NCBI RefSeq assembly: GCF_000403845.2
Contig: NZ_KE159567.1
Span: forward strand, 1,310,911 to 1,374,910
From: Eubacterium sp. 14-2
GTDB lineage: Bacteria > Bacillota > Clostridia > Lachnospirales > Lachnospiraceae
DNA: 64,000 bases
Direction: 5' to 3'
Under the pieces are notes generated by a model that did not search any database, had not been told where the DNA came from, and saw only the letters and a list, made by a program, of their open reading frames with translations. The translations under genes and the position numbers were made by a program. Positions 1 through 64,000 of this stretch are shown in pieces (the first letter of the stretch is position 1; each line of letters begins with the position of its first letter).

Positions 1-1
1 G

Positions 2-985
2 AGTGATTTTGCTTTTGTGGAAAAGGAAAAGGGAAGAATGTTTGTGAATTCTCCCAATGCAATCAAAGGAAACCATGTTTCAAAATGCGATACGGCAGAC
101 GCTGCATATCAGGAGAGCAACAACGGATGCATTGACGGTGTTGGAACAACAGAAGAGATTCTGGCAGCAATCCGTGAACTGGTATGCATTCTGCCCGGCA
201 GCAACGCAGAAGGCGGAAGGGAAGAGGAATGCGGAGATGACCTGAACCGGGTATGTGCAAATCTTTCCGGCTGCCAGGAAGACACCAGACTGGCGCTGAC
301 CCACATTGCAGACGACAATCTGTTTGTGGAAACCAGAAAGAATTATGCACGGAACATGGTGACCGGTTTTATCCGGTTAAACGGCAGATCCATCGGTGCA
401 GTAGCCAATGCCTCTGCAGTTTATGATGAAAATGGTGAGAAAACAGAAAGTTTTGACAAAGTGCTGACAGCAAGAGGCTGCAATAAGGCGGCAGAGTTTA
501 TCAGCTTCTGCGACGCTTTTGATATTCCGGTGCTTTCCCTGACCAATGTGGAAGGATTTGCGGCAACAGAATGTTCCGAGCGGAATCTGGCCAAAGCAAT
601 GGCAAGGATGACGGCAGCATTTGCAGGCGCAACAGTACCGAAGGTAAATATTATTGTGGGAACTGCTTACGGCAGCGCTTATGTGATGATGAACAGCAAA
701 TCCATCGGCGCAGACCTTGTGTACGCATGGGAAGGAAGCAAAGTCGGCATGATGGACGCAGGACAGGCTGCAAAGATCATGTATGACGGGGCAGCTGCAG
801 ATGTAATCGCAGAGAAAGCGAAAGCCTATGAGAAACTCCAGTCTTCCGTGGAGACAGCGGCAGGCCGGGGACAGGTTGACCTGATTATTGCACCGGATGA
901 CACCAGAAAATATGCGGTGGCGGCATTCGAAATGCTTTATACAAAAGGAACAGGTGAACCGGTTAGAAAACATGTAGCAAAGTAG
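2..985 (+). CDS. Carboxyltransferase subunit of a biotin-dependent decarboxylase (methylmalonyl-CoA decarboxylase alpha type), 5'-truncated by window
   Basis: The reading frame is open from base 2 and enters the window in mid-domain, so the start lies upstream; about 328 C-terminal residues are visible, and the family is usually about 510. The visible part is the C-terminal crotonase-like half of an acyl-CoA carboxyltransferase: the segments AVANASAVYDENG, AAEFISFCDAFDIPVLSLTN and the glycine-rich FAGATVPKVNIIVGTAYGSA are typical of MmdA, GcdA and PccB. The enzyme moves CO2 between a CoA ester and carrier-bound biotin at the membrane. Gamma, biotin-carrier and beta-pump genes follow directly, which favours a Na+-pumping decarboxylase over a soluble acyl-CoA carboxylase. 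The CoA substrate (methylmalonyl-CoA, glutaconyl-CoA or another) cannot be fixed from this fragment. Confidence 0.85.
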   Translation, partial: SDFAFVEKEKGRMFVNSPNAIKGNHVSKCDTADAAYQESNNGCIDGVGTTEEILAAIRELVCILPGSNAEGGREEECGDDLNRVCANLSGCQEDTRLALTHIADDNLFVETRKNYARNMVTGFIRLNGRSIGAVANASAVYDENGEKTESFDKVLTARGCNKAAEFISFCDAFDIPVLSLTNVEGFAATECSERNLAKAMARMTAAFAGATVPKVNIIVGTAYGSAYVMMNSKSIGADLVYAWEGSKVGMMDAGQAAKIMYDGAAADVIAEKAKAYEKLQSSVETAAGRGQVDLIIAPDDTRKYAVAAFEMLYTKGTGEPVRKHVAK

Positions 986-998
986 AAAGGTGAAGTTT

Positions 999-1715
999 AT
1001 GAAAAAGAAAATATTGCTGATTCTGAGTATGTGCCTGATCATGCTCGGCCTGACAGCATGTGGAGAAGACCCGACAAAGGTTGATTACAATGGTTTCACC
1101 TATGATCAGTTGAAAGGTTCATGTGAGAACACCGTGGAAATTCTGCAGTCCATGTCAGAGTCCGAGAAAGCGGCCTGTCTCGCATCCAATGATGAGAAAA
1201 TGGTGAACCTGATTAACCGATGGGAGGAAGCGCAGGAAGGCGTGGGAGCATATGTAGAACTGGGCGAATTTACGATTACAAAGTCCGGTAAAACCCTGAC
1301 CTGTGAACAGGAAATTATTTATGAAAACCGTCCGGTTATTCTGACTTATGTTTACAAGGCCCATAACATGGAACTGGAAGATATTACCGTAGACCAGGTA
1401 CAGACCCTTGGTGAAAAAATGACCAATGCGGCTTTAAATACCCTGATGGGAATGGGCGTGGTATTTGCGGTACTGATTCTGATTTCTCTGATTATCAGCT
1501 GCTTTAAATTCCTCTCTTATTTTGAGAAAGGAAAAGAAAGTAAGGCAGTACCTGCGGCAAAAGAACCTGTGGCTCCGGTTCCTCCCTCTGTGGAAGAAGT
1601 GCTGGACGCACAGGATGATTTGGAACTGGCAGCAGTAATCGCAGCGGCGATTGCAGCATCTACCGGAACTTCTACAGACGATTTTGTAGTACGTTCCATC
1701 AAAAGAAGATTTTAA
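999..1715 (+). CDS. Decarboxylase gamma subunit (OadG-like), lipoprotein-type N-terminus
   Basis: This is a small membrane subunit of the Na+-translocating decarboxylase, which holds carboxyltransferase and pump together. The N-terminus is a signal peptide ending in LTAC, a lipobox. A single membrane segment lies near residues 145-170 (VVFAVLILISLIISCFKF), followed by an Ala/Pro/Val-rich cytoplasmic tail, the layout of OadG with an added extracytoplasmic domain. A GTG at 990 is in frame, but the ATG at 999 sits behind an AGAAAGG ribosome-binding site and starts directly with the basic signal sequence, so it is chosen. The gene lies 13 bp after the carboxyltransferase stop and 24 bp before the biotin carrier. 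Sequence conservation in this family is poor, so the call leans on topology and context. Confidence 0.75.
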   Translation: MKKKILLILSMCLIMLGLTACGEDPTKVDYNGFTYDQLKGSCENTVEILQSMSESEKAACLASNDEKMVNLINRWEEAQEGVGAYVELGEFTITKSGKTLTCEQEIIYENRPVILTYVYKAHNMELEDITVDQVQTLGEKMTNAALNTLMGMGVVFAVLILISLIISCFKFLSYFEKGKESKAVPAAKEPVAPVPPSVEEVLDAQDDLELAAVIAAAIAASTGTSTDDFVVRSIKRRF

Positions 1716-1739
1716 TTGTAAATTCAGGAGGAAACGAAA

Positions 1740-2120
1740 ATGAAAAGTTATACAATTACTGTTAATGGAAACGTTTATGATGTTACTGTAGAAGAAAACG
1801 GCGCAGGTGCGGCAGCACCGGCAGCACCGAGAAGAGCAGCGGCTCCCGCAGCAGCGCCGGCAGCACCGGCAGCAGCTCCCGCGCCGGCAGCAGGCGGAGC
1901 AGGAAATGTGAAGATTGAAGCAGGAGCAGCAGGTAAAGTATTCAGTATCGACAGCAAACCAGGAGCTGCTGTAAAACGCGGCGATACCATTCTGGTACTG
2001 GAAGTTATGAAAATGGAAACACCTGTCGTTGCACCGGAAGACGGAACTGTGGCAAGCATTGACGTAACCGTTGGACAGGCGGTAGAAGCAGGTGCATTGC
2101 TGGCAACTTTAAACAATTAA
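1740..2120 (+). CDS. Biotin carboxyl carrier protein of the decarboxylase
   Basis: This 126-residue biotin carrier shuttles the carboxyl group from the carboxyltransferase to the beta pump. Residues 1-20 resemble the usual N-terminal strand, residues 22-55 are an Ala/Pro-rich flexible linker, and residues 56-126 form a biotinyl/lipoyl domain with EVMKMETPV; Lys91 is the expected biotinylation site. Length and composition match MmdC/GcdC and the 1.3S subunit of transcarboxylase. A GGAGG box precedes the ATG, and the gene sits 16 bp before the beta subunit. Neither carboxyltransferase protein in this cluster shows a biotin domain of its own, so this carrier probably serves both. Confidence 0.93.
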   Translation: MKSYTITVNGNVYDVTVEENGAGAAAPAAPRRAAAPAAAPAAPAAAPAPAAGGAGNVKIEAGAAGKVFSIDSKPGAAVKRGDTILVLEVMKMETPVVAPEDGTVASIDVTVGQAVEAGALLATLNN

Positions 2121-2136
2121 TTATTGGAGGTAAAAT

Positions 2137-3285
2137 ATGAGTTACGTAGGAGAAACTTTATCCAACCTCCTGCACCAGACAGCATTCTTCAACCTGACCT
2201 GGGGAAACTATGTCATGATTCTGGTAGCGTTTGTGTTTCTTTTCTTTGCAATTAAGAAAGGATTTGAGCCTTTGCTGCTGGTTCCGATTGCGTTTGGTAT
2301 GTTGCTGGTAAATATTTATCCGGATATTATTGCTTCACCGGAAGAAACCAGCAATGGCGTAGGTGGTTTACTTTATTATTTCTATTCACTGGATGAATGG
2401 TCGATTCTTCCTTCCCTGATTTTTATGGGCGTGGGAGCAATGACAGACTTTGGTCCTCTGATTGCCAATCCCATCAGTTTTCTGCTGGGCGCAGCCGCAC
2501 AGTTCGGTATTTTCGGTGCGTACTTCATGGCAATTCTGTTAGGATTTAACGACAAGGCAGCGGCAGCCGTATCCATCATCGGCGGTGCGGACGGTCCTAC
2601 CTCCATTTTCCTTGCGGGAAAACTGGGGCAGACAGGACTGATGGGACCCATTGCCGTGGCGGCTTATTCCTATATGGCGTTAGTGCCCATTATTCAGCCG
2701 CCTATTATGAAACTGTTTACCACAAAGCAGGAGCGCGCCATCAAGATGCAGAATCTGCGCCCTGTTTCCAAACTGGAGAAAATTCTGTTTCCAATCGTGG
2801 TTACAGCAGTGGTATGTATTATCCTTCCTACCACAGCACCCCTGGTTGGTATGCTGATGTTAGGAAACCTGTTCCGTGAATCCGGTGTGGTACGCCAGTT
2901 ATCTGAGACTGCATCCAATGCAATGATGTATATCGTGGTTATTCTGCTGGGAACTTCTGTAGGGGCAACCGCCAGTGCGGAAGCATTCCTGAATATCACA
3001 ACTTTAAAGATTGTGGCTCTGGGACTGATTGCCTTTATGTTCGGTACTGCAGCAGGAGTGCTGTTTGGCAAAATACTGTGTAAAGTTACCGGAGGAAAGA
3101 TTAATCCTCTGATTGGTTCCGCCGGTGTATCCGCAGTGCCCATGGCAGCCCGTGTATCCCAGAAGGTAGGTGCGGAAGAAGATCCCACCAACTTCCTGCT
3201 GATGCATGCAATGGGACCGAATGTTGCCGGAGTTATCGGTACTGCAGTGGCAGCCGGCGTATTTATGGCAATTTTTGGAATTTAG
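2137..3285 (+). CDS. oadB: Na+-translocating decarboxylase beta subunit
   Basis: This integral membrane pump subunit decarboxylates carboxybiotin and drives Na+ export. At 382 residues with about nine to eleven hydrophobic segments it has the normal size for OadB/MmdB/GcdB. The family signature GGADGPTSIF lies near residues 148-157, within the ion-binding region, and a second conserved segment GNLFRESGVVRQLSETASNA is present near residues 248-267. The gene follows the biotin carrier after a GGAGG box and closes the first part of the cluster; a 165-bp gap with inverted repeats separates it from the second carboxyltransferase gene. The same subunit type serves oxaloacetate, methylmalonyl-CoA and glutaconyl-CoA enzymes, so the symbol is generic. 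Confidence 0.93.
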   Translation: MSYVGETLSNLLHQTAFFNLTWGNYVMILVAFVFLFFAIKKGFEPLLLVPIAFGMLLVNIYPDIIASPEETSNGVGGLLYYFYSLDEWSILPSLIFMGVGAMTDFGPLIANPISFLLGAAAQFGIFGAYFMAILLGFNDKAAAAVSIIGGADGPTSIFLAGKLGQTGLMGPIAVAAYSYMALVPIIQPPIMKLFTTKQERAIKMQNLRPVSKLEKILFPIVVTAVVCIILPTTAPLVGMLMLGNLFRESGVVRQLSETASNAMMYIVVILLGTSVGATASAEAFLNITTLKIVALGLIAFMFGTAAGVLFGKILCKVTGGKINPLIGSAGVSAVPMAARVSQKVGAEEDPTNFLLMHAMGPNVAGVIGTAVAAGVFMAIFGI

Positions 3286-3303
3286 GAATAACCTTTAATA
3301 ACC

Positions 3304-3402
3304 GTGGCTGTCCGAAATACAGGCCGGGCCAGCAGTGATGTACAGAATATCCTGTGAGGCGTACCGCATATGGAGTTTATGCGGCTGTGTTTCGAACAGT
3401 CC
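3304..3402 (+). other. Structured intergenic segment between oadB and the second carboxyltransferase gene
   Basis: The 165-bp gap holds an imperfect inverted repeat (GGCTGTCCGAAA at 3306-3317 against TTTCGAACAGTCC at 3390-3402) enclosing a perfect small hairpin (CCGCATA 3364-3370 / TATGCGG 3378-3384). There is no T-run, so it does not look like a simple terminator. It could be an RNA processing or partial-termination site that sets the relative levels of the two halves of the cluster. Only the sequence pattern supports this. Confidence 0.35.
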
Positions 3403-3450
3403 GTCATAAAGTTTAGAAGCCGCCAGGCGGCAGAATGAGAGGAATAAGTC

Positions 3451-4866
3451 ATGGCTGAAAATAAAAAACCGGTTAAGATTACAGAAACCGTATTACGTGA
3501 TGCACATCAGTCTCTGATTGCCACCCGTATGACAACAGAACAGATGCTGCCGATTATTGACAAAATGGACCAGGTAGGCTATCACGCAGTAGAGTGCTGG
3601 GGCGGAGCTACCTTCGATGCGTCCCTGCGTTTCCTGAAGGAAGATCCATGGGAGCGTCTGCGGAAATTAAAAGCAGGATTTAAGAAAACCAAACTGCAGA
3701 TGCTGTTCCGCGGACAGAATATTCTGGGTTATCGTCCCTATGCCGACGATGTGGTAGAGTATTTCGTACAGAAATCCATTGCAAACGGAATTGATATTAT
3801 CCGTATTTTTGACTGTCTGAACGACCTGAGAAACCTGCAGACAGCAGTAACGGCCACCAACAAAGAGAAAGGCCACGCACAGGTTGCCCTTTCCTATACG
3901 CTGGGAGATGCCTATACACTGGAATACTGGACCGATATGGCCAGAAAGATTGAGGAAATGGGAGCAAATTCCATCTGTATCAAGGATATGGCCGGACTTC
4001 TGACCCCTTATAAGGCAGAAGAACTGGTGAAATCCCTGAAATCAGCTACCAGCCTTCCAATTGAGCTTCACACCCACTATACCTCCGGTGTAGCTTCCAT
4101 GACCTATATGAAAGCAGTAGAGGCAGGCTGCGATATTATTGATACTGCAATGTCTCCCTTTGCTCTGGGTACCAGCCAGCCGGCTACGGAAGTTATGGCA
4201 GAGGCATTTAAGGGAACCGAAATGGATCCGGCCTTTGACCAGATGCTGCTGAAGGAAATTGCAGACTATTTCCGTCCCATGAGAGAAGAAGCGTTAAAGA
4301 GCGGTCTTATGAATCCAAAGGTACTGGGCGTGGACATCCAGACACTGCTGTATCAGGTACCGGGCGGTATGCTCAGCAACATGGTATCCCAGCTGAAAGA
4401 GCAGAACGCAGAAGACAAGTACATGGAAGTGCTGGAAGAAATTCCGCGGGTGCGGAAAGACCTGGGCGAGCCGCCTCTGGTTACTCCTTCCTCTCAGATT
4501 GTGGGAACACAGGCAGTATTCAACGTACTGATGGGCGAGCGTTACAAAGTGGCTACCAAAGAGACAAAAGACGTATTGCTTGGAAAATACGGTCAGACCG
4601 TAAAACCCTTCAATCCGGAAATTATCGACAAGGTACTGGGCGAAGACAAGAAAAATGCCATTACCTGCCGCTATGCAGATCTGCTGGAGCCTGAACTTCA
4701 CAAGATTGAAGAAGAAATGAAACAGTGGAAGCAGCAGGATGAGGACGTGCTTTCCTATGCACTGTTCCCGCAGGTTGCCACAGAATTTTTCAAATACAGG
4801 GAAGCACAGCAGACCGGAGTGGACGCTGCTGTAGCAGACACCAAAAACGGCGCTTACCCGGTGTAA
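3451..4866 (+). CDS. oadA: Oxaloacetate decarboxylase alpha / pyruvate carboxylase B-type carboxyltransferase, without biotin domain
   Basis: This TIM-barrel carboxyltransferase moves CO2 between oxaloacetate (or pyruvate) and biotin. Key residues are visible: TETVLRDAHQS near residues 11-21 (metal-binding Asp), CIKDMAGLL near 176-184 (Lys carbamylated in the family) and IELHTHYTSG near 206-215 (metal-binding His-x-His). At 471 residues it ends after the conserved C-terminal carboxyltransferase region and lacks the linker and biotinyl domain of full-length OadA, so it must use the separate carrier at 1740-2120. The closest architectural parallel is the 5S subunit of Propionibacterium transcarboxylase. 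The start has an AGAGGAA ribosome-binding site. It is probably co-transcribed with the upstream genes. Confidence 0.92.
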   Translation: MAENKKPVKITETVLRDAHQSLIATRMTTEQMLPIIDKMDQVGYHAVECWGGATFDASLRFLKEDPWERLRKLKAGFKKTKLQMLFRGQNILGYRPYADDVVEYFVQKSIANGIDIIRIFDCLNDLRNLQTAVTATNKEKGHAQVALSYTLGDAYTLEYWTDMARKIEEMGANSICIKDMAGLLTPYKAEELVKSLKSATSLPIELHTHYTSGVASMTYMKAVEAGCDIIDTAMSPFALGTSQPATEVMAEAFKGTEMDPAFDQMLLKEIADYFRPMREEALKSGLMNPKVLGVDIQTLLYQVPGGMLSNMVSQLKEQNAEDKYMEVLEEIPRVRKDLGEPPLVTPSSQIVGTQAVFNVLMGERYKVATKETKDVLLGKYGQTVKPFNPEIIDKVLGEDKKNAITCRYADLLEPELHKIEEEMKQWKQQDEDVLSYALFPQVATEFFKYREAQQTGVDAAVADTKNGAYPV

Positions 4867-5024
4867 AAAGACAGACTGGAGAGAACCCTGTTTTGCAGGC
4901 TTCTCTGCGGGCGAGCAGATGTCAGAGTAAATGAAATGCATCTTTGCAGACTGCACATGTTAAGGACGGCCCTCTGGCCTGTCTGACAGGCGGTTGTGCA
5001 GGATGGTTTTACAGGAAATAAAAA

Positions 5025-5061
5025 TTCCTCCTGTGGTGTAAAGGCCGCAGGAGGGATTTTT
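5025..5061 (+). terminator. Rho-independent terminator after the decarboxylase cluster
   Basis: A 10-bp stem (CCTCCTGTGG 5027-5036 / CCGCAGGAGG 5045-5054, one G-T pair) with an 8-base loop is followed by A and a run of five T. It lies 26 bp before the rpiR-type gene and separates it from the decarboxylase operon. A smaller palindrome (GCCTGT CTG ACAGGC near 4978-4992) lies upstream in the same gap. Confidence 0.85.
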
Positions 5062-5087
5062 AAAAAACAGAAATCGAGGAAAACAAA

Positions 5088-6002
5088 ATGAGCAGCGGTA
5101 ACGCATTATTGAACCGGATCAATGAACGGTATGGAAGTTTGAGCAAAGGGCAGAAACTTCTTGCTGCTTACATTACAGATAATTATGACAAAGCGGCATT
5201 CCTGACTGCAGCCAGGCTGGGGCAGATGGTGGGAGTCAGCGAATCTACAGTTGTCCGTTTTGCTTCTCATTTAGGTTACAGAGGATATCCGGAATTTCAG
5301 CGGGCCATGGGAGAACTGGTGCAGGACAGGCTGCATGCGGTTCACCGGATGGAGGACGTATATGGGCGTATCAGTCAGTCTGAAATTCTGGAAACGGTAC
5401 TGAAATCCGATATGGAACGGATTAAGAATACACTGGAGCACATTGACGAGCAGGCCTTTGACCTGGCGGTGGATATTCTGTTAAATGCCAGGCATATTTA
5501 TGTGCTGGGCATACGGAACTGTGCGCCTCTGGCGGAATTTCTGGCTTTTTATCTGAACATGATGTTTGACGATGTACGGCTGCTCCACACCAGCAGTTCC
5601 AGTGAACTGTTAGAACAGATGGTGCGTATTGGAAGAGAAGATGTGATGATCGGCATTAGTTTTCCAAGATATTCCATACGGACGCTGAAAGCCATGGAGC
5701 TGGCCAACAACCGCAGCGCAAGGGTCATCACTCTGACAGACAGCGTACATTCGCCCATGAACCTGTATTCTTCCTGTAATCTGATTGCAAAAAGCGATAT
5801 GTCTTCTGTTCTGGATTCCCTGACAGCGCCTATGAGCGTGATTAATGCCCTTCTTCTGGCTGTGTGTATGAAAAAGCAGGGAGAAGTAATTCAGAGACTG
5901 GAATTACTGGAACAGGTCTGGGAAGAATATCAGGTAAACGGGAATGATGAGATTAACTATATATCCGATATGAAACAGGGAGGTCCTGCAGGTTCTGCCT
6001 GA
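5088..6002 (+). CDS. MurR/RpiR family transcriptional regulator
   Basis: This is a cytoplasmic DNA-binding regulator of the RpiR family. Residues about 1-80 form the RpiR-type helix-turn-helix (LTAARLGQMVGVSESTVVRF, then ASHLGYRGYPEF), and residues about 115-260 form a SIS sugar-phosphate-binding domain (ILLNARHIYVLGIRNCAPLA). The length of 304 residues is typical. Such proteins sense phosphosugars and control sugar or amino-sugar genes. Nothing next to it is a sugar operon, so its target is unknown; it could act on the adjacent decarboxylase cluster. The start is placed at the ATG at 5088 after AGAAATCGAGGAAAAC. It is separated from the upstream cluster by a strong terminator and lies 36 bp from the next gene. 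Confidence 0.88.
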   Translation: MSSGNALLNRINERYGSLSKGQKLLAAYITDNYDKAAFLTAARLGQMVGVSESTVVRFASHLGYRGYPEFQRAMGELVQDRLHAVHRMEDVYGRISQSEILETVLKSDMERIKNTLEHIDEQAFDLAVDILLNARHIYVLGIRNCAPLAEFLAFYLNMMFDDVRLLHTSSSSELLEQMVRIGREDVMIGISFPRYSIRTLKAMELANNRSARVITLTDSVHSPMNLYSSCNLIAKSDMSSVLDSLTAPMSVINALLLAVCMKKQGEVIQRLELLEQVWEEYQVNGNDEINYISDMKQGGPAGSA

Positions 6003-6038
6003 GACAGGAACAGAACTATATGTGGAAAGACAGAAGTT

Positions 6039-7271
6039 ATGAGTAAAATAATTGTAATCGGCGGCGGGGCAGCCGGGATGATGGCAGCCATTCAGTCCGC
6101 TGCCTGCGGGCACAACGTCCTGCTGCTGGAACAAAATGAGAAACTGGGAAAAAAAATCTATATTACCGGAAAAGGCCGCTGCAACCTGACCAACGCCTGT
6201 GATACGGAGGATTTATTCAAATCCGTACTGCACAACGGAAAATTTCTGTACAGTGCATTTTACAGCTTCAGCAACGCCCAGGTAATTGATTTTTTTGAAT
6301 CCCATGGCCTTGCCACCAAAACAGAGCGGGGAGAACGGGTATTTCCGGCGTCAGATCACGCTTCGGATGTGATACGGACCCTGCAGAAGGTTATGGAAGA
6401 CAGGGGTGTGAAACTGCGTCTTTGTACCAGAGTGCAGGAGCTGCTGGTGGAACCGGAAAACAGGATAGCAGGCGTCCGGTTATCAGATGGAGAGATTCTG
6501 AAAGCCGACGCAGTGATTGCAGCCACAGGAGGCTGCTCCTATCCCTCCACAGGCTCCACCGGTGACGGTTACCGGTTTGCCAGAGCATGCGGCCATCAGG
6601 TAACAGAACTGAGACCGGCGCTGGTGCCCTTTGAGGCCGGAGAATCCTGGGTAACAGAACTGCAGGGCCTGTCTTTGCGCAATGTCCGCGTGCGCATCCG
6701 AAAGGAAAAAAAGATTTTCTACGAAGAATTCGGGGAAATGCTGTTTACCCATTACGGAGTCAGCGGGCCTCTTATACTCAGCGCCAGCAGCCTGGTTACT
6801 GACTGTATGGAGCAGCTGCCTCTGTCCATGGAGATTGATTTAAAGCCGGCACTGACGCCGGAACAGCTCGACAGACGTATTCTGCGGGATTTTGAAGAAA
6901 ACAGAAACCGACAGTTTAAAAACGGGATACAGAAGCTGTTTCCCGGAAAGCTGCTTCCGGTGATGGTAGCCTTAAGCGGTATCCATCCGGACAAAAAAAT
7001 CAATGAAATCACCAGGGAAGAGCGGCGGAATTTTGCAGCATTAATCAAGTCACTGCCCATGACCCTGACAGGGTTACGGGATTTTAAAGAAGCAATTATC
7101 ACCAGAGGCGGCGTTTCCGTAAAGGAAATCAACCCTTCCACCATGGAATCCAGGCTGGTGCAGGGCCTGTATTTTGCAGGGGAAGTGTTGGATCTGGACG
7201 CCCTGACCGGAGGCTTTAATCTGCAGATTGCCTGGTCTACCGGGTATCTGGCAGGAGACAGTGTGAGATAA
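6039..7271 (+). CDS. FAD-dependent oxidoreductase, HI0933/YhiN family
   Basis: This is a flavoprotein of unknown substrate. The N-terminal dinucleotide-binding motif VIGGGAAGMMAA is at residues 6-17, followed by the family signature GKKIYITGKGRCNLTN near residues 36-52. A second Gly-rich segment (ATGGCSYPSTGSTGDG) lies mid-protein, and the C-terminal GGFNLQIAWSTGYLAG closes the FAD site. At 410 residues it is full length for the BaiN/YhiN/HI0933 group. Some relatives act on bile-acid intermediates, but that activity cannot be inferred here. It is directly followed, after 16 bp, by cmk, and the order oxidoreductase-cmk-ispH-rpsA is a familiar clostridial arrangement. Confidence 0.85.
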   Translation: MSKIIVIGGGAAGMMAAIQSAACGHNVLLLEQNEKLGKKIYITGKGRCNLTNACDTEDLFKSVLHNGKFLYSAFYSFSNAQVIDFFESHGLATKTERGERVFPASDHASDVIRTLQKVMEDRGVKLRLCTRVQELLVEPENRIAGVRLSDGEILKADAVIAATGGCSYPSTGSTGDGYRFARACGHQVTELRPALVPFEAGESWVTELQGLSLRNVRVRIRKEKKIFYEEFGEMLFTHYGVSGPLILSASSLVTDCMEQLPLSMEIDLKPALTPEQLDRRILRDFEENRNRQFKNGIQKLFPGKLLPVMVALSGIHPDKKINEITREERRNFAALIKSLPMTLTGLRDFKEAIITRGGVSVKEINPSTMESRLVQGLYFAGEVLDLDALTGGFNLQIAWSTGYLAGDSVR

Positions 7272-7287
7272 GAGAATGGAGAAAAAT

Positions 7288-7947
7288 ATGGCATTTAACA
7301 TAGCAGTTGACGGGCCTGCCGGGGCGGGCAAAAGTACCATTGCCAGAAAGGTGGCAGAAGCGTTATCCTGTATTTATGTGGACACAGGAGCCATGTACCG
7401 TGCAATGGCACTGTTTTTTCTTCGGGAAGGGATTTTACCGGAAGATGAAAAGGCCATCAGTGAAGCCTGTGACAGGATTACGGTGACTCTTTCCAGCAGG
7501 GAAGGAGAGCAGCAGGTATTTCTGAACGGGGAAAATGTAAACGGGCTGATCCGTACGGAGGAAGTGGGAATCATGGCGTCCCGGACCAGTGTTTATGGCA
7601 GGGTACGGGAAAAACTCACCCAGCTTCAGCGGGAAATGGCCCGCACCACGGATCTGATTATGGACGGGCGGGATATCGGTACCTGTGTGCTTCCGGAAGC
7701 CCAGGTGAAGGTTTATCTGACCGCCAGTGTGGAAACCAGAGGAAAACGAAGGTTTCTGGAATTGCAGGAGAAAGGACAGGAATGTGAACTGGAAAAAATC
7801 TGCCAGGATATCAGACAGCGGGACATGCAGGATATGAACCGGGAAATTTCCCCCTTAAGACAGGCGGAGGACGCAGTGCTGATTGACAGTTCGGATATGA
7901 CCATTGAAGAAGTGGTTGCAGAAATTTTAGCCCTTGTCAGAAAGTAA
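7288..7947 (+). CDS. cmk: Cytidylate kinase
   Basis: Cytidylate kinase phosphorylates CMP and dCMP with ATP in pyrimidine nucleotide salvage and DNA precursor supply. The P-loop GPAGAGKST is at residues 8-16 of the chosen start, and the conserved VDTGAMYRA, MDGRDIGT and IDSSDM segments are present. The length is 219 residues. An upstream ATG at 7276 is in frame, but the ATG at 7288 has a GGAG box at ideal spacing and matches the usual FNIAVDGPAGAGKST beginning, so it is preferred. The gene lies 46 bp before ispH within a conserved housekeeping operon. Confidence 0.95.
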   Translation: MAFNIAVDGPAGAGKSTIARKVAEALSCIYVDTGAMYRAMALFFLREGILPEDEKAISEACDRITVTLSSREGEQQVFLNGENVNGLIRTEEVGIMASRTSVYGRVREKLTQLQREMARTTDLIMDGRDIGTCVLPEAQVKVYLTASVETRGKRRFLELQEKGQECELEKICQDIRQRDMQDMNREISPLRQAEDAVLIDSSDMTIEEVVAEILALVRK

Positions 7948-7993
7948 AATAAGCTGTGGCGGACGCAGGATTTTTGAGAAAGGAATCTGAAAC

Positions 7994-8851
7994 ATGAAGG
8001 TGATTCTGGCAGAAACTGCCGGTTTCTGTTTTGGCGTGAAACGTGCGGTGGACACGGTTTATGAACAGGCAGAACAGAACGGAGGCAGAATATATACCTA
8101 TGGACCCATTATACACAACGAAGAAGTAGTGAATGACCTGGAGCAGAAAGGCGTCCAGGTGGTGGAAAGTCTGGAAAATCTGAAAAACTGCAGAGACGGA
8201 ACGGTAATCATCCGTTCCCATGGAGTGGGCAGGAAGGTTTATGAGCTGCTGGAATCCGAGAATATCCCCTGTGTGGACGCTACCTGTCCCTTTGTGCTGA
8301 AAATACACCGGATTGTGGAACAGTACAGCCGGGAAGGCTGCCATGTGGTAATTATTGGCAACAGCAGCCATCCGGAGGTGGAAGGAATTCAGGGCTGGAG
8401 TCATAACATGGAAGAAACAACTGTGATTTCCACAGAGGAAGAGGCAGAAAATTTTACTCTGAAAGGAAAAAAAAGGGTATGTATTGTCTCTCAGACGACA
8501 TTTAACAACAAGAAATTTAAAGAACTAGTTGAAATTATCGGGAAAAAAGGTTATGATATAATTGTTTTAAATACGATTTGCAATGCGACCCAGGAGCGGC
8601 AGGCGGAAGCCAGGAAGATTGCCGGTCAGGTGGAGGCAATGATTGTAATTGGAGGAAAGACCAGTTCCAATACGCAAAAGCTATTTGAAATATGTAAAAA
8701 AGAATGTGAAAATACTTGCTATATACAGACAATGAAAGATTTGGATTTCTCTGAATTACGGTCCTTTAATAGCGTAGGTATTACCGCAGGGGCTTCTACC
8801 CCAAACAAAATTATTGAGGAGGTTCAAAAAAATGTCAGAAATGAGTTTTGA
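7994..8851 (+). CDS. ispH: 4-hydroxy-3-methylbut-2-enyl diphosphate reductase
   Basis: IspH (LytB) is the [4Fe-4S] enzyme for the last step of the MEP isoprenoid pathway, giving IPP and DMAPP. The three cluster cysteines are recognisable in ETAGFCFGVKRAV (residue 12), DATCPFVLK and NTICNATQERQ, with substrate-binding GPIIHN and GNSSHPEVEG. The length of 285 residues is standard. Its last 20 bases overlap the start of rpsA in a different frame, and the rpsA ribosome-binding site lies inside its codons. In several Clostridia the two proteins are fused, so this looks like the unfused, translationally coupled state. Confidence 0.95.
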   Translation: MKVILAETAGFCFGVKRAVDTVYEQAEQNGGRIYTYGPIIHNEEVVNDLEQKGVQVVESLENLKNCRDGTVIIRSHGVGRKVYELLESENIPCVDATCPFVLKIHRIVEQYSREGCHVVIIGNSSHPEVEGIQGWSHNMEETTVISTEEEAENFTLKGKKRVCIVSQTTFNNKKFKELVEIIGKKGYDIIVLNTICNATQERQAEARKIAGQVEAMIVIGGKTSSNTQKLFEICKKECENTCYIQTMKDLDFSELRSFNSVGITAGASTPNKIIEEVQKNVRNEF

Positions 8852-9929
8852 ACAAATGCTGGAAGAATCATTTAAAACAATAAGGAATGGAGAGGTAGTC
8901 GAAGGTACCGTTATTGATGTGAAACCAGACGAGATCATCTTAAATATTGGTTACAAATCCGATGGAATTATTACCCGTAATGAGTATACAAACGAACCAA
9001 ATGTCGACCTGACTACCGTTGTATCCGTGGGAGATACCATGGAAGCAAAGGTTCTGAAAGTTAATGACGGCGAAGGCCAGGTGATGCTGACCTACAAGCG
9101 CCTTGCAGCTGAAAAAGGCAGCAAACGTCTGGAAGAAGCATTCAACACGCAGGAAGTGCTTACTGCAAAGGTGGCGCAGGTGCTGGAAGGCGGCCTTGGC
9201 GTGGTAATCGATGAGGCGAGAATCTTTATTCCCGCCAGCCTGGTATCCGATACATACGAGAAGGATCTGGGCAAATACAAAGACCAGGAAATTGAATTTG
9301 TAATTACAGAATTCAATCCCCGCAGAAGAAGAATTATCGGAGACAGAAAACAGCTTCTTCTTGCGAAAAAGGCAGAACTGCAGAAAGCGCTGTTTGAGCG
9401 TATTAACGTAGGAGACGTTCTGGAAGGAACTGTTAAGAATGTAACAGATTTCGGTGCATTTATTGATCTGGGCGGTGCTGACGGACTGCTTCACATATCC
9501 GAAATGTCCTGGGGAAGAGTGGAGAATCCCAGAAAAGTGTTCAAAGTCGGTGATGAAGTAAAAGTTTTCATCAAGGACATCAACGAGAACAAGATTGCGC
9601 TGAGCATGAAATTTGAAGATGAGAATCCCTGGAAAGATGCAGCTTCCAGATACGCAGCAGGCAATATCGTAACAGGTGTGGTTGCCAGAATGACAGATTT
9701 CGGCGCATTCGTGGAACTTGCTCCCGGCGTGGATGCATTGCTGCATGTTTCCCAGATTTCCAGAGAGCATGTGGAAAAACCGGCAGATGTACTGAATATC
9801 GGCCAGGAAATTGAAGCTAAGATTGTGGACTTCAATGAGGAAGACAGAAAAATCAGCCTGAGCATCAAAGCGCTCCTTGCTCCCTCAGAAGAAGCGCAGG
9901 AGGACGCAGAAGAATCTGCAGAAGAATAG
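8832..9929 (+). CDS. rpsA: Ribosomal protein S1 homologue with four S1 domains
   Basis: This RNA-binding S1 family protein has 365 residues and four OB-fold S1 domains at about residues 20-92, 105-172, 192-262 and 278-347; the last two carry the most canonical motifs (VKNVTDFGAFIDLGGADGLLH and VARMTDFGAFVELAPGVDALL, each split here by domain). The C-terminus is an acidic tail. It is shorter than the six-domain E. coli S1, as is usual in Firmicutes, where it may aid initiation on some mRNAs. The ATG at 8832 is chosen because GAGGAGG lies nine bases upstream, inside ispH. An upstream in-frame ATG at 8814 has no such signal. Confidence 0.93.
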   Translation: MSEMSFEQMLEESFKTIRNGEVVEGTVIDVKPDEIILNIGYKSDGIITRNEYTNEPNVDLTTVVSVGDTMEAKVLKVNDGEGQVMLTYKRLAAEKGSKRLEEAFNTQEVLTAKVAQVLEGGLGVVIDEARIFIPASLVSDTYEKDLGKYKDQEIEFVITEFNPRRRRIIGDRKQLLLAKKAELQKALFERINVGDVLEGTVKNVTDFGAFIDLGGADGLLHISEMSWGRVENPRKVFKVGDEVKVFIKDINENKIALSMKFEDENPWKDAASRYAAGNIVTGVVARMTDFGAFVELAPGVDALLHVSQISREHVEKPADVLNIGQEIEAKIVDFNEEDRKISLSIKALLAPSEEAQEDAEESAEE

Positions 9930-9939
9930 GGGAACCGGT

Positions 9940-10713
9940 ATGAATGGATATGAGGATTTCAAAAAAGATATATTTGCATTAACCAAAATAGATCTGAATG
10001 CTTATAAAGAAAAGCAGATGAAACGCAGGATTGATACACTGATATCCAAGAACAGCATTACCAGCTACAAAGATTATGTGGCACTGATTAAGAAGGATGA
10101 AGACAAGTTTGAGCAGTTTGTGAATTTCCTGACCATCAATGTGTCGGAATTTTACCGGAATCCGGAGCAGTGGGGCATTCTGGACAAGGAGGTTTTCCCC
10201 GCATTAATCCAGAAATTCGGCAAGAACCTGAAAATCTGGAGTGCGGCCTGTTCCACAGGTGATGAGCCTTATTCTCTGGTGATGGCTCTGTCAAAGCATA
10301 TGCCTTTGAATCAGATTAAGATACTGGCAACCGATATTGACAAACAGGTGCTGGATAAAGCCAGAATGGGCCTTTACAATGAGAAAAGTATTGCGGCTGT
10401 ACCGCCGGAATTTAAGAAGAAATACTTTACTCAGGTAGGAAATTCCTGGAAGGTTGCGGATGAGATTAAGCGTCAGGTGGAATTTAAGGAGCATAATTTG
10501 CTGAAAGATGCCTATCCCACAGGATGTCATCTGATTGTATGCAGAAATGTGCTGATTTATTTCACAGAAGATGCAAAAGAAGAAATTTACAGGAAATTTA
10601 ATTCTGCGCTGACAAAGGATGGAATTCTTTTCATCGGAAGCACGGAACAGATTATGAATTACAAAGAACTGAATTATCAGCGGAAACAGTCTTTCTTTTT
10701 CCAGAAAGTGTAA
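9940..10713 (+). CDS. cheR: CheR-type methyltransferase
   Basis: This is a SAM-dependent glutamate methyltransferase of chemoreceptors. The N-terminal CheR all-alpha domain covers about residues 1-75 (LNAYKEKQMKRRIDTLI), and the catalytic domain follows, with SACSTGDEPYSLVMAL for SAM binding, LATDIDKQVLDKA, and LIVCRNVLIYF near the C-terminus. At 257 residues it is a single-domain CheR without a tetratricopeptide extension. The ATG at 9940 follows a TAGGGGA box; a longer reading into rpsA is not supported. No other che gene adjoins it, but a chemoreceptor gene lies at 22375-24402. A strong hairpin terminator follows. Confidence 0.92.
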   Translation: MNGYEDFKKDIFALTKIDLNAYKEKQMKRRIDTLISKNSITSYKDYVALIKKDEDKFEQFVNFLTINVSEFYRNPEQWGILDKEVFPALIQKFGKNLKIWSAACSTGDEPYSLVMALSKHMPLNQIKILATDIDKQVLDKARMGLYNEKSIAAVPPEFKKKYFTQVGNSWKVADEIKRQVEFKEHNLLKDAYPTGCHLIVCRNVLIYFTEDAKEEIYRKFNSALTKDGILFIGSTEQIMNYKELNYQRKQSFFFQKV

Positions 10714-10721
10714 GGCTGAAA

Positions 10722-10754
10722 AAACAGGCGCACAGTATTTCTGTGCGCCTGTTT
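10722..10754. terminator. Bidirectional terminator between cheR and the converging exonuclease gene
   Basis: A perfect 14-bp stem (AAACAGGCGCACAG 10722-10735 / CTGTGCGCCTGTTT 10741-10754) with a TATTT loop is bounded by A on the left and T on the right. That symmetry suits termination from both sides between convergent genes. Confidence 0.88.
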
Positions 10755-10782
10755 CCTTCCTCCTTTCGGAATACAGGACAGA

Positions 10783-11886
10783 TTATACCAGAGATTCCAG
10801 AAGATGCAAGGCATACTGTCTGAGGTTTTCTTCAGAATCTGTGAATTCTTCTGTCAGTTCAAACCAGGAAACTTTGTCCTGATACGACTTTTTCAGTGCG
10901 GGACTGAACAGTTCCCGGTACTGTGGCAGAAACCGGCCGGATTTTTTACTGTAGCAGGTAGCGGCGGAAGCCTGGGTACGGTAATTTCTGTCCACAAAGG
11001 AAGCCAGGCTTTTGTGAACTGCCATATCCTCTACAGGAAGGTAATAATAATCTTTGAAATTGGGATAAAAATATTTCAGTTCTCCTGTATAAAGAGGGAC
11101 CCGCAGTTTTATCTGATTGCGGTCTCCCTTTAGATAAATTTCTCCCTCTGTGCAGGAAAATGGTTTTGGAACAGGAAGTTCCAGGTTCAGGGTCAGAATC
11201 AGCTCTTTTCCGGCAGTACCCTCCCAGCTTTCCCAGTCCTGCTGCTGCCAGGAAGAAACCTGAAAGTTTCCTTCCAAAAAACAGGGATAGGACAGCAGAG
11301 AAAGTAACGGTATCATTCCTGCCACATCTTCATAGTTGTGGAGTTTCAGAAATTTACAGCTTTCTTCGGAAGGCTGTTTTGTATATTCTGACCAGACAGA
11401 GATTAAATCTTTGCCGGAACAGACATCATCCCGTGAAATATCCAGAAACTTTTCCAGAGTTTTCTGTTTCAGATTGGGCAGTTTCAGAATATTCCTGCAG
11501 ATGGAAATCTGTTTGTAAATATCAATGTGACGGAAGGTATCCAGATTTTCCGGCAGGTGAAAGAGGGCGCATCTGCTTTTCAGGAAAGGTATGTCAAATC
11601 CCGTTCCGTTGAAGGTAATCAGGGTGTCATACCGGGTCAGGAATTCCAGAAAAGCTGAAATCACCTGTTTTTCTTCCGAAAGGGTTTCTGCAAACAGCTG
11701 GGTAATGCATATTTTCCGGTCTGTCTGAAAGGCATATCCAATCATATAAATCTGATTGCGGGCCGAAGAAAAGCCCGAGGTTTCCAAATCAAGGAAAACA
11801 GAAGACGGTGTGATATATTTTTCCATACAGGGGTTGTCTGCAGCAGGGGGAAGTTCTGCATTCCATGTTTTCATGGGTGTCTCCAT
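10783..11886 (-). CDS. RNase H-like (DEDD) exonuclease domain protein, YprB type
   Basis: This protein has a DEDD-superfamily 3'-5' exonuclease fold like B. subtilis YprB. Acidic motifs are visible: VFLDLETSGF near residues 29-38 (Asp and Glu), ITFNGTGFDIPFLKSR near 93-108 (Asp), and HNYEDVAGM near 182-190 (Asp). The remaining C-terminal part, about residues 200-367, has no recognised domain. Its substrate is unknown; a role in nucleic acid repair or turnover is a family-level guess. The first ATG gives METPMKT; the second Met at residue 5 is also possible. It stands alone between two hairpins, convergent with cheR and downstream of the LRR gene on the same strand. Confidence 0.8.
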   Translation of the reverse strand: METPMKTWNAELPPAADNPCMEKYITPSSVFLDLETSGFSSARNQIYMIGYAFQTDRKICITQLFAETLSEEKQVISAFLEFLTRYDTLITFNGTGFDIPFLKSRCALFHLPENLDTFRHIDIYKQISICRNILKLPNLKQKTLEKFLDISRDDVCSGKDLISVWSEYTKQPSEESCKFLKLHNYEDVAGMIPLLSLLSYPCFLEGNFQVSSWQQQDWESWEGTAGKELILTLNLELPVPKPFSCTEGEIYLKGDRNQIKLRVPLYTGELKYFYPNFKDYYYLPVEDMAVHKSLASFVDRNYRTQASAATCYSKKSGRFLPQYRELFSPALKKSYQDKVSWFELTEEFTDSEENLRQYALHLLESLV

Positions 11887-11895
11887 TCATTATTT

Positions 11896-11940
11896 ACGGT
11901 GATAGCCGGTTCAGCCATAAAGCTGACCGGCTATCACCGT
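11896..11940. terminator. Long inverted repeat downstream of the LRR surface protein gene
   Basis: Arms of 19 bp, perfect except for a one-base bulge, are centred on a CATAA loop (11896-11915 against 11922-11940). There is no long T-run on the minus side, so it is a terminator-like or mRNA-stabilising hairpin. It lies between the stop of the LRR gene and the start of the exonuclease gene, both on the minus strand. Confidence 0.65.
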
Positions 11941-11951
11941 CTGAAGTCGGA

Positions 11952-14900
11952 TTATTTTCTTACAATTACTTTCATTTTCGCTTTCTTCCCATTGAAAGTC
12001 TTTACCGTGATAATGGCAGTTCCCTTCTTACGGGCAGTTATTTTTCCGGTGGAGGAAACGGTTGCAACTGACTTCTTACTGGAAGAATAGGTGAGCCTGT
12101 GGCTGGCAGTACCTTTGGGAAATTTTGCCTTTATCTGGAATTTCCATCCGACTTTTATGGTTTTCGTGGTTGCATTCAGTTTGAATTTGCCAGGCTTCTT
12201 CTTAACGGAGATTTTTACCGTGGTCTTCTTTCCATTGGAAGAAGTGATGGTAATTTTGGAGGAACCGGTCTTTTTGGCGCTGATTTTGCCTCCTGCGCTT
12301 ATGGTGACATTTTTGTTGGAGGCAGTGTAGCGGAGAGTCTTATCCGAAGCATTTTCCGGGAGGACAGAGGCTTTCAGACTGAAAGTTTCTCCTACGCCAA
12401 GGGTCAGGTTCTTCACATTTACTTTGATATCCGTAACAACGCGGTTCCTGCGGATGGGAGCCGGATTCTGACCGTCCTCCGGGTCGTCTGTGTCGGTATC
12501 GGTGATAATCGGCCTTCTGTTTTCAGAACCGGAAGAACCGCCGGAACTGCCGGGCGTTTCCGGTTTTGAGGGTCCGGGTTCTGAGGTTCCCGGTCTGTTT
12601 TCTCCGGAATCCGGAGGATTCTCCTGCCCGGTCAGAGAAACGGAGATTCCGCTTTCTGTCAGAACAAAGGAATTGTCCATCTCGTCCGTAACGGTAAATC
12701 TGCAGGATAAGGAGGCGGTTCCGGAGGTGTTTTGGAACGCGGTTTCCAGTTCTTCCAGAGTCAGGGAAACCACGTTGCGGCCCGGATTCAGGGTCTTTTC
12801 CCAGGAGACATCTGCGGCTGCCTGGGTATCGTTTTCATGCTCAAAAAATTCTGCTGTAATTGTCACTGCTTTGCTGCCGGAAGTATTGGAAACTACTTCT
12901 GCGTTTAGCGTTCCGTTCAGTCTGTTGTTCTTATCGCAGGTAATCTCTGCTTCCAGTTCGGAGGCTTTCAGCGGGTTCTCATCAGAAGCTGCAATAAAGG
13001 AAGTGTCCAATGTTCCGTTCTGCAGAGGGGTTTCCTTACCGTCCAGAACAATGGAATCCTGTCCCGCCGCCTGTATGGAAAGTTCGTTGTTATCTTTCAG
13101 GGCAATGACTGCATTACTGCTGTCCAGTTCCACAGTCCGTTCCATGCCGGAAGCATTTACCAGTGTAAAATCTGCCGTTTCTCCGGTCTGGGCCTCTGAT
13201 TTGAGTTCTATTACAAGTTCCTGGCCGGTGGCTCCGGCTTCACTTATTTCAAGTACAGCATTTTCATCAGTGGAATGGATTTCAGCAAAATAGTCTGAGG
13301 TTCCCGTATAGAAGGTAACAGAATCAGGATTGGCAGTTTCGGTCTGTCCTTCCGGTACGTCTGCGGTAAGCCGGTAATTTCCCTTTGGCAGAACAAAGCT
13401 GCGAATGCCGCAGAAGGTGTCGTCTTCTCCGTCGGACAGAGGTTTCTGTTCATAGGCTCCTTCGATTTCACTGATATCTCTGCCCTGGGTGTCTGTTGCC
13501 ATTCCATGTTCCTTGTCGATGGACAGGTACAGGGATTTGTCTTCTTCACTGTAAGCTGTCACACCGTTCAGAGAGGCGCTGAGGGCGCTGTAAGGCACAT
13601 AGGAAGCTGTTTTGTAACAGGAGTAGGAAATTCCGCTGAGATCTCTGTGAATGGTCAGGGTGTTCAGTCCGCCGGTATTGTTGGGGTCATATACTCTGAC
13701 CAGAAAATCTCCGGTATCGCTCTGGTCCACAGAGACAGGAATCACTGCGTGACCGCTGTAAGTGGAGTAGAGCAGGAGCACGATGGGTTCCGCTTCTGAA
13801 TCAATCCGCAGTCCGCCTGCCCGCTCAAATTCTTCAATTTTCCGGATCAGTTCCCCGTAATGGTTCATATTCTGTCTGATACTGCCGGTATTTCCGGCAA
13901 TCACAGGATGGAACTGGGAAATCTGACAGGTTTCTATCAATTTTGTCAGGGCTGCATTTTTATTTCCGGGAGCTCTGACGCCATAAAGGGTACCATCAGA
14001 AGAGCCATAGTCTGACACAGAGAATTCTTCCGGGTTTTCGTAGAATTCCAGTGTGCTACCGGCCATACCATAGCAGGAGCCGCCCCATCCTCTGTCTGTG
14101 ATGTAATAATAGGTGCCCAGAGAAATACTGCTCAGTGTTTCCACAAACCTCTGTTTCGAAAACCGGTAATTGGCAGGATATCCAAAGGAGGAGGCAGTAT
14201 TGAGGAAAGAGTAGTGGTCCTCGCGTTCCGTGTAGAATCTGTCCTGTCCCAGCAGGGGGATATTGTTCCAGCTTCCGTTCAGGCTGTTCCAGACGGTCTG
14301 GGAAGTCCGGTAGCAGAGGTTCAGCGCGCTGTGGCAGCCGCTGAAACTGTCTGCAGCCCAGTCAGAGGGGATTCCACCGTAAAAGTATGCTTTTTCCAGA
14401 GCGGTGTTTCCGGCAAATGCCTGAGTTCCGATAGCGGTGACCCCAGCCGGAATATTGACAGAGCGCAGACTGGTGCAGCCTTTCAGAGCCCGGTTTTGGA
14501 TAGCAGATATCTGTTCCGGAATCAGGAAAGTGGTCAGGCTGGTGCAGTCCGAAAATACGTCTTCTTCCAGTACGGTCAGGTGGGTGCCCAGGGTGACAAA
14601 AGGAATGGAACTGCAGCCCTGAAATGCCCCTGCGCCCAGGGAAGAAACTTTCTCCAGTATGAGATTGCCTGTAATAGAAGAATTATTTCGGAAAGCAGCT
14701 GTGCCGATAATGCCGGCTGCAGATATATCCGGAAATTTCATGGCGGTACAGTCTGAAAAGGCGTAGTCTCCGATACGGTTCAGGCCAGAGCCTGCGTCCA
14801 GACGAATCAGGCTGCCGGCTCCGTAAAAACTGCGGTTTCCAATACTGGTAATATTATCTGCCTCAATGGTCTGGACAGATCCCATATAATCGTTCCAGAG

Positions 14901-16622
14901 AGGAGGAGCCGCTTCCGTAAAGTCCGGAATGGGGCCTGTTCCGGTAAACACCAGGCTGCCATCGCCTGCGTTGTAAGTCCAGGATACGCTGCCGAAGCTG
15001 CCTCCTTCCATGGCGTCGTTTTCCGGATCCCATATGCCGAAGGTAAATCCTTTCCAGAATCCGGGATTCCAGTCCCATTTAGTGGAATCCGCTGTTTTAT
15101 AGAGAATCAGGTTTTCAGAATTTTTGGTTATACTGACCGCACTTAACCGGTCTGAGGGAGCGTCTCCTGCAAAATATATGGATTTCAGATTCTTATTAAA
15201 AGAAAAGCAGCATTCTGTCAGGGTTTCCAGTGTTCCGGGCAAATACAGCTTTTCCAGTGAATCCGCATAGTTTACAGCATATGGTTTCGGTGTGGTTACC
15301 TGGTCCGGGAGATGGTACTCTGTATCTGGTTTCATAGGGGCATAGTAATAGAAAACCGTATGGTCTTTGCTGTAAATTACGTTATCCAGCGCTTCCAGAT
15401 GGGGATTTTCGGAAGATACCGTGACGGTTTCTACCTTCTTACTGGATTTGAAAGGGGCGTCCAGTTCCCGGACTCCTTTGCCAATGTGAACAGTGGTCAG
15501 GGCAAGGCAGCTGGAGAATACTTCTTCACCCAATGTTTCCACGCTGTCGGGAATGACCACTTCCTGAATTTTTTCACAGCCCATAAAACCACCTTTGTTG
15601 ATGCTTTTAAGGCTTTCCGGGAGCAGCAGGCTTTCCAGATTATAACAATGGGCAAATGCCATCTGTCCGATTTCCGTAAGGGTATCCGGCAGTGTCAGGG
15701 AAGTAATTTTATTTGCTGTAAAAAATGTATAGGCGTCAATCAGTTCGGTTCCCTCTGCAAGGGTGACGGAAGAAACCGGATTCAATGTGGCATAGGCAAG
15801 CGCCCGCCAGAGGGTACCGTCTTCTCTTTTTTCATAAAGGATCTTATCCTGTACCTGGAAATGAGTATTGCCGGCATCCACCTGAATATTGTTCAGGTAT
15901 GTGGCGGAAAAAGCCCCGGCTCCAATGGAGGATACATTCTGAGGGATGGTAATACTGTTCAGCTTTGTCATGCTGAAAGCGTCTGTGTTTATGGCAGTCA
16001 GGCTGTCCGGCAGGGTAACGGATGCCAGTTTCTGGCAACCGGCAAAAGCGCCCTCTCCGATCGTAGTCAGCCCTTCCGGCAGGGAGACAGCTGTAAGGGA
16101 TTTCAGACCGTAAAAAGCATTTTGCCCAATGGTTTCCAGTCCTGCGCCGCAGGTGACAGTCTGCAGGGAAATGTCCTCATCGAAAGCCAGAGTACCAATG
16201 GAGGTAATGCTGTTCGGCAGTTCAATGGATGTCAGGCTGCAGAGGTTTGCCAGTCCATAGCGGCAGATACCGGTGATACCCTCGCTGATGGAAACGGAGG
16301 TAATTACTTCCCGGTAGCCGTACCAGGGGCTTGTGGTACGGTCGAACAGGCTCTCGTTCATCTCTCCGGTTCCTTCCAGAATCAGTGTGTAGCAGGTTGG
16401 GGAAGCGGATGTGTCCCCATCCGGGTATAAATTTCCGTTTTCGTCTACTTCCAGTTTCCATCTGATGTCGGTTCCGCATTCACCGGAAGTCTCTCCTGTT
16501 GGCGGTTCCAGCGCTGCCTGTACGTCTGTGAGCCCGTCAGGGCTGAAAGATGCGGGAAAGAATAAATCCAGCACAAGTACAAACGTCAGCAGAAGGCTGA
16601 TGATTTTTCCTGTTCTTTTCAT
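11952..16622 (-). CDS. Secreted leucine-rich-repeat (BspA-like) protein with embedded papain-like domain and C-terminal Ig-like domains
   Basis: This is a 1556-residue exported protein. Residues 1-36 are a signal peptide (basic start, long hydrophobic core, then ADVQA-like end). From about residue 90 to 770 there are many LRR_5/BspA-type repeats of about 23 residues (for example LTSIELPNSITSIGTLAF). Between about 800 and 1040 lies a non-LRR domain with GGSCYGMAGS (Cys850), SGHAVIPVS (His958) and VYDPNN (Asp979), the order and spacing of a papain-like Cys-His-Asp triad. A region rich in beta strands follows, then a Pro/Gly/Ser linker (about 1335-1390) and two Big_2-type domains (about 1397-1556). 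No LPXTG sorting signal is seen, so it may be released or bound by the Ig-like domains. The substrate and proteolytic activity are unproven. Confidence 0.85.
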   Translation of the reverse strand: MKRTGKIISLLLTFVLVLDLFFPASFSPDGLTDVQAALEPPTGETSGECGTDIRWKLEVDENGNLYPDGDTSASPTCYTLILEGTGEMNESLFDRTTSPWYGYREVITSVSISEGITGICRYGLANLCSLTSIELPNSITSIGTLAFDEDISLQTVTCGAGLETIGQNAFYGLKSLTAVSLPEGLTTIGEGAFAGCQKLASVTLPDSLTAINTDAFSMTKLNSITIPQNVSSIGAGAFSATYLNNIQVDAGNTHFQVQDKILYEKREDGTLWRALAYATLNPVSSVTLAEGTELIDAYTFFTANKITSLTLPDTLTEIGQMAFAHCYNLESLLLPESLKSINKGGFMGCEKIQEVVIPDSVETLGEEVFSSCLALTTVHIGKGVRELDAPFKSSKKVETVTVSSENPHLEALDNVIYSKDHTVFYYYAPMKPDTEYHLPDQVTTPKPYAVNYADSLEKLYLPGTLETLTECCFSFNKNLKSIYFAGDAPSDRLSAVSITKNSENLILYKTADSTKWDWNPGFWKGFTFGIWDPENDAMEGGSFGSVSWTYNAGDGSLVFTGTGPIPDFTEAAPPLWNDYMGSVQTIEADNITSIGNRSFYGAGSLIRLDAGSGLNRIGDYAFSDCTAMKFPDISAAGIIGTAAFRNNSSITGNLILEKVSSLGAGAFQGCSSIPFVTLGTHLTVLEEDVFSDCTSLTTFLIPEQISAIQNRALKGCTSLRSVNIPAGVTAIGTQAFAGNTALEKAYFYGGIPSDWAADSFSGCHSALNLCYRTSQTVWNSLNGSWNNIPLLGQDRFYTEREDHYSFLNTASSFGYPANYRFSKQRFVETLSSISLGTYYYITDRGWGGSCYGMAGSTLEFYENPEEFSVSDYGSSDGTLYGVRAPGNKNAALTKLIETCQISQFHPVIAGNTGSIRQNMNHYGELIRKIEEFERAGGLRIDSEAEPIVLLLYSTYSGHAVIPVSVDQSDTGDFLVRVYDPNNTGGLNTLTIHRDLSGISYSCYKTASYVPYSALSASLNGVTAYSEEDKSLYLSIDKEHGMATDTQGRDISEIEGAYEQKPLSDGEDDTFCGIRSFVLPKGNYRLTADVPEGQTETANPDSVTFYTGTSDYFAEIHSTDENAVLEISEAGATGQELVIELKSEAQTGETADFTLVNASGMERTVELDSSNAVIALKDNNELSIQAAGQDSIVLDGKETPLQNGTLDTSFIAASDENPLKASELEAEITCDKNNRLNGTLNAEVVSNTSGSKAVTITAEFFEHENDTQAAADVSWEKTLNPGRNVVSLTLEELETAFQNTSGTASLSCRFTVTDEMDNSFVLTESGISVSLTGQENPPDSGENRPGTSEPGPSKPETPGSSGGSSGSENRRPIITDTDTDDPEDGQNPAPIRRNRVVTDIKVNVKNLTLGVGETFSLKASVLPENASDKTLRYTASNKNVTISAGGKISAKKTGSSKITITSSNGKKTTVKISVKKKPGKFKLNATTKTIKVGWKFQIKAKFPKGTASHRLTYSSSKKSVATVSSTGKITARKKGTAIITVKTFNGKKAKMKVIVRK

Positions 16623-16682
16623 AAAAACACTCCTTCTTTCCTGTTATATCAGATTTGTCATATTTCGTAGCTGTTACTTCAG

Positions 16683-16711
16683 ATTATACCGGGATTTCCG
16701 GGATTTGGCAA
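16683..16711 (-). promoter_or_regulatory. Sigma-A type promoter of the LRR protein gene
   Basis: On the minus strand TTGCCA (16711-16706) and TATAAT (16688-16683) are separated by 17 bp, 61 bp upstream of the ATG. An AAGGAGTG ribosome-binding site precedes the start. Confidence 0.75.
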
Positions 16712-16925
16712 GGAAATGGAGGAGAATAAAAAGAGATTTTGCACTGGTGACAGGAAACATTCCGCTAAAATGAAATAATGCCGGGAACAGAAATAAAAGG
16801 AGTTCGGAATTTACATATTCCGGCAGTTTTCCAGGCTATATCAGGACTGGCATTTTATGTATCCGGTTTTGTGCTGAAAAAAGTACAAATTTATCGAAAA
16901 AAGATGTGTTATGAAATATAAAATG

Positions 16926-16934
16926 TGCTATAAT
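16926..16934 (+). promoter_or_regulatory. Extended -10 promoter of the rnf operon
   Basis: TGC followed by TATAAT (16929-16934) forms an extended -10 element. The -35 region is poor. It is the best promoter in the 470-bp gap between the LRR gene and rnfC; the rest of that gap holds only a small hairpin (CGGAAT 16805-16810 / ATTCCG 16817-16822) and no gene. Confidence 0.7.
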
Positions 16935-17095
16935 TAAAGTTACTGACTTATGCCGCATTTCCAGGCATAAAATATATCATTTAAGATGAACAGCGTAACA
17001 GGGAAGGAAACGGAACTGTTATGGGCAGCAGCCTGTATTTTCAGAGGTTCGGGCTGTTGTACTTAAAATATTTTAAAGAAAGTGGGGCACGAAAA

Positions 17096-18415
17096 ATGGG
17101 TTTCATGACATTTAAGGGCGGCGTTCATCCGCACGATGGAAAAGAATTTTCCAAGGATAAGCCAATTCGCGAGTTACTGCCCAAAGAAGAGCTGGTATTT
17201 CCGGTTTCTCAGCATATCGGAGCACCGGCGGGGCCTGTGGTAGCTGTGGGCGATACCGTGCTGCGGGGACAGAAGATTGCAGAAGCCGGCGGTTTTGTAT
17301 CCGCGCCGGTTTATTCCTCCGTATCCGGTAAAGTGAAGGCAATCCAGCCGCGCAGAGGAGCAACAGGAGATATGGTGAATGCCATCATTATTGAAAATGA
17401 TGGAGAAATGAAAGAAGTGGAATATTCCGAAACAGAGGATGTGACTGCTCTTTCCAAAGAGGAAATCATTGGAAAGGTGAAGGAAGCAGGCGTTGTGGGA
17501 ATGGGTGGAGCCGGTTTTCCGACCCATGTGAAATTATCTCCCAAAGAACCGGATAAGATCGAATATATTATTGCAAACTGCGCGGAGTGCGAGCCTTATC
17601 TGACTGCGGACTACCGGCGTATGCTGGAAAATCCGGAAGAACTGATTGCCGGAATGCGCATTGTCCTGCAGCTGTTTGACCATGCGAAAGGCCTGTTCGG
17701 CATTGAGGACAACAAGCCGGACTGCATCGCAAAAATGCAGGAACTTACCAGAAACGAACCGCGGATGGAAGTCTGTCCGCTGAAGACAAAATACCCACAG
17801 GGCGGAGAGCGTCAGCTCATTTACGCTACCACCCACCGGGAAATCAATTCCACCATGCTTCCCGCAGATGCAGGATGTATTGTGGACAATGTGGAAACAC
17901 TGATTTCCATTTACAGGGCAGTAAAACTGGGCAAACCTGTAATGAATCGTATTTTTACGGTAACGGGAGATGCTGTGGCTGAGCCGGGCAATTTTGATAT
18001 CTGCCTGGGCATGAGTTACAGAGAAGTGCTGGAAGCCGCAGGCGGTTTCAAAGTGCAGCCTGAGAAAATTATTTCCGGCGGCCCCATGATGGGATTCTCC
18101 ATGTTTGGTCTGGACATTCCCACCACCAAAACCTCCTCATCCCTGCTCTGTCTTGCAAAAGATGATGTGGCAGCCAGCGAGACTACCGCATGTATTAACT
18201 GCGGCCGGTGCGTGTCTGCCTGTCCGGAACAGATTATTCCCACCAGGCTGGCAAAAATGGCAGGCCACGGGGATATGGCAGGGTTTGAAAAGTGGAACGG
18301 GATGGAATGTATTGAATGCGGAAGCTGCAGTTACATCTGCCCGGCCAAAATACCTCTGGCCCAGTCCATTCGTACCATGAAAAAACAGATTCTTGCAGAG
18401 AGAAGAAAAAAATAG
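17096..18415 (+). CDS. rnfC: Rnf complex subunit C
   Basis: RnfC is the peripheral NADH/ferredoxin-side subunit of the ion-translocating ferredoxin:NAD+ oxidoreductase. The N-terminal barrel-sandwich region (FKGGVHPHDGKE) leads into the NADH-binding Rossmann-like region with GMGGAGFPTHVKL, an SLBB segment (FTVTGDAVAEPGNF), and two C-terminal [4Fe-4S] motifs, CINCGRCVSACP and CIECGSCSYICP. From the ATG at 17096 the protein has 439 residues, the usual clostridial size. A longer in-frame start at 17021 is possible but would add an unrelated leader (GSSLYFQRFGLL), so the internal start is preferred. It opens a six-gene rnfCDGEAB operon. Confidence 0.95.
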   Translation: MGFMTFKGGVHPHDGKEFSKDKPIRELLPKEELVFPVSQHIGAPAGPVVAVGDTVLRGQKIAEAGGFVSAPVYSSVSGKVKAIQPRRGATGDMVNAIIIENDGEMKEVEYSETEDVTALSKEEIIGKVKEAGVVGMGGAGFPTHVKLSPKEPDKIEYIIANCAECEPYLTADYRRMLENPEELIAGMRIVLQLFDHAKGLFGIEDNKPDCIAKMQELTRNEPRMEVCPLKTKYPQGGERQLIYATTHREINSTMLPADAGCIVDNVETLISIYRAVKLGKPVMNRIFTVTGDAVAEPGNFDICLGMSYREVLEAAGGFKVQPEKIISGGPMMGFSMFGLDIPTTKTSSSLLCLAKDDVAASETTACINCGRCVSACPEQIIPTRLAKMAGHGDMAGFEKWNGMECIECGSCSYICPAKIPLAQSIRTMKKQILAERRKK

Positions 18416-18431
18416 AAAGAGGTGTCTTATT

Positions 18432-19373
18432 GTGAGTGATTTGTATAACGTATCATCCTCATCCCACATTCGTGCCAAAGATACATCCGCAAAAATTATG
18501 CTTTATGTGGCGATTGCACTGCTGCCGGCCAGCCTTTTCGGTATCTGGAATTTTGGCCTGAAGGCTCTGATCCTGATTTTAGTATGTGTTGCAACCTGCG
18601 TGGCTTCCGAATGGGTTTTTGAGAAACTGATACATAAAAAGAGTACCATCAATGATTTCAGCGCTGTGGTAACAGGGCTTCTGCTGGCGCTGAACCTGCC
18701 TCACACCCTGCCCGTCTGGCAGGCAGTTCTGGGCAGCGTATTTGCCATTGTCATTGTAAAAATGCTGTTCGGCGGTCTGGGACAGAATTTCATGAATCCG
18801 GCTCTGGGAGCAAGATGCTTTTTGCTGGTATCATTTGCGGGAACCATGACCAGCTTTACCTATGACGGTGTGACGGGAGCTACTCCGCTGGCTCTGTTAA
18901 AGAACGGAGAAGCAGTGGATACCATGAAAATGCTGCTGGGAACCACTGCGGGAACCATTGGTGAGACAAGTGTTATCGCAGTTTTGCTGGGAGCGGTTTT
19001 TCTGATCCTGATGGGTGTGATTGATCTGACCATTCCTGCAAGCTACATTCTTTCTTTTGGTGTTTTTGTACTGCTGTTCGGCGGCCATGGATTCGATATG
19101 ACTTATCTGACAGCCCATCTCTGCGGCGGCGGTCTGATGCTGGGTGCATTTTTCATGGCTACGGATTATGTGACTTCTCCCATTACCCCCATGGGAAGAG
19201 TGGTATACGGAATTGTTCTTGGTATCCTGACAGGATTATTCCGTCTGTTCGGAGCCAATGCAGAAGGTGTTTCCTTCGCCATTATCCTTGGAAACCTTCT
19301 GGTGCCGATTATTGAGAAATTTACCATTCCGAGGGCATTTGGTCAGAAAAAGGAGGTAAAACAGCATGAATAA
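18432..19373 (+). CDS. rnfD: Rnf complex subunit D
   Basis: RnfD is a polytopic membrane subunit of the Rnf complex that carries a covalently bound FMN. The GTG at 18432 (after GAAAGAGGTG) gives the conserved beginning SDLYNVSSSSHIRAKD; an upstream ATG at 18393 lies inside rnfC and has no ribosome-binding site. The protein has about 313 residues and eight to ten hydrophobic segments. The flavinylation segment is probably GVTGATPLALL, with Thr in the (S/T)GAT context. Its last 8 bases overlap rnfG, which suggests translational coupling. Confidence 0.94.
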   Translation: MSDLYNVSSSSHIRAKDTSAKIMLYVAIALLPASLFGIWNFGLKALILILVCVATCVASEWVFEKLIHKKSTINDFSAVVTGLLLALNLPHTLPVWQAVLGSVFAIVIVKMLFGGLGQNFMNPALGARCFLLVSFAGTMTSFTYDGVTGATPLALLKNGEAVDTMKMLLGTTAGTIGETSVIAVLLGAVFLILMGVIDLTIPASYILSFGVFVLLFGGHGFDMTYLTAHLCGGGLMLGAFFMATDYVTSPITPMGRVVYGIVLGILTGLFRLFGANAEGVSFAIILGNLLVPIIEKFTIPRAFGQKKEVKQHE

Positions 19374-19977
19374 GAAGATCGTACATGACGCGTTGATTTT
19401 AACCGCCTTTACCCTGGTACTGGGATTTTTGCTGGGCGTGGTATATGATATTACAAAGGAACCCATTGCGGCAGCTCAGAAAGCTGCATTGGATGAGGCC
19501 TACAAAGTAGTGTTTGCAGATGCACAGACCTTTGAGGAAGATGAAACTTTTGACGCGGCAGCAGCTGCGGAACTGATTGGGGCAAGTGAATTTTCCAAAG
19601 ATGAGATTACAGCAGTGAACAAAGCCCTGGACGGTTCCGGCAATGTGCTGGGATATGTAATCAATGTAACTTCCCATGAAGGAAGCCAGGCGGATATTTC
19701 CTTTTCCGTAGGGATTCAGAATGATGGAACCTTAAACGGATATTCCATTACATCCATCAGTGAAACACCGGGTCTTGGCGTACTGGTACAGGAAGAACCT
19801 TTTTATTCCCAGTTTGAGGGAAAGACAGAAGAGACCTATACGGTAGTGAAGACAGCTCCGGCGTCTGACAGTGAGATTCAGGCGGTAACCGGCGCAACCA
19901 TTTCTTCCAGAGCAGTCACCAACGGCGTCAACGCATGTCTGTTGTATTTCAGAAGTGCTTTGCAGGGAGGTAACTAA
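19366..19977 (+). CDS. rnfG: Rnf complex subunit G (FMN-binding)
   Basis: RnfG has one N-terminal membrane helix (ILTAFTLVLGFLLGVVYDI) and an extracytoplasmic FMN-binding domain. The flavinylation motif AVTGATISSRAV is near residues 170-181, where the Thr of TGATIS is the expected site of covalent FMN. At 203 residues it is normal length. It overlaps rnfD by 8 bp and is followed two bases later by rnfE. Covalent flavin attachment needs an ApbE protein, and no apbE gene is present in this window. Confidence 0.94.
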   Translation: MNKKIVHDALILTAFTLVLGFLLGVVYDITKEPIAAAQKAALDEAYKVVFADAQTFEEDETFDAAAAAELIGASEFSKDEITAVNKALDGSGNVLGYVINVTSHEGSQADISFSVGIQNDGTLNGYSITSISETPGLGVLVQEEPFYSQFEGKTEETYTVVKTAPASDSEIQAVTGATISSRAVTNGVNACLLYFRSALQGGN

Positions 19978-19979
19978 GT

Positions 19980-20669
19980 ATGAATAAATATGTAGAACGT
20001 TTGTATAACGGTATTATTAAGGAAAATCCTACCTTTGTGCTGATGTTAGGTATGTGTCCCACATTGGCGGTAACATCCTCCGCAGTCAACGGAATCGGTA
20101 TGGGCCTTTCCACCACAGTGGTGCTTGTTATGTCCAACCTTCTGATTTCCATGTTCCGTAAAGTGATTCCCAACGGAGTGCGTATGCCGGCCTATATCGT
20201 GGTGGTAGCTTCTCTGGTTACCATTGTACAGTTTATCATGCAGGCTTATACGCCGGCTCTTTCCGCATCCTTAGGTGTGTATATCCCTCTGATTGTGGTA
20301 AACTGTATCATTCTGGGAAGAGCGGAAAGCTATGCTTCCAAAAATCCCATTACGCCTTCCATTTTTGACGGACTGGGCATGGGCCTTGGATTTACCATCG
20401 GCCTGACCTGTATCGGTTTAATCCGCCAGATACTGGGAGCAAACCTTGGAATTACTGTATTTATCATGGCGCCCGGCGCATTTCTGGTCCTTGCATTCCT
20501 GGTTGCCGGCATGAATGTGGTCCGTGACAAAATGGAAAAGAAAGGCAAACCGCTGGCAGCTCCTTCCGGCTGTATAACCGGAGACTGCGCAAGCTGTTCC
20601 CAGTCAGCCATGTGTACCGGAAAACTGCAGGATGCAGCAAAAAAATCAGCAGAACAGGAGGCGAAATAA
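19980..20669 (+). CDS. rnfE: Rnf complex subunit E, with Cys-rich C-terminal tail
   Basis: RnfE is an integral membrane subunit of the Rnf complex (about six helices), homologous to RnfA and NqrD. The conserved VLMLGMCPTLAVTSSAVNG is near residues 20-38, with the Cys that binds the intramembrane iron-sulfur centre together with RnfA. The C-terminus carries an extra Cys-rich tail (GCITGDCASCSQSAMC). The tail could be a metal or cluster site, or simply lineage-specific; nothing else in the sequence decides this. The length is 229 residues. It follows rnfG after two bases. Confidence 0.93.
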   Translation: MNKYVERLYNGIIKENPTFVLMLGMCPTLAVTSSAVNGIGMGLSTTVVLVMSNLLISMFRKVIPNGVRMPAYIVVVASLVTIVQFIMQAYTPALSASLGVYIPLIVVNCIILGRAESYASKNPITPSIFDGLGMGLGFTIGLTCIGLIRQILGANLGITVFIMAPGAFLVLAFLVAGMNVVRDKMEKKGKPLAAPSGCITGDCASCSQSAMCTGKLQDAAKKSAEQEAK

Positions 20670-20672
20670 CAG

Positions 20673-21248
20673 ATGAAAGAATTATTGATTATAGCAATCG
20701 GCTCTGCCATTGTAAATAATGTAGTGTTAAGCCAGTTCCTCGGAATCTGTCCGTTCCTGGGTGTTTCCAAAAAAACAGAGACAGCAGCCGGAATGGGCGG
20801 CGCAGTTATCTTTGTTATTACGCTGGCCTCCTTTGTAACGGGACTGATTTACAAGTTTATTCTGACGCCCTGCCATGTGGAATATCTGCAGACCATTGTA
20901 TTTATTCTGGTCATTGCGTCACTGGTACAGTTTGTGGAAATGTTCCTGAAGAAAAATATGCCTCCGCTGTATGAATCCCTGGGTGTGTTTCTTCCGCTGA
21001 TTACTACCAACTGTGCGGTACTGGGTGTTGCTCTGAACAATGTAAGCAAGGGTTATGATTTACTTCAGGGCGTGGTAAACGGTCTCGCAACCTCCGTTGG
21101 ATTCTTTATTGCCATTGTTATTATGGCAGGTATCCGTGAGAAGATTGAATATAATGATATTCCCAAACGGTTTCAGGGGACAGCTATTGTGCTGATTACA
21201 GCCAGCTTAATGTCAATCGCCTTTATGGGATTCTCAGGAATGATTTAA
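20673..21248 (+). CDS. rnfA: Rnf complex subunit A
   Basis: RnfA is a six-helix membrane subunit of the Rnf complex, homologous to NqrE. It has the conserved NNVVLSQFLGICPFLGVSK near residues 12-30 with a cluster-binding Cys, and TTNCAVLGVALNN near residues 111-123 with the second. The length of 191 residues is standard. It starts three bases after rnfE. Unusually, a 163-bp palindromic repeat element lies between it and rnfB, where rnfA and rnfB are otherwise closely linked. Confidence 0.95.
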   Translation: MKELLIIAIGSAIVNNVVLSQFLGICPFLGVSKKTETAAGMGGAVIFVITLASFVTGLIYKFILTPCHVEYLQTIVFILVIASLVQFVEMFLKKNMPPLYESLGVFLPLITTNCAVLGVALNNVSKGYDLLQGVVNGLATSVGFFIAIVIMAGIREKIEYNDIPKRFQGTAIVLITASLMSIAFMGFSGMI

Positions 21249-21250
21249 TC

Positions 21251-21413
21251 CCACAGTTCAGCCATCCCCGGCATTACGGGCGGACTATGCTCCCACAGAT
21301 GAGCACATAATGCCGGGGATGGAGTGAGCGCCTTTCTATGAGCAAAACGGAGAGCTGCGGCAGCAGCAACACATGGAACATGTGGTTTTGCGAATGGCGC
21401 GTCTGAGCTGTGG
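21251..21413 (+). repeat. Palindromic intergenic element A within the rnf operon
   Basis: A 163-bp element has imperfect terminal inverted repeats (CCACAGTTCAGCC 21251-21263 / GTCTGAGCTGTGG 21401-21413, 11 of 13). Inside are a perfect 15-bp stem (CCATCCCCGGCATTA 21262-21276 / 21308-21322) and a second pair GCAAAAC/GTTTTGC near the 3' end. The first 15 bases of the element recur exactly at 49130-49144, at the border of element B. It holds no credible gene. It may be a MITE-like or repeat RNA element. Confidence 0.7.
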
Positions 21414-21437
21414 TTGATAAAAATAGGAGGAAAAGAA

Positions 21438-22238
21438 ATGAATATTACAGCAATTGTCATTGCCGCCCTGGTAGTGGGCGGAACCGGTATCTTCCTTGGC
21501 TTTTTCCTTGGAATCTTCGGGGAAAAATTCAAAGTGGAAGTAGATGAGAGAGAAGAAGCAATTCTGGGTGTTCTGCCGGGAAATAACTGCGGCGGCTGCG
21601 GCTATGCAGGATGTTCCGGTCTTGCGGCAGCCATTGTCAAAGGCGAGGCTCCGGTAAATCAGTGTCCTGTGGGCGGAGATCCGGTGGCAGCTCAGATTGG
21701 TGATATTATGGGCGTTTCTGCAGAAGGCGGCGTCAAAATGGCGGCTTTTGTAAAATGTGCCGGTGACTGCGAGAAAGCAAAACAGGATTATGAATATACC
21801 GGCGTGGAAGACTGTGCAGCCATGGCATTTATTCCCGGCGGCGGGCCGAAATCCTGCAGTTACGGATGTCTGGGGTATGGAAGCTGTGTGAAAGCATGTC
21901 CTTTTGATGCGGTACATATTATCAACGGTATTGCAGTGGTGGATAAAGATGCCTGCAAGGCCTGCGGAAAATGCGTGGCAGCCTGTCCGAAGAACCTGAT
22001 TGAACTGGTGCCTTATGATGCAAAGAACAAGGTACGGTGCAATTCCAAAGACAAGGGCAAAGATGTGATGGCAGCCTGCTCTGTAGGTTGTATCGGATGT
22101 AAACTCTGTGAAAAGAACTGTCCGGAAGGAGCAGTAACCGTAACAGGTAATATTGCGCATATTGATTATGAGAAGTGTACCGGCTGCGGAACCTGTGCAG
22201 AGAAATGCCCGAAGAAGATTATCAGCAGGGCAGGATAA
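21438..22238 (+). CDS. rnfB: Rnf complex subunit B (ferredoxin-like)
   Basis: RnfB accepts electrons from reduced ferredoxin. It has an N-terminal membrane anchor (AIVIAALVVGGTGIFLGFFL), a four-Cys cluster domain LPGNNCGGCGYAGCSG near residues 45-60, and four further CxxCxxCxxxCP-type [4Fe-4S] motifs in the C-terminal half (CLGYGSCVKACP, CKACGKCVAACP, CIGCKLCEKNCP, CTGCGTCAEKCP). Many clusters are typical of clostridial and acetogen RnfB. The ATG at 21438 sits behind AGGAGG; an upstream in-frame ATG at 21414 lies before that box and is rejected. The gene ends the operon and is followed by a strong terminator. Confidence 0.95.
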   Translation: MNITAIVIAALVVGGTGIFLGFFLGIFGEKFKVEVDEREEAILGVLPGNNCGGCGYAGCSGLAAAIVKGEAPVNQCPVGGDPVAAQIGDIMGVSAEGGVKMAAFVKCAGDCEKAKQDYEYTGVEDCAAMAFIPGGGPKSCSYGCLGYGSCVKACPFDAVHIINGIAVVDKDACKACGKCVAACPKNLIELVPYDAKNKVRCNSKDKGKDVMAACSVGCIGCKLCEKNCPEGAVTVTGNIAHIDYEKCTGCGTCAEKCPKKIISRAG

Positions 22239-22271
22239 CAGAAGGGTCTGTGATCTTCCGTATTTTAATAA

Positions 22272-22319
22272 AGCCCCATGGAATCAGGATATGATAAAAC
22301 CTGATTCCATGGGGTTTTT
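22272..22319 (+). terminator. Rho-independent terminator of the rnf operon
   Basis: A perfect 15-bp stem (CCCCATGGAATCAGG 22274-22288 / CCTGATTCCATGGGG 22300-22314) with an 11-base loop is followed by TTTTTATA. Confidence 0.92.
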
Positions 22320-22327
22320 ATATGCCT

Positions 22328-22361
22328 CAAAGGGACCCGCTGCAGGCGGAGGGTTCCTTTG
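22328..22361 (-). terminator. Hairpin at the 3' end of the chemoreceptor gene
   Basis: An 11-bp stem with one G-T pair (22328-22338 / 22351-22361) lies 14 bp past the minus-strand stop of the chemoreceptor gene. The T-run is weak, so full termination may rely also on the adjacent rnf hairpin. Confidence 0.55.
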
Positions 22362-22374
22362 CAACGCTCCTTTT

Positions 22375-24402
22375 TTACTGTATGCGGAACTGGCTGAGAA
22401 GATGATTTAAGGTTTTAGCCTGGTCGGACAGTTCCGTTGAGATAGCAGCGCTTTCTTCGGCAGCGTCAGAATTAGTCTGTACAACTCTGGAAACTTCTTT
22501 GATCCTGTTTTCCATGGAAGACATCATTTCTGCCTGCTGGACGCTGGCAAGGGAAATATCATCCATCAGAGTCTTGATAGACTGGATACATTCGCTGATA
22601 ATCTGCATTGCGGAAATGGCCACATTTGTGGATTCCGTACCTGTTTTTACATCGTGAATGGACTGGCCGATCAGAGTGTTGGTATCTCTTGCAGCTTCGG
22701 CAGATTTGGATGCAAGGCTTCTGACTTCACCGGACACCACGGAAAATCCTTTTCCGGCAGTACCTGCACGGGCAGCTTCCACAGAAGCGTTCAGTGCAAG
22801 AATATTGGTCTGGAGAGCAATATCTTCAATGGTTTTTATGATGGTGCCGATCTGAGTTGAGGACTGGTCAATATTTTTGGTGGCCTCAATAAGCTGCTCC
22901 ATCTTTGTATCTGCTTCGGCAGCATATCCTGTAGCCCTGTCTACCAGATCACTGGCATTTTCACAGCGGGCAGTGCTGCTTTGAATCTGTGCGGTAATAT
23001 CTGTGACGTTTGATACAAGGCCGTCAATGGAAAGTTTCTGTTCCATACTGCCCTGAGACAGGGCCTGAGCGCCTGCGGACACCTGATTTGCACCGTTGTC
23101 TACCTTTTTTGCAATATTGGTAATATCGCGCATAACATTGGTAAGATGGGTGCGGATACTTTTCAGGCTTTCGGCCAGGACCCTGAAGTCACCGATATAG
23201 TAAGACTCGTTCAGAGAGACGTCCACAGCAATGTTTCCATCTGCCATTTCACCCAGAATCCGGCCTATATCGTCTATGGTTTTGCGCAGACAGTCACAGA
23301 GCTGATGTATGGTCTGGGCAATCAGTCCGATTTCGTCGGTTCTGCCGAAGAAAGGCTCCAGTTCCTGGTCGGCGGTAAGTTCCAGGCAGCCAAGGTGCCG
23401 GATGGCATGTTCCATTACCATAAGTTCCCGGCCCTCCCGGTACAGAATCAGCAGTGTGACAAGTATAACAACTGCCGCCACAACACCGCACAGGATACCC
23501 ACAGTTGTGCGTACATCAGATACTTCACCGTAGACTTCCGATGCATTGTCCCGGACCATGAAAACCCAGTTCCGGTCTTTCAGATATTTGTAGACAACCA
23601 GCTGGCTGACGCCTTTTTCATCTTTATAAGAGTAGGTACCTGCCTGTGTGTCGCTGTTCTTTTCAATTCGCCGGAGAATTTCCTGATATCCTTTGTCAGT
23701 TGTTTCCGTGTTCAGAAGCGTTTCATCCGGATGATACAGATATGTGCCGGTGTCCACGTTTAAAAATGCATATTCACTGTGGGGCAGCCCTTCGATGTCC
23801 AGATTCAGCAGGGAATCCATCAGCCGGCTGGCGTAAACGCCGGCGCCCACATAGCCGATACAGTCCTGTTCATTAAAAAGAGGATAATACATGGAAAGAA
23901 TCATGCTGCCGGTTCCCGGAGATTTCATGATGCCCAGGTTCGTGAGCTGAGGATCAGCCAGAATGGTATTCTGGAAGGTCTCCAGAGATTCGCCGGTTCG
24001 GGTGGTTATGCCGATGGCATCCTGAGAGGTATGAGTCAGGACATATGTGGATGGTGTTGCAATGTATAATCCTTCGAAAATCCCTTTGACAGAAGCAAAG
24101 TCTTCCGTGTACTTCTGTGCCTTCTGTAACAGTTCGGGATCTTCCGGATGTTCAAGAAGGCCTCGGACTTCACTGCTCAGAGCGAAAGCAGACATGTATT
24201 CTTCTGCGGAAGTTACATAGTCATTTATGATAGCAGCTCTTGATTCCACAGCGTCAGTCATCTGATTGGTAATGTTGCTTTTCACCATGGAGGCGACTCG
24301 GCCGGATACAATGAACCAGAGCAGAAGCATTCCTGAGAAAGTGATCATGGTAGTAATAATGCTGATACGTGTAGCGAGTTTTCGATTAGCCAGAAATTTC
24401 AT
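22375..24402 (-). CDS. Methyl-accepting chemotaxis protein with extracellular dCache-type sensor
   Basis: This is a 675-residue transmembrane chemoreceptor. One membrane helix lies near residues 14-34 and a second near 302-322 (VGILCGVVAAVVILVTLLIL). The region between is a dCache-like sensor (GLYIATPSTYVLTHTS, YYPLFNEQDCIGYVGAGVY). A HAMP-like linker follows, then the signalling hairpin, with the conserved tip EDIALQTNILALNASVEAAR near residue 535 that contacts CheA/CheW. The ligand is unknown. The only other chemotaxis gene seen is cheR at 9940; no flagellar genes are present. A promoter lies just upstream, overlapping the end of merR. Confidence 0.92.
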   Translation of the reverse strand: MKFLANRKLATRISIITTMITFSGMLLLWFIVSGRVASMVKSNITNQMTDAVESRAAIINDYVTSAEEYMSAFALSSEVRGLLEHPEDPELLQKAQKYTEDFASVKGIFEGLYIATPSTYVLTHTSQDAIGITTRTGESLETFQNTILADPQLTNLGIMKSPGTGSMILSMYYPLFNEQDCIGYVGAGVYASRLMDSLLNLDIEGLPHSEYAFLNVDTGTYLYHPDETLLNTETTDKGYQEILRRIEKNSDTQAGTYSYKDEKGVSQLVVYKYLKDRNWVFMVRDNASEVYGEVSDVRTTVGILCGVVAAVVILVTLLILYREGRELMVMEHAIRHLGCLELTADQELEPFFGRTDEIGLIAQTIHQLCDCLRKTIDDIGRILGEMADGNIAVDVSLNESYYIGDFRVLAESLKSIRTHLTNVMRDITNIAKKVDNGANQVSAGAQALSQGSMEQKLSIDGLVSNVTDITAQIQSSTARCENASDLVDRATGYAAEADTKMEQLIEATKNIDQSSTQIGTIIKTIEDIALQTNILALNASVEAARAGTAGKGFSVVSGEVRSLASKSAEAARDTNTLIGQSIHDVKTGTESTNVAISAMQIISECIQSIKTLMDDISLASVQQAEMMSSMENRIKEVSRVVQTNSDAAEESAAISTELSDQAKTLNHLLSQFRIQ

Positions 24403-24482
24403 AACATTCTCCCTGTAAAAAATAGATTAGCAATTATCAAATTTCTCCTGTATGTTCGGAGTGTATCGATTTTCCACCAATA

Positions 24483-24511
24483 ATTTTATCATGACTGCCG
24501 CTGTTTTTCAA
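24483..24511 (-). promoter_or_regulatory. Promoter of the chemoreceptor gene
   Basis: On the minus strand TTGAAA (24511-24506) and TAAAAT (24488-24483) are spaced by 17 bp. The -35 hexamer overlaps the stop codon of the merR-type gene. It looks like a sigma-A promoter, not a flagellar sigma-28 site. Confidence 0.65.
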
Positions 24512-25389
24512 GAATCATATGGCCGAAAAGGCGGTTGAAAGTTCGTCTGTTTTTCCTGTAATAAGGCTGTATGCTGAACCGGAATTTCAATCTGAACAAT
24601 ATAATCTTCCATGCGGTCAATGACCGTTTCATTGATGCCTGTCTCATAGGAGTGGCCCAGAAGGGTCAGTCCTTTTTCACGGGCAAAATCCAGAATTTCC
24701 CCGTATTTTTCCGGAAGATGCTCCCAGTTTCCCCGAAAAAAAGCCCGGAGATACTTTCCGCCAGGACGGATGTGGAACCCTTCTTCCGGCAGAGGAAAGG
24801 GAAGCTCCACAAACAGGCTGGAATATTCCTCAAATTTCCCCTGATACAGATGCTCTGCAGGGAGCATGGAGCCATAGGAAGCGTCATGAAGACGGCGGAG
24901 GTGGTATTTTTGCGTTTCGGCAGTAATCAGTTCCACTTCTTCTTCAAAGGAAACCTGTCTGCTGATGTCTACGGTAATCAGGGGACATGGTTCCTTTTCC
25001 ACAAATGTGATTTCAGACAAATCCATCTGCAGCAGCGTTGCCATGTTCTGCCGGTGATGGGACATTGTGTTTCGAAGTTCCTGCAGATGGGAGATATGGC
25101 GGTCAAGTTCCGTGATTTTCTCATCCAGAAGATGTTTCAGGCTGCGGGCAGAACGGTTTTTCATAAAATCCTGAATTTCGCTTACGGACACATCCAGTTC
25201 CCGCAGCAGCAGAATGGTTTCCAGAACAGAACTCTGATGGTAGCTGTAATAGCGGTAACCATTATGAGGACTGACTGCTGCAGGAGAAAACAGGCCGATT
25301 TCGTCATACCACATCAGTGTTTTTTTGTTAATGCCATGCATGGCTGCAAACTGCCCGATAGTGAGCATTTTATTTTTTTCATATTTCAT
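24508..25389 (-). CDS. MerR family regulator with GyrI-like effector domain
   Basis: This DNA-binding regulator has the MerR winged helix at residues about 7-80 (MLTIGQFAAMHGINKKTLMW, then NGYRYYSY), a dimerisation coiled coil to about residue 120, and a C-terminal GyrI/BmrR-like ligand-binding region. The start is the ATG at 25389 behind AAGGAG; a longer reading would run through the operator. It diverges from a MATE efflux gene, and the intergenic promoter has the 19-bp spacer and central palindrome characteristic of MerR targets. It is therefore probably a drug-responsive activator of that pump, like BmrR or Mta. Confidence 0.88.
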   Translation of the reverse strand: MKYEKNKMLTIGQFAAMHGINKKTLMWYDEIGLFSPAAVSPHNGYRYYSYHQSSVLETILLLRELDVSVSEIQDFMKNRSARSLKHLLDEKITELDRHISHLQELRNTMSHHRQNMATLLQMDLSEITFVEKEPCPLITVDISRQVSFEEEVELITAETQKYHLRRLHDASYGSMLPAEHLYQGKFEEYSSLFVELPFPLPEEGFHIRPGGKYLRAFFRGNWEHLPEKYGEILDFAREKGLTLLGHSYETGINETVIDRMEDYIVQIEIPVQHTALLQEKQTNFQPPFRPYDS

Positions 25390-25400
25390 GTAAATTCTCC

Positions 25401-25431
25401 TTGACTGTACAGTTACTGTACGGTTTATGAT
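25401..25431 (+). promoter_or_regulatory. MerR-type promoter/operator for the MATE pump
   Basis: TTGACT (25401-25406) and TATGAT (25426-25431) are separated by 19 bp instead of 17. A near-perfect palindrome, GTACAGT T ACTGTAC (25407-25421), lies inside the spacer. This is the signature of promoters that MerR proteins activate by DNA untwisting. Confidence 0.88.
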
Positions 25432-25474
25432 ACAACATATGGAAAACAATTACAAGAGAACAGGAGAAGAATCT

Positions 25475-26842
25475 ATGGAAAATCAAAATGCGTATCAGAA
25501 ACCGGTAACACTGAAGAACATTCTGAAGTTTGCCGTCCCCACCATTGTTATGACTTTGTTTATGTCCTTTTATACCATGGTGGACGGGTTGTTTGTGTCC
25601 AATCTCATCGGTACTGCCGCATTGTCGGCCATCAATCTTACCGCGCCGGTGATTCAGTTTGTCACTGCTGTTTCCACCATGCTGGCCACAGGAGGCAGTG
25701 CGGTGATTATGAAGAAGATGGGAGAGCAGAAAGGAGAAGAGGCAAAGGAGGATTTTACTTCGCTGATTCTGGTAAACGTGGCCGTTGGCCTGACAATGTG
25801 GGCCCTGGGCTATCTGGCCATGGGACGTATATTCGGAGGCATGAATCTGTCGGCAGAAGTGGCAGAATACTGTACGGTATACCTGAAACATTATCTGATG
25901 TTTACCGTGCCCATTCTGCTGATGAACAATTTTACCCTTTACATGATTGCATGTGGGAAGGCAACGCTTTCACTGGTGTGCTCCGTGGCCGGGGGACTGC
26001 TGAACATGGCGCTGGATTTCTGCTTTATTGCAGTATTCCACATGGGAATCCGAGGAGCGGCCATTGCCACTGGCCTGGGATATTCTGTCACTGCAGTGGT
26101 GGGGCTTATGGTATTTAGCCGGAGAAAGAATCTGCTGCACTTTAAGAAGCCGGTATTCCGCTTCCAGGTGCTGAAAAATGCTGCTTCCAACGGCTGTTCG
26201 GAAATGGCCACCGCCATGGTTACGGGAATTGTTACTTTGATGTTTAACTGGACTATGTTAAAATATGTGGGGGAAGATGGAGTTGCAGCCATTACCATTA
26301 TTATGTATGTGCTGATGTTTGCAAGTTCCCTTTATACAGGCTACTCTTATGGGGTGGCTCCCATGATCAGCTTTTATTATGGAGAAAAAAACCGGGAAAA
26401 GCTGCGGAAACTGACTGTGCTCAGTCTGAAAATAATCGGCGTATTGTCCCTGACCACGGTGGCATTCTCTCTGGCAGTGACCAGGCCTCTGGTATCAGTA
26501 TTCGCCCGGCCGGATAATCCGGTGTATGACCTGGCAGTAACAGGAAACCGAATCTGCACAGCGGCTCTGCTTTTTATCGGATTTAATATTTTTGCCAGCG
26601 GAATGTTTACCGCGCTGTCCAATGGGGTGGTTTCTGCGGTTCTGGCATTTTCCCGCTCCTTTGTGTTTATGATGGCTGCCATGCTGGTGCTTCCGGCCCT
26701 TCTGGGTGTAAATGGCATCTGGCTGGCCACTCCGGCTGCGGAACTGATGGCCCTTGGGCTTTCTGCTTTCATGTTCTGGAGATACAGAGAAAGAAAAACC
26801 AATGAAAAAACTCGGAAAAGTTATGGAAAAAAGCAGCTATGA
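25475..26842 (+). CDS. MATE family efflux transporter (MepA-like)
   Basis: This is a 455-residue, twelve-helix Na+ or H+ antiporter for drugs or metabolites. It begins with the MATE-typical segment LKNILKFAVPTIVMTLFMSF and TMVDGLFVSNLIGTAALSAI; the second half repeats the fold (CSEMATAMVTGIVTLMFNW). The start at 25475 has AGGAGA at good spacing; the alternative ATG at 25427 lies within the promoter region. Expression is predicted to be controlled by the divergent MerR regulator. The 3' end runs into the remnant of another gene, and the C-terminal residues (ERKTNEKTRKSYGKKQL) may have been altered at that junction. Confidence 0.9.
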   Translation: MENQNAYQKPVTLKNILKFAVPTIVMTLFMSFYTMVDGLFVSNLIGTAALSAINLTAPVIQFVTAVSTMLATGGSAVIMKKMGEQKGEEAKEDFTSLILVNVAVGLTMWALGYLAMGRIFGGMNLSAEVAEYCTVYLKHYLMFTVPILLMNNFTLYMIACGKATLSLVCSVAGGLLNMALDFCFIAVFHMGIRGAAIATGLGYSVTAVVGLMVFSRRKNLLHFKKPVFRFQVLKNAASNGCSEMATAMVTGIVTLMFNWTMLKYVGEDGVAAITIIMYVLMFASSLYTGYSYGVAPMISFYYGEKNREKLRKLTVLSLKIIGVLSLTTVAFSLAVTRPLVSVFARPDNPVYDLAVTGNRICTAALLFIGFNIFASGMFTALSNGVVSAVLAFSRSFVFMMAAMLVLPALLGVNGIWLATPAAELMALGLSAFMFWRYRERKTNEKTRKSYGKKQL

Positions 26843-27029
26843 TTATCTGACACTGGAGAATATTGGTTCTTTTTTGCTGAACCCGGTGACAGTCCTGGCA
26901 TTGCTGCTGTTGCCGGCGTGCATTGCAGTCTATACCATGATTGATATCAGTGGGGTTATTTTCCTGCTGGATCAGTCCTGCCAGGGGAGACAGGCCAGTC
27001 TGAGACAGACTTTGCAGCAGGGTCTGTGA
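26823..27029 (+). pseudogene. Remnant of the membrane domain of a glycerophosphodiester phosphodiesterase
   Basis: About 68 codons read as a piece of the N-terminal membrane domain (GPDPase_memb type) that precedes the catalytic domain in clostridial GDPD proteins: YDYLTLENIGSFLLNPVTVL, a hydrophobic stretch, then YTMIDISGVIFLLDQS. The frame stops after LRQTLQQGL, and no GDPD catalytic domain (HRG motif) follows before the next promoter. The fragment overlaps the last 20 bases of the MATE gene in another frame, which suggests a deletion joined the two. The family assignment is from memory of the domain pattern; a tiny membrane protein is the alternative. Confidence 0.55.
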
Positions 27030-27045
27030 TTCCAGGGAAATCATG

Positions 27046-27074
27046 TTGTAACCGGACGTCATATGTGCTAGAAT
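27046..27074 (+). promoter_or_regulatory. Promoter of the second MATE gene
   Basis: TTGTAA (27046-27051) and an extended -10, TGC TAGAAT (27069-27074), are spaced by 17 bp, 61 bp upstream of the ATG. Confidence 0.75.
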
Positions 27075-27134
27075 AGAAAAATCACTGAAAAACGGAAACG
27101 GGAAAAACAGAGAAGATGACAGAAGGGAACAGGG

Positions 27135-28529
27135 ATGAAACAGAATTTTTGGAAAAGATATACAGGGGATAAGGCGTTTTACCGGATGGTTCTGATGATT
27201 GTGGTGCCCATTATTATCCAGAATGGAATTACCAACTTTGTGAGTCTTCTGGATAATATTATGGTGGGGCAGGTAGGGACAGAGCAGATGAGCGGCGTTG
27301 CCATTGTAAACCAGTTTATGACGGTGTTCAATATCTGCATTTTCGGCGGTGTTTCCAGCGCCGGAATTTTTACCGCCCAGTATTATGGGCAGGGGAGCCA
27401 GGAAGGAGTACGCAATACCTTCCGGTTTAAGTTTATCATCTGTCTTCTGATGACGGTTTTTGCCATTGTGCTGTTTCTCACAGCCGGAGAAGAGCTGATT
27501 ATGCTGTATCTTCATGAAGGCGCTCAGACCGGGGACATTGCCCGGACGCTGGAATACGGAAAAGAATATCTGGCGGTGATTATTTTCGGGATTGCGCCCT
27601 ATGCCGTTTCCCAGACTTACGCCAGTACGTTGCGTGAGACAGGGGAGACCGTGCTGCCTATGAAGGCCGGAATTATTGCGGTTCTGGTAAATCTTCTGGG
27701 AAATTTCCTGCTGATTTTCGGAAATTTCGGGTTTCCGGCCCTGGGGGCTGTGGGTGCGGCTCTCGCGACGGATATTGCCAGAGTGGTGGAATGTGTGATA
27801 CTGATGTGCTGGACTTACAGCCACCGGCAGGAGCATCCCTTTATTGAAGGGGCATTTCGCAGTTTGCGTATACCGAAGGAGCTGACGGTCAATATTATCC
27901 GAAAAGGAATTCCCATTATGCTCAATGAAATTGCCTGGTCTACCGGGCAGGCGTTTCTGATGCAGTGCTATTCGGTACGGGGCCTGTCTGTGGTGGCTGG
28001 ACTGAATATTTCCAGTACCGTATCCAACCTGTTTAATGTGGTCTTTCTCTCCATCGGAGGGGCCATTGCAATTATTGTGGGACAGCTTCTGGGAGCCGGA
28101 AAAATGGAAGAAGCCAGAGATACAGACCGGAAACTGCTGTTTTTTACAGTTTCCACCTGTCTGGTGTGCGGAAGTCTGCTGGCATTGATTTCACCTTTCT
28201 TCCCGCTGATTTACAATACCTCCGGGGAAGTGCAGAGTCTTGCCACAGGGTTTATCCTGATTGCCGCAGGATGTATGCCTCTGTATGCGTTTATGCACGG
28301 CTGCTATTTTACCCTGCGTTCCGGCGGAAAGACCTGGATTACCGTATTGTTCGACAGCGTGTATGTGTGGGCAGTGGATATTCCCCTTGCGTTTGTGCTG
28401 GCGAATTTTACCGGACTTCCCATTGTGGTGGTGTATCTGAGCTGCCAGCTGATAGAGACGCTGAAATGTATTCTGGGTTACATACTGGTGAAAAAAGGAA
28501 TCTGGCTGCAGAATATTGTTGCTGCCTGA
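27135..28529 (+). CDS. MATE family efflux transporter
   Basis: This is a 464-residue multidrug/toxin extruder with twelve predicted helices. The N-terminal part shows the usual LMIVVPIIIQNGITNFVSLL and DNIMVGQVGTEQMSGV; the second half begins around residue 240 with the matching GIPIMLNEIAWSTGQAFLMQ. It belongs to a different MATE subgroup from the pump at 25475, so it is not a recent duplicate. It has its own promoter. A membrane protein gene follows 34 bp downstream, probably in the same transcript. The substrate is unknown. Confidence 0.9.
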   Translation: MKQNFWKRYTGDKAFYRMVLMIVVPIIIQNGITNFVSLLDNIMVGQVGTEQMSGVAIVNQFMTVFNICIFGGVSSAGIFTAQYYGQGSQEGVRNTFRFKFIICLLMTVFAIVLFLTAGEELIMLYLHEGAQTGDIARTLEYGKEYLAVIIFGIAPYAVSQTYASTLRETGETVLPMKAGIIAVLVNLLGNFLLIFGNFGFPALGAVGAALATDIARVVECVILMCWTYSHRQEHPFIEGAFRSLRIPKELTVNIIRKGIPIMLNEIAWSTGQAFLMQCYSVRGLSVVAGLNISSTVSNLFNVVFLSIGGAIAIIVGQLLGAGKMEEARDTDRKLLFFTVSTCLVCGSLLALISPFFPLIYNTSGEVQSLATGFILIAAGCMPLYAFMHGCYFTLRSGGKTWITVLFDSVYVWAVDIPLAFVLANFTGLPIVVVYLSCQLIETLKCILGYILVKKGIWLQNIVAA

Positions 28530-28563
28530 AATTGAGGGCAGATTACAGAAAGAGGAATCTATT

Positions 28564-29901
28564 ATGATTTACACAGGATTTGAACTGGCGTACCTGTTCT
28601 TTTTCTACAGCTTTATGGGCTGGTGCCTGGAAGTGGTCTATGCGGCTGTGGGCAGGAAAGAATTTGTAAACAGAGGATTTCTGAACGGAATGCTGTGCCC
28701 GGTGTATGGCTTCTCTATGGTATTTATGCTGGTGTTTATGGATTCTCTGAGAGAAGAGTGGTTTTATCTGTTTCTGGGCTGCATGATTGTGGGAACTGTC
28801 ACGGAGTTGCTGACGGGGCTGCTGCTGGAAAAAGTATTTCATCTGCGGCTCTGGGATTATTCCGGACGCAGGTTTCAGGCCGGCGGATATATCTGCCTTG
28901 CGGCAGCAGCACTTTGGGGCGGTCTGGGTATATTTGTGATAAAATTTCTCAATCCCCTGCTGATGGGACTGCTGAAAACCATATCATATCTGCCGGGAAT
29001 CCTGGTACTGTCATGTCTCTGGCTGATTCTGGCGGTGGATATCAGTATGACCGTTGGGGCGCTGCTTAAGATAAAAAGCCAGAATCATGCCATGTCAGAG
29101 ATTGCAGAAGGGCTGAATCAGGCTTCCCGTTCTCTGCAGGCTGCAATTGTAAGACTGGTGGACAGGCGTATGAACCGGGCCTTTCCCGGAATGGAACAGA
29201 AAAAGGCGGAGACTGAGGAGGAAAAGCAGGAATTAATACGTCAGAAGACCATATTTGCCTATGGCTGCAGTTTTTATAAGGTGGTGTGGATTTTTTTCCT
29301 GGGGGCTTTTCTGGGCGCGCTGGTGGAAATGGTTTTCTGCCGGTTTACCATGGGCTGGTGGATGAGCAGAAGCAGCCTTGTTTACGGAACGTTCAGCCTG
29401 GTTTGGGGGATTGGCGTTGCCGGAGCTACCATTGTGCTGTATCGTTACCGAAATCAGGAGGACAGCCATATTTTTCTGGCGGGGACTCTGCTGGGCGGCG
29501 CTTATGAATATATCTGCAGCGTGTTTACCGAACTGGCTTTTGGAACGGTATTCTGGGACTACAGCGATATTCCCTTTAATCTGGGCGGCAGAATCAATCT
29601 TCTGTACTGCTTTTTCTGGGGAATTGCGGCATGGGTATGGATGAAACGTCTGTATCCTGTGATATCACGCTGTATTGAAAAGATTCCGCAAAAAGCCGGA
29701 AAGGTGCTGACCTGGGTGTTTCTGTTGTTTATGGCCTGGGATGTGAGCATTTCCGCACTGGCGCTGGCCCGCTATGGAGAACGGGCGCAGGGGATTCCTC
29801 CGGCCGGTGAACTGGCTGTGTGGCTGGATCAGGAATTTCCCGATGAGCGGATGAATCAGATATATCCCAGCGCGAAAACAACGGATGAGCTGGGACAGTA
29901 G
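28564..29901 (+). CDS. Putative ABC-transporter type IV (CmpB) membrane protein with two tandem domains
   Basis: This is a 445-residue polytopic membrane protein of the CmpB family (PF06541 type), whose function is not established. The domain occurs twice: residues about 10-165, with FMGWCLEVVYAAVGRKEFVN and GFLNGMLCPVYGF, and residues about 245-400, with GALVEMVFCRFTMGWWMSRS and LVYGTFSLVWG. A charged cytoplasmic linker of about 70 residues joins them. The ATG at 28564 follows AAAGAGG; a longer frame from 28516 overlaps the MATE gene. No ATP-binding partner is encoded nearby, so the ABC label may not describe its real role. Confidence 0.8.
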   Translation: MIYTGFELAYLFFFYSFMGWCLEVVYAAVGRKEFVNRGFLNGMLCPVYGFSMVFMLVFMDSLREEWFYLFLGCMIVGTVTELLTGLLLEKVFHLRLWDYSGRRFQAGGYICLAAAALWGGLGIFVIKFLNPLLMGLLKTISYLPGILVLSCLWLILAVDISMTVGALLKIKSQNHAMSEIAEGLNQASRSLQAAIVRLVDRRMNRAFPGMEQKKAETEEEKQELIRQKTIFAYGCSFYKVVWIFFLGAFLGALVEMVFCRFTMGWWMSRSSLVYGTFSLVWGIGVAGATIVLYRYRNQEDSHIFLAGTLLGGAYEYICSVFTELAFGTVFWDYSDIPFNLGGRINLLYCFFWGIAAWVWMKRLYPVISRCIEKIPQKAGKVLTWVFLLFMAWDVSISALALARYGERAQGIPPAGELAVWLDQEFPDERMNQIYPSAKTTDELGQ

Positions 29902-29951
29902 CAGACAGAAGTCTGTTTCACAGAAAAACGAAGGATGAATGGAGACGGAAT

Positions 29952-30800
29952 ATGGAAGCAAAAGAGTATTTCAGTAAGAAAAAAAGAGTGGTTGTGAAAA
30001 TTGGTTCGGCCTCTCTGCACCATGAGGCTACGGGCAGGCTGAATCTGGGGAAGGTGGAGCGCCTGGTGCGGGAACTCTGCGATATCCGCAACTGCGGGAT
30101 GGATGTGTGTCTGGTGAGCTCCGGGGCCATTGCAGTGGGGCGCACTGCCATAGGCCTTGCAGAGCGGCCGGACAATATTTCCACCAAGCAGGCCTGTGCG
30201 GCGGTGGGGCAGGCCAGGCTTATGATGACCTACCAGAAATTATTTTCTGAATATCATCAGACTGCCGGGCAGATACTTATGACAAAAGGCACCATGCAGG
30301 ACAATGTTTCCCGGAAAAATGCCCAGAATACCTTTGAAGAACTGTTTCGTCTCGGTATTATCCCCGTGGTCAATGAAAACGACACGATTTCCACCTATGA
30401 AATGCAGTTTGGCGATAATGATACCCTGTCTGCACTGGTAGCTTCTCTGGTGGGAGCGGATTTACTGATTCTGCTGTCTGATATTGACGGACTGTTTACC
30501 GATGATCCTCATAAAAATCCTTCTGCAGAGCTGATTTCCGTAGTGGACCGGCTGGATGAGAATATCATTTCCATGGCAAAGGGAACCACAGGGAGCGATG
30601 TGGGCACCGGAGGCATGGAGACAAAACTGACTGCGGCAAAGATTGCCACATGTTCCGGAGCAGATATGATTATTGCCAATGGAGCGGATGTAGGCGTACT
30701 TCATCGGATTTTTGAGGGGGATTTTGTGGGCACCCTGTTCCGGGAGCATCGGGACGAAGATTTTTATATAGCGGATTTTATTGAAAAGAGTCTGGAGTAG
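29952..30800 (+). CDS. proB: Glutamate 5-kinase (short form without PUA domain)
   Basis: ProB phosphorylates glutamate as the first step of proline synthesis. The amino-acid-kinase fold is clear: VVKIGSASLHHE near residues 14-25, VSSGAIAVGRTAIGL, VNENDTISTYEMQFGDNDTL and GTGGMETKLTAAKIA. At 282 residues it lacks the C-terminal PUA domain found in E. coli ProB, a common clostridial form. It begins a run proB, DUF896, 5-formyl-THF cyclo-ligase, with proA 2.6 kb further on the same strand beyond an opposing sigma/anti-sigma pair. Confidence 0.95.
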   Translation: MEAKEYFSKKKRVVVKIGSASLHHEATGRLNLGKVERLVRELCDIRNCGMDVCLVSSGAIAVGRTAIGLAERPDNISTKQACAAVGQARLMMTYQKLFSEYHQTAGQILMTKGTMQDNVSRKNAQNTFEELFRLGIIPVVNENDTISTYEMQFGDNDTLSALVASLVGADLLILLSDIDGLFTDDPHKNPSAELISVVDRLDENIISMAKGTTGSDVGTGGMETKLTAAKIATCSGADMIIANGADVGVLHRIFEGDFVGTLFREHRDEDFYIADFIEKSLE

Positions 30801-30874
30801 TGTGAGAATCATGGGATCAGGAAACGGAATCAGGTTATGGTGATTCCAGATTTTACGTCAGAAAGGAGAATACC

Positions 30875-31096
30875 ATGGAACAGAGCAAAATAGACCGGAT
30901 CAATGTGCTGGCCCAAAAATCAAAGGCGGAGGGCCTGACAGAGGCGGAAAAGAAAGAGCAGGATCTGCTGCGGAAAGAATATATTGCAAATATCAGGCGG
31001 AACCTGCGTGCCCAGCTGGACAGCATTGACGTGGTAAATCCGGATGGAACCACAGAAAATCTGGGTGAGAAATATGGAAACAAAGAAGCAAATTAG
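30875..31096 (+). CDS. DUF896 (YnzC-like) small protein
   Basis: This 73-residue charged helical protein belongs to the DUF896 family. The typical pattern is visible: INVLAQKSKAEGLTEAEKKE, then LRKEYIANIRRNLRAQLDSI, with a polar C-terminal tail. B. subtilis relatives include YnzC in the SOS-linked yneA operon, but no function is firmly known. A GAAAGGAG box precedes the ATG. Its last 23 bases overlap the start of the cyclo-ligase gene, which indicates tight coupling. Confidence 0.9.
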   Translation: MEQSKIDRINVLAQKSKAEGLTEAEKKEQDLLRKEYIANIRRNLRAQLDSIDVVNPDGTTENLGEKYGNKEAN

Positions 31097-31631
31097 AAGC
31101 AGGCTCCGGCAGCGCCGGGAGAGGCTGTCTTTGGAGCAGATGGGGAGTCTGTCAGCAGAAATCTGCCGGAAACTGGAGGAACAGCCATGGTTTTTCCAGG
31201 CGGAAACCATCTGCTTTTATTATCCCCTGGGAACTGAGACGAACCTGCTGCCCCTGGCAGAAAAAGCGCTGGCTCTGGGAAAAACAGCCGCATTTCCCAG
31301 GGTGGAAGGAAAAGAAATGGAATTTTACAAAGCTGCCTCACTGGAAGAGTTTCAGGAAGGCAGCTTTCATGTAATGGAACCGGTGAGCGAAATCCCTGCA
31401 GCAGAGCCGGGGAGGACAGTGCTGGTGCCGGGTCTGGGATTTGACCGCAGGGGAAACCGCATGGGGTACGGGGGAGGATATTATGACCGTTATTTTGCCA
31501 GATATCCGGAATGCTTTAAAATCGGAATTGCATATGAGGTTCAGCTTGTGGAAGGGCTGGAACCGGAACCCCATGACATATCCATGGATGCAGTAGTGAC
31601 GGAGCGGGGCGTTTATTTTTGCAGGCAGTGA
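31074..31631 (+). CDS. 5-formyltetrahydrofolate cyclo-ligase
   Basis: This enzyme converts 5-formyl-THF to 5,10-methenyl-THF with ATP, returning folate to the active pool. The 185-residue protein shows the N-terminal basic helix (KKQIRSRLRQRRERL), the substrate/ATP region FYYPLGTETN, and the family signature LVPGLGFDRRGNRMGYGGGY near residues 121-140. The ATG at 31074 lies within the DUF896 gene; an earlier in-frame ATG at 31044 would overlap more and has no clear ribosome-binding site. The stop lies 15 bp from the converging rsiV-type gene, and no terminator is evident between them. Confidence 0.92.
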   Translation: METKKQIRSRLRQRRERLSLEQMGSLSAEICRKLEEQPWFFQAETICFYYPLGTETNLLPLAEKALALGKTAAFPRVEGKEMEFYKAASLEEFQEGSFHVMEPVSEIPAAEPGRTVLVPGLGFDRRGNRMGYGGGYYDRYFARYPECFKIGIAYEVQLVEGLEPEPHDISMDAVVTERGVYFCRQ

Positions 31632-31645
31632 AAAAACGGGGATTT

Positions 31646-32581
31646 TTACTGCAGATATCCGTCTTTTACAATATCTTTCACAGTTTCTGTGGGAATTTCA
31701 AAAGTAACCACGCCCATATAACCGGGGGCTACCTGATATTCGTCAAAGACAATCATCAGTTTTCCGGATTCACTGATATAAAAGCTGGCAGTATCGGATA
31801 ATTCTGTGAAGTTCCATTCCGGCACATCACTGTCCACCCAGTAGGTTTTTGTTTCGTCCTGAGCCATCTGGTCTTTCATCTGCTGTCTGATATTTTCAGT
31901 GATGGGAGTTTTATAATCGGCACCGTCCTGAAACAGATCTTTCAGGGTAATCATGTTACCGGTCTGTTTGTCAATATGATAGATTTTTTCCATCTGAGCG
32001 GCGCCTGCCATGGTAATGGTCTGGTGGAACCGCAGAGAGAAGAGCCTGTCATTGTCAGTTGCCACTTCATAGTCCAGATTTACAGCCTGAGTGCCTTCCC
32101 CGCCGGCGGCTTTCAGGTCTGCCTCATAAGCCGCAATGATCGCATCGGTATAAGCCTGAATATTGTCATTCAGTTCCTGTGTGGCGTCTTTCAGTATTTC
32201 TCCGTCTTTGTTTTCCACCTGGACTTCCGGCACTTTGATATTGGCTTCCATCCGGTTTTCCTGATGCTCATATTCCCGGAAGGTAACGATTTTCACAATG
32301 GCTCCAAGGATTGGAATCTGTTCCATGGCGTGGGCAATGGTGGGACCGGAATTGGCCAGTACAACCAGAATAAGGGCTGCTGCAGCAATTCCTGTGGCTG
32401 CTCTGGCAAAAGGAAACCGGAAAATGGAGGATTTCTTCCGGCAGGTATCCGTCTGTTCTGGCAGATTGTCTGCGGCATCTTTTTTGGCCTGTGCAATGGC
32501 GGCTTCCACCTGATTCTTTAACGTGTCCGGAACTTTAATGTTCTGATAATCCTGTCTGATCTGGTCTAAATTATGATTCAT
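31646..32581 (-). CDS. rsiV: RsiV-like anti-sigma factor with DUF3298 domain
   Basis: This is a single-pass membrane anti-sigma factor. Residues 1-55 are cytoplasmic and should bind the cognate ECF sigma factor, one membrane helix lies near residues 58-76 (AATGIAAAALILVVLANSG), and the extracytoplasmic part ends in a DUF3298 domain (FDEYQVAPGYMGVVTFEIP). In B. subtilis and C. difficile, RsiV/CsfV-type proteins with this layout bind lysozyme, which triggers their cleavage and frees the sigma factor. The 311-residue length fits. It overlaps the sigma gene by 11 bp. Lysozyme sensing is inferred from the family. Confidence 0.85.
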   Translation of the reverse strand: MNHNLDQIRQDYQNIKVPDTLKNQVEAAIAQAKKDAADNLPEQTDTCRKKSSIFRFPFARAATGIAAAALILVVLANSGPTIAHAMEQIPILGAIVKIVTFREYEHQENRMEANIKVPEVQVENKDGEILKDATQELNDNIQAYTDAIIAAYEADLKAAGGEGTQAVNLDYEVATDNDRLFSLRFHQTITMAGAAQMEKIYHIDKQTGNMITLKDLFQDGADYKTPITENIRQQMKDQMAQDETKTYWVDSDVPEWNFTELSDTASFYISESGKLMIVFDEYQVAPGYMGVVTFEIPTETVKDIVKDGYLQ

Positions 32582-33065
32582 GGCAGAGTTCTCCTTCCGT
32601 GAGTTTGATTTTCATTTTTTTCAGGCTGCGGTATAACATGCTTTTGACGGTATTTACGTTTTCTTCCAGCACGTCGGCGATTTCCTGGAGTTTTCGGTCC
32701 TCAAAATAGCGCAGAACCACCACTGCCCGTTCCTTTTCGTTCAGTACATCCAGGGCGTCGATGGTGTCGAAGTCGGGATATATGTCTTCTTTTCCCTGTT
32801 CCTGCGGAAATTCAGAAAAGGTTTCCCGCTGTCTTTCCCGGAGGACTTCCAGGGAAGTATTGATGACGATGCGCCAGAGCCAGGTCCGGATATAAGATTC
32901 ATTCCGAACGGAAGAGGCATTCCGTATGGCTTTGTAAGCGCTTTCCTGCACAATATCCATGGCGTCGGATTCGTTTTTTACATAAGTGAAAGCCAGGCGG
33001 TACAGGGAATTGTAAGAGGTCAGCAGCTCCTGTTCTACCAGCTGCTGCATCTTTGGTGTATTCAT
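32571..33065 (-). CDS. sigV: ECF sigma factor (SigV/ECF30-like)
   Basis: This is a 164-residue extracytoplasmic-function sigma factor. Region 2 (YRLAFTYVKNESDAMDIVQ, then WLWRIVINTSLEVLRER) and region 4 (ERAVVVLRYFEDRKLQEIAD, then LEENVNTVKSMLYRSLKKMK) are clear. The ATG at 33065 is preceded by AAGGAG. A longer frame from 33125 is rejected because it would translate through a strong ECF-type promoter. The downstream partner is the RsiV-like anti-sigma factor, and the promoter matches its own class, so the pair should be self-activating upon envelope stress. Confidence 0.92.
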   Translation of the reverse strand: MNTPKMQQLVEQELLTSYNSLYRLAFTYVKNESDAMDIVQESAYKAIRNASSVRNESYIRTWLWRIVINTSLEVLRERQRETFSEFPQEQGKEDIYPDFDTIDALDVLNEKERAVVVLRYFEDRKLQEIADVLEENVNTVKSMLYRSLKKMKIKLTEGELCHES

Positions 33066-33097
33066 GTTGTATTCTCCTTTCCGGTTGTTATAGATTA

Positions 33098-33124
33098 GAC
33101 GGGGCGGGGCCATGGAAAGTTTCA
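33098..33124 (-). promoter_or_regulatory. ECF-type autoregulatory promoter of the sigV-rsiV pair
   Basis: On the minus strand TGAAAC (33124-33119) and CGTC (33101-33098) are separated by 17 bp, the pattern recognised by SigV, SigW, SigX and SigM in B. subtilis. It lies 33 bp upstream of the chosen ATG. Confidence 0.85.
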
Positions 33125-33188
33125 TAACAGTCCCGATTATTTTTCTGATGCAGAATTTCAGAAAGTATAAAAATTTCTTCTGTCAGGA

Positions 33189-33217
33189 ATGACAAAAGGA
33201 GCGGAACTTGTTATACT
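33189..33217 (+). promoter_or_regulatory. Promoter of proA
   Basis: ATGACA (33189-33194) and TATACT (33212-33217) are spaced by 17 bp and lie 160 bp upstream of the proA start. A frame is open from 33221 into proA, but homology begins at 33377, so the stretch between is treated as a leader; no riboswitch was recognised in it. Confidence 0.65.
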
Positions 33218-33376
33218 GTTATGGTAAATGGAAAATTTATCTGTTCTTTTCAGCAGAATAACAGAGAAAGGCCTGAAGTGAAAGGAAATATTCCGGAGGA
33301 CGAAAGGGAAAAAGGAAATTATTTCAGCAGGCGGAGTAATAAGGCAGTGAAAAAGGTGACAGAACGGAGGAATAAT

Positions 33377-34627
33377 ATGAATCTTACACTGGAACAGGTT
33401 GGAAAAAATGCAAAAAAGGCGGAGGCAGTGCTGCGCACACTGTCTGTCGGCCGGAAAAATAAAGCTCTGACCACGGGGGCAGATTATCTGATGGCAAATA
33501 TGAAAATACTTCTGGAGGCCAACCATGCAGATGTGGAGCGGGCCAGAGAAAACGGAATGGCCCCTGGCCTTGTGGATCGCCTGCTTCTGACAGAGGCCAG
33601 GATTGCCCAGATGGCAGAAGGGCTGCGGCAGATTGCAGGCCTGGAGGACCCTGTGGGAGAAGTGCTGTCCATGAAACAGCGCCCTAACGGGCTGCTGATT
33701 GGCCAGAAGCGGGTGCCTCTGGGGGTAATCGGCATTATTTATGAATCCAGGCCCAATGTGACAGCAGATGCGTTCGGCCTGTGCTTTAAGGCGGGGAATG
33801 TGGTAATTCTCCGGGGCGGGAAAGATGCGCTGCATTCCAACAATGCAATTACCATGACGTTGCAGGAGGCTCTGACAAAATGCGAGCTTCCCTCAGATGC
33901 CATTCAGCTTATTACAGATACCAGCCACGAAACAGCGGCAGAGTTTATGAAACTGAACCGGTATGTGGATGTACTGATTCCCCGGGGCGGGGCCGGACTG
34001 ATTCGGACCGTGGTGGAGCAGGCAACGGTACCTGTTATTGAAACCGGAACCGGCAATTGCCACATTTATGTGGATGAATTTGCTGATATTGCCATGGCGG
34101 TGGATATTATTTATAATGCAAAAACCCAGAGAATCGGTGTATGCAACGCCTGCGAATCCCTGGTGATACATGAGAAGATAAAGGATGTCTTGCTCCCTGA
34201 ACTGGTGAAGCGGTTGGAAGAAAAGCAGGTGGAACTGCGGGGGGATGAAGAGAGCCGGAAAACCTGCAGCAGTATCCTGCCTGCAAAGGAGGAAGACTGG
34301 GGCATGGAATATCTGGATTATATTCTTTCTGTAAAAACCGTATCTTCCATAGATGAGGCCATTGCCCATATCAATCAGTACAATACCGGACATTCTGAGG
34401 CTATCATTACCAGAGACTATGATCATTCCCGGAAATTTCTGGAAGAGGTGGACGCAGCGGCAGTGTATGTCAACGCCTCCACACGGTTTACAGACGGTTT
34501 TGAATTTGGCTTTGGGGGCGAAATCGGTATCAGCACCCAGAAGCTCCATGCAAGAGGGCCCATGGGCCTGAAAGAACTGACAGGTACGAAATATATTATT
34601 TATGGAAACGGTCAGATAAGGCCGTAA
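33377..34627 (+). CDS. proA: Glutamate-5-semialdehyde dehydrogenase
   Basis: ProA reduces gamma-glutamyl phosphate with NADPH in proline synthesis. The protein of 416 residues shows [20 protein letters not shown] near residues 113-132, [29 protein letters not shown] and the catalytic Cys in [14 protein letters not shown] near residue 256. The ATG at 33377 has ACGGAGG upstream and matches the normal N-terminus. It is on the same strand as proB but separated from it by the sigV-rsiV pair, so the two proline genes must be transcribed separately. Confidence 0.95.
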
Positions 34628-34693
34628 AAGCAAACAGGAAACAGAGGTACTGCAATCCGGTATCTGTGTTCCATTAACGTAAAGGAAGAAAAA

Positions 34694-35227
34694 ATGAAAG
34701 TGACATTTGAACTGATATCAGAACCTCAGATTAACCGGGAACTGTTCCGGCATTTTAACCGTTATCAGGAAGTGAAACGTTGCTGGCGGAAAGAAGAGGA
34801 CGGCTGGAAACTGAAAGAGATTGCCTTTGTGGAACAGTGGAACGAAGAGGAATATGAATTTCTGGTGAAATGCCTGAAGAATACCGCCAACACAGGCGGA
34901 TTTGTAATTGGATGTTTTGAAGACGGAAAACTGACGGGATTTGCTTCGGTGGAGCATGAGCGGTTTGGCGCCCGGGAACAGTATGTACAGCTTTCCTGCA
35001 TTCACATTTCCTGTGAGGCCAGAGGCAGGGGGTATGGAAAAAAACTGTTTCAGTATGCAGCTCAGGCAGGAAAGAAGCTGGGTGCGGAAAAACTGTACAT
35101 ATCGGCCCATTCATCAGAAGAAACCCAGGCATTTTACCATGCCCTGGGCTGTGTGGAGGCAAAAGAGTATAATCAGAAGCTGTTTGAAGCGGAGCCCTGT
35201 GACTGCCAGCTGGAATATGGACTGTAA
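34694..35227 (+). CDS. GNAT family N-acetyltransferase
   Basis: This 177-residue protein has a GNAT fold. The acetyl-CoA-binding motif A is HISCEARGRGYGKKLFQYAA near residues 106-125, and the C-terminal motif B region reads FYHALGCVEAKEYN. The substrate is not evident. The N-terminal half (QINRELFRHFNRYQEVKRCW) carries a sequence often seen in clostridial acetyltransferases following proA-like genes, but without an assigned role. It is 66 bp from proA and convergent with the aldo/keto reductase gene. Confidence 0.88.
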   Translation: MKVTFELISEPQINRELFRHFNRYQEVKRCWRKEEDGWKLKEIAFVEQWNEEEYEFLVKCLKNTANTGGFVIGCFEDGKLTGFASVEHERFGAREQYVQLSCIHISCEARGRGYGKKLFQYAAQAGKKLGAEKLYISAHSSEETQAFYHALGCVEAKEYNQKLFEAEPCDCQLEYGL

Positions 35228-35242
35228 CGGTTATTCAGTTTT

Positions 35243-36271
35243 TTATAGTGATTTTCCTGCCAGTACCTCCTGGTAGTCCCGGTAATTTTCGGCCAGAAGT
35301 GCCGGAGTGTCCAGCCCGTACGGACAGTGAGCGCTGCACTGGTTGCAGTGAATACAGTCTTCGATTTTTTTCATTTTTTCCTGAACTTCCGGAATAAGCT
35401 GCAGTTGGGAGGGAGAACGTCTGAGCAGCAGGGACATTCTGGCACAGTTGTTGATTTCAATTCCGGCAGGGCAGGTGGGAACACAGTAGCCGCAGCCCCG
35501 GCAGAAGTTTCCGGCAAGCTGTTCCCGGTCCCGGACCATCAGTTCGGAGAGCTCCGGTGTGAGCACAGGAGGCTGGTCCATATAACGGATAAATTCATCC
35601 AGTTCGGATTCCCGCTGGATACCCCAGATGGGAAGTACATTATCGTATTGGGCCTGAAAGGCGTAAGCGGCAGCGGAGTTGGTAATCAGGCCTCCGGACA
35701 GTGCTTTCATGGAAATAAATCCGATGTTTTCCTTCCGGCAGCGGTTTACGATTTCCTTTTCTTTCTCGGTGGAAAGATAGGAGAAAGGAAACTGCAGTGT
35801 TTCGTACAGGCCGCTGTCAATGGCCTCATGGGCAACTTTCAGACGGTGGTTGCTGATACCGATGTGGCGGATTTTCCCCTGATTCCTGGCTTCTTCCATG
35901 GCTTCGTACAGTCCGGAACCGTCTCCTGGTTTCGGACAGAAAGAAGGGTTGTGAAACTGATAAATATCAATGTAATCTGTTTTCAGCAGTGTCAGGCTGG
36001 TGTGCAGATCTTTCCGGAATTCTTCTGCATTCTGCGCCCCGGTCTTAGTGGCAATATAAATGCTGCTCCGGACGGAAGAAAGGGCTTTTCCGATTTTGGC
36101 CTCACTGTCCGTATAGAACCGGGCGGTATCAAAAAATCGAATACCTGCATCGTATGCTTTTTTCAGCAGCTTTCCGGATTCTTCCATGGAAATGCGCTGA
36201 ATGGGAAGGGCGCCGAATCCGTTTTTGTTTACGGTAATTCCTGTTTTTCCAAGAGTAACAGTCGTATTCAT
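35243..36271 (-). CDS. Aldo/keto reductase with two C-terminal [4Fe-4S] motifs
   Basis: This oxidoreductase has an AKR TIM barrel at residues about 1-260 (FFDTARFYTDSEAKIGKAL with the catalytic Asp and Tyr, then IATKTG with the Lys and KIRHIGISNH) and a ferredoxin-like tail. The tail has CRGCGYCVPTCPAGI and CIHCNQCSAHCPYGL, enough for two [4Fe-4S] clusters. The type is common in anaerobes and suggests electron input from ferredoxin rather than NADPH alone. The substrate is unknown. Of two nearby ATGs, the second (36271) is better spaced from AAAGGTG. The length is 342 residues. Confidence 0.88.
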   Translation of the reverse strand: MNTTVTLGKTGITVNKNGFGALPIQRISMEESGKLLKKAYDAGIRFFDTARFYTDSEAKIGKALSSVRSSIYIATKTGAQNAEEFRKDLHTSLTLLKTDYIDIYQFHNPSFCPKPGDGSGLYEAMEEARNQGKIRHIGISNHRLKVAHEAIDSGLYETLQFPFSYLSTEKEKEIVNRCRKENIGFISMKALSGGLITNSAAAYAFQAQYDNVLPIWGIQRESELDEFIRYMDQPPVLTPELSELMVRDREQLAGNFCRGCGYCVPTCPAGIEINNCARMSLLLRRSPSQLQLIPEVQEKMKKIEDCIHCNQCSAHCPYGLDTPALLAENYRDYQEVLAGKSL

Positions 36272-36346
36272 AGTCATCTCACCTTTCTGAATGTCTGTTC
36301 AAAATCCCTGTCCTGATTTCAGGATGAAATCTGACACTTTTCCAGT

Positions 36347-36375
36347 ATTCTATCACGAGAGTTTCAGAAATACAA
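36347..36375 (-). promoter_or_regulatory. Promoter of the aldo/keto reductase gene
   Basis: On the minus strand TTGTAT (36375-36370) and TAGAAT (36352-36347) are spaced by 17 bp. A palindrome (GATTTCATCCTGAAATC, 36316-36332) lies between the promoter and the gene and could be an operator. Confidence 0.65.
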
Positions 36376-36491
36376 GACGCAGGAAAAATAACAGGCGTGG
36401 AGAGGATATCCGGGTGGACGGAATTTTCATAATGCCGCCTGCTAAAGCAAAATAATCAGAGACGCATATATTAATAGAAAAAGAGAAGCAT

Positions 36492-37382
36492 ATGGACAGA
36501 GTAAGAAAGATTATCAATGCCGGGCAGGCCTGGGAAAAAGGCTATTACGGAGAAGAAGTCGGCGTTGCAGTTCTGGATACCGGAATTTATCCCCACCCGG
36601 ATTTTGAACACAGAATCGTCTGTTTTCGGGATTACGTCAGAGGAAGGAACTCTCTTTATGATGATAATGGTCATGGCACCCACATAGCCGGGATTATCGG
36701 CGGCGACGGTGGGATTTCCAATGGAAAATATATGGGGCTTGCGCCCCGCTGTCACTTTATTATTCTGAAAATACTGGATTACAGAGGAAATGGAAATACA
36801 GAGCATGTGGTACGGGCCATTGACTGGCTGGTGGAGAACAGAAGGACTTACCGCATCCGGATTGTGAATATTTCCATTGGCATGGTACTTCATGCGGAGA
36901 GCAGGGAGCGGATTCGTCTTCTGCAGGCAGTGGAATATGCCTGGGATAACGATCTGGTGGTAGTGGCCGCTGCCGGAAATAACGGTCCCGGCGAAAACAG
37001 CATTACCGTGCCGGGTATCTGCCGGAAAATTATTACAGCGGGCTGTTTTGATGATACCAGGGAGCAGATAGGAAAATCTCCTTTAAAGCCTGACTATTCC
37101 GGCCAGGGCCCCACGGACCATTGTGTGGTGAAACCGGAACTGGTGCTTCCGGGTACAAATGTCACAAGCTGCGGGGTTTATCCTGCCATGTATACCCAAA
37201 AGAGCGGCACTTCCATGGCGGCGCCCATGGTAAGCGGAAGTATCGCGCTGCTTCTTGGCAAATATCCCCATTTTTCTCCCGCAGATGTGAAGCTGCGCCT
37301 GTACCAGCGGACCGTGGACCTGGGCCTGCCTCTGTCGAAACAGGGCTGGGGAATGGTAGACATTGGGAAATTATTGTGTTAA
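36492..37382 (+). CDS. S8 family serine peptidase (subtilisin-like), no signal peptide
   Basis: This 296-residue protein is a compact subtilisin catalytic domain. The triad is visible as Asp29 in VAVLDTGIYPHPDF, His61 in DNGHGTHIAGIIGG and Ser241 in KSGTSMAAPMVSGS, with the oxyanion Asn in VAAAGNNGPGEN. It has neither a signal peptide nor a propeptide, and begins MDRVRKIINAGQAW, like intracellular subtilisins. That layout suggests cytoplasmic action, but non-classical release cannot be excluded. The gene is followed after 77 bp by the cardiolipin synthase gene, with no obvious terminator between. Confidence 0.92.
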   Translation: MDRVRKIINAGQAWEKGYYGEEVGVAVLDTGIYPHPDFEHRIVCFRDYVRGRNSLYDDNGHGTHIAGIIGGDGGISNGKYMGLAPRCHFIILKILDYRGNGNTEHVVRAIDWLVENRRTYRIRIVNISIGMVLHAESRERIRLLQAVEYAWDNDLVVVAAAGNNGPGENSITVPGICRKIITAGCFDDTREQIGKSPLKPDYSGQGPTDHCVVKPELVLPGTNVTSCGVYPAMYTQKSGTSMAAPMVSGSIALLLGKYPHFSPADVKLRLYQRTVDLGLPLSKQGWGMVDIGKLLC

Positions 37383-37459
37383 AATGTCACCAGTGTATCA
37401 TGGCGGGAAAGGCGTTTTTTACAGACTTTCCGGAAGGGGCCGTGACGAGAGGTGATTGA

Positions 37460-38998
37460 ATGAAGAAAGTTAAGAAATTTTTGCTGGGGAGAGCAACCAT
37501 AGTAGCCATAGCCATTTTACTTCAGCTGTGCTGGCTGCTGTCATTTCTGTATGGTTTCCGGATGCGTTATACCTTTTTAAATACAATTCTGGATATTGGC
37601 GCCGTGTTTGTGGTGCTGGTCATTGTAAATAAAAGAAGTAATCTGTCCTATAAAATTGCCTGGACAGTTGTAATTCTGGCGGTACCCATCGTAGGTCTGC
37701 TGGTCTATTTTATTTTTGGGCGGTCAGAGCTGACTAGGCCCACCAGAAAGCGTATGGAAGCCGTTAATTTTGAAATTGAACAGAGTCTGCCGAAGCATCA
37801 GGATTTGCTGGAAGAACTGAAAGAACAGGATTTGTCTGTTTACCGGCAGTCAAAATATGTCAGTGAATGGGCAGGGTATCCTGTTTATAAAAATACGGAG
37901 ACAAAATATTATTCCTCCGGTGAGGAAATGTTTCCGGATATGCTGAAAGCCCTGGAGGAGGCAAAGCATTTTATTTTCATGGAATACTTCATTGTGGAAG
38001 AGGGCTATATGTTCGGAAAAATTCTGGATATTTTAAAGGAGAAGGCAGCTCAGGGACTGGATGTACGTTTTATTTATGATGATTTCGGGTGTGTGACCAC
38101 CCTTCCGGAAAAATACTATCAGCAGATGCAGGAATGGGGCATAAAGTGCGTCCGGTTTAATCCGCTGTATCCCATAATGTCTGTGGTTATGAACAACCGG
38201 GACCATCGGAAAATTCTGGTGGCGGACGGCAAGGTGGGCTTTACAGGAGGCATCAATCTGGCAGATGAATATGTGAATAAAGTAAAAAGATTTGGTTACT
38301 GGAAAGATACGGGGCTTCGTCTGGAGGGGGAAGGAGTCTGGAGCTTTACGGTGATGTTCCTGGAAATGTGGGATTATATTACCAGGAGCCGGGAACAGAA
38401 CCTGGAACAGTTCCGGCCCTCCAGTTATCAGACCAGGACCTGGAAAACAGACGGATATGTGCAGCCCTACACGGACAGTCCCCTGGACCATGAAAATGTG
38501 GGGGAAAATATTTATATGAATATTATTAACCGGGCCAGAAAATATGTCTATATTTTTACGCCTTATCTGATTCCCGATGACGAAATATTAAAGGCTCTGC
38601 AGAATACGGCAAAAAGCGGCGTGGATGTCAGGATTCTGATGCCTGGAATCCCCGATAAACAGATTGTATACTGGATCAGCCAGTCCTATTATGAGCCTCT
38701 TCTGGAATGCGGTGTAAGGATTTATCAGTTTAATCCGGGATTTCTCCATGCAAAATGTTTTGTGTGTGACGATGAAGTGGCTGTTGTGGGAAGCGTAAAT
38801 CTGGATTACCGCAGCCTGTACCTGCATTTTGAGTGCGGCGTCTGGATGTATCGGACCAGGGCAGTCATACAGGTAAAAGAGGATATACAAAGAACCATGG
38901 AACAATCAGAAGAAATCAATCTGGAGTTCTGCCGGAAACGCCCGGCAGCCATCCGGACGTTACAGGGTGTGATGCGTCTGTTTGCCCCGCTGCTGTAA
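37460..38998 (+). CDS. cls: Cardiolipin synthase
   Basis: This enzyme condenses two phosphatidylglycerol molecules to cardiolipin in the membrane. It has two N-terminal helices (IVAIAILLQLCWLLSFLYGF, and VAWTVV-like VVILAVPIVGLLVYFIFG) and two phospholipase D motifs, HRKILVADGKVGFTGG near residue 251 and HAKCFVCDDEVAVVGS near residue 430. The length of 512 residues is usual. A GAGGTGATTG box precedes the ATG. Its stop codon lies within a GC-rich hairpin that continues toward the converging dacF-type gene. Confidence 0.94.
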   Translation: MKKVKKFLLGRATIVAIAILLQLCWLLSFLYGFRMRYTFLNTILDIGAVFVVLVIVNKRSNLSYKIAWTVVILAVPIVGLLVYFIFGRSELTRPTRKRMEAVNFEIEQSLPKHQDLLEELKEQDLSVYRQSKYVSEWAGYPVYKNTETKYYSSGEEMFPDMLKALEEAKHFIFMEYFIVEEGYMFGKILDILKEKAAQGLDVRFIYDDFGCVTTLPEKYYQQMQEWGIKCVRFNPLYPIMSVVMNNRDHRKILVADGKVGFTGGINLADEYVNKVKRFGYWKDTGLRLEGEGVWSFTVMFLEMWDYITRSREQNLEQFRPSSYQTRTWKTDGYVQPYTDSPLDHENVGENIYMNIINRARKYVYIFTPYLIPDDEILKALQNTAKSGVDVRILMPGIPDKQIVYWISQSYYEPLLECGVRIYQFNPGFLHAKCFVCDDEVAVVGSVNLDYRSLYLHFECGVWMYRTRAVIQVKEDIQRTMEQSEEINLEFCRKRPAAIRTLQGVMRLFAPLL

Positions 38999-39008
38999 AG
39001 CAGCGGGG
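38985..39008. terminator. GC-rich hairpin over the cls stop codon
   Basis: A perfect 10-bp stem (CCCCGCTGCT 38985-38994 / AGCAGCGGGG 38999-39008) with a GTAA tetraloop includes the TAA stop. There is no T-run, so it may be an mRNA 3' stabiliser or a weak bidirectional terminator between convergent genes. Confidence 0.5.
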
Positions 39009-39032
39009 AACGGACCATGTGGCAGATGGCGG

Positions 39033-40211
39033 CTAACAGAACAGGAACTGTTCCAGTGTTTTCAGAAAATAGTCTTTGAACAGCGCTTTTTTTACTCCTT
39101 TCTGAAACAGGATATTGACAGAGCCGATTTCCTTTTTATTCAGTTTGTAGACAACTTTTCCGGCAGTCTGGCCCTTTTTGACGGGAGCATCTGCAGCTTC
39201 CGGAAGAACCAGTTCTTTGGTTATGGCAGATAAATCCGAGCCGGTTACATCCAGCCAGGAAAAGCCGGATTCATAGACCAGAGGAACCTGGTCTTCCACG
39301 CCGCCCTGAACGGCCAGGCCGGGCAGTTTATCCTGATTTTCGTCTCTGTATACCTGACATTTCCCAAATCCGTAATTCAACAGGGTGGTGGCGTCCTGAA
39401 AACGGACTTTGTGGTCCGGAGCCGCCATAATGACTGCGATCAGCTTCATGCCGTCTTTTTCCGCGGTGGCGGAAACGCAGTATTTTGCCTGGGAAGTGGA
39501 ACCGGTTTTTAATCCGGTGGCATAGGGATACTGGCGAATGAGTTTGTTGGTATTGGTAAGGCCGAATTCTGAGGAACCTCTCCGGGTGACGTGGGTGATG
39601 TTTTCCATCCAGATGGTACAGTAATTATGTATTTGCGGGTAGCGGGTAATCAGTTCCCGCGACATCAGCGCCACATCGTAGGCGGTGGTCATGTGCCCTT
39701 CCACATCCAGGCCGCAGCAGTTTACGAAGGTGGTATTTTTCATGCCCAGGTCTTTTGCACGCTGGTTCATTCTGGAGACAAATTCCTGTTCACTTCCCCA
39801 GATATGCTCTGCCATGGCCACACAGGCGTCATTGGCGCTGGCCACCGAAATACATTTTAACATGGTTTCCACGGTCTGGGTTTCTCCAGGTTCCAGAAAA
39901 ACCTGTGAACCGCCCATGCTGGCTGCATATTCGGATACGGTTACGGTATCTTCCAGTGATATTTTTCCTTCCTCCAGAGCGTCAAAAATCAGAATCATGG
40001 TCATGATTTTTGTAATACTGGCCGGATGAAGAGAAGTATGAGCCTCTTTTTCATAAATGACCTGGCCGGTGGAGGCTTCCATCAGTACCAGGGAAGGAGC
40101 AGAAACGGTGACTTCCTCTGCAGGCGGCTGTTCCGGGGTTACTTCTGAAGTGGGAAGCAGGGAGGATATCAGCAAACACGCAGACAGGAAAAAAGACAAT
40201 ATACAATGCAT
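39033..40211 (-). CDS. dacF: D-alanyl-D-alanine carboxypeptidase (DacF/PBP5 type)
   Basis: This penicillin-binding protein removes the terminal D-Ala from peptidoglycan side chains. A signal peptide covers residues 1-24. The active-site motifs are SITKIM (SxxK), SANDAC (SxN) and GLKTGSTSQ (KTG). The C-terminal domain from about residue 270 is the usual beta-rich PBP5 domain, with a hydrophobic end (VKKALFKDYFLKTLEQFLF) suited to membrane association. The length of 392 residues is normal. It shares the gap at 40212-40283 with the divergent metallophosphoesterase gene. Confidence 0.93.
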   Translation of the reverse strand: MHCILSFFLSACLLISSLLPTSEVTPEQPPAEEVTVSAPSLVLMEASTGQVIYEKEAHTSLHPASITKIMTMILIFDALEEGKISLEDTVTVSEYAASMGGSQVFLEPGETQTVETMLKCISVASANDACVAMAEHIWGSEQEFVSRMNQRAKDLGMKNTTFVNCCGLDVEGHMTTAYDVALMSRELITRYPQIHNYCTIWMENITHVTRRGSSEFGLTNTNKLIRQYPYATGLKTGSTSQAKYCVSATAEKDGMKLIAVIMAAPDHKVRFQDATTLLNYGFGKCQVYRDENQDKLPGLAVQGGVEDQVPLVYESGFSWLDVTGSDLSAITKELVLPEAADAPVKKGQTAGKVVYKLNKKEIGSVNILFQKGVKKALFKDYFLKTLEQFLFC

Positions 40212-40283
40212 ATCAGAACCTCCAAATGTTATATAATAGTTTAAGCGGAAGGCCTGTATGTTATTCCAGGAAAGGTGAAATAA

Positions 40284-41150
40284 ATGAAGGTTTTATTTTT
40301 GGCAGCCGCGGCTGTTTTGTGTTGTATTCTGTGGCAGAGATGGGAACTCACCAGATTTCGGGTGACGGAATATCAGATTTCCTCATCCAAAATCAGGGAG
40401 CAGGCGCTGGGACTTGTAATTGCGGATCTGCATGGATTTACCTATGGAAAAGAAAATAAGAGACTGCTTGAAAAAATGAGAAGATTAAATCCTGATATAA
40501 TTTTTATTCCGGGAGATATGCTGGTATCGAAGTACAGTGAGACCTATGAAACCGCACTGAAAACCCTGAAGGAGTTTGTAAAGATAGCTCCCGTATATTA
40601 CAGTTACGGAAACCATGAGAGCCGTCTGCGGGACCCGGAAAGAATCAATCATCCCCTGTTTCAGAAATATATGTCTCAGGTGAAGGAAGCGGGGGTTACT
40701 GTAATGGAAACCGGGAGCCGGGAAATTTTCATGGGTGGGAACAGAGTACAGCTGTCCGCCCTGGAACTGGAACTGGATTATTATGAGAAGGGGCGGATTG
40801 TCCCGCTGGAAGAGAATTATCTGAAAGAACGTCTGCCAGACCGGAGGGAAGACTTGTTCCGGATTCTGCTTGCCCATAATCCGGCTTATGCAGAGGAATA
40901 TATCCGATGGGGGGCAGATGTGACCTTTTGCGGCCATAACCACGGGGGGCTGGTTCGGATTCCGGGGATTGGGAGCGTGATTTCTCCCCAGCTCACCTGG
41001 TTTCCGAAGTATGATGCGGGACGTTTTCAGGTGGGGGACAGGAGTGTGATTGTAAGCCGGGGGCTGGGGACACATACTTTTCACATCCGGATTTTCAACC
41101 GGGCGGAACTGCTGGCGGTAAAATTTTTGCCGGAAAACGGGAAGAGATGA
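40284..41150 (+). CDS. Membrane-anchored metallophosphoesterase
   Basis: This calcineurin-like phosphoesterase of 288 residues has an N-terminal membrane helix (VLFLAAAAVLCCILW). Metal-binding motifs appear in order: IADLHGFTYG, IPGDMLVS, SYGNHESRL, LLAHNP and CGHNHGGLVRI. It resembles the YkuE/YaeI group, some of which act on UDP-sugars or lipids; the substrate here is unknown. The start follows AGGAAAGGTG. TATAAT at 40232-40237 may serve it, although the -35 is weak. Confidence 0.9.
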   Translation: MKVLFLAAAAVLCCILWQRWELTRFRVTEYQISSSKIREQALGLVIADLHGFTYGKENKRLLEKMRRLNPDIIFIPGDMLVSKYSETYETALKTLKEFVKIAPVYYSYGNHESRLRDPERINHPLFQKYMSQVKEAGVTVMETGSREIFMGGNRVQLSALELELDYYEKGRIVPLEENYLKERLPDRREDLFRILLAHNPAYAEEYIRWGADVTFCGHNHGGLVRIPGIGSVISPQLTWFPKYDAGRFQVGDRSVIVSRGLGTHTFHIRIFNRAELLAVKFLPENGKR

Positions 41151-41161
41151 CAAAAATTCCC

Positions 41162-41190
41162 TTGAAAAAAGCAGCAGATACAGGTAGAAT
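41162..41190 (+). promoter_or_regulatory. Promoter of scpAB
   Basis: TTGAAA (41162-41167) and TAGAAT (41185-41190) are spaced by 17 bp, 32 bp upstream of the scpA ATG. Confidence 0.75.
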
Positions 41191-41222
41191 ATGTGATAGC
41201 GCTGTTTTGAGAAAGGGATTGT

Positions 41223-41984
41223 ATGGATTTGACGGTAAAGCTGCAGGTGTTTGAAGGTCCTCTGGATCTGCTTTTACATCTGCTGGAAAAAAACAAAGTA
41301 AATATTTATGATATTCCCATTGTGGAAATTACCAGCCAGTATATGGAATATATCAGTGAAATGCAGCGGCAGGATCTGAATGTTGTCAGTGAATTTCTGG
41401 TGATGGCTGCCACGCTTCTTGATATTAAATCCCGAATGCTGCTTCCCAGGGAGGAAACAGAGGAAGAAGAGGAGGACCCAAGGGCGGAGCTGGTGCAGAA
41501 GCTGCTGGAATATAAAATGTACAGGTGTATGGCTTACGAATTAAAGGACAGGCAGATCGACGCGGAAAAAGTGCTGTTTAAGATGCCTACCATTCCGGAG
41601 GAAGTCAGACAGTATGAGGAGCCGGTGGACTTACAGGAACTGCTGACGGATGTGACTTTAAAGAGACTCAACGGGATTTTCAGGTCCGTGATGCGCAGGC
41701 AGGAGGACAGAGTTGACCCCATCCGTTCCCGATTTGGGAAGATTGAGCGGGAAGAAGTGTCTCTGGAGGAACGTATGGGGTATCTGGAACAGTATATACT
41801 GCATCACAGGCGGTTCAGCTTTCGGGGACTGCTGGAAACCCAGAGCAGTAAAATGGAAATTATCGTCACATTTTTGTCTGTTCTGGAGTTGATGAAAACA
41901 GGAAAGATACATATTTCTCAGGAACATATTTTTGATGATATTATTATTTATGCAAACAGCGAGGAGAGCCAGGTGCCGGCATAA
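41223..41984 (+). CDS. scpA: Segregation and condensation protein A
   Basis: ScpA is the kleisin subunit of the bacterial SMC complex and bridges the SMC heads with ScpB. The 253-residue protein has the typical beginning LQVFEGPLDLLLHLLEKNKV, the segment VSEFLVMAATLLDIKSRMLL near residues 58-77, an acidic linker (ETEEEEEDPRAE), and the C-terminal winged-helix region ending VTFLSVLELMKTGKI. It is followed 14 bp later by scpB, the universal arrangement. SMC itself is not in this window. Confidence 0.95.
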   Translation: MDLTVKLQVFEGPLDLLLHLLEKNKVNIYDIPIVEITSQYMEYISEMQRQDLNVVSEFLVMAATLLDIKSRMLLPREETEEEEEDPRAELVQKLLEYKMYRCMAYELKDRQIDAEKVLFKMPTIPEEVRQYEEPVDLQELLTDVTLKRLNGIFRSVMRRQEDRVDPIRSRFGKIEREEVSLEERMGYLEQYILHHRRFSFRGLLETQSSKMEIIVTFLSVLELMKTGKIHISQEHIFDDIIIYANSEESQVPA

Positions 41985-41998
41985 GGAGTCAGGTCAGT

Positions 41999-42568
41999 AT
42001 GAATTTGGAGAAACAGGAAGCAATTATTGAGGGGATTTTATTCGCCATGGGTGAATCAGTGGAACTGTCCAGACTGGCGGAGGTTCTGGAGGTCAGCCAG
42101 GAAGAAATCCAGGATATTTTACATGGAATGATGAAGCGGTATGAAATGGAAAACCGCGGAATTGAGATTATGGAAATTGAAAATGCTGTCCAGATGTGTA
42201 CCAAAAAAGAGATGTACGAATATCTGATAAAAATTGCCGGACAGCCCAGACGCCATGTGCTGACGGATGTGCTTTTGGAAACGCTTTCCATTATTGCCTA
42301 CAAGCAGCCCATTACCAGGCTGGAAATAGAAAAGATACGCGGAGTGAGCTGTGCCCATGCAGTCAATAAACTGGTGGAATATAATCTGGTCTGCGAACTG
42401 GGCAGGCTGGATGCGCCGGGAAGGCCTCTGCTGTTTGGCACCACAGAGGAATTTTTAAGGAGCTTCGGAGTTCAGTCTATTGAAGAACTTCCGGTGTTGG
42501 ACCAGGATCAGCTGGAGGAGTTTAAACAGCAGGCGGAAGAAGAAATGAATCTGAAGCTGAATGTTTAA
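41999..42568 (+). CDS. scpB: Segregation and condensation protein B
   Basis: ScpB forms a dimer of two winged-helix domains that binds ScpA. The 189-residue protein begins EAIIEGILFAMGESVELSRL and contains LSIIAYKQPITRLEIEKIRG near residues 98-117, the family's strongest signature, and GRPLLFGTTEEFLRSFG. It ends the scpAB operon, which is followed by a strong terminator. Confidence 0.95.
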   Translation: MNLEKQEAIIEGILFAMGESVELSRLAEVLEVSQEEIQDILHGMMKRYEMENRGIEIMEIENAVQMCTKKEMYEYLIKIAGQPRRHVLTDVLLETLSIIAYKQPITRLEIEKIRGVSCAHAVNKLVEYNLVCELGRLDAPGRPLLFGTTEEFLRSFGVQSIEELPVLDQDQLEEFKQQAEEEMNLKLNV

Positions 42569-42644
42569 AAGATTCAGGAAGGAACGGTTAATCTGCCGTA
42601 AAATATTTTTTTGTGCCGGATATATTCCAACATCCGGTAAAGGG

Positions 42645-42685
42645 TGCGGTCTTCTCTGGCGACTGAGAGAAGACCGCATTTTTTT
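42645..42685 (+). terminator. Rho-independent terminator of scpAB
   Basis: A perfect 13-bp stem (TGCGGTCTTCTCT 42645-42657 / AGAGAAGACCGCA 42666-42678) is followed directly by seven T. Confidence 0.93.
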
Positions 42686-42728
42686 CTTCTATAGGAAATT
42701 CCTCTGGATTTCCTATAGAAGAAAAAAA
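42679..42728. repeat. Perfect 21-bp palindrome immediately after the scpAB terminator
   Basis: The seven T of the terminator form the start of a second hairpin: T7 plus CTTCTATAGGAAAT (42679-42699) pairs exactly with ATTTCCTATAGAAG plus A7 (42708-42728) across a TCCTCTGG loop. The core TTCTTCTATAGGAAA resembles sequences at 56558-56579 and 57861-57882 that flank the IS91 remnant, so it may be a dispersed repeat. Confidence 0.75.
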
Positions 42729-42747
42729 CAATGCTGCGCAGCAAAAT

Positions 42748-43386
42748 TTAATATCCGAGAGGCTCTCCGATTAAAATAATCTTAATCCGTTTTTCCGGAG
42801 CACTTTTTCTGGTAATGACGGTATGGGAGCAGATACAGTCCGGACTTAAACAGTCGGAACAGAGTCCGGTAGCGGCGCAGGGAGTGTTCCGGCTCAGCCG
42901 GTTGGCATTGAGGGGAGAAGCCACGTTTTTCACACGGGAAACTGCCTCTTCCAGGGAGGGGCTTACTTTATTCATGCCAGCAAGAATAATCACATGTTCC
43001 GGTCCGTAAATCAGGGCGCCCACCCGGTTTCCGGTGCCGTCGATATTTACCAGTTCTCCCTCCACCGTGATGGCATTGCTGCTCATAAAATAATAGTCGG
43101 CATTCAGGGATTTGTGGTAAATTTCCTTTACTTCTTCCGGGGATCCGGCTTTGCTTCGATCCAGCAGTGTAATATCGCTGCGCTGTTTTAAAATATCAGC
43201 CATGCCGGATTCTGCCAGAGTCATGGAGCCTCCAAAGGAAACTGTGCTGTCAGAGGGCACCAGCTCAGAAGCCAGCTTTACTGCCTCCTGGGCAGTTTTG
43301 CAGTAGTGGCACTCAAAATGACGTTTTTCCAGATTTTTCATGGTGGTTTTTGCAAGATTTTCGTAATAGGTTTCAGAAGGGGTCAT
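42748..43386 (-). CDS. LUD domain protein (lactate utilisation C/YkgG-like)
   Basis: This 212-residue protein has the LUD (LutC/YkgG) fold. Typical segments are VSFGGSMTLAESGMADIL near residues 49-66, YYFMSSNAITVEGELVNIDG near 97-116, and VIILAGMNKV. The C-terminal part has several Cys (CAATGLCSDCLSPDCIC) that could bind a metal or cluster. LutC proteins act with LutA and LutB in lactate oxidation, but these partners are absent here, and stand-alone LUD proteins have no settled role. The gene is monocistronic and convergent with scpAB. Confidence 0.82.
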   Translation of the reverse strand: MTPSETYYENLAKTTMKNLEKRHFECHYCKTAQEAVKLASELVPSDSTVSFGGSMTLAESGMADILKQRSDITLLDRSKAGSPEEVKEIYHKSLNADYYFMSSNAITVEGELVNIDGTGNRVGALIYGPEHVIILAGMNKVSPSLEEAVSRVKNVASPLNANRLSRNTPCAATGLCSDCLSPDCICSHTVITRKSAPEKRIKIILIGEPLGY

Positions 43387-43511
43387 GAGTTTCTCCTTTC
43401 GATGATAAATTTGTTATATTTTACACAGGCGCTGTTATGTAAAGACAGATTCTGTTCTTCTTCATTATAAAATATCGGATTCCGGTCGTCAATTTTATTG
43501 TGGAAATTATC

Positions 43512-43540
43512 TTGAGAATACGGAGACAAAAGAATATAAT
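43512..43540 (+). promoter_or_regulatory. Promoter upstream of a very small ORF
   Basis: TTGAGA (43512-43517) and TATAAT (43535-43540) are spaced by 17 bp. The first reading frame behind it is the 29-codon ORF at 43550; the ABC exporter gene is 277 bp away and has another promoter closer to it. Confidence 0.6.
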
Positions 43541-43549
43541 AAGGAAAAA

Positions 43550-43639
43550 ATGGAAGGTATCAGGGCTGGCAGTACGTCTGGCCTGAGCTGGAAACAGGAG
43601 GCAGGTATGGATAAGGCAGAAAATTATTTTTTCTTTTGA
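43550..43639 (+). CDS. Possible small ORF or leader peptide upstream of the ABC exporter
   Basis: A 29-codon frame starts at an ATG behind AAGGAA and ends ENYFFF. An internal in-frame ATG at 43607 has a stronger box (AGGAGG) and would encode a ten-residue peptide, MDKAENYFFF. No homology is recognised. Its placement between a good promoter and the exporter would suit a regulatory leader peptide, but no attenuator stem with T-run was seen before the gene. The rest of the 430-bp gap (43387-43816) holds two promoters and nothing else recognisable. Confidence 0.3.
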   Translation: MEGIRAGSTSGLSWKQEAGMDKAENYFFF

Positions 43640-43693
43640 CGGGAAACAGAAGCGGGAACATGGGTGCTGTAAAAGGAAGGCTCTCTGAAAAGA

Positions 43694-43722
43694 TTTGAAA
43701 AAAATACCAGTTGTGTTATAAT
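43694..43722 (+). promoter_or_regulatory. Promoter of the ABC exporter operon
   Basis: An extended -10 (TGT TATAAT, 43717-43722) with a weak TTTGAA -35 (43694-43699) lies 94 bp upstream of the chosen start codon. Confidence 0.65.
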
Positions 43723-43816
43723 ATGCCCTGTAGGCGGAAAACTGCATGGTATAACAGGTGTTTTGTGACTGTGCAGAAAGAGCCGCAGTGAAATTTTTAT
43801 GAGAAAGGGGATTTTA

Positions 43817-45553
43817 ATGGAACGAAAATTAAAAAAGCTGGCATCTTATTACAGGCCCTACCTGTCTCTGTTTCTTGCAGATATGTTTTTTGCAATTCTG
43901 GGTGCAGGGGTGACATTAGTAATTCCTTTGATTGTACGTTATATTACAAATCATGTGATTACCATGGAAGCAGGGGCGGCGCTGCATAAAATTGCAGGTA
44001 TGGCAGTTCTGATGCTGGCGCTTGTGGCAGTGGAATGTTTCTGTAATTATTTTATATCCAATTACGGACATGTAATGGGAGCAAAGATTGAGTATGACAT
44101 GCGGGCGGAGATTTTCGGACACTATCAGAAGCTGTCATTCTCTTTTTTCAACAATCAGAAAGTCGGACAGCTTATGTCCAGAATTACCAGTGATCTGTTT
44201 GATATCAGCGAACTTTTGCATCATGGGCCGGAGGATCTGGTGATTTCTGTCATTAAGATTGCGGGCTCCTTTATTATTTTACTGAATATTGATGTAAAGC
44301 TCACTGTGATAGCCTTTGCCTTTGTGCCGGTGATGCTGGTATATGCCATGTATTTTAATACCAGGATGAAACGGGCCTTTAAACGCAATCGGGTAAAAAT
44401 TGCAGAGATCAACAGTCAGATTGAGGACAATCTCTCAGGTATCCGGGTGGTAAAATCTTTTGCAAACGAGGACGTGGAACTGGACAAATTCGAAGAGGGA
44501 AATCAGGGATTTCTGGCTGCCAAAAAGAACAGTTATCATTATATGGCCGGTTATCATTCCGGTCTTGGGGCTCTGACCACGCTGATAACCATTGTGGTGC
44601 TGGTGGCGGGGGCAGTGCTGATTACGAAAGGGCAGGTCAGCGTGACGGATCTGATTACGTTTCTTCTGTATATTAATACCTTTACCGAGCCGGTGAAAAA
44701 GCTGATTAACTTTACCGAGCAGTTCCAGAACGGTTATACCGGGTATGAGCGTTTTATGGAAATGATGGCTGTTGCACCCGATATTGCGGACAGGCCGGAT
44801 GCTGTAGAACTGAAAAATGTCAGAGGAGATATTTCTTTTGACAATGTATCTTTCCATTATGAAGAAAATACGGAAACGGTGCTGAATCACATTAACCTGG
44901 ACGTGGAGGCAGGAGCCTATATGGCTCTGGTGGGTTCTTCCGGTGCGGGAAAAAGTACCCTGTGCAGCCTGATTCCGCGGTTTTATGATGTAACGGGAGG
45001 CGCGGTGAAAATTGACGGGCAGGACATCCGGGATGTGACGTTAAAGAGCCTGCGCAGTCAGATCGGCATTGTGCAGCAGGATGTGTACCTGTTTGTGGGA
45101 ACAGTAATGGACAATATCCGTTACGGCAGGCCCGGCGCCACCAGAGAAGAGGTGGTGGAAGCAGCCAAAAGCGCCAATGCCCATGAATTTATTATGGCTC
45201 TGCCGGACGGATATGATACGGATATCGGACAGCGGGGCGTGAAACTTTCCGGTGGACAGAAGCAGAGATTGTCCATTGCAAGGGTATTTTTGAAAAATCC
45301 GCCCATACTGATATTTGACGAGGCAACATCGGCGCTGGATAACGAAAGTGAAAAAGTGGTGCAGGAATCTCTGGAAAAACTGGCGAAAAACCGCACTACC
45401 TTTGTGATTGCCCACCGTCTGTCCACCATACGGAATGCTCAGAAAATACTGGTGCTGACGGACAGCGGAATTGAGGAAGAAGGAAGTCACAGGGAATTAC
45501 TGGAAAAAGACGGCATTTATGCAAAACTCTACAGTATGCAGTTTGCCGGATAA
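43817..45553 (+). CDS. ABC transporter, fused permease and ATP-binding exporter
   Basis: This half-size exporter of 578 residues has six membrane helices in residues about 15-310 and an ATPase domain from about 335. The Walker A is GSSGAGKST, the signature LSGGQKQR, and the Walker B ILIFDEATSALD, followed by the switch His in VIAHRLST. Such proteins work as homodimers (MsbA/BmrA-like) on lipids or drugs; the substrate is unknown. The ATG at 43817 has AAAGGGG at proper spacing; the in-frame ATG at 43799 lies before that box. A DUF2156 gene follows 40 bp later. Confidence 0.92.
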   Translation: MERKLKKLASYYRPYLSLFLADMFFAILGAGVTLVIPLIVRYITNHVITMEAGAALHKIAGMAVLMLALVAVECFCNYFISNYGHVMGAKIEYDMRAEIFGHYQKLSFSFFNNQKVGQLMSRITSDLFDISELLHHGPEDLVISVIKIAGSFIILLNIDVKLTVIAFAFVPVMLVYAMYFNTRMKRAFKRNRVKIAEINSQIEDNLSGIRVVKSFANEDVELDKFEEGNQGFLAAKKNSYHYMAGYHSGLGALTTLITIVVLVAGAVLITKGQVSVTDLITFLLYINTFTEPVKKLINFTEQFQNGYTGYERFMEMMAVAPDIADRPDAVELKNVRGDISFDNVSFHYEENTETVLNHINLDVEAGAYMALVGSSGAGKSTLCSLIPRFYDVTGGAVKIDGQDIRDVTLKSLRSQIGIVQQDVYLFVGTVMDNIRYGRPGATREEVVEAAKSANAHEFIMALPDGYDTDIGQRGVKLSGGQKQRLSIARVFLKNPPILIFDEATSALDNESEKVVQESLEKLAKNRTTFVIAHRLSTIRNAQKILVLTDSGIEEEGSHRELLEKDGIYAKLYSMQFAG

Positions 45554-45593
45554 GAGAGAAGAAGGCGGCATACAGCCGCCGGACAGGAGATTT

Positions 45594-46502
45594 ATGGATA
45601 TCGAATTTAAGAAAATCGGACTGGAAGACCGGGAATTAATTGAAAGCTACCTGAATCGGAAAACGTATCGGAGCTGTGAACTGATTTTTCCGAATATTTA
45701 CCTCTGGAGCCGGAAATATCCCACAGATTTTGCGGTAGTGGAAGATACGCTGGTATTCCGGGGGACTATGGATGATGGAGAACCCAGCATTACATTTCCG
45801 GCGGGAGAGCCGGAACAGATTCATAAGGCAATGGATGTGATGATGAACTGGTTTTTGAAGCAGCAGAAAGAATTCCATATGCATCTGGTACAGGAACAGG
45901 AATTTGAATTGCTGGAACAGTGGTATCCGGGAAAATTTCAGATTGAATATGACAGGGATTCCGCCGATTATGTGTATGAAACGGAGAAACTTACCACCCT
46001 GGCAGGCAAAAAGCTGCATGGAAAGCGAAACCATATCAACAAGTTTAAGGAAAACTATCCGGACTGGGTGTACGAACCCATAACCGGGGAAAATGTGGAA
46101 GAGTGTTTCCAGATGGCCCTGAAATGGCGTGAGGAAGCAGAATGCGATCAGGACGAGGAAAAACGGGCGGAAATGTGCGTGACTCTGAATGCGCTGCGCC
46201 TGCTGGAGGAGCTTCATCTGAAGGGCGGTCTGCTGCGGACAGAGCAGGAAGGGGAGATTATTGCATTTACCATCGGGGAACCTTTGAATCCCGACACCTT
46301 TGTTGTGCACATTGAGAAAGCATTTGCAGAGATTCAGGGGGCATATCCCATGATAAATCAGCAGTTTGTGGCTCATGAAGCTCAGGATTACCAGTATGTG
46401 AACCGGGAAGAAGATACAGGGGCAGAAGGGCTGCGGAAAGCGAAGCTGTCCTACCGTCCGGTATTTCTGGTGGAAAAAGGCATGGTAACGTATTGTGAGT
46501 AA
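45594..46502 (+). CDS. DUF2156 protein (C-terminal domain of phosphatidylglycerol lysyltransferase type)
   Basis: This 302-residue soluble protein matches the acyltransferase-like DUF2156 domain of MprF without its membrane flippase. Recognisable segments are YLNRKTYRSCELIFPNIYLW, LAGKKLHGKRNHINKFKENY and AEGLRKAKLSYRPVFLVEKG. MprF enzymes transfer Lys or Ala from aminoacyl-tRNA to phosphatidylglycerol; free-standing DUF2156 proteins are common in gut Clostridia, but their substrate is not known. It lies between an ABC exporter and G3E GTPases, probably in one transcript, and a CAGGAGA box precedes the ATG. Confidence 0.82.
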   Translation: MDIEFKKIGLEDRELIESYLNRKTYRSCELIFPNIYLWSRKYPTDFAVVEDTLVFRGTMDDGEPSITFPAGEPEQIHKAMDVMMNWFLKQQKEFHMHLVQEQEFELLEQWYPGKFQIEYDRDSADYVYETEKLTTLAGKKLHGKRNHINKFKENYPDWVYEPITGENVEECFQMALKWREEAECDQDEEKRAEMCVTLNALRLLEELHLKGGLLRTEQEGEIIAFTIGEPLNPDTFVVHIEKAFAEIQGAYPMINQQFVAHEAQDYQYVNREEDTGAEGLRKAKLSYRPVFLVEKGMVTYCE

Positions 46503-46516
46503 ATGGAGGGAAAATA

Positions 46517-47650
46517 ATGACAAAAATTGATATTATCTCAGGATTTCTGGGGGCAGGAAAGACAACTTTTATCAAAAAAATGCTGGAAGATGTATTTCAG
46601 GGAGAAAAAATTGTTCTGATTGAAAATGAATTCGGAGAAATCGGCATTGACGGTGGATTTCTTAAGGATTCCGGTATTGAAATCAGTGAGCTGAATTCCG
46701 GCTGTATCTGCTGTTCCCTGGTGGGGGATTTTGGAAAAAATTTGCGGGAGGTTATGGAGCGGTTCCATCCGGACCGGATTCTCATTGAGCCTTCCGGCGT
46801 GGGAAAACTTTCCGATGTAATGAAATCTGTGCGGGAAGTGGAAGAAGAAAACGAAGTAAAACTGAACGGGCGCATTACTGTGGTAAATACAGCCAAAGCC
46901 ACAAAACAGATGAAAGCCTTTGGTGAATTTTTTAACAATCAGATTGAATATGCCACGGTAATTGTGTTAAGCCGTACTCAGAATGTGAAACCGGAGCAGA
47001 CGGAACTGGTGGTAAAAGCCATACGGGAAAAAAATCCGGATGGGGCTGTGATTACAACGCCCTGGAGTGAAATTGACGGAAAACAGATTTATAAAGTCAT
47101 TGAACAGCAGAAGTCTCTGGAAGAAGAACTGATGGAAGAACATGAGCATCATCATGAGCATGGAGCGGACTGTACCTGCGGCTGTCATGATCACGAGCAT
47201 GAACACCATCATGAGCATGAACACCATCATCAGCATGGACATGACCACGAGCACCATCATGAACACGACCACGGGCATGAACACCACCATGAGCATAACC
47301 ACGAGCATGGAGCGGACCGTACCTGCGGCTGTCATGACCACGAGCATGGGCATCATCATGGACATCACCATGCAGACGAAGTGTTCACAAGCTGGGGCAG
47401 AGAGACGCCCCATGTATTTACCAGAGATACCATTGAACATGCCATGAAAGCGTTTTGCGATACAGAAGATTACGGTACCATTCTCAGGGCAAAGGGCATG
47501 GTTCCTGCAGAAGATGGAACCTGGATTTATTTTGACATGGTGGACGGTGAATATGAGCTGCGTACCGGAGAACCGGATTACACCGGAAGACTCTGTGTTA
47601 TAGGAACAGATATGGAAGAAGAGAAGCTGGCGGAACTGTTTGGAATATAG
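46517..47650 (+). CDS. G3E (CobW/ZNG-type) GTPase with long His-rich metal-binding insert
   Basis: This is a COG0523 metallochaperone GTPase. The P-loop GFLGAGKTT is at residues 9-17, and the metal-binding CICC is at residues 63-66 within LNSGCICCSLVGDF. Between about residues 205 and 287, roughly 80 residues contain 39 His, arranged as HEHHH/HDHEH runs and two copies of a TCGCHDHEH block. The C-terminal CobW_C domain follows (FCDTEDYGTILRAKGMVPA). Proteins of this group load or store zinc or other divalent metals. The His array is built from short DNA repeats and may vary in length. It is followed 15 bp later by a second G3E protein, so the two are probably partners. Confidence 0.9.
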   Translation: MTKIDIISGFLGAGKTTFIKKMLEDVFQGEKIVLIENEFGEIGIDGGFLKDSGIEISELNSGCICCSLVGDFGKNLREVMERFHPDRILIEPSGVGKLSDVMKSVREVEEENEVKLNGRITVVNTAKATKQMKAFGEFFNNQIEYATVIVLSRTQNVKPEQTELVVKAIREKNPDGAVITTPWSEIDGKQIYKVIEQQKSLEEELMEEHEHHHEHGADCTCGCHDHEHEHHHEHEHHHQHGHDHEHHHEHDHGHEHHHEHNHEHGADRTCGCHDHEHGHHHGHHHADEVFTSWGRETPHVFTRDTIEHAMKAFCDTEDYGTILRAKGMVPAEDGTWIYFDMVDGEYELRTGEPDYTGRLCVIGTDMEEEKLAELFGI

Positions 47651-47665
47651 GAAGGGTGTGAAAAG

Positions 47666-48607
47666 ATGGAAATTCCGGTATATTTGTTTTCCGGCTTTAT
47701 GGACAGCGGAAAAAGTTCTCTGATACGGGAAACGCTGATTGACGGGGACTTCAGTGAAAATGGAAAAACGCTGCTGATTCTCTGCGAAGACGGAGAAGTG
47801 GAATTTGAAGAAGAGGAATTACAGAAAGTCAACACCAGGCTGGTAATGATAGAAGAAGAAACGGAATTTACCAAAGAAAAACTGACGGAGCTTGGCACAG
47901 CGTACCATCCGGATCAGGTATTCATCGAATACAACGGAACCTGGCAGATGTCCACATTTCTGGAAATGGACCTTCCCAAAAACTGGGTGCTGGTACAGTC
48001 CCTGGCTACAGTGGACGCTTCCACTTTTGAAATGTATCTGGCCAATATGCGGGCCATGATTATGGAGCAGCTTTTTGCAGCAGACGTGGTGATTATCAAC
48101 CGCTGTACAGAGGATACTCCAAAAGGAAAATTCCGCCGGGCCATTAAGGTGCTGAACCGGAAAGCTCAGATTGCCTATGAGCGGGAGGACGGAACCATAG
48201 ATGAAAATGATATGGAAGAGCTGCCCTACGACCTGAATCAGGAAGTGATTGAGATTACTGACATGGATTACGGTATCTGGTATATGGACGCACTGGACAA
48301 TCCGAAGAAATATGAAGGAAAAAAGGTACGGTTTCTGGCGCTGGTGTATCGTCCGGAGAAACTGAAAAAGGGCGTGTTTATTCCGGGCAGGTTTGCCATG
48401 ACCTGCTGCGCGGATGATATTACCTTTGTGGGATTCAAATGCAAATATGACAAAGCCTCAGAGATTTCCCACAAATCATGGATTACCATTACCGCGGAAA
48501 TGAAGAATGAATTTGCACTGGAATACAGGGGAAAGGGCCCTGTTCTGTATGCACTGGAGATACAGCCGGCAGAAAAGCCGGAAGATGAGCTGATTTATTT
48601 CAGCTGA
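47666..48607 (+). CDS. G3E-type GTPase fused to a YcgQ/TIGR03943-like C-terminal domain
   Basis: This 313-residue protein has an N-terminal P-loop (FSGFMDSGKSSLIRE, residues 9-23) of the G3E class but lacks the CxCC metal motif. Residues about 205-290 (DNPKKYEGKKVRFLALVYRP, then FIPGRFAMTCCADDITFVGF) resemble the C-terminal domain of the YcgQ/TIGR03943 family, which in Bacillus is a membrane-linked partner of COG0523 proteins. The fusion of the two functions in one soluble chain supports a metal-trafficking role with the preceding gene. Operon spacing is 15 bp upstream and 29 bp downstream. Confidence 0.8.
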   Translation: MEIPVYLFSGFMDSGKSSLIRETLIDGDFSENGKTLLILCEDGEVEFEEEELQKVNTRLVMIEEETEFTKEKLTELGTAYHPDQVFIEYNGTWQMSTFLEMDLPKNWVLVQSLATVDASTFEMYLANMRAMIMEQLFAADVVIINRCTEDTPKGKFRRAIKVLNRKAQIAYEREDGTIDENDMEELPYDLNQEVIEITDMDYGIWYMDALDNPKKYEGKKVRFLALVYRPEKLKKGVFIPGRFAMTCCADDITFVGFKCKYDKASEISHKSWITITAEMKNEFALEYRGKGPVLYALEIQPAEKPEDELIYFS

Positions 48608-48636
48608 TAAAGTGATTGGGAATCAGGAGAAGAAAA

Positions 48637-49119
48637 ATGAATTTTGAAGAGAGCAGATATGGACAGAGAGCAGAAGATAATTTCAAAAAAGGATATAACT
48701 GCAGTCAGGCAGTTTTTCTGGCCTTCTCAGATTTGCACGGTATGGATGAGAAGACCGCAGCCAGACTCAGTTCTTCTTTTGGCGGCGGGATGGGCAGGCT
48801 GAGAGAGGTCTGCGGCTCCGTCAGCGGCATGTTTCTGGTGGCCGGAGTTTTGTACGGGTACGATACGCCCGGAGATGCTCGGGGGAAAAAAGAACATTAT
48901 GAGAGGATTCAGCAGCTTGCTGCAGCATTCGAGAAAGAAAATGGTTCCATTGTCTGCCGGGACCTGCTGGGGCTGAACCGTAAAAAAGATGTACCGGCGC
49001 CGGCTGAAAGAACGGAAGAATACTATAAAAAACGCCCCTGCGGGAAATTAGTGCGTATGGCGGCAGCCATTATGGAGCAATATATAGAGGAACATCCGCT
49101 GGAAGGATATTCTGAATAA
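48637..49119 (+). CDS. C_GCAxxG_C_C family redox protein
   Basis: This 160-residue protein belongs to the C_GCAxxG_C_C family. The diagnostic cysteines are visible in KKGYNCSQAVFLAF, EVCGSVSGMFLVAG, SIVCRDLLGLN and RPCGKLVRMAA. Members are small predicted redox or metal-binding proteins with no proven reaction. The ATG at 48637 follows CAGGAGA; an upstream in-frame ATG at 48616 is possible. It ends the operon that begins with the ABC exporter. The bases of its last codons and stop (TTCTGAATAATTTCA) are repeated exactly 338 bp downstream. Confidence 0.88.
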   Translation: MNFEESRYGQRAEDNFKKGYNCSQAVFLAFSDLHGMDEKTAARLSSSFGGGMGRLREVCGSVSGMFLVAGVLYGYDTPGDARGKKEHYERIQQLAAAFEKENGSIVCRDLLGLNRKKDVPAPAERTEEYYKKRPCGKLVRMAAAIMEQYIEEHPLEGYSE

Positions 49120-49124
49120 TTTCA
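49110..49124 (+). repeat. 15-bp direct repeat, copy 1 (second copy 49448-49462)
   Basis: TTCTGAATAATTTCA occurs at the end of the C_GCAxxG_C_C gene, including its stop codon, and again at 49448-49462, just past palindromic element C. The two copies enclose elements B and C, so the pair looks like a target duplication or recombination scar. An inverted partial copy (ATTATTCAGAA) starts at 49292. Confidence 0.75.
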
Positions 49125-49129
49125 GCTGA

Positions 49130-49290
49130 CCACAGTTCAGCCATACAGGCCTCAGACCTGCCTGCGTGGCAGTCAGTCGCAGCTTTGCTGCTTCTGTCTG
49201 AGGCTGTATGTGCGTCCCGCCCATAGGAAAGCAGAAAAACAGCTCATTGCAGATAAATCTGCATGTTCTGTTTTTCTATGGCTGAACTGT
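49130..49290 (+). repeat. Palindromic intergenic element B
   Basis: A 159-161-bp element has perfect 14-bp terminal inverted repeats (ACAGTTCAGCCATA 49132-49145 / TATGGCTGAACTGT 49277-49290). Inside are a long hairpin (CATACAGGCCTCAGA 49142-49156 / TCTGAGGCTGTATG 49197-49210, one bulge) and a second (AGAAAAACAG 49233-49242 / CTGTTTTTCT 49268-49277). The left end shares CCACAGTTCAGCCAT exactly with element A in the rnf operon. No gene is present. Confidence 0.75.
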
Positions 49291-49291
49291 T

Positions 49292-49458
49292 ATTATTCAG
49301 AACCCCTGCCGCAGCCATGTCAGCAGAGCTGCCATACGCCTCAGGAGAGGCTTCTGCCTGCGGCTGTGGGCTAAGCCCCCTCATGGAAATCGAAACTCAG
49401 TCTTTGTCAAATAAATTTGAATAGCCTGAGTTTCGATTTCCATGGGGTTCTGAATAAT
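49292..49458 (+). repeat. Palindromic intergenic element C
   Basis: A 167-bp element abuts element B and has perfect 15-bp terminal inverted repeats (ATTATTCAGAACCCC 49292-49306 / GGGGTTCTGAATAAT 49444-49458). Inside are GCCGCAG/CTGCGGC and a perfect 19-bp stem (49382-49400 / 49426-49444) with a 25-base loop. The layout of outer stem plus two inner hairpins matches elements A and B although the stem sequences differ. The large hairpin may also end transcription before groESL. Confidence 0.75.
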
Positions 49459-49497
49459 TTCAAAATCTAAACTTTTTATAAAATCTGAAAATGGATA

Positions 49498-49526
49498 TTG
49501 ACAAAGAAAATAGGGAGTGCTAAATT
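49498..49526 (+). promoter_or_regulatory. Promoter of groESL
   Basis: A perfect TTGACA (49498-49503) and TAAATT (49521-49526) are spaced by 17 bp. An isolated CIRCE half-site, GAGTGCTAA (49515-49523), overlaps the -10 region. Confidence 0.8.
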
Positions 49527-49540
49527 ATGTACATAAGCGA

Positions 49541-49567
49541 TTAGCACTCGATATAAATGAGTGCTAA
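49541..49567. promoter_or_regulatory. CIRCE operator (HrcA binding site)
   Basis: A perfect TTAGCACTC-N9-GAGTGCTAA inverted repeat lies between the promoter and groES. It is the canonical target of the heat-shock repressor HrcA, whose gene is not in this window. A third half-site of the same sequence lies at 49515-49523. Confidence 0.97.
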
Positions 49568-49605
49568 TAACTAAAAGAAAAGTATAGAACAGAGACGCAG
49601 TTTAA

Positions 49606-49905
<300 letters not shown>

Positions 49906-49923
49906 AACAGCCAACGGGCCGGA

Positions 49924-50003
49924 AAGGAAGGCAGAGCCCGCTGCGGGGTAGTTCTGTAAGGCTGGCGAAGCCATGGGCTCAGGCTGGCAGACAGAGCTTC
50001 CTT
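49924..50003 (+). other. Structured spacer between groES and groEL
   Basis: AAGGAAG (49924-49930) pairs with CTTCCTT (49997-50003), enclosing GAGCCC (49934-49939) / GGGCTC (49975-49980) and a small inner hairpin. No T-run follows, so read-through into groEL is likely. It may set the groES:groEL ratio through mRNA processing or may be another palindromic repeat. This is a pattern only, without known homology. Confidence 0.4.
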
Positions 50004-50017
50004 AACAGAACAGGTAA

Positions 50018-51679
<1,662 letters not shown>

Positions 51680-51701
51680 TTTCCCGGATACCATGAGAGA
51701 T

Positions 51702-51743
51702 AAAAAGGACTGTAGAAGTATTGTACTTCCGCAGTTCTTTTTG
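51702..51743 (+). terminator. Rho-independent terminator of groESL
   Basis: A stem of about 19 bp with two G-T pairs and one mismatch (51702-51720 / 51724-51742) and a TTG loop ends in a T-run (TTCTTTTTG). Confidence 0.85.
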
Positions 51744-51799
51744 TCATACAGGAATGTCTGTTTTACTGCGGTCTGATAAGTGCAGTATATTCTTTTTTA

Positions 51800-51828
51800 T
51801 TGACAGTCCGGTGATTTTACCATAAAAT
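51800..51828 (+). promoter_or_regulatory. Promoter of the FapA-repeat signalling operon
   Basis: A perfect TTGACA (51800-51805) and TAAAAT (51823-51828) are spaced by 17 bp, 41 bp before the GTG start. Between them and the start lies a seven-codon mini-ORF (ATG at 51849) whose TGA overlaps the GTG. Confidence 0.8.
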
Positions 51829-51868
51829 TAAGGAACAGGAGAATAATTATGGAGGAGAATGGGAAAAA

Positions 51869-53986
51869 GTGAACAGTCAGCTGATCAGAAAATATGAATC
51901 TATGGGATTTGATAAGGGGCAGATGGAAGAAATCCGACAGGGGCTGGAGAAAGGACTGGATGTATCCTGGTATACTTCAGTAAATTATGACTGGTTTCAG
52001 ATGGAAGAAATCAAAAAAGGGCTGGAACGGGGACTGGATGTATCCTCTTATGCCAAACCTGAAATTTCCTATGACCGTATGCGCCAGATTCGCAAGGGGC
52101 TGAAAGAAGGACTGGATTTGTCCAGACATCAGGAACTGGAAGCAGGATATCTGCGCCAGATTCGTAAGGCAAAACTGGGGCACGTGGATATTTTTTCTTA
52201 TATTGAGCAGGGATATGAGCCGGACCAGCTGGAGGAAATCCGTCTGGGGCTGGAACACAAGGCAGATATCAGCAGGCATTTGATTAAAGAATTTCTGGGA
52301 GAATCTCTGCGTGAAATCCGTCTGGGTGTGGAAGAAGGACTGGATGTGTCTGTTTATGCCAGGATACATTTTGGCTGGCAGCAGATGCGCGAAATCCGAC
52401 TGGGACTGGAACGACGTGTGGATGTATCTCATTATGCAAAAGAACTGTACCGCTGGCAGCAGATGCGTGAAATCCGTCTGGGGCTGGAAGAAGGACTGGA
52501 TGTATCTGCCTATGAGAGCCTGATGTATTCTGCCAGAGAAATGAAACAGATGCGTATGAAAATGCTGGAACAGGTAAAACAGGCCGAACACAGAGATTTC
52601 CAGTTGGAAATGTTGGAGGAACAGGCACGCCAGGCGTCAGAATGTGTGGTAACGGTCAGTCAGGATAAAATGGAAGCCTACATTACGCTGGAGAAAGGAA
52701 CAGTCAAAAGTAAAAATGAAATTATGCGGCTTCTGGCAAAAGAAAATGTGGTATTTGGAATTCGTCAGGATGAAATAGAAAAGAAACTGAAAGAAGCAGA
52801 ACAGGGTACCGTAAGATTTCTGGCGGCAGAGGGAGTGCGGCCGGAACGGGGACGGGATGGATATTATGAATTCTTTTTCCGGACAGGAATTCCGCAGATT
52901 CCGGCAATTCGTCAGGATGGCTCCATCGATTACCAGAATACGGTGTATTTTGAACAGGTGAAAGCCGGACAGGTAATAGCGGTGTATCATGAAGCTCAGC
53001 CCGGAATCGGAGGAAGGATGGTAGACGGAACCGAACTTCCTGCCCAGGGCGGTCAGGAAAAGCAAATGCTGAAAGGAAGAGGATTTCTTCTTTCTCAGGA
53101 TAAAAAGACTTATATTGCAAGGGAATCCGGAAAAATTGAACTGAAAAATAATGAAATTACCATTCAGCCGCTGCTGGTGGTAACAGAAGTGACCATATCC
53201 ACAGGGAATCTGCGTTTCAATGGGAGTATCTGGGTAAAAGGAAATGTGGGAAGCGGCGTGGTAATCCAGTCAAAGGATGAACTCATTATAGAAGGAAATG
53301 TGGAAGCAGCACATCTGCAGGGCGGGAAACGGATTGTAATTAAAAACGGTGTATCCGGCGGCGGTCTGGCTGTGATAGAGTCAGCCGAAGATATCCATGG
53401 TAAATTTTTTGAAAGTGCAACACTGACAGCCAACGGGGGAATTTATGCCAATTATGTGATGAGCAGCAACATGATAGCAGGAAAAGAGATTGTGATTTCC
53501 GGAAGCAAAGGGGCTATTATCGGCGGTAATGCAGCGGCAGTAAATGGAATAAAAGCCCACCATATCGGAAACCGGGCCGGACTTTTGACGAACATCTCTC
53601 TTGGCGTCAGCAAAGCAATGATTGAAAAAGAAGAAGAAGCGGAAATGAAACTGAAAAAGTTTCAGTCTGAGCTGGAAATATTTGAGGAAGCATACAGAAA
53701 GCTCCAGAAACAGTATCCGCCGGAAGTACGCAACGAGATGGAACTGTATCTGAAGGTAGAACAGGCCACTTATATCAAACGCAAACAGATGGAACAGCAG
53801 GTGGAACGTACAAAAGAACTGGAGGAAAAGCGGAACAAAGCAAATGAAGCAAAGATGATGGTATACGGTATCCTGAACGCCGGAACTGTGGTGCAGATGA
53901 ACGGAATGCAGTGGACTGCGGCCAGCTCCGTGAGAAATGTCACAGTCCGCCTGTCTAACAAAGAAATCGGTGTATTCCGGAATTAA
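51869..53986 (+). CDS. FapA (DUF342) protein with N-terminal array of 26-residue repeats
   Basis: This is a 705-residue cytoplasmic protein. Residues about 12-240 hold eight copies, and part of a ninth, of a 26-residue unit with the pattern Q-M-x-E-I-R-x-G-L-E-x-G-L-D-V-S-x-Y-A; copy 4 is degenerate. Residues about 258-570 are a FapA/DUF342 region of Gly-rich beta helix (GNVGSGVVIQSKDELIIEGN, then GSKGAIIGGNAAAVNGIKAH), and residues about 580-660 form a coiled coil. FapA-type proteins bind membranes or polymerise in other systems, but no enzyme activity is known. The GTG at 51869 is chosen; no better start exists. It is followed 12 bp later by a response regulator and an HPt gene, implying a joint signalling role. 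Confidence 0.82.
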   Translation: MNSQLIRKYESMGFDKGQMEEIRQGLEKGLDVSWYTSVNYDWFQMEEIKKGLERGLDVSSYAKPEISYDRMRQIRKGLKEGLDLSRHQELEAGYLRQIRKAKLGHVDIFSYIEQGYEPDQLEEIRLGLEHKADISRHLIKEFLGESLREIRLGVEEGLDVSVYARIHFGWQQMREIRLGLERRVDVSHYAKELYRWQQMREIRLGLEEGLDVSAYESLMYSAREMKQMRMKMLEQVKQAEHRDFQLEMLEEQARQASECVVTVSQDKMEAYITLEKGTVKSKNEIMRLLAKENVVFGIRQDEIEKKLKEAEQGTVRFLAAEGVRPERGRDGYYEFFFRTGIPQIPAIRQDGSIDYQNTVYFEQVKAGQVIAVYHEAQPGIGGRMVDGTELPAQGGQEKQMLKGRGFLLSQDKKTYIARESGKIELKNNEITIQPLLVVTEVTISTGNLRFNGSIWVKGNVGSGVVIQSKDELIIEGNVEAAHLQGGKRIVIKNGVSGGGLAVIESAEDIHGKFFESATLTANGGIYANYVMSSNMIAGKEIVISGSKGAIIGGNAAAVNGIKAHHIGNRAGLLTNISLGVSKAMIEKEEEAEMKLKKFQSELEIFEEAYRKLQKQYPPEVRNEMELYLKVEQATYIKRKQMEQQVERTKELEEKRNKANEAKMMVYGILNAGTVVQMNGMQWTAASSVRNVTVRLSNKEIGVFRN

Positions 53987-53998
53987 GGAGGAAACAGT

Positions 53999-55102
53999 AT
54001 GAACCGTCATAAAATGTTGATTGTGGATGATGTGGAAAGCAACCGTTTAATTCTGGCAGAAATTTTCCGCAGGGAATATGAGATTCTGGAAGCAGCAGAT
54101 GTAAAGAACACACTCCGGATACTGGAAAAAAGTTCCGGAGAGATCGCCGCTGTGTTACTGGACTGGCACCTATCCGATGAGGATGGAAGCAGGGTTCTGG
54201 AAGAAATGATACGGAAGAGATGGATGAACCATATTCCGGTACTGGTGGTTACTGCCGAACAGTCCACAGAAACAGAGAAAAAATGTATTGGCATGGGAGC
54301 CTCTGACATGATACGCAAGCCCTTTGATGCAGATGTGGTCCGAAAACGCGTGGAAAATAATATTTCTCTGTACCAGCATAAGAATCATATGGAAGAAAAA
54401 GTACAGGAGCAGAATCATCTTCTGCGCAAACAGTATGCGGTAATGAAACTGCAGACAGAAAAACTGAAAAAATCCAGCCAGAAGATGATAGATATTGTAT
54501 GTAATATTCTGGAGCACCATTATCCGGAATTTGATGAAAATACACAAATCGTAAGGGAAATCAGCAGAATTATCGGCAGGAAAGTGCAGGCTCATTATCC
54601 GGAATATAAACTGACAGACGCAGATGTGGAAGCCATTGCAGAACTGGCGTCCCTGCGGGATATCGGAAAACTTCTGATATCGGACCATGTACTGTTTAAA
54701 CCGGCAAAACTCACCAGAGAAGAAAAAGAATATATGAAATCCCACACCACCAAAGGGTGTGAAATCATGAAAATGATGAAGGATATTCAGACTTCTGATG
54801 ATCACAGGAAAAGTATGGAAATCTGTCGGTATCACCATGAGCGTTACGATGGAAAAGGATATCCGGAAGGACTGAAAGGAGATGAAATACCGATTTCCGC
54901 CCAGATTGTATCTGTGGTGGATGCCTATCATGCGCTGATCAGTGAACGTATTTACAAACGGGCATATTCCAGGGAAGAAGCATATTACATGGTTCTGGGC
55001 GGCGAATGCGGAATTTTTTCACCGAAGATTATGGAATGTTTCCGTATGTCCAGAAAAGAAATTGAAACAATTGATGCAGAAGAAAGGGAGGAAAAGGTAT
55101 GA
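53999..55102 (+). CDS. Response regulator with degenerate HD-GYP domain
   Basis: This 367-residue protein has a receiver domain at residues 1-120 (acidic pair Asp10-Asp11, phospho-acceptor Asp55 in VLLDWHLSDEDG, Lys107 in IRKPFD), a coiled-coil linker (about 125-160), and an HD-GYP region (about 165-350). The HD dyad is altered to Arg220-Asp221 (SLRDIGKLLISD), and the usual first His ligand is absent near TQIVREISR, while His249, His279-His280 and GYP (287-289, in DGKGYPEGLKGDEIP) remain. Active HD-GYP proteins hydrolyse cyclic di-GMP; loss of metal ligands suggests reduced, altered or purely sensory function. GGAGG precedes the ATG. It overlaps the HPt gene by four bases. Confidence 0.88.
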   Translation: MNRHKMLIVDDVESNRLILAEIFRREYEILEAADVKNTLRILEKSSGEIAAVLLDWHLSDEDGSRVLEEMIRKRWMNHIPVLVVTAEQSTETEKKCIGMGASDMIRKPFDADVVRKRVENNISLYQHKNHMEEKVQEQNHLLRKQYAVMKLQTEKLKKSSQKMIDIVCNILEHHYPEFDENTQIVREISRIIGRKVQAHYPEYKLTDADVEAIAELASLRDIGKLLISDHVLFKPAKLTREEKEYMKSHTTKGCEIMKMMKDIQTSDDHRKSMEICRYHHERYDGKGYPEGLKGDEIPISAQIVSVVDAYHALISERIYKRAYSREEAYYMVLGGECGIFSPKIMECFRMSRKEIETIDAEEREEKV

Positions 55103-55455
55103 ATCAGGAGATAAAAGAAGAATTAAGCGCGGCAGGTGTAAATATGAAAGAGGCGCTGGAGCGTCTGATGAACAATGAAATGCTGTTAGAAAGGCTGCTG
55201 ATTAAGTTTAAGGCAGATAAGAATTTTGAAGGACTGGAAAAAGCGCTGGGAGAACAGAAATATGAAGAGGCCTTTCATTGTGCTCACACCCTGAAAGGAG
55301 TAGCAGGTAATCTGGGAATGGAAAAACTGATGGAAGCAGATATTGTTGTGGTGGAAAAACTGCGCAGCCAGAATTACGATGGCATTGAAACAGACATGGA
55401 GGCAGTGAGGAACGCCTATACCAGCGTAATGGACGTGATTCAGAAAATAGGCTAA
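55099..55455 (+). CDS. Histidine phosphotransfer (HPt) protein
   Basis: This 118-residue four-helix HPt protein has the phospho-accepting His63 in AHTLKGVAGNLGM. The N-terminal helices (MKEALERLMNNEMLLERLLI) and C-terminal helix are complete. It should exchange phosphate with receiver domains such as that of the preceding gene. Start and stop overlap as ATGA, which indicates translational coupling. No histidine kinase gene is adjacent, so the phosphate source is encoded elsewhere. Confidence 0.92.
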   Translation: MNQEIKEELSAAGVNMKEALERLMNNEMLLERLLIKFKADKNFEGLEKALGEQKYEEAFHCAHTLKGVAGNLGMEKLMEADIVVVEKLRSQNYDGIETDMEAVRNAYTSVMDVIQKIG

Positions 55456-55470
55456 AAGAAATATGTACCA

Positions 55471-55499
55471 TTGTACCAGAAGAAAGATTGTGATACAAT
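55471..55499 (+). promoter_or_regulatory. Promoter of degV
   Basis: TTGTAC (55471-55476) and TACAAT (55494-55499) are spaced by 17 bp, 34 bp upstream of the GTG start. Confidence 0.75.
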
Positions 55500-55532
55500 G
55501 ATGGGTAGAAAAATCAAAGGAGGACTACTCAG

Positions 55533-56405
55533 GTGGGAAAAATTGCAGTTGTAACGGACAGTAACAGCGGAATTACCCAGGAACAGGCGAAAGAATATGG
55601 AGTAAATGTGCTGCCCATGCCATTTTTTATAAATGGAGAGACATATTTTGAAGATATTGATTTAACACAGGAACAATTTTATGAAAAACTGGAAAATGAT
55701 GCGGAAATTTCCACTTCCATGCCGGCAGTAGGGTCTGTGACAGATTTGTGGGACAGTCTGCTGAAAGAGTATGAGGAAATTGTGCATATTCCCATGTCCA
55801 GCGGGTTGAGCAGCTCCTGCGAGACAGCCATCATGTTGTCCCAGGAATACGAGGGACGGGTCCAGGTGGTGAATAACCAGCGTATTTCCGTTACCCAGAA
55901 ACAATCCGTACTGGATGCGGCAGAGCTGGTAAAACGAGGATTAAACGCAGAAGAAATTAAAAATTATCTGGAAAAAACAAAGTTTGATTCCAGTATTTAT
56001 ATTATGGTAGATACGCTGTATTATCTGAAAAAAGGAGGAAGAGTCACACCGGCAGCAGCAGCGCTGGGCACTTTGCTGAAGCTCAAACCGGTGCTTCAGA
56101 TTCAGGGAGATAAACTGGATGCTTTTGCCAAAGCCAGAACTTTGAAGCAGGCAAAGAATATTATGACAGAGGCAGTCAGAAATGATTTTACCAAACGTTT
56201 CGGAGACGAAACAGGGGAAAATATGAATCTTTTTATTGCTTATACCAAAGACCGGGAGGCAGCTCTGGAATTTAAGGCTCAGGTACAGGAAGTATTTCCC
56301 AAAGGGGATATAAAGATGGTGGATCCTCTGTCTCTGAGCGTAGCATGCCATATCGGACCGGGATCTCTGGCGCTTGCATGTACCAGAAAACTTTCTTCCG
56401 ACTGA
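55533..56405 (+). CDS. DegV family fatty-acid-binding protein
   Basis: DegV-family proteins bind fatty acids and, as FakB, present them to the kinase FakA for phosphorylation. The 290-residue protein begins GKIAVVTDSNSGITQEQAKE and contains STSMPAVGSVTDLWDSLL (the conserved TSxP motif), HIPMSSGLSSS and MVDTLYYLKKGGRVTPAAA. The GTG at 55533 follows AAAGGAGG. No fakA gene is nearby. It has its own promoter and is followed by degraded mobile DNA. Confidence 0.92.
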   Translation: MGKIAVVTDSNSGITQEQAKEYGVNVLPMPFFINGETYFEDIDLTQEQFYEKLENDAEISTSMPAVGSVTDLWDSLLKEYEEIVHIPMSSGLSSSCETAIMLSQEYEGRVQVVNNQRISVTQKQSVLDAAELVKRGLNAEEIKNYLEKTKFDSSIYIMVDTLYYLKKGGRVTPAAAALGTLLKLKPVLQIQGDKLDAFAKARTLKQAKNIMTEAVRNDFTKRFGDETGENMNLFIAYTKDREAALEFKAQVQEVFPKGDIKMVDPLSLSVACHIGPGSLALACTRKLSSD

Positions 56406-56669
56406 AAGAACAGATTGCGGGATGAAAGTGTAGAATTTTAGTATTCTGACAAAAATTAAGGTATGTACCGACGCAGAGGGAATCATGCTGCAGTAGTGTC
56501 CGAGCTATCAAAAGCTCTTATGGCATTCGTGCGAGTAGAAGAGTCACGGTGTGACTGCACTTTGTTCTATAATAGGAAAATTCGATTTTTCATGCTTCGA
56601 AAAAACAAGAGTTTACCGAACGTATGTCAGATAAATTCTTGCAAGGGAATGGCAATAAGACGACACGAT

Positions 56670-56855
56670 TTAGAAGATATAAAAATCTTCTACACCAGCT
56701 TCGTCAGCAAACAAGTCGTCTTCATTTAAGAAATAATCCATATCCAGAAGATCATCTTCGCTCATGCGGCGAATGTCCGTAGATGTCATTCCTTCTGGAG
56801 GATTTTCGATGTATTTTTTGCGCAATTCCTCAACATCTGGTTTTATGGTATGCAA
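56670..56855 (-). CDS. Small acidic protein downstream of the IS91 transposase
   Basis: This 61-residue protein is rich in Asp, Glu and Met (STDIRRMSEDDLLDMDYFLN). It lies 56 bp downstream of the transposase remnant on the same strand, and its composition suggests a helical, perhaps DNA-mimicking or regulatory, peptide. A GGAGGG box (in AAAGGAGGGTTGC) precedes the ATG, which supports real translation. I do not recognise the family; small proteins of this kind may accompany IS91-type transposases, but that is uncertain. Confidence 0.5.
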   Translation of the reverse strand: MHTIKPDVEELRKKYIENPPEGMTSTDIRRMSEDDLLDMDYFLNEDDLFADEAGVEDFYIF

Positions 56856-56911
56856 CCCTCCTTTTAGGGGATTATATCACAGATTGCAGAAAAAAATCAT
56901 GCAGAGGAACG

Positions 56912-57764
56912 CTACCCACGAGATTTGGACATTGCTTTCTCGTATAATTCTTTGAGGGATACGCGCTTGTGGTTATAATAGAGTTCAAGAACCGTCATTT
57001 TGTGTTTGCAGTCAGGGCATTCCAGAGGATCATAGCCGAAGGAAGAAAGAATGGCGGTGCGCCATTGGTTAAAACTTCGGTATATGTGATGTTTGCTTTT
57101 GGATATAGCCCGATAGAGTTTTGAATCAATCGCCCGGTGTCTTGCATAGAGTCCGCCATAGCGGATCATTTTAAAGTGTTTTTCCGGGATATGGCGGATC
57201 AGACGTTTGATGAAATCCATAGCCGGGATGGTTTCCTGCACATATTTTTCATCTTCGTGACGGTTGTAGTGGAAAGTAACCATACTGCCATCGTAGCTGT
57301 CGATTCCGGAGGTGGCAATGGGTGGCCGGCCAGGATAACGTTCGATATATTTGATTGCTGTTTTGGGGTCACACAGATTGGGTTTATCTTAATTAAAAAA
57401 ACATACGAGAAACAACACTGATGACAGAATGGAAGAGACAGTTGAGCATGGAACGGTCATACAAAAAGAAATCACGAAGATTTTCATCAATAGTAAAGAC
57501 GCAATGACGATGATGGAGATTAACCAGTTTAAAGGACATACTGGTGGTGCGTTCCATGGAATATTTGTTTCCACAGGAAGGGCAAAAACGGCTGTGACAT
57601 CGAAAAGGAACGAATTTGAGTTTTCCGCAATGAGTGCAGGCGTACATGCCCCCTCCAAAAGAAGGATCACCACAGTTGATCATCCTATCGATATTTTCCA
57701 TCTCAGTATTTCTGGGATGAAGAGTATATTTAATTTCTTCATAATAGTCAGTAAAAATTTTCTG
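56912..57764 (-). pseudogene. IS91-family transposase, frameshifted and internally deleted
   Basis: The N-terminal part (57764-57393) carries the zinc-binding region of IS91 transposases: INCGDPSFGGGMYACTHCGK, FRCHSRFCPSCGNKYSMER and TSMSFKLVNLHHRHCVFTID. It ends early after SVVSRMFF. The C-terminal part (about 57385-56912) resumes as KTAIKYIERYPGRPPIATSG and VTFHYNRHEDEKYVQETIPA, the Y2 transposase region, then GYDPLECPDCKHKMTVLELY. The two parts total about 280 codons against about 400 in intact relatives, so roughly 100 or more central codons are missing. An ATG at 57768 is one base out of frame with the N-terminal part. The gene is not functional. Confidence 0.85.
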
Positions 57765-57800
57765 TCATACATTCATAAGATTATTATGAGGGAAAGAGGC

Positions 57801-57843
57801 ACAAAAAGAAACCCCTAATCCCCTCATGATTGAGGGGCAGGGG
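57801..57843 (-). terminator. Terminator of the TRIC-MATE operon
   Basis: Read on the minus strand, nested stems CCCCT/AGGGG and GCCCCTCA-type arms (57812-57843) are followed by TTTCTTTTTG (57811-57802). It lies 57 bp past the stop of the MATE gene. Confidence 0.8.
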
Positions 57844-57899
57844 AGCTGAAGTGGGCCTGCCACTTTGTTCTTCTACAGGAAAGACCCTGTCACTTTAAA

Positions 57900-59234
57900 T
57901 TACAGCAGCCTGCGGACCTTCCGCTTCCAGAACAGATAGGTGATCAGCAGAAGAATACCGGTTGCAGCCCATGCAGCAGGATTGGTATAGCATACGGCCT
58001 GATAACCGAAAGGTTCCAGAAACAGTGCAATGACAAATACCCGGCAGATCAGTTCCAGAACGCCGCTCATAACAGGAACAAAGTTCTGATCCAGTCCCTG
58101 CAGAGAACTGCGGTAGAGAAAAATCATGGCCAGGGGTACAAAAAAGCAGGAAACAATGTTCAGATAAGTGACCGCGTATCCCAGAACTGTTTCGGAAGGA
58201 TTTTTCAGGAAAAGACATACAATATATTTTCCAAAGCCTGCAGTGATGACAGTCCCCAATAGAGAAATCACCAGTACCAGGAGAAAGCCCTTTCGCATAC
58301 CGTCAAAAATACGCTCATATTTTCTGGCGCCCAGGTTCTGTCCGCAGTAAGTGGACATGGTGGTTCCCAGTGCAGGCATGGTCTGAGTGGCCAGATTCTC
58401 TACTTTGGAGGCGGCAGTGTAGGAAGCCACCACACTGGAGCCGAATACATTCACAGCTCCCTGTAAAATCATAACACCTACCGCAGTGACAGAGTAATTG
58501 ATGGACATGGGGATACCAACAGATAAAAGATCCCGGATACTTTTCCAGTCAAAATAAAAATCCTTACGGTGCAGTTTCAGCAGGTCTATTCGGGCAAACA
58601 TGTAGAGAAAACAAAGCAGGGCAGATAACCCCTGAGCGATTACCGTTGCCCAGGCAGCTCCTTCCGGTCCGGAACGGAGCACCACAATGTAGAATAAATC
58701 CAGCAGGATATTTAAAAAAGAGGCCAGTATCAGGAAATACAGAGGGGTTTTGCTGTCCCCCACGCCTCTTAATATGGAAGCGGAAATATTGAAAGCCATG
58801 GTGGCGATAATTCCGCCGTAAATAATGGTAATATAATCATTTGCCATGTCCAGAATATTATCCGGGGTTTTCATAAACAGCAGCAGATTTCTGGATTCCG
58901 TAATGGTCAGGGCAGTGATAAGAACTGATACCACAAGGCCCAGAACCAGGGAAACAGCCACATAATGCTTCAGGCGGTTTTCATCTCCTGCTCCAAATGC
59001 ATGAGAAATCAGAACCCCGAATCCCTGTGCAATTCCCATGGCAAAACCCAGCACCAGAAACATAATGGAGCCGGTGGAGCCAACTGCCGCAAGGGCATCC
59101 TCTCCCAGAAACTGTCCCACAATCACAGCGTCAGCCATATTGTAAAACTGCTGGAACAAATTGCCCAGCAGTACGGGGATGGAAAAGAAAATAATGATTT
59201 TCCAGGGATTTCCCGTTGTCATATCTTTTGTCAT
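57900..59234 (-). CDS. MATE family efflux transporter
   Basis: This is the third MATE transporter in the window, 444 residues with twelve helices. It begins WKIIIFFSIPVLLGNLFQQF and YNMADAVIVGQFLGEDALAA, which is typical of the clostridial DinF/NorM-like subgroup; the second half restarts around residue 230 with SVGIPMSINYSVTAVGVMIL. It lies 12 bp downstream of the TRIC-type channel gene and should share its transcript. A GGAGG-type box (AAGGAGGA) precedes the ATG. The substrate is unknown. Confidence 0.9.
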   Translation of the reverse strand: MTKDMTTGNPWKIIIFFSIPVLLGNLFQQFYNMADAVIVGQFLGEDALAAVGSTGSIMFLVLGFAMGIAQGFGVLISHAFGAGDENRLKHYVAVSLVLGLVVSVLITALTITESRNLLLFMKTPDNILDMANDYITIIYGGIIATMAFNISASILRGVGDSKTPLYFLILASFLNILLDLFYIVVLRSGPEGAAWATVIAQGLSALLCFLYMFARIDLLKLHRKDFYFDWKSIRDLLSVGIPMSINYSVTAVGVMILQGAVNVFGSSVVASYTAASKVENLATQTMPALGTTMSTYCGQNLGARKYERIFDGMRKGFLLVLVISLLGTVITAGFGKYIVCLFLKNPSETVLGYAVTYLNIVSCFFVPLAMIFLYRSSLQGLDQNFVPVMSGVLELICRVFVIALFLEPFGYQAVCYTNPAAWAATGILLLITYLFWKRKVRRLL

Positions 59235-59246
59235 ATTAAATCCTCC

Positions 59247-59897
59247 TTATCGAATACGGGGCAGATTCCAGCGGTAACGGGCTGCCAGCAGCCGGATAAT
59301 TACAACAGCGGCAGAACTGATGAGCATGGCGGCAATATCCGGAATCAGCGAATACAGAAAAATATACAGAAAAGCTCCAGTCAGTGCCGCACAGGCATAT
59401 ACATGTTTGATAAAAACAAAAGGTGTATTTCCCGCCATAATATCCCGCATCATGCCGCCGCCGATACCGGTTGTTACGCCTACAAAAATCAGAAGAAACA
59501 GATTCTGGCTGTGGCCGCTTTCCAGCTCCATGGCAGTACGGATACCCATTATGGTAAAAATCCCAAGACCCACCGCATCCAGCGTGCTCATCAGACGTTC
59601 GTAACGCTCCAGAAAAGTGCTTTCCAGCAGTTCCTTTTTCAGGTAGAACAGGAAAAACAGCAGGCAGGAAGTCAGAATGGCCGTTCCCACATAGGCGAAA
59701 TTCTGGAACATTTTAGGCGGATGGATGCCCAGAAGCAGATCCCGGACACAGCCGCCTCCCACTGCAGTGGTAATTCCAAGTACGTTGACGCCGAAAATAT
59801 CCATGTTTTTCCGGATGCCCAGCATGGCGCCGGAGGAAGCAAAGGCAATGGTGCCGATGATTTCCAGAAGGAAAATAAAAAATTCTGAATAAGACAT
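59247..59897 (-). CDS. Trimeric intracellular cation channel family protein (YicG/UPF0126)
   Basis: This is a 216-residue membrane protein with seven predicted helices arranged as two similar halves. Each half carries the glycine-rich motif of prokaryotic TRIC channels: AVGGGCVRDLLLG near residues 46-58 and TGIGGGMMRDIMAG near 130-143. TRIC homologues conduct monovalent cations such as K+. The ATG at 59897 follows AAAGGAGTG; the frame is open further upstream but without a start signal. It precedes the MATE gene in an operon and is divergent from the LysR gene. Confidence 0.9.
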   Translation of the reverse strand: MSYSEFFIFLLEIIGTIAFASSGAMLGIRKNMDIFGVNVLGITTAVGGGCVRDLLLGIHPPKMFQNFAYVGTAILTSCLLFFLFYLKKELLESTFLERYERLMSTLDAVGLGIFTIMGIRTAMELESGHSQNLFLLIFVGVTTGIGGGMMRDIMAGNTPFVFIKHVYACAALTGAFLYIFLYSLIPDIAAMLISSAAVVIIRLLAARYRWNLPRIR

Positions 59898-59928
59898 AAA
59901 ACACTCCTTTGAATATCTGAATTCTATC

Positions 59929-59957
59929 ATTATACAGAATGCAGGAGTAAAATACAA
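59929..59957 (-). promoter_or_regulatory. Promoter of the TRIC-MATE operon
   Basis: On the minus strand TTGTAT (59957-59952) and TATAAT (59934-59929) are spaced by 17 bp. Another TATAAT on the plus strand (60014-60019) probably serves the divergent LysR gene, so a LysR operator could lie between. Confidence 0.75.
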
Positions 59958-60091
59958 TGGAAAAATAACAGAATAACAGACGGAAAAGTATCGCTTTTTG
60001 GTCAGACCTCCTGTATAATGAAAAGATACCACAGCAACAGGAAAACAGAACAGATACAGAGTCCAGTCTACAGGGACAGAGGCGTTATTTT

Positions 60092-61003
60092 ATGGTAGAT
60101 ATCAATCTGGAATATTATAAAATTTTTTATTACGTGGGAAAAGCCAGAAGCATTACGATGGCAGCAGAAGAACTGTCCGTTTCACAGCCTGCGGTAAGCC
60201 AGGCAATCCGGCATCTGGAGGATTCTCTGGGAAGTCCCCTGTTTGTCCGAAATCCCAGAGGGGTCCGGTTCACTCCGGAAGGAGAAATGCTCTATTCCTT
60301 TGTGCAGCGGGGATATGAGTATATCCGGCAGGGAGAGCGGAAATTCCGGGAAATGCTGAATCTGGAAACGGGAGAAATCCGAATCGGAGCCAGTGATATG
60401 ACACTGCAGTTTTATCTTCTGGAGGTGCTGGAACAGTTTCATGAAAAATATCCTGGCATTAAGGTGGCGGTGACCAACGCACCCACGCCGGAGACACTGA
60501 AGCATCTTCAGGACGGAAAAATTGATTTCGGCGTGGTGAGCACCCCCTTAAACAGCCGCCGGGGCTGGAATGTGAAAAAAGTGCGCCGGATTGAAGACGT
60601 ATTTGTGGCAGGAAAGAAATTCAGCCGGCTGCAGCAGCGGGTTCTTGCTTACCGGGAACTGGAAAATCTGCCGGTGCTCTGTCTGGAAAAAAATACCTCC
60701 ACCAGGAATTATGTAGATGGATTTCTGGAGAAAAACCATGTGGTACTTTCTCCGGAATTTGAACTGGCCACCAGCAATATGTTAATCCAGTTTGCCAGAA
60801 AAGGAATGGGAATTGCCAGTGTGGTGAAAGATTTTGCAGAAGAATTTCTGAGAACAGGAGAGCTGTTTTTACTGGAATTTGATGAGAAGATTCCTTCCAG
60901 GGAATTCTGCGTGGTAACAGATGAGCGGATTTCAGTACCTCCTGCTGTGGGAAAGCTGCTGGAAATGACAGAAGCTCTGCCGGAAAAGTATGGTTCTTTC
61001 TGA
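60092..61003 (+). CDS. LysR family transcriptional regulator
   Basis: This 303-residue regulator has the LysR winged helix at residues 1-62 (YYKIFYYVGKARSITMAAEE, then LSVSQPAVSQAIRHLEDSLG) and a periplasmic-binding-like effector domain from about residue 90 (GEIRIGASDMTLQFYLLEVL). It diverges from the TRIC-MATE operon, the usual geometry for a LysR regulator and its target, but the effector is unknown. The 179-bp gap to purA has a promoter and no terminator that I could identify. Confidence 0.9.
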   Translation: MVDINLEYYKIFYYVGKARSITMAAEELSVSQPAVSQAIRHLEDSLGSPLFVRNPRGVRFTPEGEMLYSFVQRGYEYIRQGERKFREMLNLETGEIRIGASDMTLQFYLLEVLEQFHEKYPGIKVAVTNAPTPETLKHLQDGKIDFGVVSTPLNSRRGWNVKKVRRIEDVFVAGKKFSRLQQRVLAYRELENLPVLCLEKNTSTRNYVDGFLEKNHVVLSPEFELATSNMLIQFARKGMGIASVVKDFAEEFLRTGELFLLEFDEKIPSREFCVVTDERISVPPAVGKLLEMTEALPEKYGSF

Positions 61004-61055
61004 AAAGAAATAAAAAACATAAGTGAATTTTATATTGAATATAATAAACATTGAT

Positions 61056-61084
61056 TTTACTTATATAAAAAATTGAGGTATACT
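61056..61084 (+). promoter_or_regulatory. Probable promoter of purA
   Basis: TTTACT (61056-61061) and TATACT (61079-61084) are spaced by 17 bp in an A/T-rich stretch, 97 bp before the start codon. No purine riboswitch was recognised in the leader. Confidence 0.55.
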
Positions 61085-61181
61085 AAACTGGTGCCGGGAA
61101 AATTTCCGGTATAGTCCAGGAAGTAACGAACAGAGAGCAAAAGATTCCCTTTAACAGAAGGGAAATAAGGAGGAGCTTTAA

Positions 61182-62465
61182 ATGGTAAATGCAATTGTTG
61201 GTGCAAACTGGGGAGACGAGGGAAAAGGGAAAATTACCGATATGCTGGCAAAAGAGGCGGACATTATTGTGCGGTTCCAGGGAGGAGCGAACGCGGGCCA
61301 CACCATTGTCAACGACTATGGGAAATTTGCACTGCACACCCTTCCAAGCGGAGTATTTTATGATCATACCACAAGCATTATCGGAAACGGAGTGGCATTG
61401 AATATTCCGGTACTCTTTGAAGAAATTCAGTCCATTGTGGACAGAGGCGTACCCCGGCCGAAGATTCTGGTGTCTGACCGGGCTCAGATGGTAATGTCCT
61501 ATCACATTTTGTTCGACCAGTATGAGGAGGAACGTCTGGGAGGAAAATCTTTCGGTTCCACCAAATCAGGAATTGCGCCCTTTTATTCAGATAAATATAC
61601 GAAAATCGGATTCCAGGTCAGCGAACTGTTTGAAGAAGAGGCCCTGAAAGAAAAAGCAGAGCGTATCTGTGAGACGAAAAATGTGTTGTTAGAGCACCTG
61701 TACCACAAACCTCTGCTGAAACCGGAAGATTTACTGAAAGAGCTGAAAGAGTACAGAACCATGGTGGAGCCATATGTATGCGATACCTCTGCATACCTGT
61801 GGGAGGCAGTAAATGCAGGGAAAAATATTCTGCTGGAGGGTCAGCTGGGTTCCTTAAAAGATCCGGATCACGGAATTTATCCCATGGTAACTTCATCCTC
61901 CACACTGGCAGCTTACGGGGCAATCGGGGCCGGAATTGCGCCTTATGAAATTAAAAAGATTATTACCGTATGCAAGGCATATTCCTCCGCAGTGGGGGCA
62001 GGAGCCTTTGTCAGCGAGATATTCGGAGAGGAAGCAGACGAACTGCGGCGCCGGGGCGGCGACGGCGGAGAGTACGGAGCAACCACAGGCCGGCCGAGAC
62101 GCATGGGCTGGTTCGACGTTGTGGCCAGCAGATATGGCTGCCGGATTCAGGGAACCACCGACGTGGCTTTTACGGTATTGGATGTACTGGGGTATCTGGA
62201 TGAAATTCCGGTGTGTACGGCATATGAGATTGACGGGAAAATCACCACGGAATTTCCTGCCACTGCCAAACTGGAAAAGGCAAAACCGGTACTGGAAACC
62301 CTTCCGGGATGGAAGTGCGATATCCGGGGCATTCGAAAGTATGAAGAACTGCCGGAAAACTGCCGGAAATACATTGAGTTTGTGGAGGAAAAAATCGGAT
62401 TCCCCATAACCATGATTTCCAATGGACCAGGCAGGGAGGATATTATTTACCGCAATGGAAAATAA
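61182..62465 (+). CDS. purA: Adenylosuccinate synthetase
   Basis: PurA makes adenylosuccinate from IMP and aspartate with GTP, the first step from IMP to AMP. The GTP-binding loop GANWGDEGKGK is at residues 6-16, followed by VRFQGGANAGHTIV (His41 type), GNGVALNIPVLFEEI, LEGQLGSLKDPDHGIYP and VASRYGCRIQGTTDVAFTVL. The length of 427 residues is standard. A strong AAGGAGGAG box precedes the ATG. The HAD hydrolase gene follows after 10 bp. Confidence 0.96.
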   Translation: MVNAIVGANWGDEGKGKITDMLAKEADIIVRFQGGANAGHTIVNDYGKFALHTLPSGVFYDHTTSIIGNGVALNIPVLFEEIQSIVDRGVPRPKILVSDRAQMVMSYHILFDQYEEERLGGKSFGSTKSGIAPFYSDKYTKIGFQVSELFEEEALKEKAERICETKNVLLEHLYHKPLLKPEDLLKELKEYRTMVEPYVCDTSAYLWEAVNAGKNILLEGQLGSLKDPDHGIYPMVTSSSTLAAYGAIGAGIAPYEIKKIITVCKAYSSAVGAGAFVSEIFGEEADELRRRGGDGGEYGATTGRPRRMGWFDVVASRYGCRIQGTTDVAFTVLDVLGYLDEIPVCTAYEIDGKITTEFPATAKLEKAKPVLETLPGWKCDIRGIRKYEELPENCRKYIEFVEEKIGFPITMISNGPGREDIIYRNGK

Positions 62466-62475
62466 AGGGAAAAGT

Positions 62476-63078
62476 ATGATAAAGAATATTGTGTTTGATG
62501 TGGGAAAGGTGCTGGTGGATTTTGACTGGCAGGGATTTATGTCTGCCCTGAATTTTCCGCCGGAAATTTATGAGAAAGTGGCCGGTGCCACCGTATTGTC
62601 GGAGCTGTGGAATGAATTTGACCGGAGCAAAATGTCAGACGAGGAGATACTGAAAGGTTTTCTGGAGAAAGCGCCGGACTGTGAGAAAGAAATTATGCAG
62701 TTCTGGGATAATCTTGGCAGCTGTATCAGACGGTATGAGTATGCTCATGACTGGATTCAGAGCCTGCAGGCCCAGGGCTATAAAGTATACCTTCTTTCCA
62801 ATTATCCCAGGAGGATTTATTCTCAGAGCATAGAAGAGCTTTCTTTTGTGGAGGAGGTGGACGGTGCCATCTTCTCCTATGAGGTACAGGCTGTCAAGCC
62901 GGAACCGGAGATTTATGAAGCGCTGCTGAAAAAGTATCATCTGGACCCCACGGAATGCGTGTTTCTGGATGATAACCGGGGCAATATTATTGCAGCAAAC
63001 CAGCTTGGCATGGCTACCATTCATTTTCACACAAAATCTCAGGCAGAAGAAGAACTGCGGAGCCTGGGTGTGGAATAA
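62476..63078 (+). CDS. HAD family hydrolase (YihX-like)
   Basis: This 200-residue haloacid-dehalogenase-type phosphatase has the catalytic motif IVFDVGKVLVDFDW at residues 5-18 (nucleophile Asp8), motif II in VYLLSNYPRRIYSQS, motif III Lys in VQAVKPEPEIYEALL and motif IV in VFLDDNRGNIIAAN. It resembles E. coli YihX (glucose-1-phosphatase) and related HAD-IA proteins, but the substrate is not certain. The ATG at 62476 lies behind AAAGGGA. It is probably co-transcribed with purA and is followed by a terminator. Confidence 0.9.
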   Translation: MIKNIVFDVGKVLVDFDWQGFMSALNFPPEIYEKVAGATVLSELWNEFDRSKMSDEEILKGFLEKAPDCEKEIMQFWDNLGSCIRRYEYAHDWIQSLQAQGYKVYLLSNYPRRIYSQSIEELSFVEEVDGAIFSYEVQAVKPEPEIYEALLKKYHLDPTECVFLDDNRGNIIAANQLGMATIHFHTKSQAEEELRSLGVE

Positions 63079-63151
63079 ATACACAGGACAGAATAATTCT
63101 GCTGTTCGGGCAGTGACATAGAGACTGCAGAAGACAGTTTATAATGTAAGG

Positions 63152-63181
63152 GGCATCATGGCAGGTCTGTGATGCCTTTTT
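63152..63181 (+). terminator. Terminator of purA-HAD operon
   Basis: GGCATCA (63152-63158) and TGATGCC (63170-63176) form a 7-bp stem with an 11-base loop, followed by five T. Confidence 0.82.
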
Positions 63182-63218
63182 GCAGTTCATCAGACAGACA
63201 GGATGAACTGCATATTGT

Positions 63219-63479
63219 CTATACGGAAGAGGTGTCTTTGCTGCTTTCGGAAGTCGGAACCTGATCCCTTTCGGTTCTGGAGGAAGAATTTTTCTTAATC
63301 AGACGGTAGACAAACCCGTAGGTCCAGATGAGTACCGGGAGCACAAAGTTGGAAAAAAGAGACGCCATGAACATGGGAAAGAAATCTTTCCCCAGCAGGG
63401 CGAAAATCAGGGTGATAAGGTAGAGGCCCAGGAGCAGGATAACGCCGAGCACCGCCAGGATACGCTGTACTTTTTTCAT
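63219..63479 (-). CDS. Small two-helix membrane protein
   Basis: This 86-residue protein has two hydrophobic segments, VLGVILLLGLYLITLIFALL near residues 9-28 and FMASLFSNFVLPVLIWTYGF near 37-56, and a polar Ser/Glu-rich C-terminal tail (SSSRTERDQVPTSESSKD). No function is recognised. The ATG at 63479 is chosen because TGGAGGA lies just upstream; another in-frame ATG at 63491 is possible. It is a single gene convergent with the HAD gene. Confidence 0.75.
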   Translation of the reverse strand: MKKVQRILAVLGVILLLGLYLITLIFALLGKDFFPMFMASLFSNFVLPVLIWTYGFVYRLIKKNSSSRTERDQVPTSESSKDTSSV

Positions 63480-63608
63480 GATTTCCTCCATTTCTGCGCC
63501 AGTTGCGCAAACAAATCATACATATGGCTTATATTTCATTCTTATCATAGCCTGAACAGAGAGGTTTGGCAAGAAAATTTTTCAGAGGAAAATCAGCCAG
63601 GGAAAATA

Positions 63609-63637
63609 TTGATAATTAACAGCCGGCGTAATATAAT
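63609..63637 (+). promoter_or_regulatory. Promoter of azlC
   Basis: TTGATA (63609-63614) and TATAAT (63632-63637) are spaced by 17 bp, 37 bp upstream of the ATG. Confidence 0.85.
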
Positions 63638-63674
63638 GGGAACTGTTCAGTATAACAAATGAGAGGATAATAGA

Positions 63675-64000
63675 ATGAAACAGTTTTTACAGGGAATAAA
63701 AGATGGAAGCCCCATTGGAATTGGATACTTTTCCGTTTCCTTTACCTTCGGGCTGGCGGCCGCCTCCTCTGGCCTGGGCTGGTGGGAGGCTCTGCTGGTT
63801 TCCATGATGAACATGACTTCCGCCGGACAGTTTGCAGGAATTACAGTGATGGCCGCCGCAGGTTCTTACCTGGAAATGGCGGTGTCCCAGTTTGTAATTA
63901 ACTTAAGATATGCACTGATGAGCATTTCCTTATCCCAGAAAGTGGAAAGCCGGTTCGGGGCCGGCAAAAAGCTGATCCTGGGTTTTGCGAATACAGATGA
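63675..64000 (+). CDS. azlC: AzlC family branched-chain amino acid exporter subunit, 3'-truncated by window
   Basis: The first 108 codons of an AzlC-type membrane protein are present. AzlC forms the large subunit of the AzlCD exporter for branched-chain amino acids and some azaleucine-type analogues. The start QFLQGIKDGSPIGIGYFSVS is characteristic, as is SMMNMTSAGQFAGITVMAAA, followed by VINLRYALMSISLSQKVE. The gene continues beyond the window, and azlD is expected next. A GAGAGGAT box precedes the ATG. Confidence 0.9.
   Translation, partial: MKQFLQGIKDGSPIGIGYFSVSFTFGLAAASSGLGWWEALLVSMMNMTSAGQFAGITVMAAAGSYLEMAVSQFVINLRYALMSISLSQKVESRFGAGKKLILGFANTD

Follow-up and report, generated by a model that had tools for sequence, protein, structure and literature searches.

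The window, the whole 64,000-nucleotide stretch of DNA analysed here, carries three open reading frames on the plus strand, with 12 nt between the first and the second and a 4-nt overlap between the second and the third. The unit is preceded by groEL and followed by degV. Open reading frames and Pfam domains confirm the coupled set that the first-pass annotation had described: a repeat-FapA protein, a receiver-HD-GYP response regulator and an HPt protein. The features are located as follows.

51800..51828, plus strand: sigma-A type promoter-like site before the three-gene unit, TTGACA-N17-TAAAAT (11/12 consensus bases)
51869..53986, plus strand: repeat-FapA gene, 705 aa, GTG start (ORF and Pfam; has relatives)
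51917..52534, plus strand: eight 26-residue repeats (residues 17-222), predicted helix-turn units (lag similarity, HMM, AlphaFold2)
52649..53152, plus strand: FapA_N domain (PF20250), residues 261-428 (Pfam, E 2.5e-35)
53171..53968, plus strand: FapA beta-solenoid domain (PF03961), residues 435-700 (Pfam)
53999..55102, plus strand: response regulator, receiver and degenerate HD-GYP, 367 aa (ORF, Pfam, alignment)
54017..54352, plus strand: receiver domain (Response_reg, residues 7-118), phospho-acceptor Asp55 intact (Pfam, alignment)
54497..54982, plus strand: HD-GYP domain (HD_5, residues 167-328), GYP motif retained (Pfam, alignment)
54539..54541, plus strand: Asn181, at the position of the first His in 64/75 family members (alignment)
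54656..54661, plus strand: Arg220-Asp221, replacing the His-Asp motif (sequence, alignment)
55099..55455, plus strand: HPt protein, 118 aa (ORF, Pfam)
55285..55287, plus strand: HPt phospho-acceptor His63 (His in 40/40 aligned HPts)

The promoter-like site is kept as TTGACA and TA(A/G)AAT in an alignment of the window with six other groEL-linked loci; over the whole scanned region, 12 such sites were found compared to 10.1 in shuffles. No plus-strand terminator was found after groEL by the scan. Because this conserved site precedes FapA and the only CIRCE match in the window lies before groES, the proposal that the three genes are part of a heat-shock groESL operon is weakened. By eye only, an imperfect hairpin followed by T is seen near 51705-51745.

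Both domains of FapA, a flagellar assembly protein family also named DUF342, are full-length in the window protein and exceed their curated Pfam cut-offs (FapA_N, 121.9 bits against 27; FapA, 159.8 bits against 31). The earlier description of an eight-fold 26-residue repeat joined to a FapA beta-helix was borne out: similarity at lag 26 is 1.48 per residue, compared to a best value of -0.09 in 500 shuffles (lags 5-79), though with units starting at residues 17, 43, 69, 93, 119, 145, 171 and 197, the spacing is 26 in six cases and 24 in the seventh. A repeat HMM was built from unit starts chosen by hand on the window protein. AlphaFold2 predicts the repeats with a pLDDT of 95.8 and a pTM of 0.86; the prediction for the whole protein has a pTM of 0.50, leaving the arrangement of its domains unsure. 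The solenoid, which we take to be a bactofilin-like beta-helix, aligns to the MinC C-terminal domain with a Z that is moderate and is exceeded by several unrelated beta-helices among the matches listed.

For the repeats, no Pfam family scored above its cut-off. Searches also returned no NCBIfam family for the repeat-FapA protein, no PDB sequence relative of that protein at E <= 0.01 (the repeats gave a single PDB match, E 0.56), and no Foldseek match at E <= 0.001 for either the whole protein or the repeats alone. Most VIA matches for the repeats were to designed proteins or to TAL-type repeats, and they fell below the level at which the tool advises caution for repeats. At the level of sequence, the repeats are a family of their own, sometimes encoded by a separate gene beside FapA. 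Because repeats and FapA are separate neighbouring genes in L110 and L268-L272, the two would appear to act together.

Relatives of FapA were collected from named genomes, and the best 80 of 390 were surveyed for neighbouring genes. The three families proved to be conserved together: among these best 80 of 390 loci, the HD-GYP regulator adjoins repeat-FapA in 78 and an HPt gene is adjacent in 42 (34 upstream, 8 downstream), while the flanks vary and the next commonest neighbour family occurs in only 10. Chance adjacency of FapA and the regulator was rejected on this count. A second sample of 40 evenly drawn stretches covered 38 of the 54 repeat-bearing genomes (seven of the other genomes were already covered and nine lay outside the sample); leaving out six without FapA, 34 loci held both repeats and FapA, with the regulator adjacent in 30/34 and HPt in 9/34. 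The two samples overlap (for example, L295 and L216 are the same contigs in both) and are not independent. No similar regulator or HPt was found beside any of 14 repeat-less FapA genes, up to 1.5 kb on each side. Judged by this gene order, the three genes form a module.

The window regulator, presumably RpfG-like, has an HD_5 match of 84.8 bits (cut-off 27.2) and an intact receiver (D10, D11, D55, T85 and K107). The regulator alignment took 74 of the 78 adjacent regulators, leaving out four with split or short frames. The His-Asp motif and the first His are, we assume, metal ligands; as first noted, the window carries R220-D221 and N181 in their place. His-Asp is retained in 63/75 regulators beside repeat-FapA, so phosphodiesterase activity was probably present in the ancestral module, and a degenerate HD-GYP was rejected as a hallmark of the system. 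The first-pass proposal of a non-catalytic HD-GYP is supported for the genus by its residue losses, but not for the system as a whole.

No kinase is present at the locus, in agreement with the earlier reading: the genome has 47 HisKA matches, all of them outside the window (HisKA profile only), and no kinase was seen among ten chosen neighbour proteins. The Pfam Hpt domain covers residues 39-106 of the HPt protein, and the window supplies both an acceptor His (HPt His63) and an acceptor Asp (Asp55, with its companion receiver residues). In some relatives a kinase gene joins the run. The order kinase-HPt-FapA-regulator is contiguous in L203, L206 and L213 (L213 by profile only) and in L216, where the kinase lacks a receiver; L198 reads HPt-FapA-regulator-kinase, L194 and L298 FapA-regulator-kinase, and L171 and L291 kinase-FapA-regulator-HPt. 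Such kinase-like genes occur in only 11 of the best 80 of 390 loci and in 6/40 stretches, two sets that share some contigs. HPt is adjacent in 37/59 loci whose receiver has Asp55 and in 1/15 without it, that one being an Asp-to-Glu change; the 14 HPt-less losses of Asp55 require only about three changes on the tree, and Fisher tests ignore this shared ancestry. Because kinases share the gene run in some relatives and HPt tends to be adjacent where the receiver Asp is kept, the phosphorelay output suggested at first pass appears likely. Phosphorylation is not, on the residues present, universal in the family, because the receiver Asp is lost in 15/75 members.

Taken together, the sequences show a conserved module and its domain make-up, lost residues, kinase genes linked to the module in some relatives, purifying selection and an association with flagellin, and we favour a model, at a probability of roughly 0.5, in which the locus forms the output side of a multistep phosphorelay in flagellated Lachnospiraceae, with a FapA-type scaffold as its target. 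A histidine kinase whose gene lies elsewhere in the genome (beside these genes in some relatives) would phosphorylate HPt His63 directly or via its own receiver, and HPt would hand the phosphate on to Asp55 in the regulator. Through its receiver, the regulator would then control engagement of repeat-FapA by the HD-GYP domain, with the N-terminal helical repeats serving as docking surface and the beta-solenoid as scaffold end. In most relatives an HD-GYP with His-Asp would probably hydrolyse c-di-GMP locally; in the window's genus it would have lost catalysis and would serve for binding, probably as a receptor for c-di-GMP or as a domain for protein interaction. The system would likely tune flagellar assembly or placement, alongside the separate FapA that lies next to a FliA-like gene. 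Within this model we infer the phosphotransfer, docking, c-di-GMP binding and motility role. A more specific version is speculative and on balance rather unlikely: the 26-residue helical repeat, as a new kind of signalling part, would dock the HD-GYP regulator on a polymer of the FapA beta-solenoid, phosphorelay and c-di-GMP together would set the place or number of flagella, and the genus enzyme would be a pure c-di-GMP receptor beside sister systems with intact His-Asp.

The flagellar part of the model draws on genome content. Flagellin was detected in 52/54 repeat-bearing genomes compared to 154/342 others (206/396 overall), the two exceptions having weak matches only (reading frames of 316 and 317 aa), and flagellin was present in each of 16 module genomes tested. 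By these matches, the repeat is, within the family, almost confined to flagellated genomes. The same phosphorelay and scaffold might nevertheless have another purpose, such as control of cell shape, of division or of how the envelope is organised; lineage history would then account for the flagellin link. The MinC alignment is consistent with such a role, as are the varied neighbourhoods, in which no flagellar family was recognised by eye among the 16 commonest (best 80 of 390), and the 154 of 206 flagellin-bearing genomes that lack the repeat. The window FapA also does not lie in a flagellar sigma28 operon, and a further FapA gene elsewhere in the genome stands next to one for a FliA-like sigma factor (assigned by eye); FapA is reported to sit with sigma28 in flagellar operons (PMC11607428). 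This location lowers the case for labelling the window protein a classical flagellar FapA; the predicted domain assignment is unaffected. Set against the near-complete co-occurrence with flagellin, a non-flagellar role seems somewhat unlikely. The flagellin association, the kinases of relatives and the recognition of the repeat as its own family go beyond the remarks of the first-pass annotation.

An alternative for the regulator is that catalysis survives the change to Arg-Asp: the domain would still act as a phosphodiesterase, its metal site rearranged or its substrate a different cyclic dinucleotide. E177, D221, H249, H279, H280, D308 and the GYP motif are retained, the domain is strongly constrained, and a solved HD-GYP relative (5z7c) is titled as a 3'3'-cGAMP phosphodiesterase. 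Against this, two histidines kept in 64/75 and 63/75 of the family are gone and R220 occurs in 12/12 same-genus sequences, so that loss of His-Asp is fixed in the genus; we consider retained activity improbable. H311 of the window stands where 59/75 relatives have Asp, at the position after D308. Median dN/dS within the genus is 0.037 for the HD-GYP part and 0.094 for the receiver (24/45 pairs usable for each), with pairs of saturated or very small dS dropped, and with L167 and the window outside the set, the window being analysed separately. Values for the HD-GYP part are also low where His-Asp is intact, indicating constraint rather than new function. The residue losses support a non-catalytic HD-GYP domain in this genus, and the dN/dS values show it to be still under strong purifying selection.

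The HPt could instead be a mere neighbour of the true unit, a FapA-regulator pair that might take its phosphate from small donors or go unphosphorylated. An adjacent HPt is missing from 38 of the best 80 of 390 loci and from 25/34 of the second sample, and Asp55 is lost in the 15 regulators noted above. Within the window's genus, HPt is not adjacent in 5/13 intact loci, two genomes among these five yielded no close HPt orthologue, and in four same-genus genomes HPt occupies a separate groEL-HPt-degV place, with the pair or a remnant elsewhere. However, HPt recurs upstream or downstream while other neighbours vary, its adjacency tracks Asp55, and kinases join some of the loci; we therefore regard this reading as quite improbable. 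Decay of the operon in the genus, with His-Asp loss as a first step, would fit one truncated module (G020), scars between groEL and HPt in two genomes (G015 and G025) and the absence of the pair from 13 of 29 genomes, some of the 13 incomplete, but is highly improbable given pairwise HD-GYP dN/dS of 0.02-0.07 and retention of the other ligand positions in intact members.

The phosphorelay-scaffold model has partial counterparts among known systems. In Vibrio vulnificus, HubP is reported to bring FapA to the pole in a manner linked to glucose (PMC12918733), and FapA to bind dephosphorylated EIIAGlc (PMC6877527). Compared to FapA, the window protein adds the repeat N-terminus and adjoins an HD-GYP regulator instead of a sigma factor. 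Receiver-HD-GYP regulators, with the solved relative 4mcw (E 5e-25 to the window regulator), share the GYP motif and most ligand positions, whereas the window genus has Arg-Asp, Asn for the first His and FapA as partner gene. The best NCBIfam match of the regulator, the NosR-family c-di-GMP phosphodiesterase model NF053512 (134.9 bits), is far below its 400-bit cut-off, and that model has no FapA partner. Sets of hybrid kinase, HPt and HD-GYP regulator in Lachnospiraceae and kin also place regulator and HPt side by side (in L126 and L131 with a HisKA-HATPase-REC-REC kinase), but they have no FapA, no repeats and an intact HD. No paper on the full composition was found by title or abstract start in open-licence PMC, which, within that literature, agrees with the initial statement that no such system had been described; the same literature yielded little in print on FapA in gut Firmicutes.

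The module ties a phosphorelay and an HD-GYP domain to a FapA scaffold in a way that is concrete and can be tested, and it adds a repeat family that has not been described. Across sister loci, His-Asp is intact in some and lost in others, as is the receiver Asp, which makes these loci a natural series for the HD-GYP domain as enzyme versus receptor. If the model is true, the domain in this genus would be a naturally occurring pseudo-phosphodiesterase, with counterparts in sister systems that keep His-Asp.

In the window, whose source genome measures 3.99 Mb, the genes run in the order groESL, repeat-FapA, receiver-HD-GYP, HPt and then degV. The nearest named relatives include Lachnospiraceae bacterium 3-1 (L160), A2 (L166) and X68 (L163). 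The FapA and regulator genes are separated by 12 nt, and the regulator and HPt genes overlap by 4 nt. The features of the locus, with genes assigned from open reading frames and Pfam, are:

49541-49567: CIRCE element at the groES promoter
51800-51828: promoter-like TTGACA-17-TAAAAT ahead of repeat-FapA
51869-53986, + strand: repeat-FapA gene
53999-55102, + strand: receiver-HD-GYP gene
55099-55455, + strand: HPt gene

The promoter-like TTGACA-17-TAAAAT is kept in an alignment of the window with six other groEL-linked loci. Because this site is conserved, the three-gene unit need not rely on the CIRCE-bearing groES promoter. Elsewhere in the window, a CobW-family gene (46517-47650) contains a long His-rich stretch that by eye looks like a tandem repeat, and a transposase remnant (56912-57701) lies between degV and a MatE gene, with a Y2_Tnp match in the 56912-57283 frame and the remainder recognized by eye.

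The first-pass annotation proposed that the three genes belong together, and a gene-neighbourhood survey bore this out. A genome collection with one genome per species (84,980 species) was scanned with a FapA alignment seeded by 11 proteins, at least nine of which had a regulator neighbour; adjacency was not a criterion for selecting hits. Among the best 80 of 390 relatives, the receiver-HD-GYP gene adjoins repeat-FapA in 78 loci (the exceptions being L212 and L224), while HPt adjoins in 42 (34 upstream, 8 downstream). Counting neighbour families up to four genes per side gave 75 regulators (74 directly after FapA) and 38 HPt genes, figures that differ slightly from the adjacency counts because this count used a single non-overlapping gene set and BLAST clustering; no further family occurred in more than 10 of the 80 loci. 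An even sample across the family, overlapping the 80, placed the regulator in 30/34 and HPt in 9/34 loci with repeats and FapA. As a control, 14 repeat-less FapA genes had no similar regulator or HPt in flanks of up to 1.5 kb per side. We put the probability that the module is real at about 0.95. One HPt-FapA-regulator locus (L105, genome G050) also has a GGDEF protein (2974-4770, - strand) directly after the regulator.

Within the genus, an intact FapA-regulator pair occurs in 13 of 29 genomes (the window's own plus 28) and is adjacent in all 13, with HPt alongside in eight. By eye, the pair (G022, G003, G013, G002) or its remnant (G020, retaining only the FapA start and regulator end) diverges from an HtpG-like gene. 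HPt stands at groEL-HPt-degV in G022, G003, G013 and G020, and no close HPt was found in G014 or G002. Short scars between groEL and HPt remain in G015 and G025, so part of the genus probably descends from an ancestor with the order groESL-FapA-regulator-HPt-degV. The pair was not found in the other 13 genomes, some of which are incomplete assemblies. The pair has two chaperone neighbourhoods, HtpG-like in L100, L101, L102, L103 and L109 (remnant) and after groESL elsewhere.

The HD-GYP domain was described initially as carrying Arg-Asp for His-Asp and lacking its first histidine. A 75-member alignment confirmed both changes (R220-D221 and N181), and the HD substitution is likewise visible in alignment to the solved relative 4mcw. 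The window regulator also has H311 where 59/75 regulators have Asp; it retains E177, D221, H249, H279, H280, D308 and GYP. R220 is found in 12/75 regulators, every one from the window's genus, and ten of these have N181 (of the other two, one has H and one has G); His-Asp is intact in the remaining 63. The HD histidine is also missing (LDIGM) from one further FapA-linked regulator, L294:4903-5958 (+ strand), which lies upstream of FapA. In the window's genus, median pairwise dN/dS was 0.037 for HD-GYP versus 0.094 for the receiver (24/45 pairs usable). Since HD-GYP medians in three clades with intact His-Asp were 0.038 to 0.051, the altered domain is about as constrained as its His-Asp counterparts. 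This constraint agrees with a binding role and disagrees with decay, and by itself is no sign of new function. The HD-GYP domain of this genus is likely to be non-catalytic; that it serves as a cyclic di-GMP receptor is a more tentative proposal.

The genome has 47 HisKA matches, all of them outside the window, in line with the original observation that no kinase is present. Kinase-like genes do occur in relatives, in 11/80 and 6/40 stretches, not always contiguously and with some contigs common to both sets. The orders include kinase-HPt-FapA-regulator (L203; L206; L213, whose kinase was identified by profile only; L216, whose kinase lacks a receiver), HPt-FapA-regulator-kinase (L198), FapA-regulator-kinase (L194, L298) and kinase-FapA-regulator-HPt (L171, L291). 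The L291 kinase (1767-5456, + strand) carries an HD_5 domain whose sole such motif is F-D-I-G-K, not H-D. Among 74 full-length regulators, HPt is adjacent to 37/59 with the phospho-acceptor Asp55 versus 1/15 without (Fisher p 9e-5, ancestry ignored). The single HPt-adjacent exception (L167) has Asp-to-Glu; the other 14, with Lys, Arg or Asn and no adjacent HPt (L196, L201, L202, L215, L223, L225-L228, L230, L232-L234, L236), require about 3 changes on the tree. FapA-free relatives pair regulator and HPt as the module does, with a HisKA-HATPase-REC-REC kinase alongside in L126 and L131. Family knowledge and this linkage suggest that phosphate would pass from kinase to HPt to Asp55, and we consider a phosphorelay probable.

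The eight-fold repeat reported at first holds in number, with eight units across residues 17-222; its period is 26 residues in six of seven spacings and 24 in one. Lag-26 similarity was 1.48 per residue, and 500 shuffles reached at most -0.09. Across 81 proteins scored, the number of units was eight in 43, seven in 20, nine in 7, six in 7 and between 2 and 11 in the other 4. No Pfam family covers the window repeats. AlphaFold2 predicted a 12-residue helix and short turn per unit (pLDDT 95.8, pTM 0.86), and from this secondary structure and these scores we read the repeats as a putative solenoid; VIA values remained under the tool's caution level for repeats, and a PDB fold search gave no match at E <= 0.001. 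Repeats and FapA are encoded by separate yet adjoining genes in L110 and L268-L272, which argues that they work together. The L260 repeat-only protein has 714 similar proteins in the database, and 88 of the 120 matches listed contain a FapA domain. The repeat also exists as an independent protein: L286:50-2002 (- strand) encodes 650 aa with 22 repeats, no FapA domain found, and housekeeping genes alongside by eye. Repeat matches also lie outside any FapA gene in L111 (about 7323-7720, - strand; same-genus genome G006), where the neighbours resemble a conjugative element by eye. Searches of open-licence PMC papers turned up no description of a module of this composition, matching the initial impression of novelty. 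Apart from the repeat, all the domain types are already known, and we rate this new repeat family as the most original part.

Of 396 Lachnospiraceae genomes with a completeness of 90% or more, 54 had a repeat match and 206 had flagellin; flagellin was present in 52/54 repeat-bearing versus 154/342 other genomes (p 3e-14, ancestry ignored). In the two repeat-bearing genomes without flagellin, the matches are weak and lie in frames of 316 and 317 aa. In a 99-genome panel, all 21 genomes with a repeat match had flagellin, as did 78/99 overall. The window's genome has a second FapA, by eye downstream of a FliA-like sigma factor, resembling the arrangement described for flagellar FapA (PMC11607428). 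A motility role for the module is slightly more likely than not.

GGDEF matches were present in 16/16 module genomes tested. The near-universal adjacency suggests that the regulator would act on repeat-FapA, whose FapA solenoid is alike to MinC-C at a moderate level, a likeness compatible with polymerisation but no proof of it. In sister systems, cyclic di-GMP would probably be degraded at the scaffold; in the system of the window, the HD-GYP domain would probably serve only for binding.
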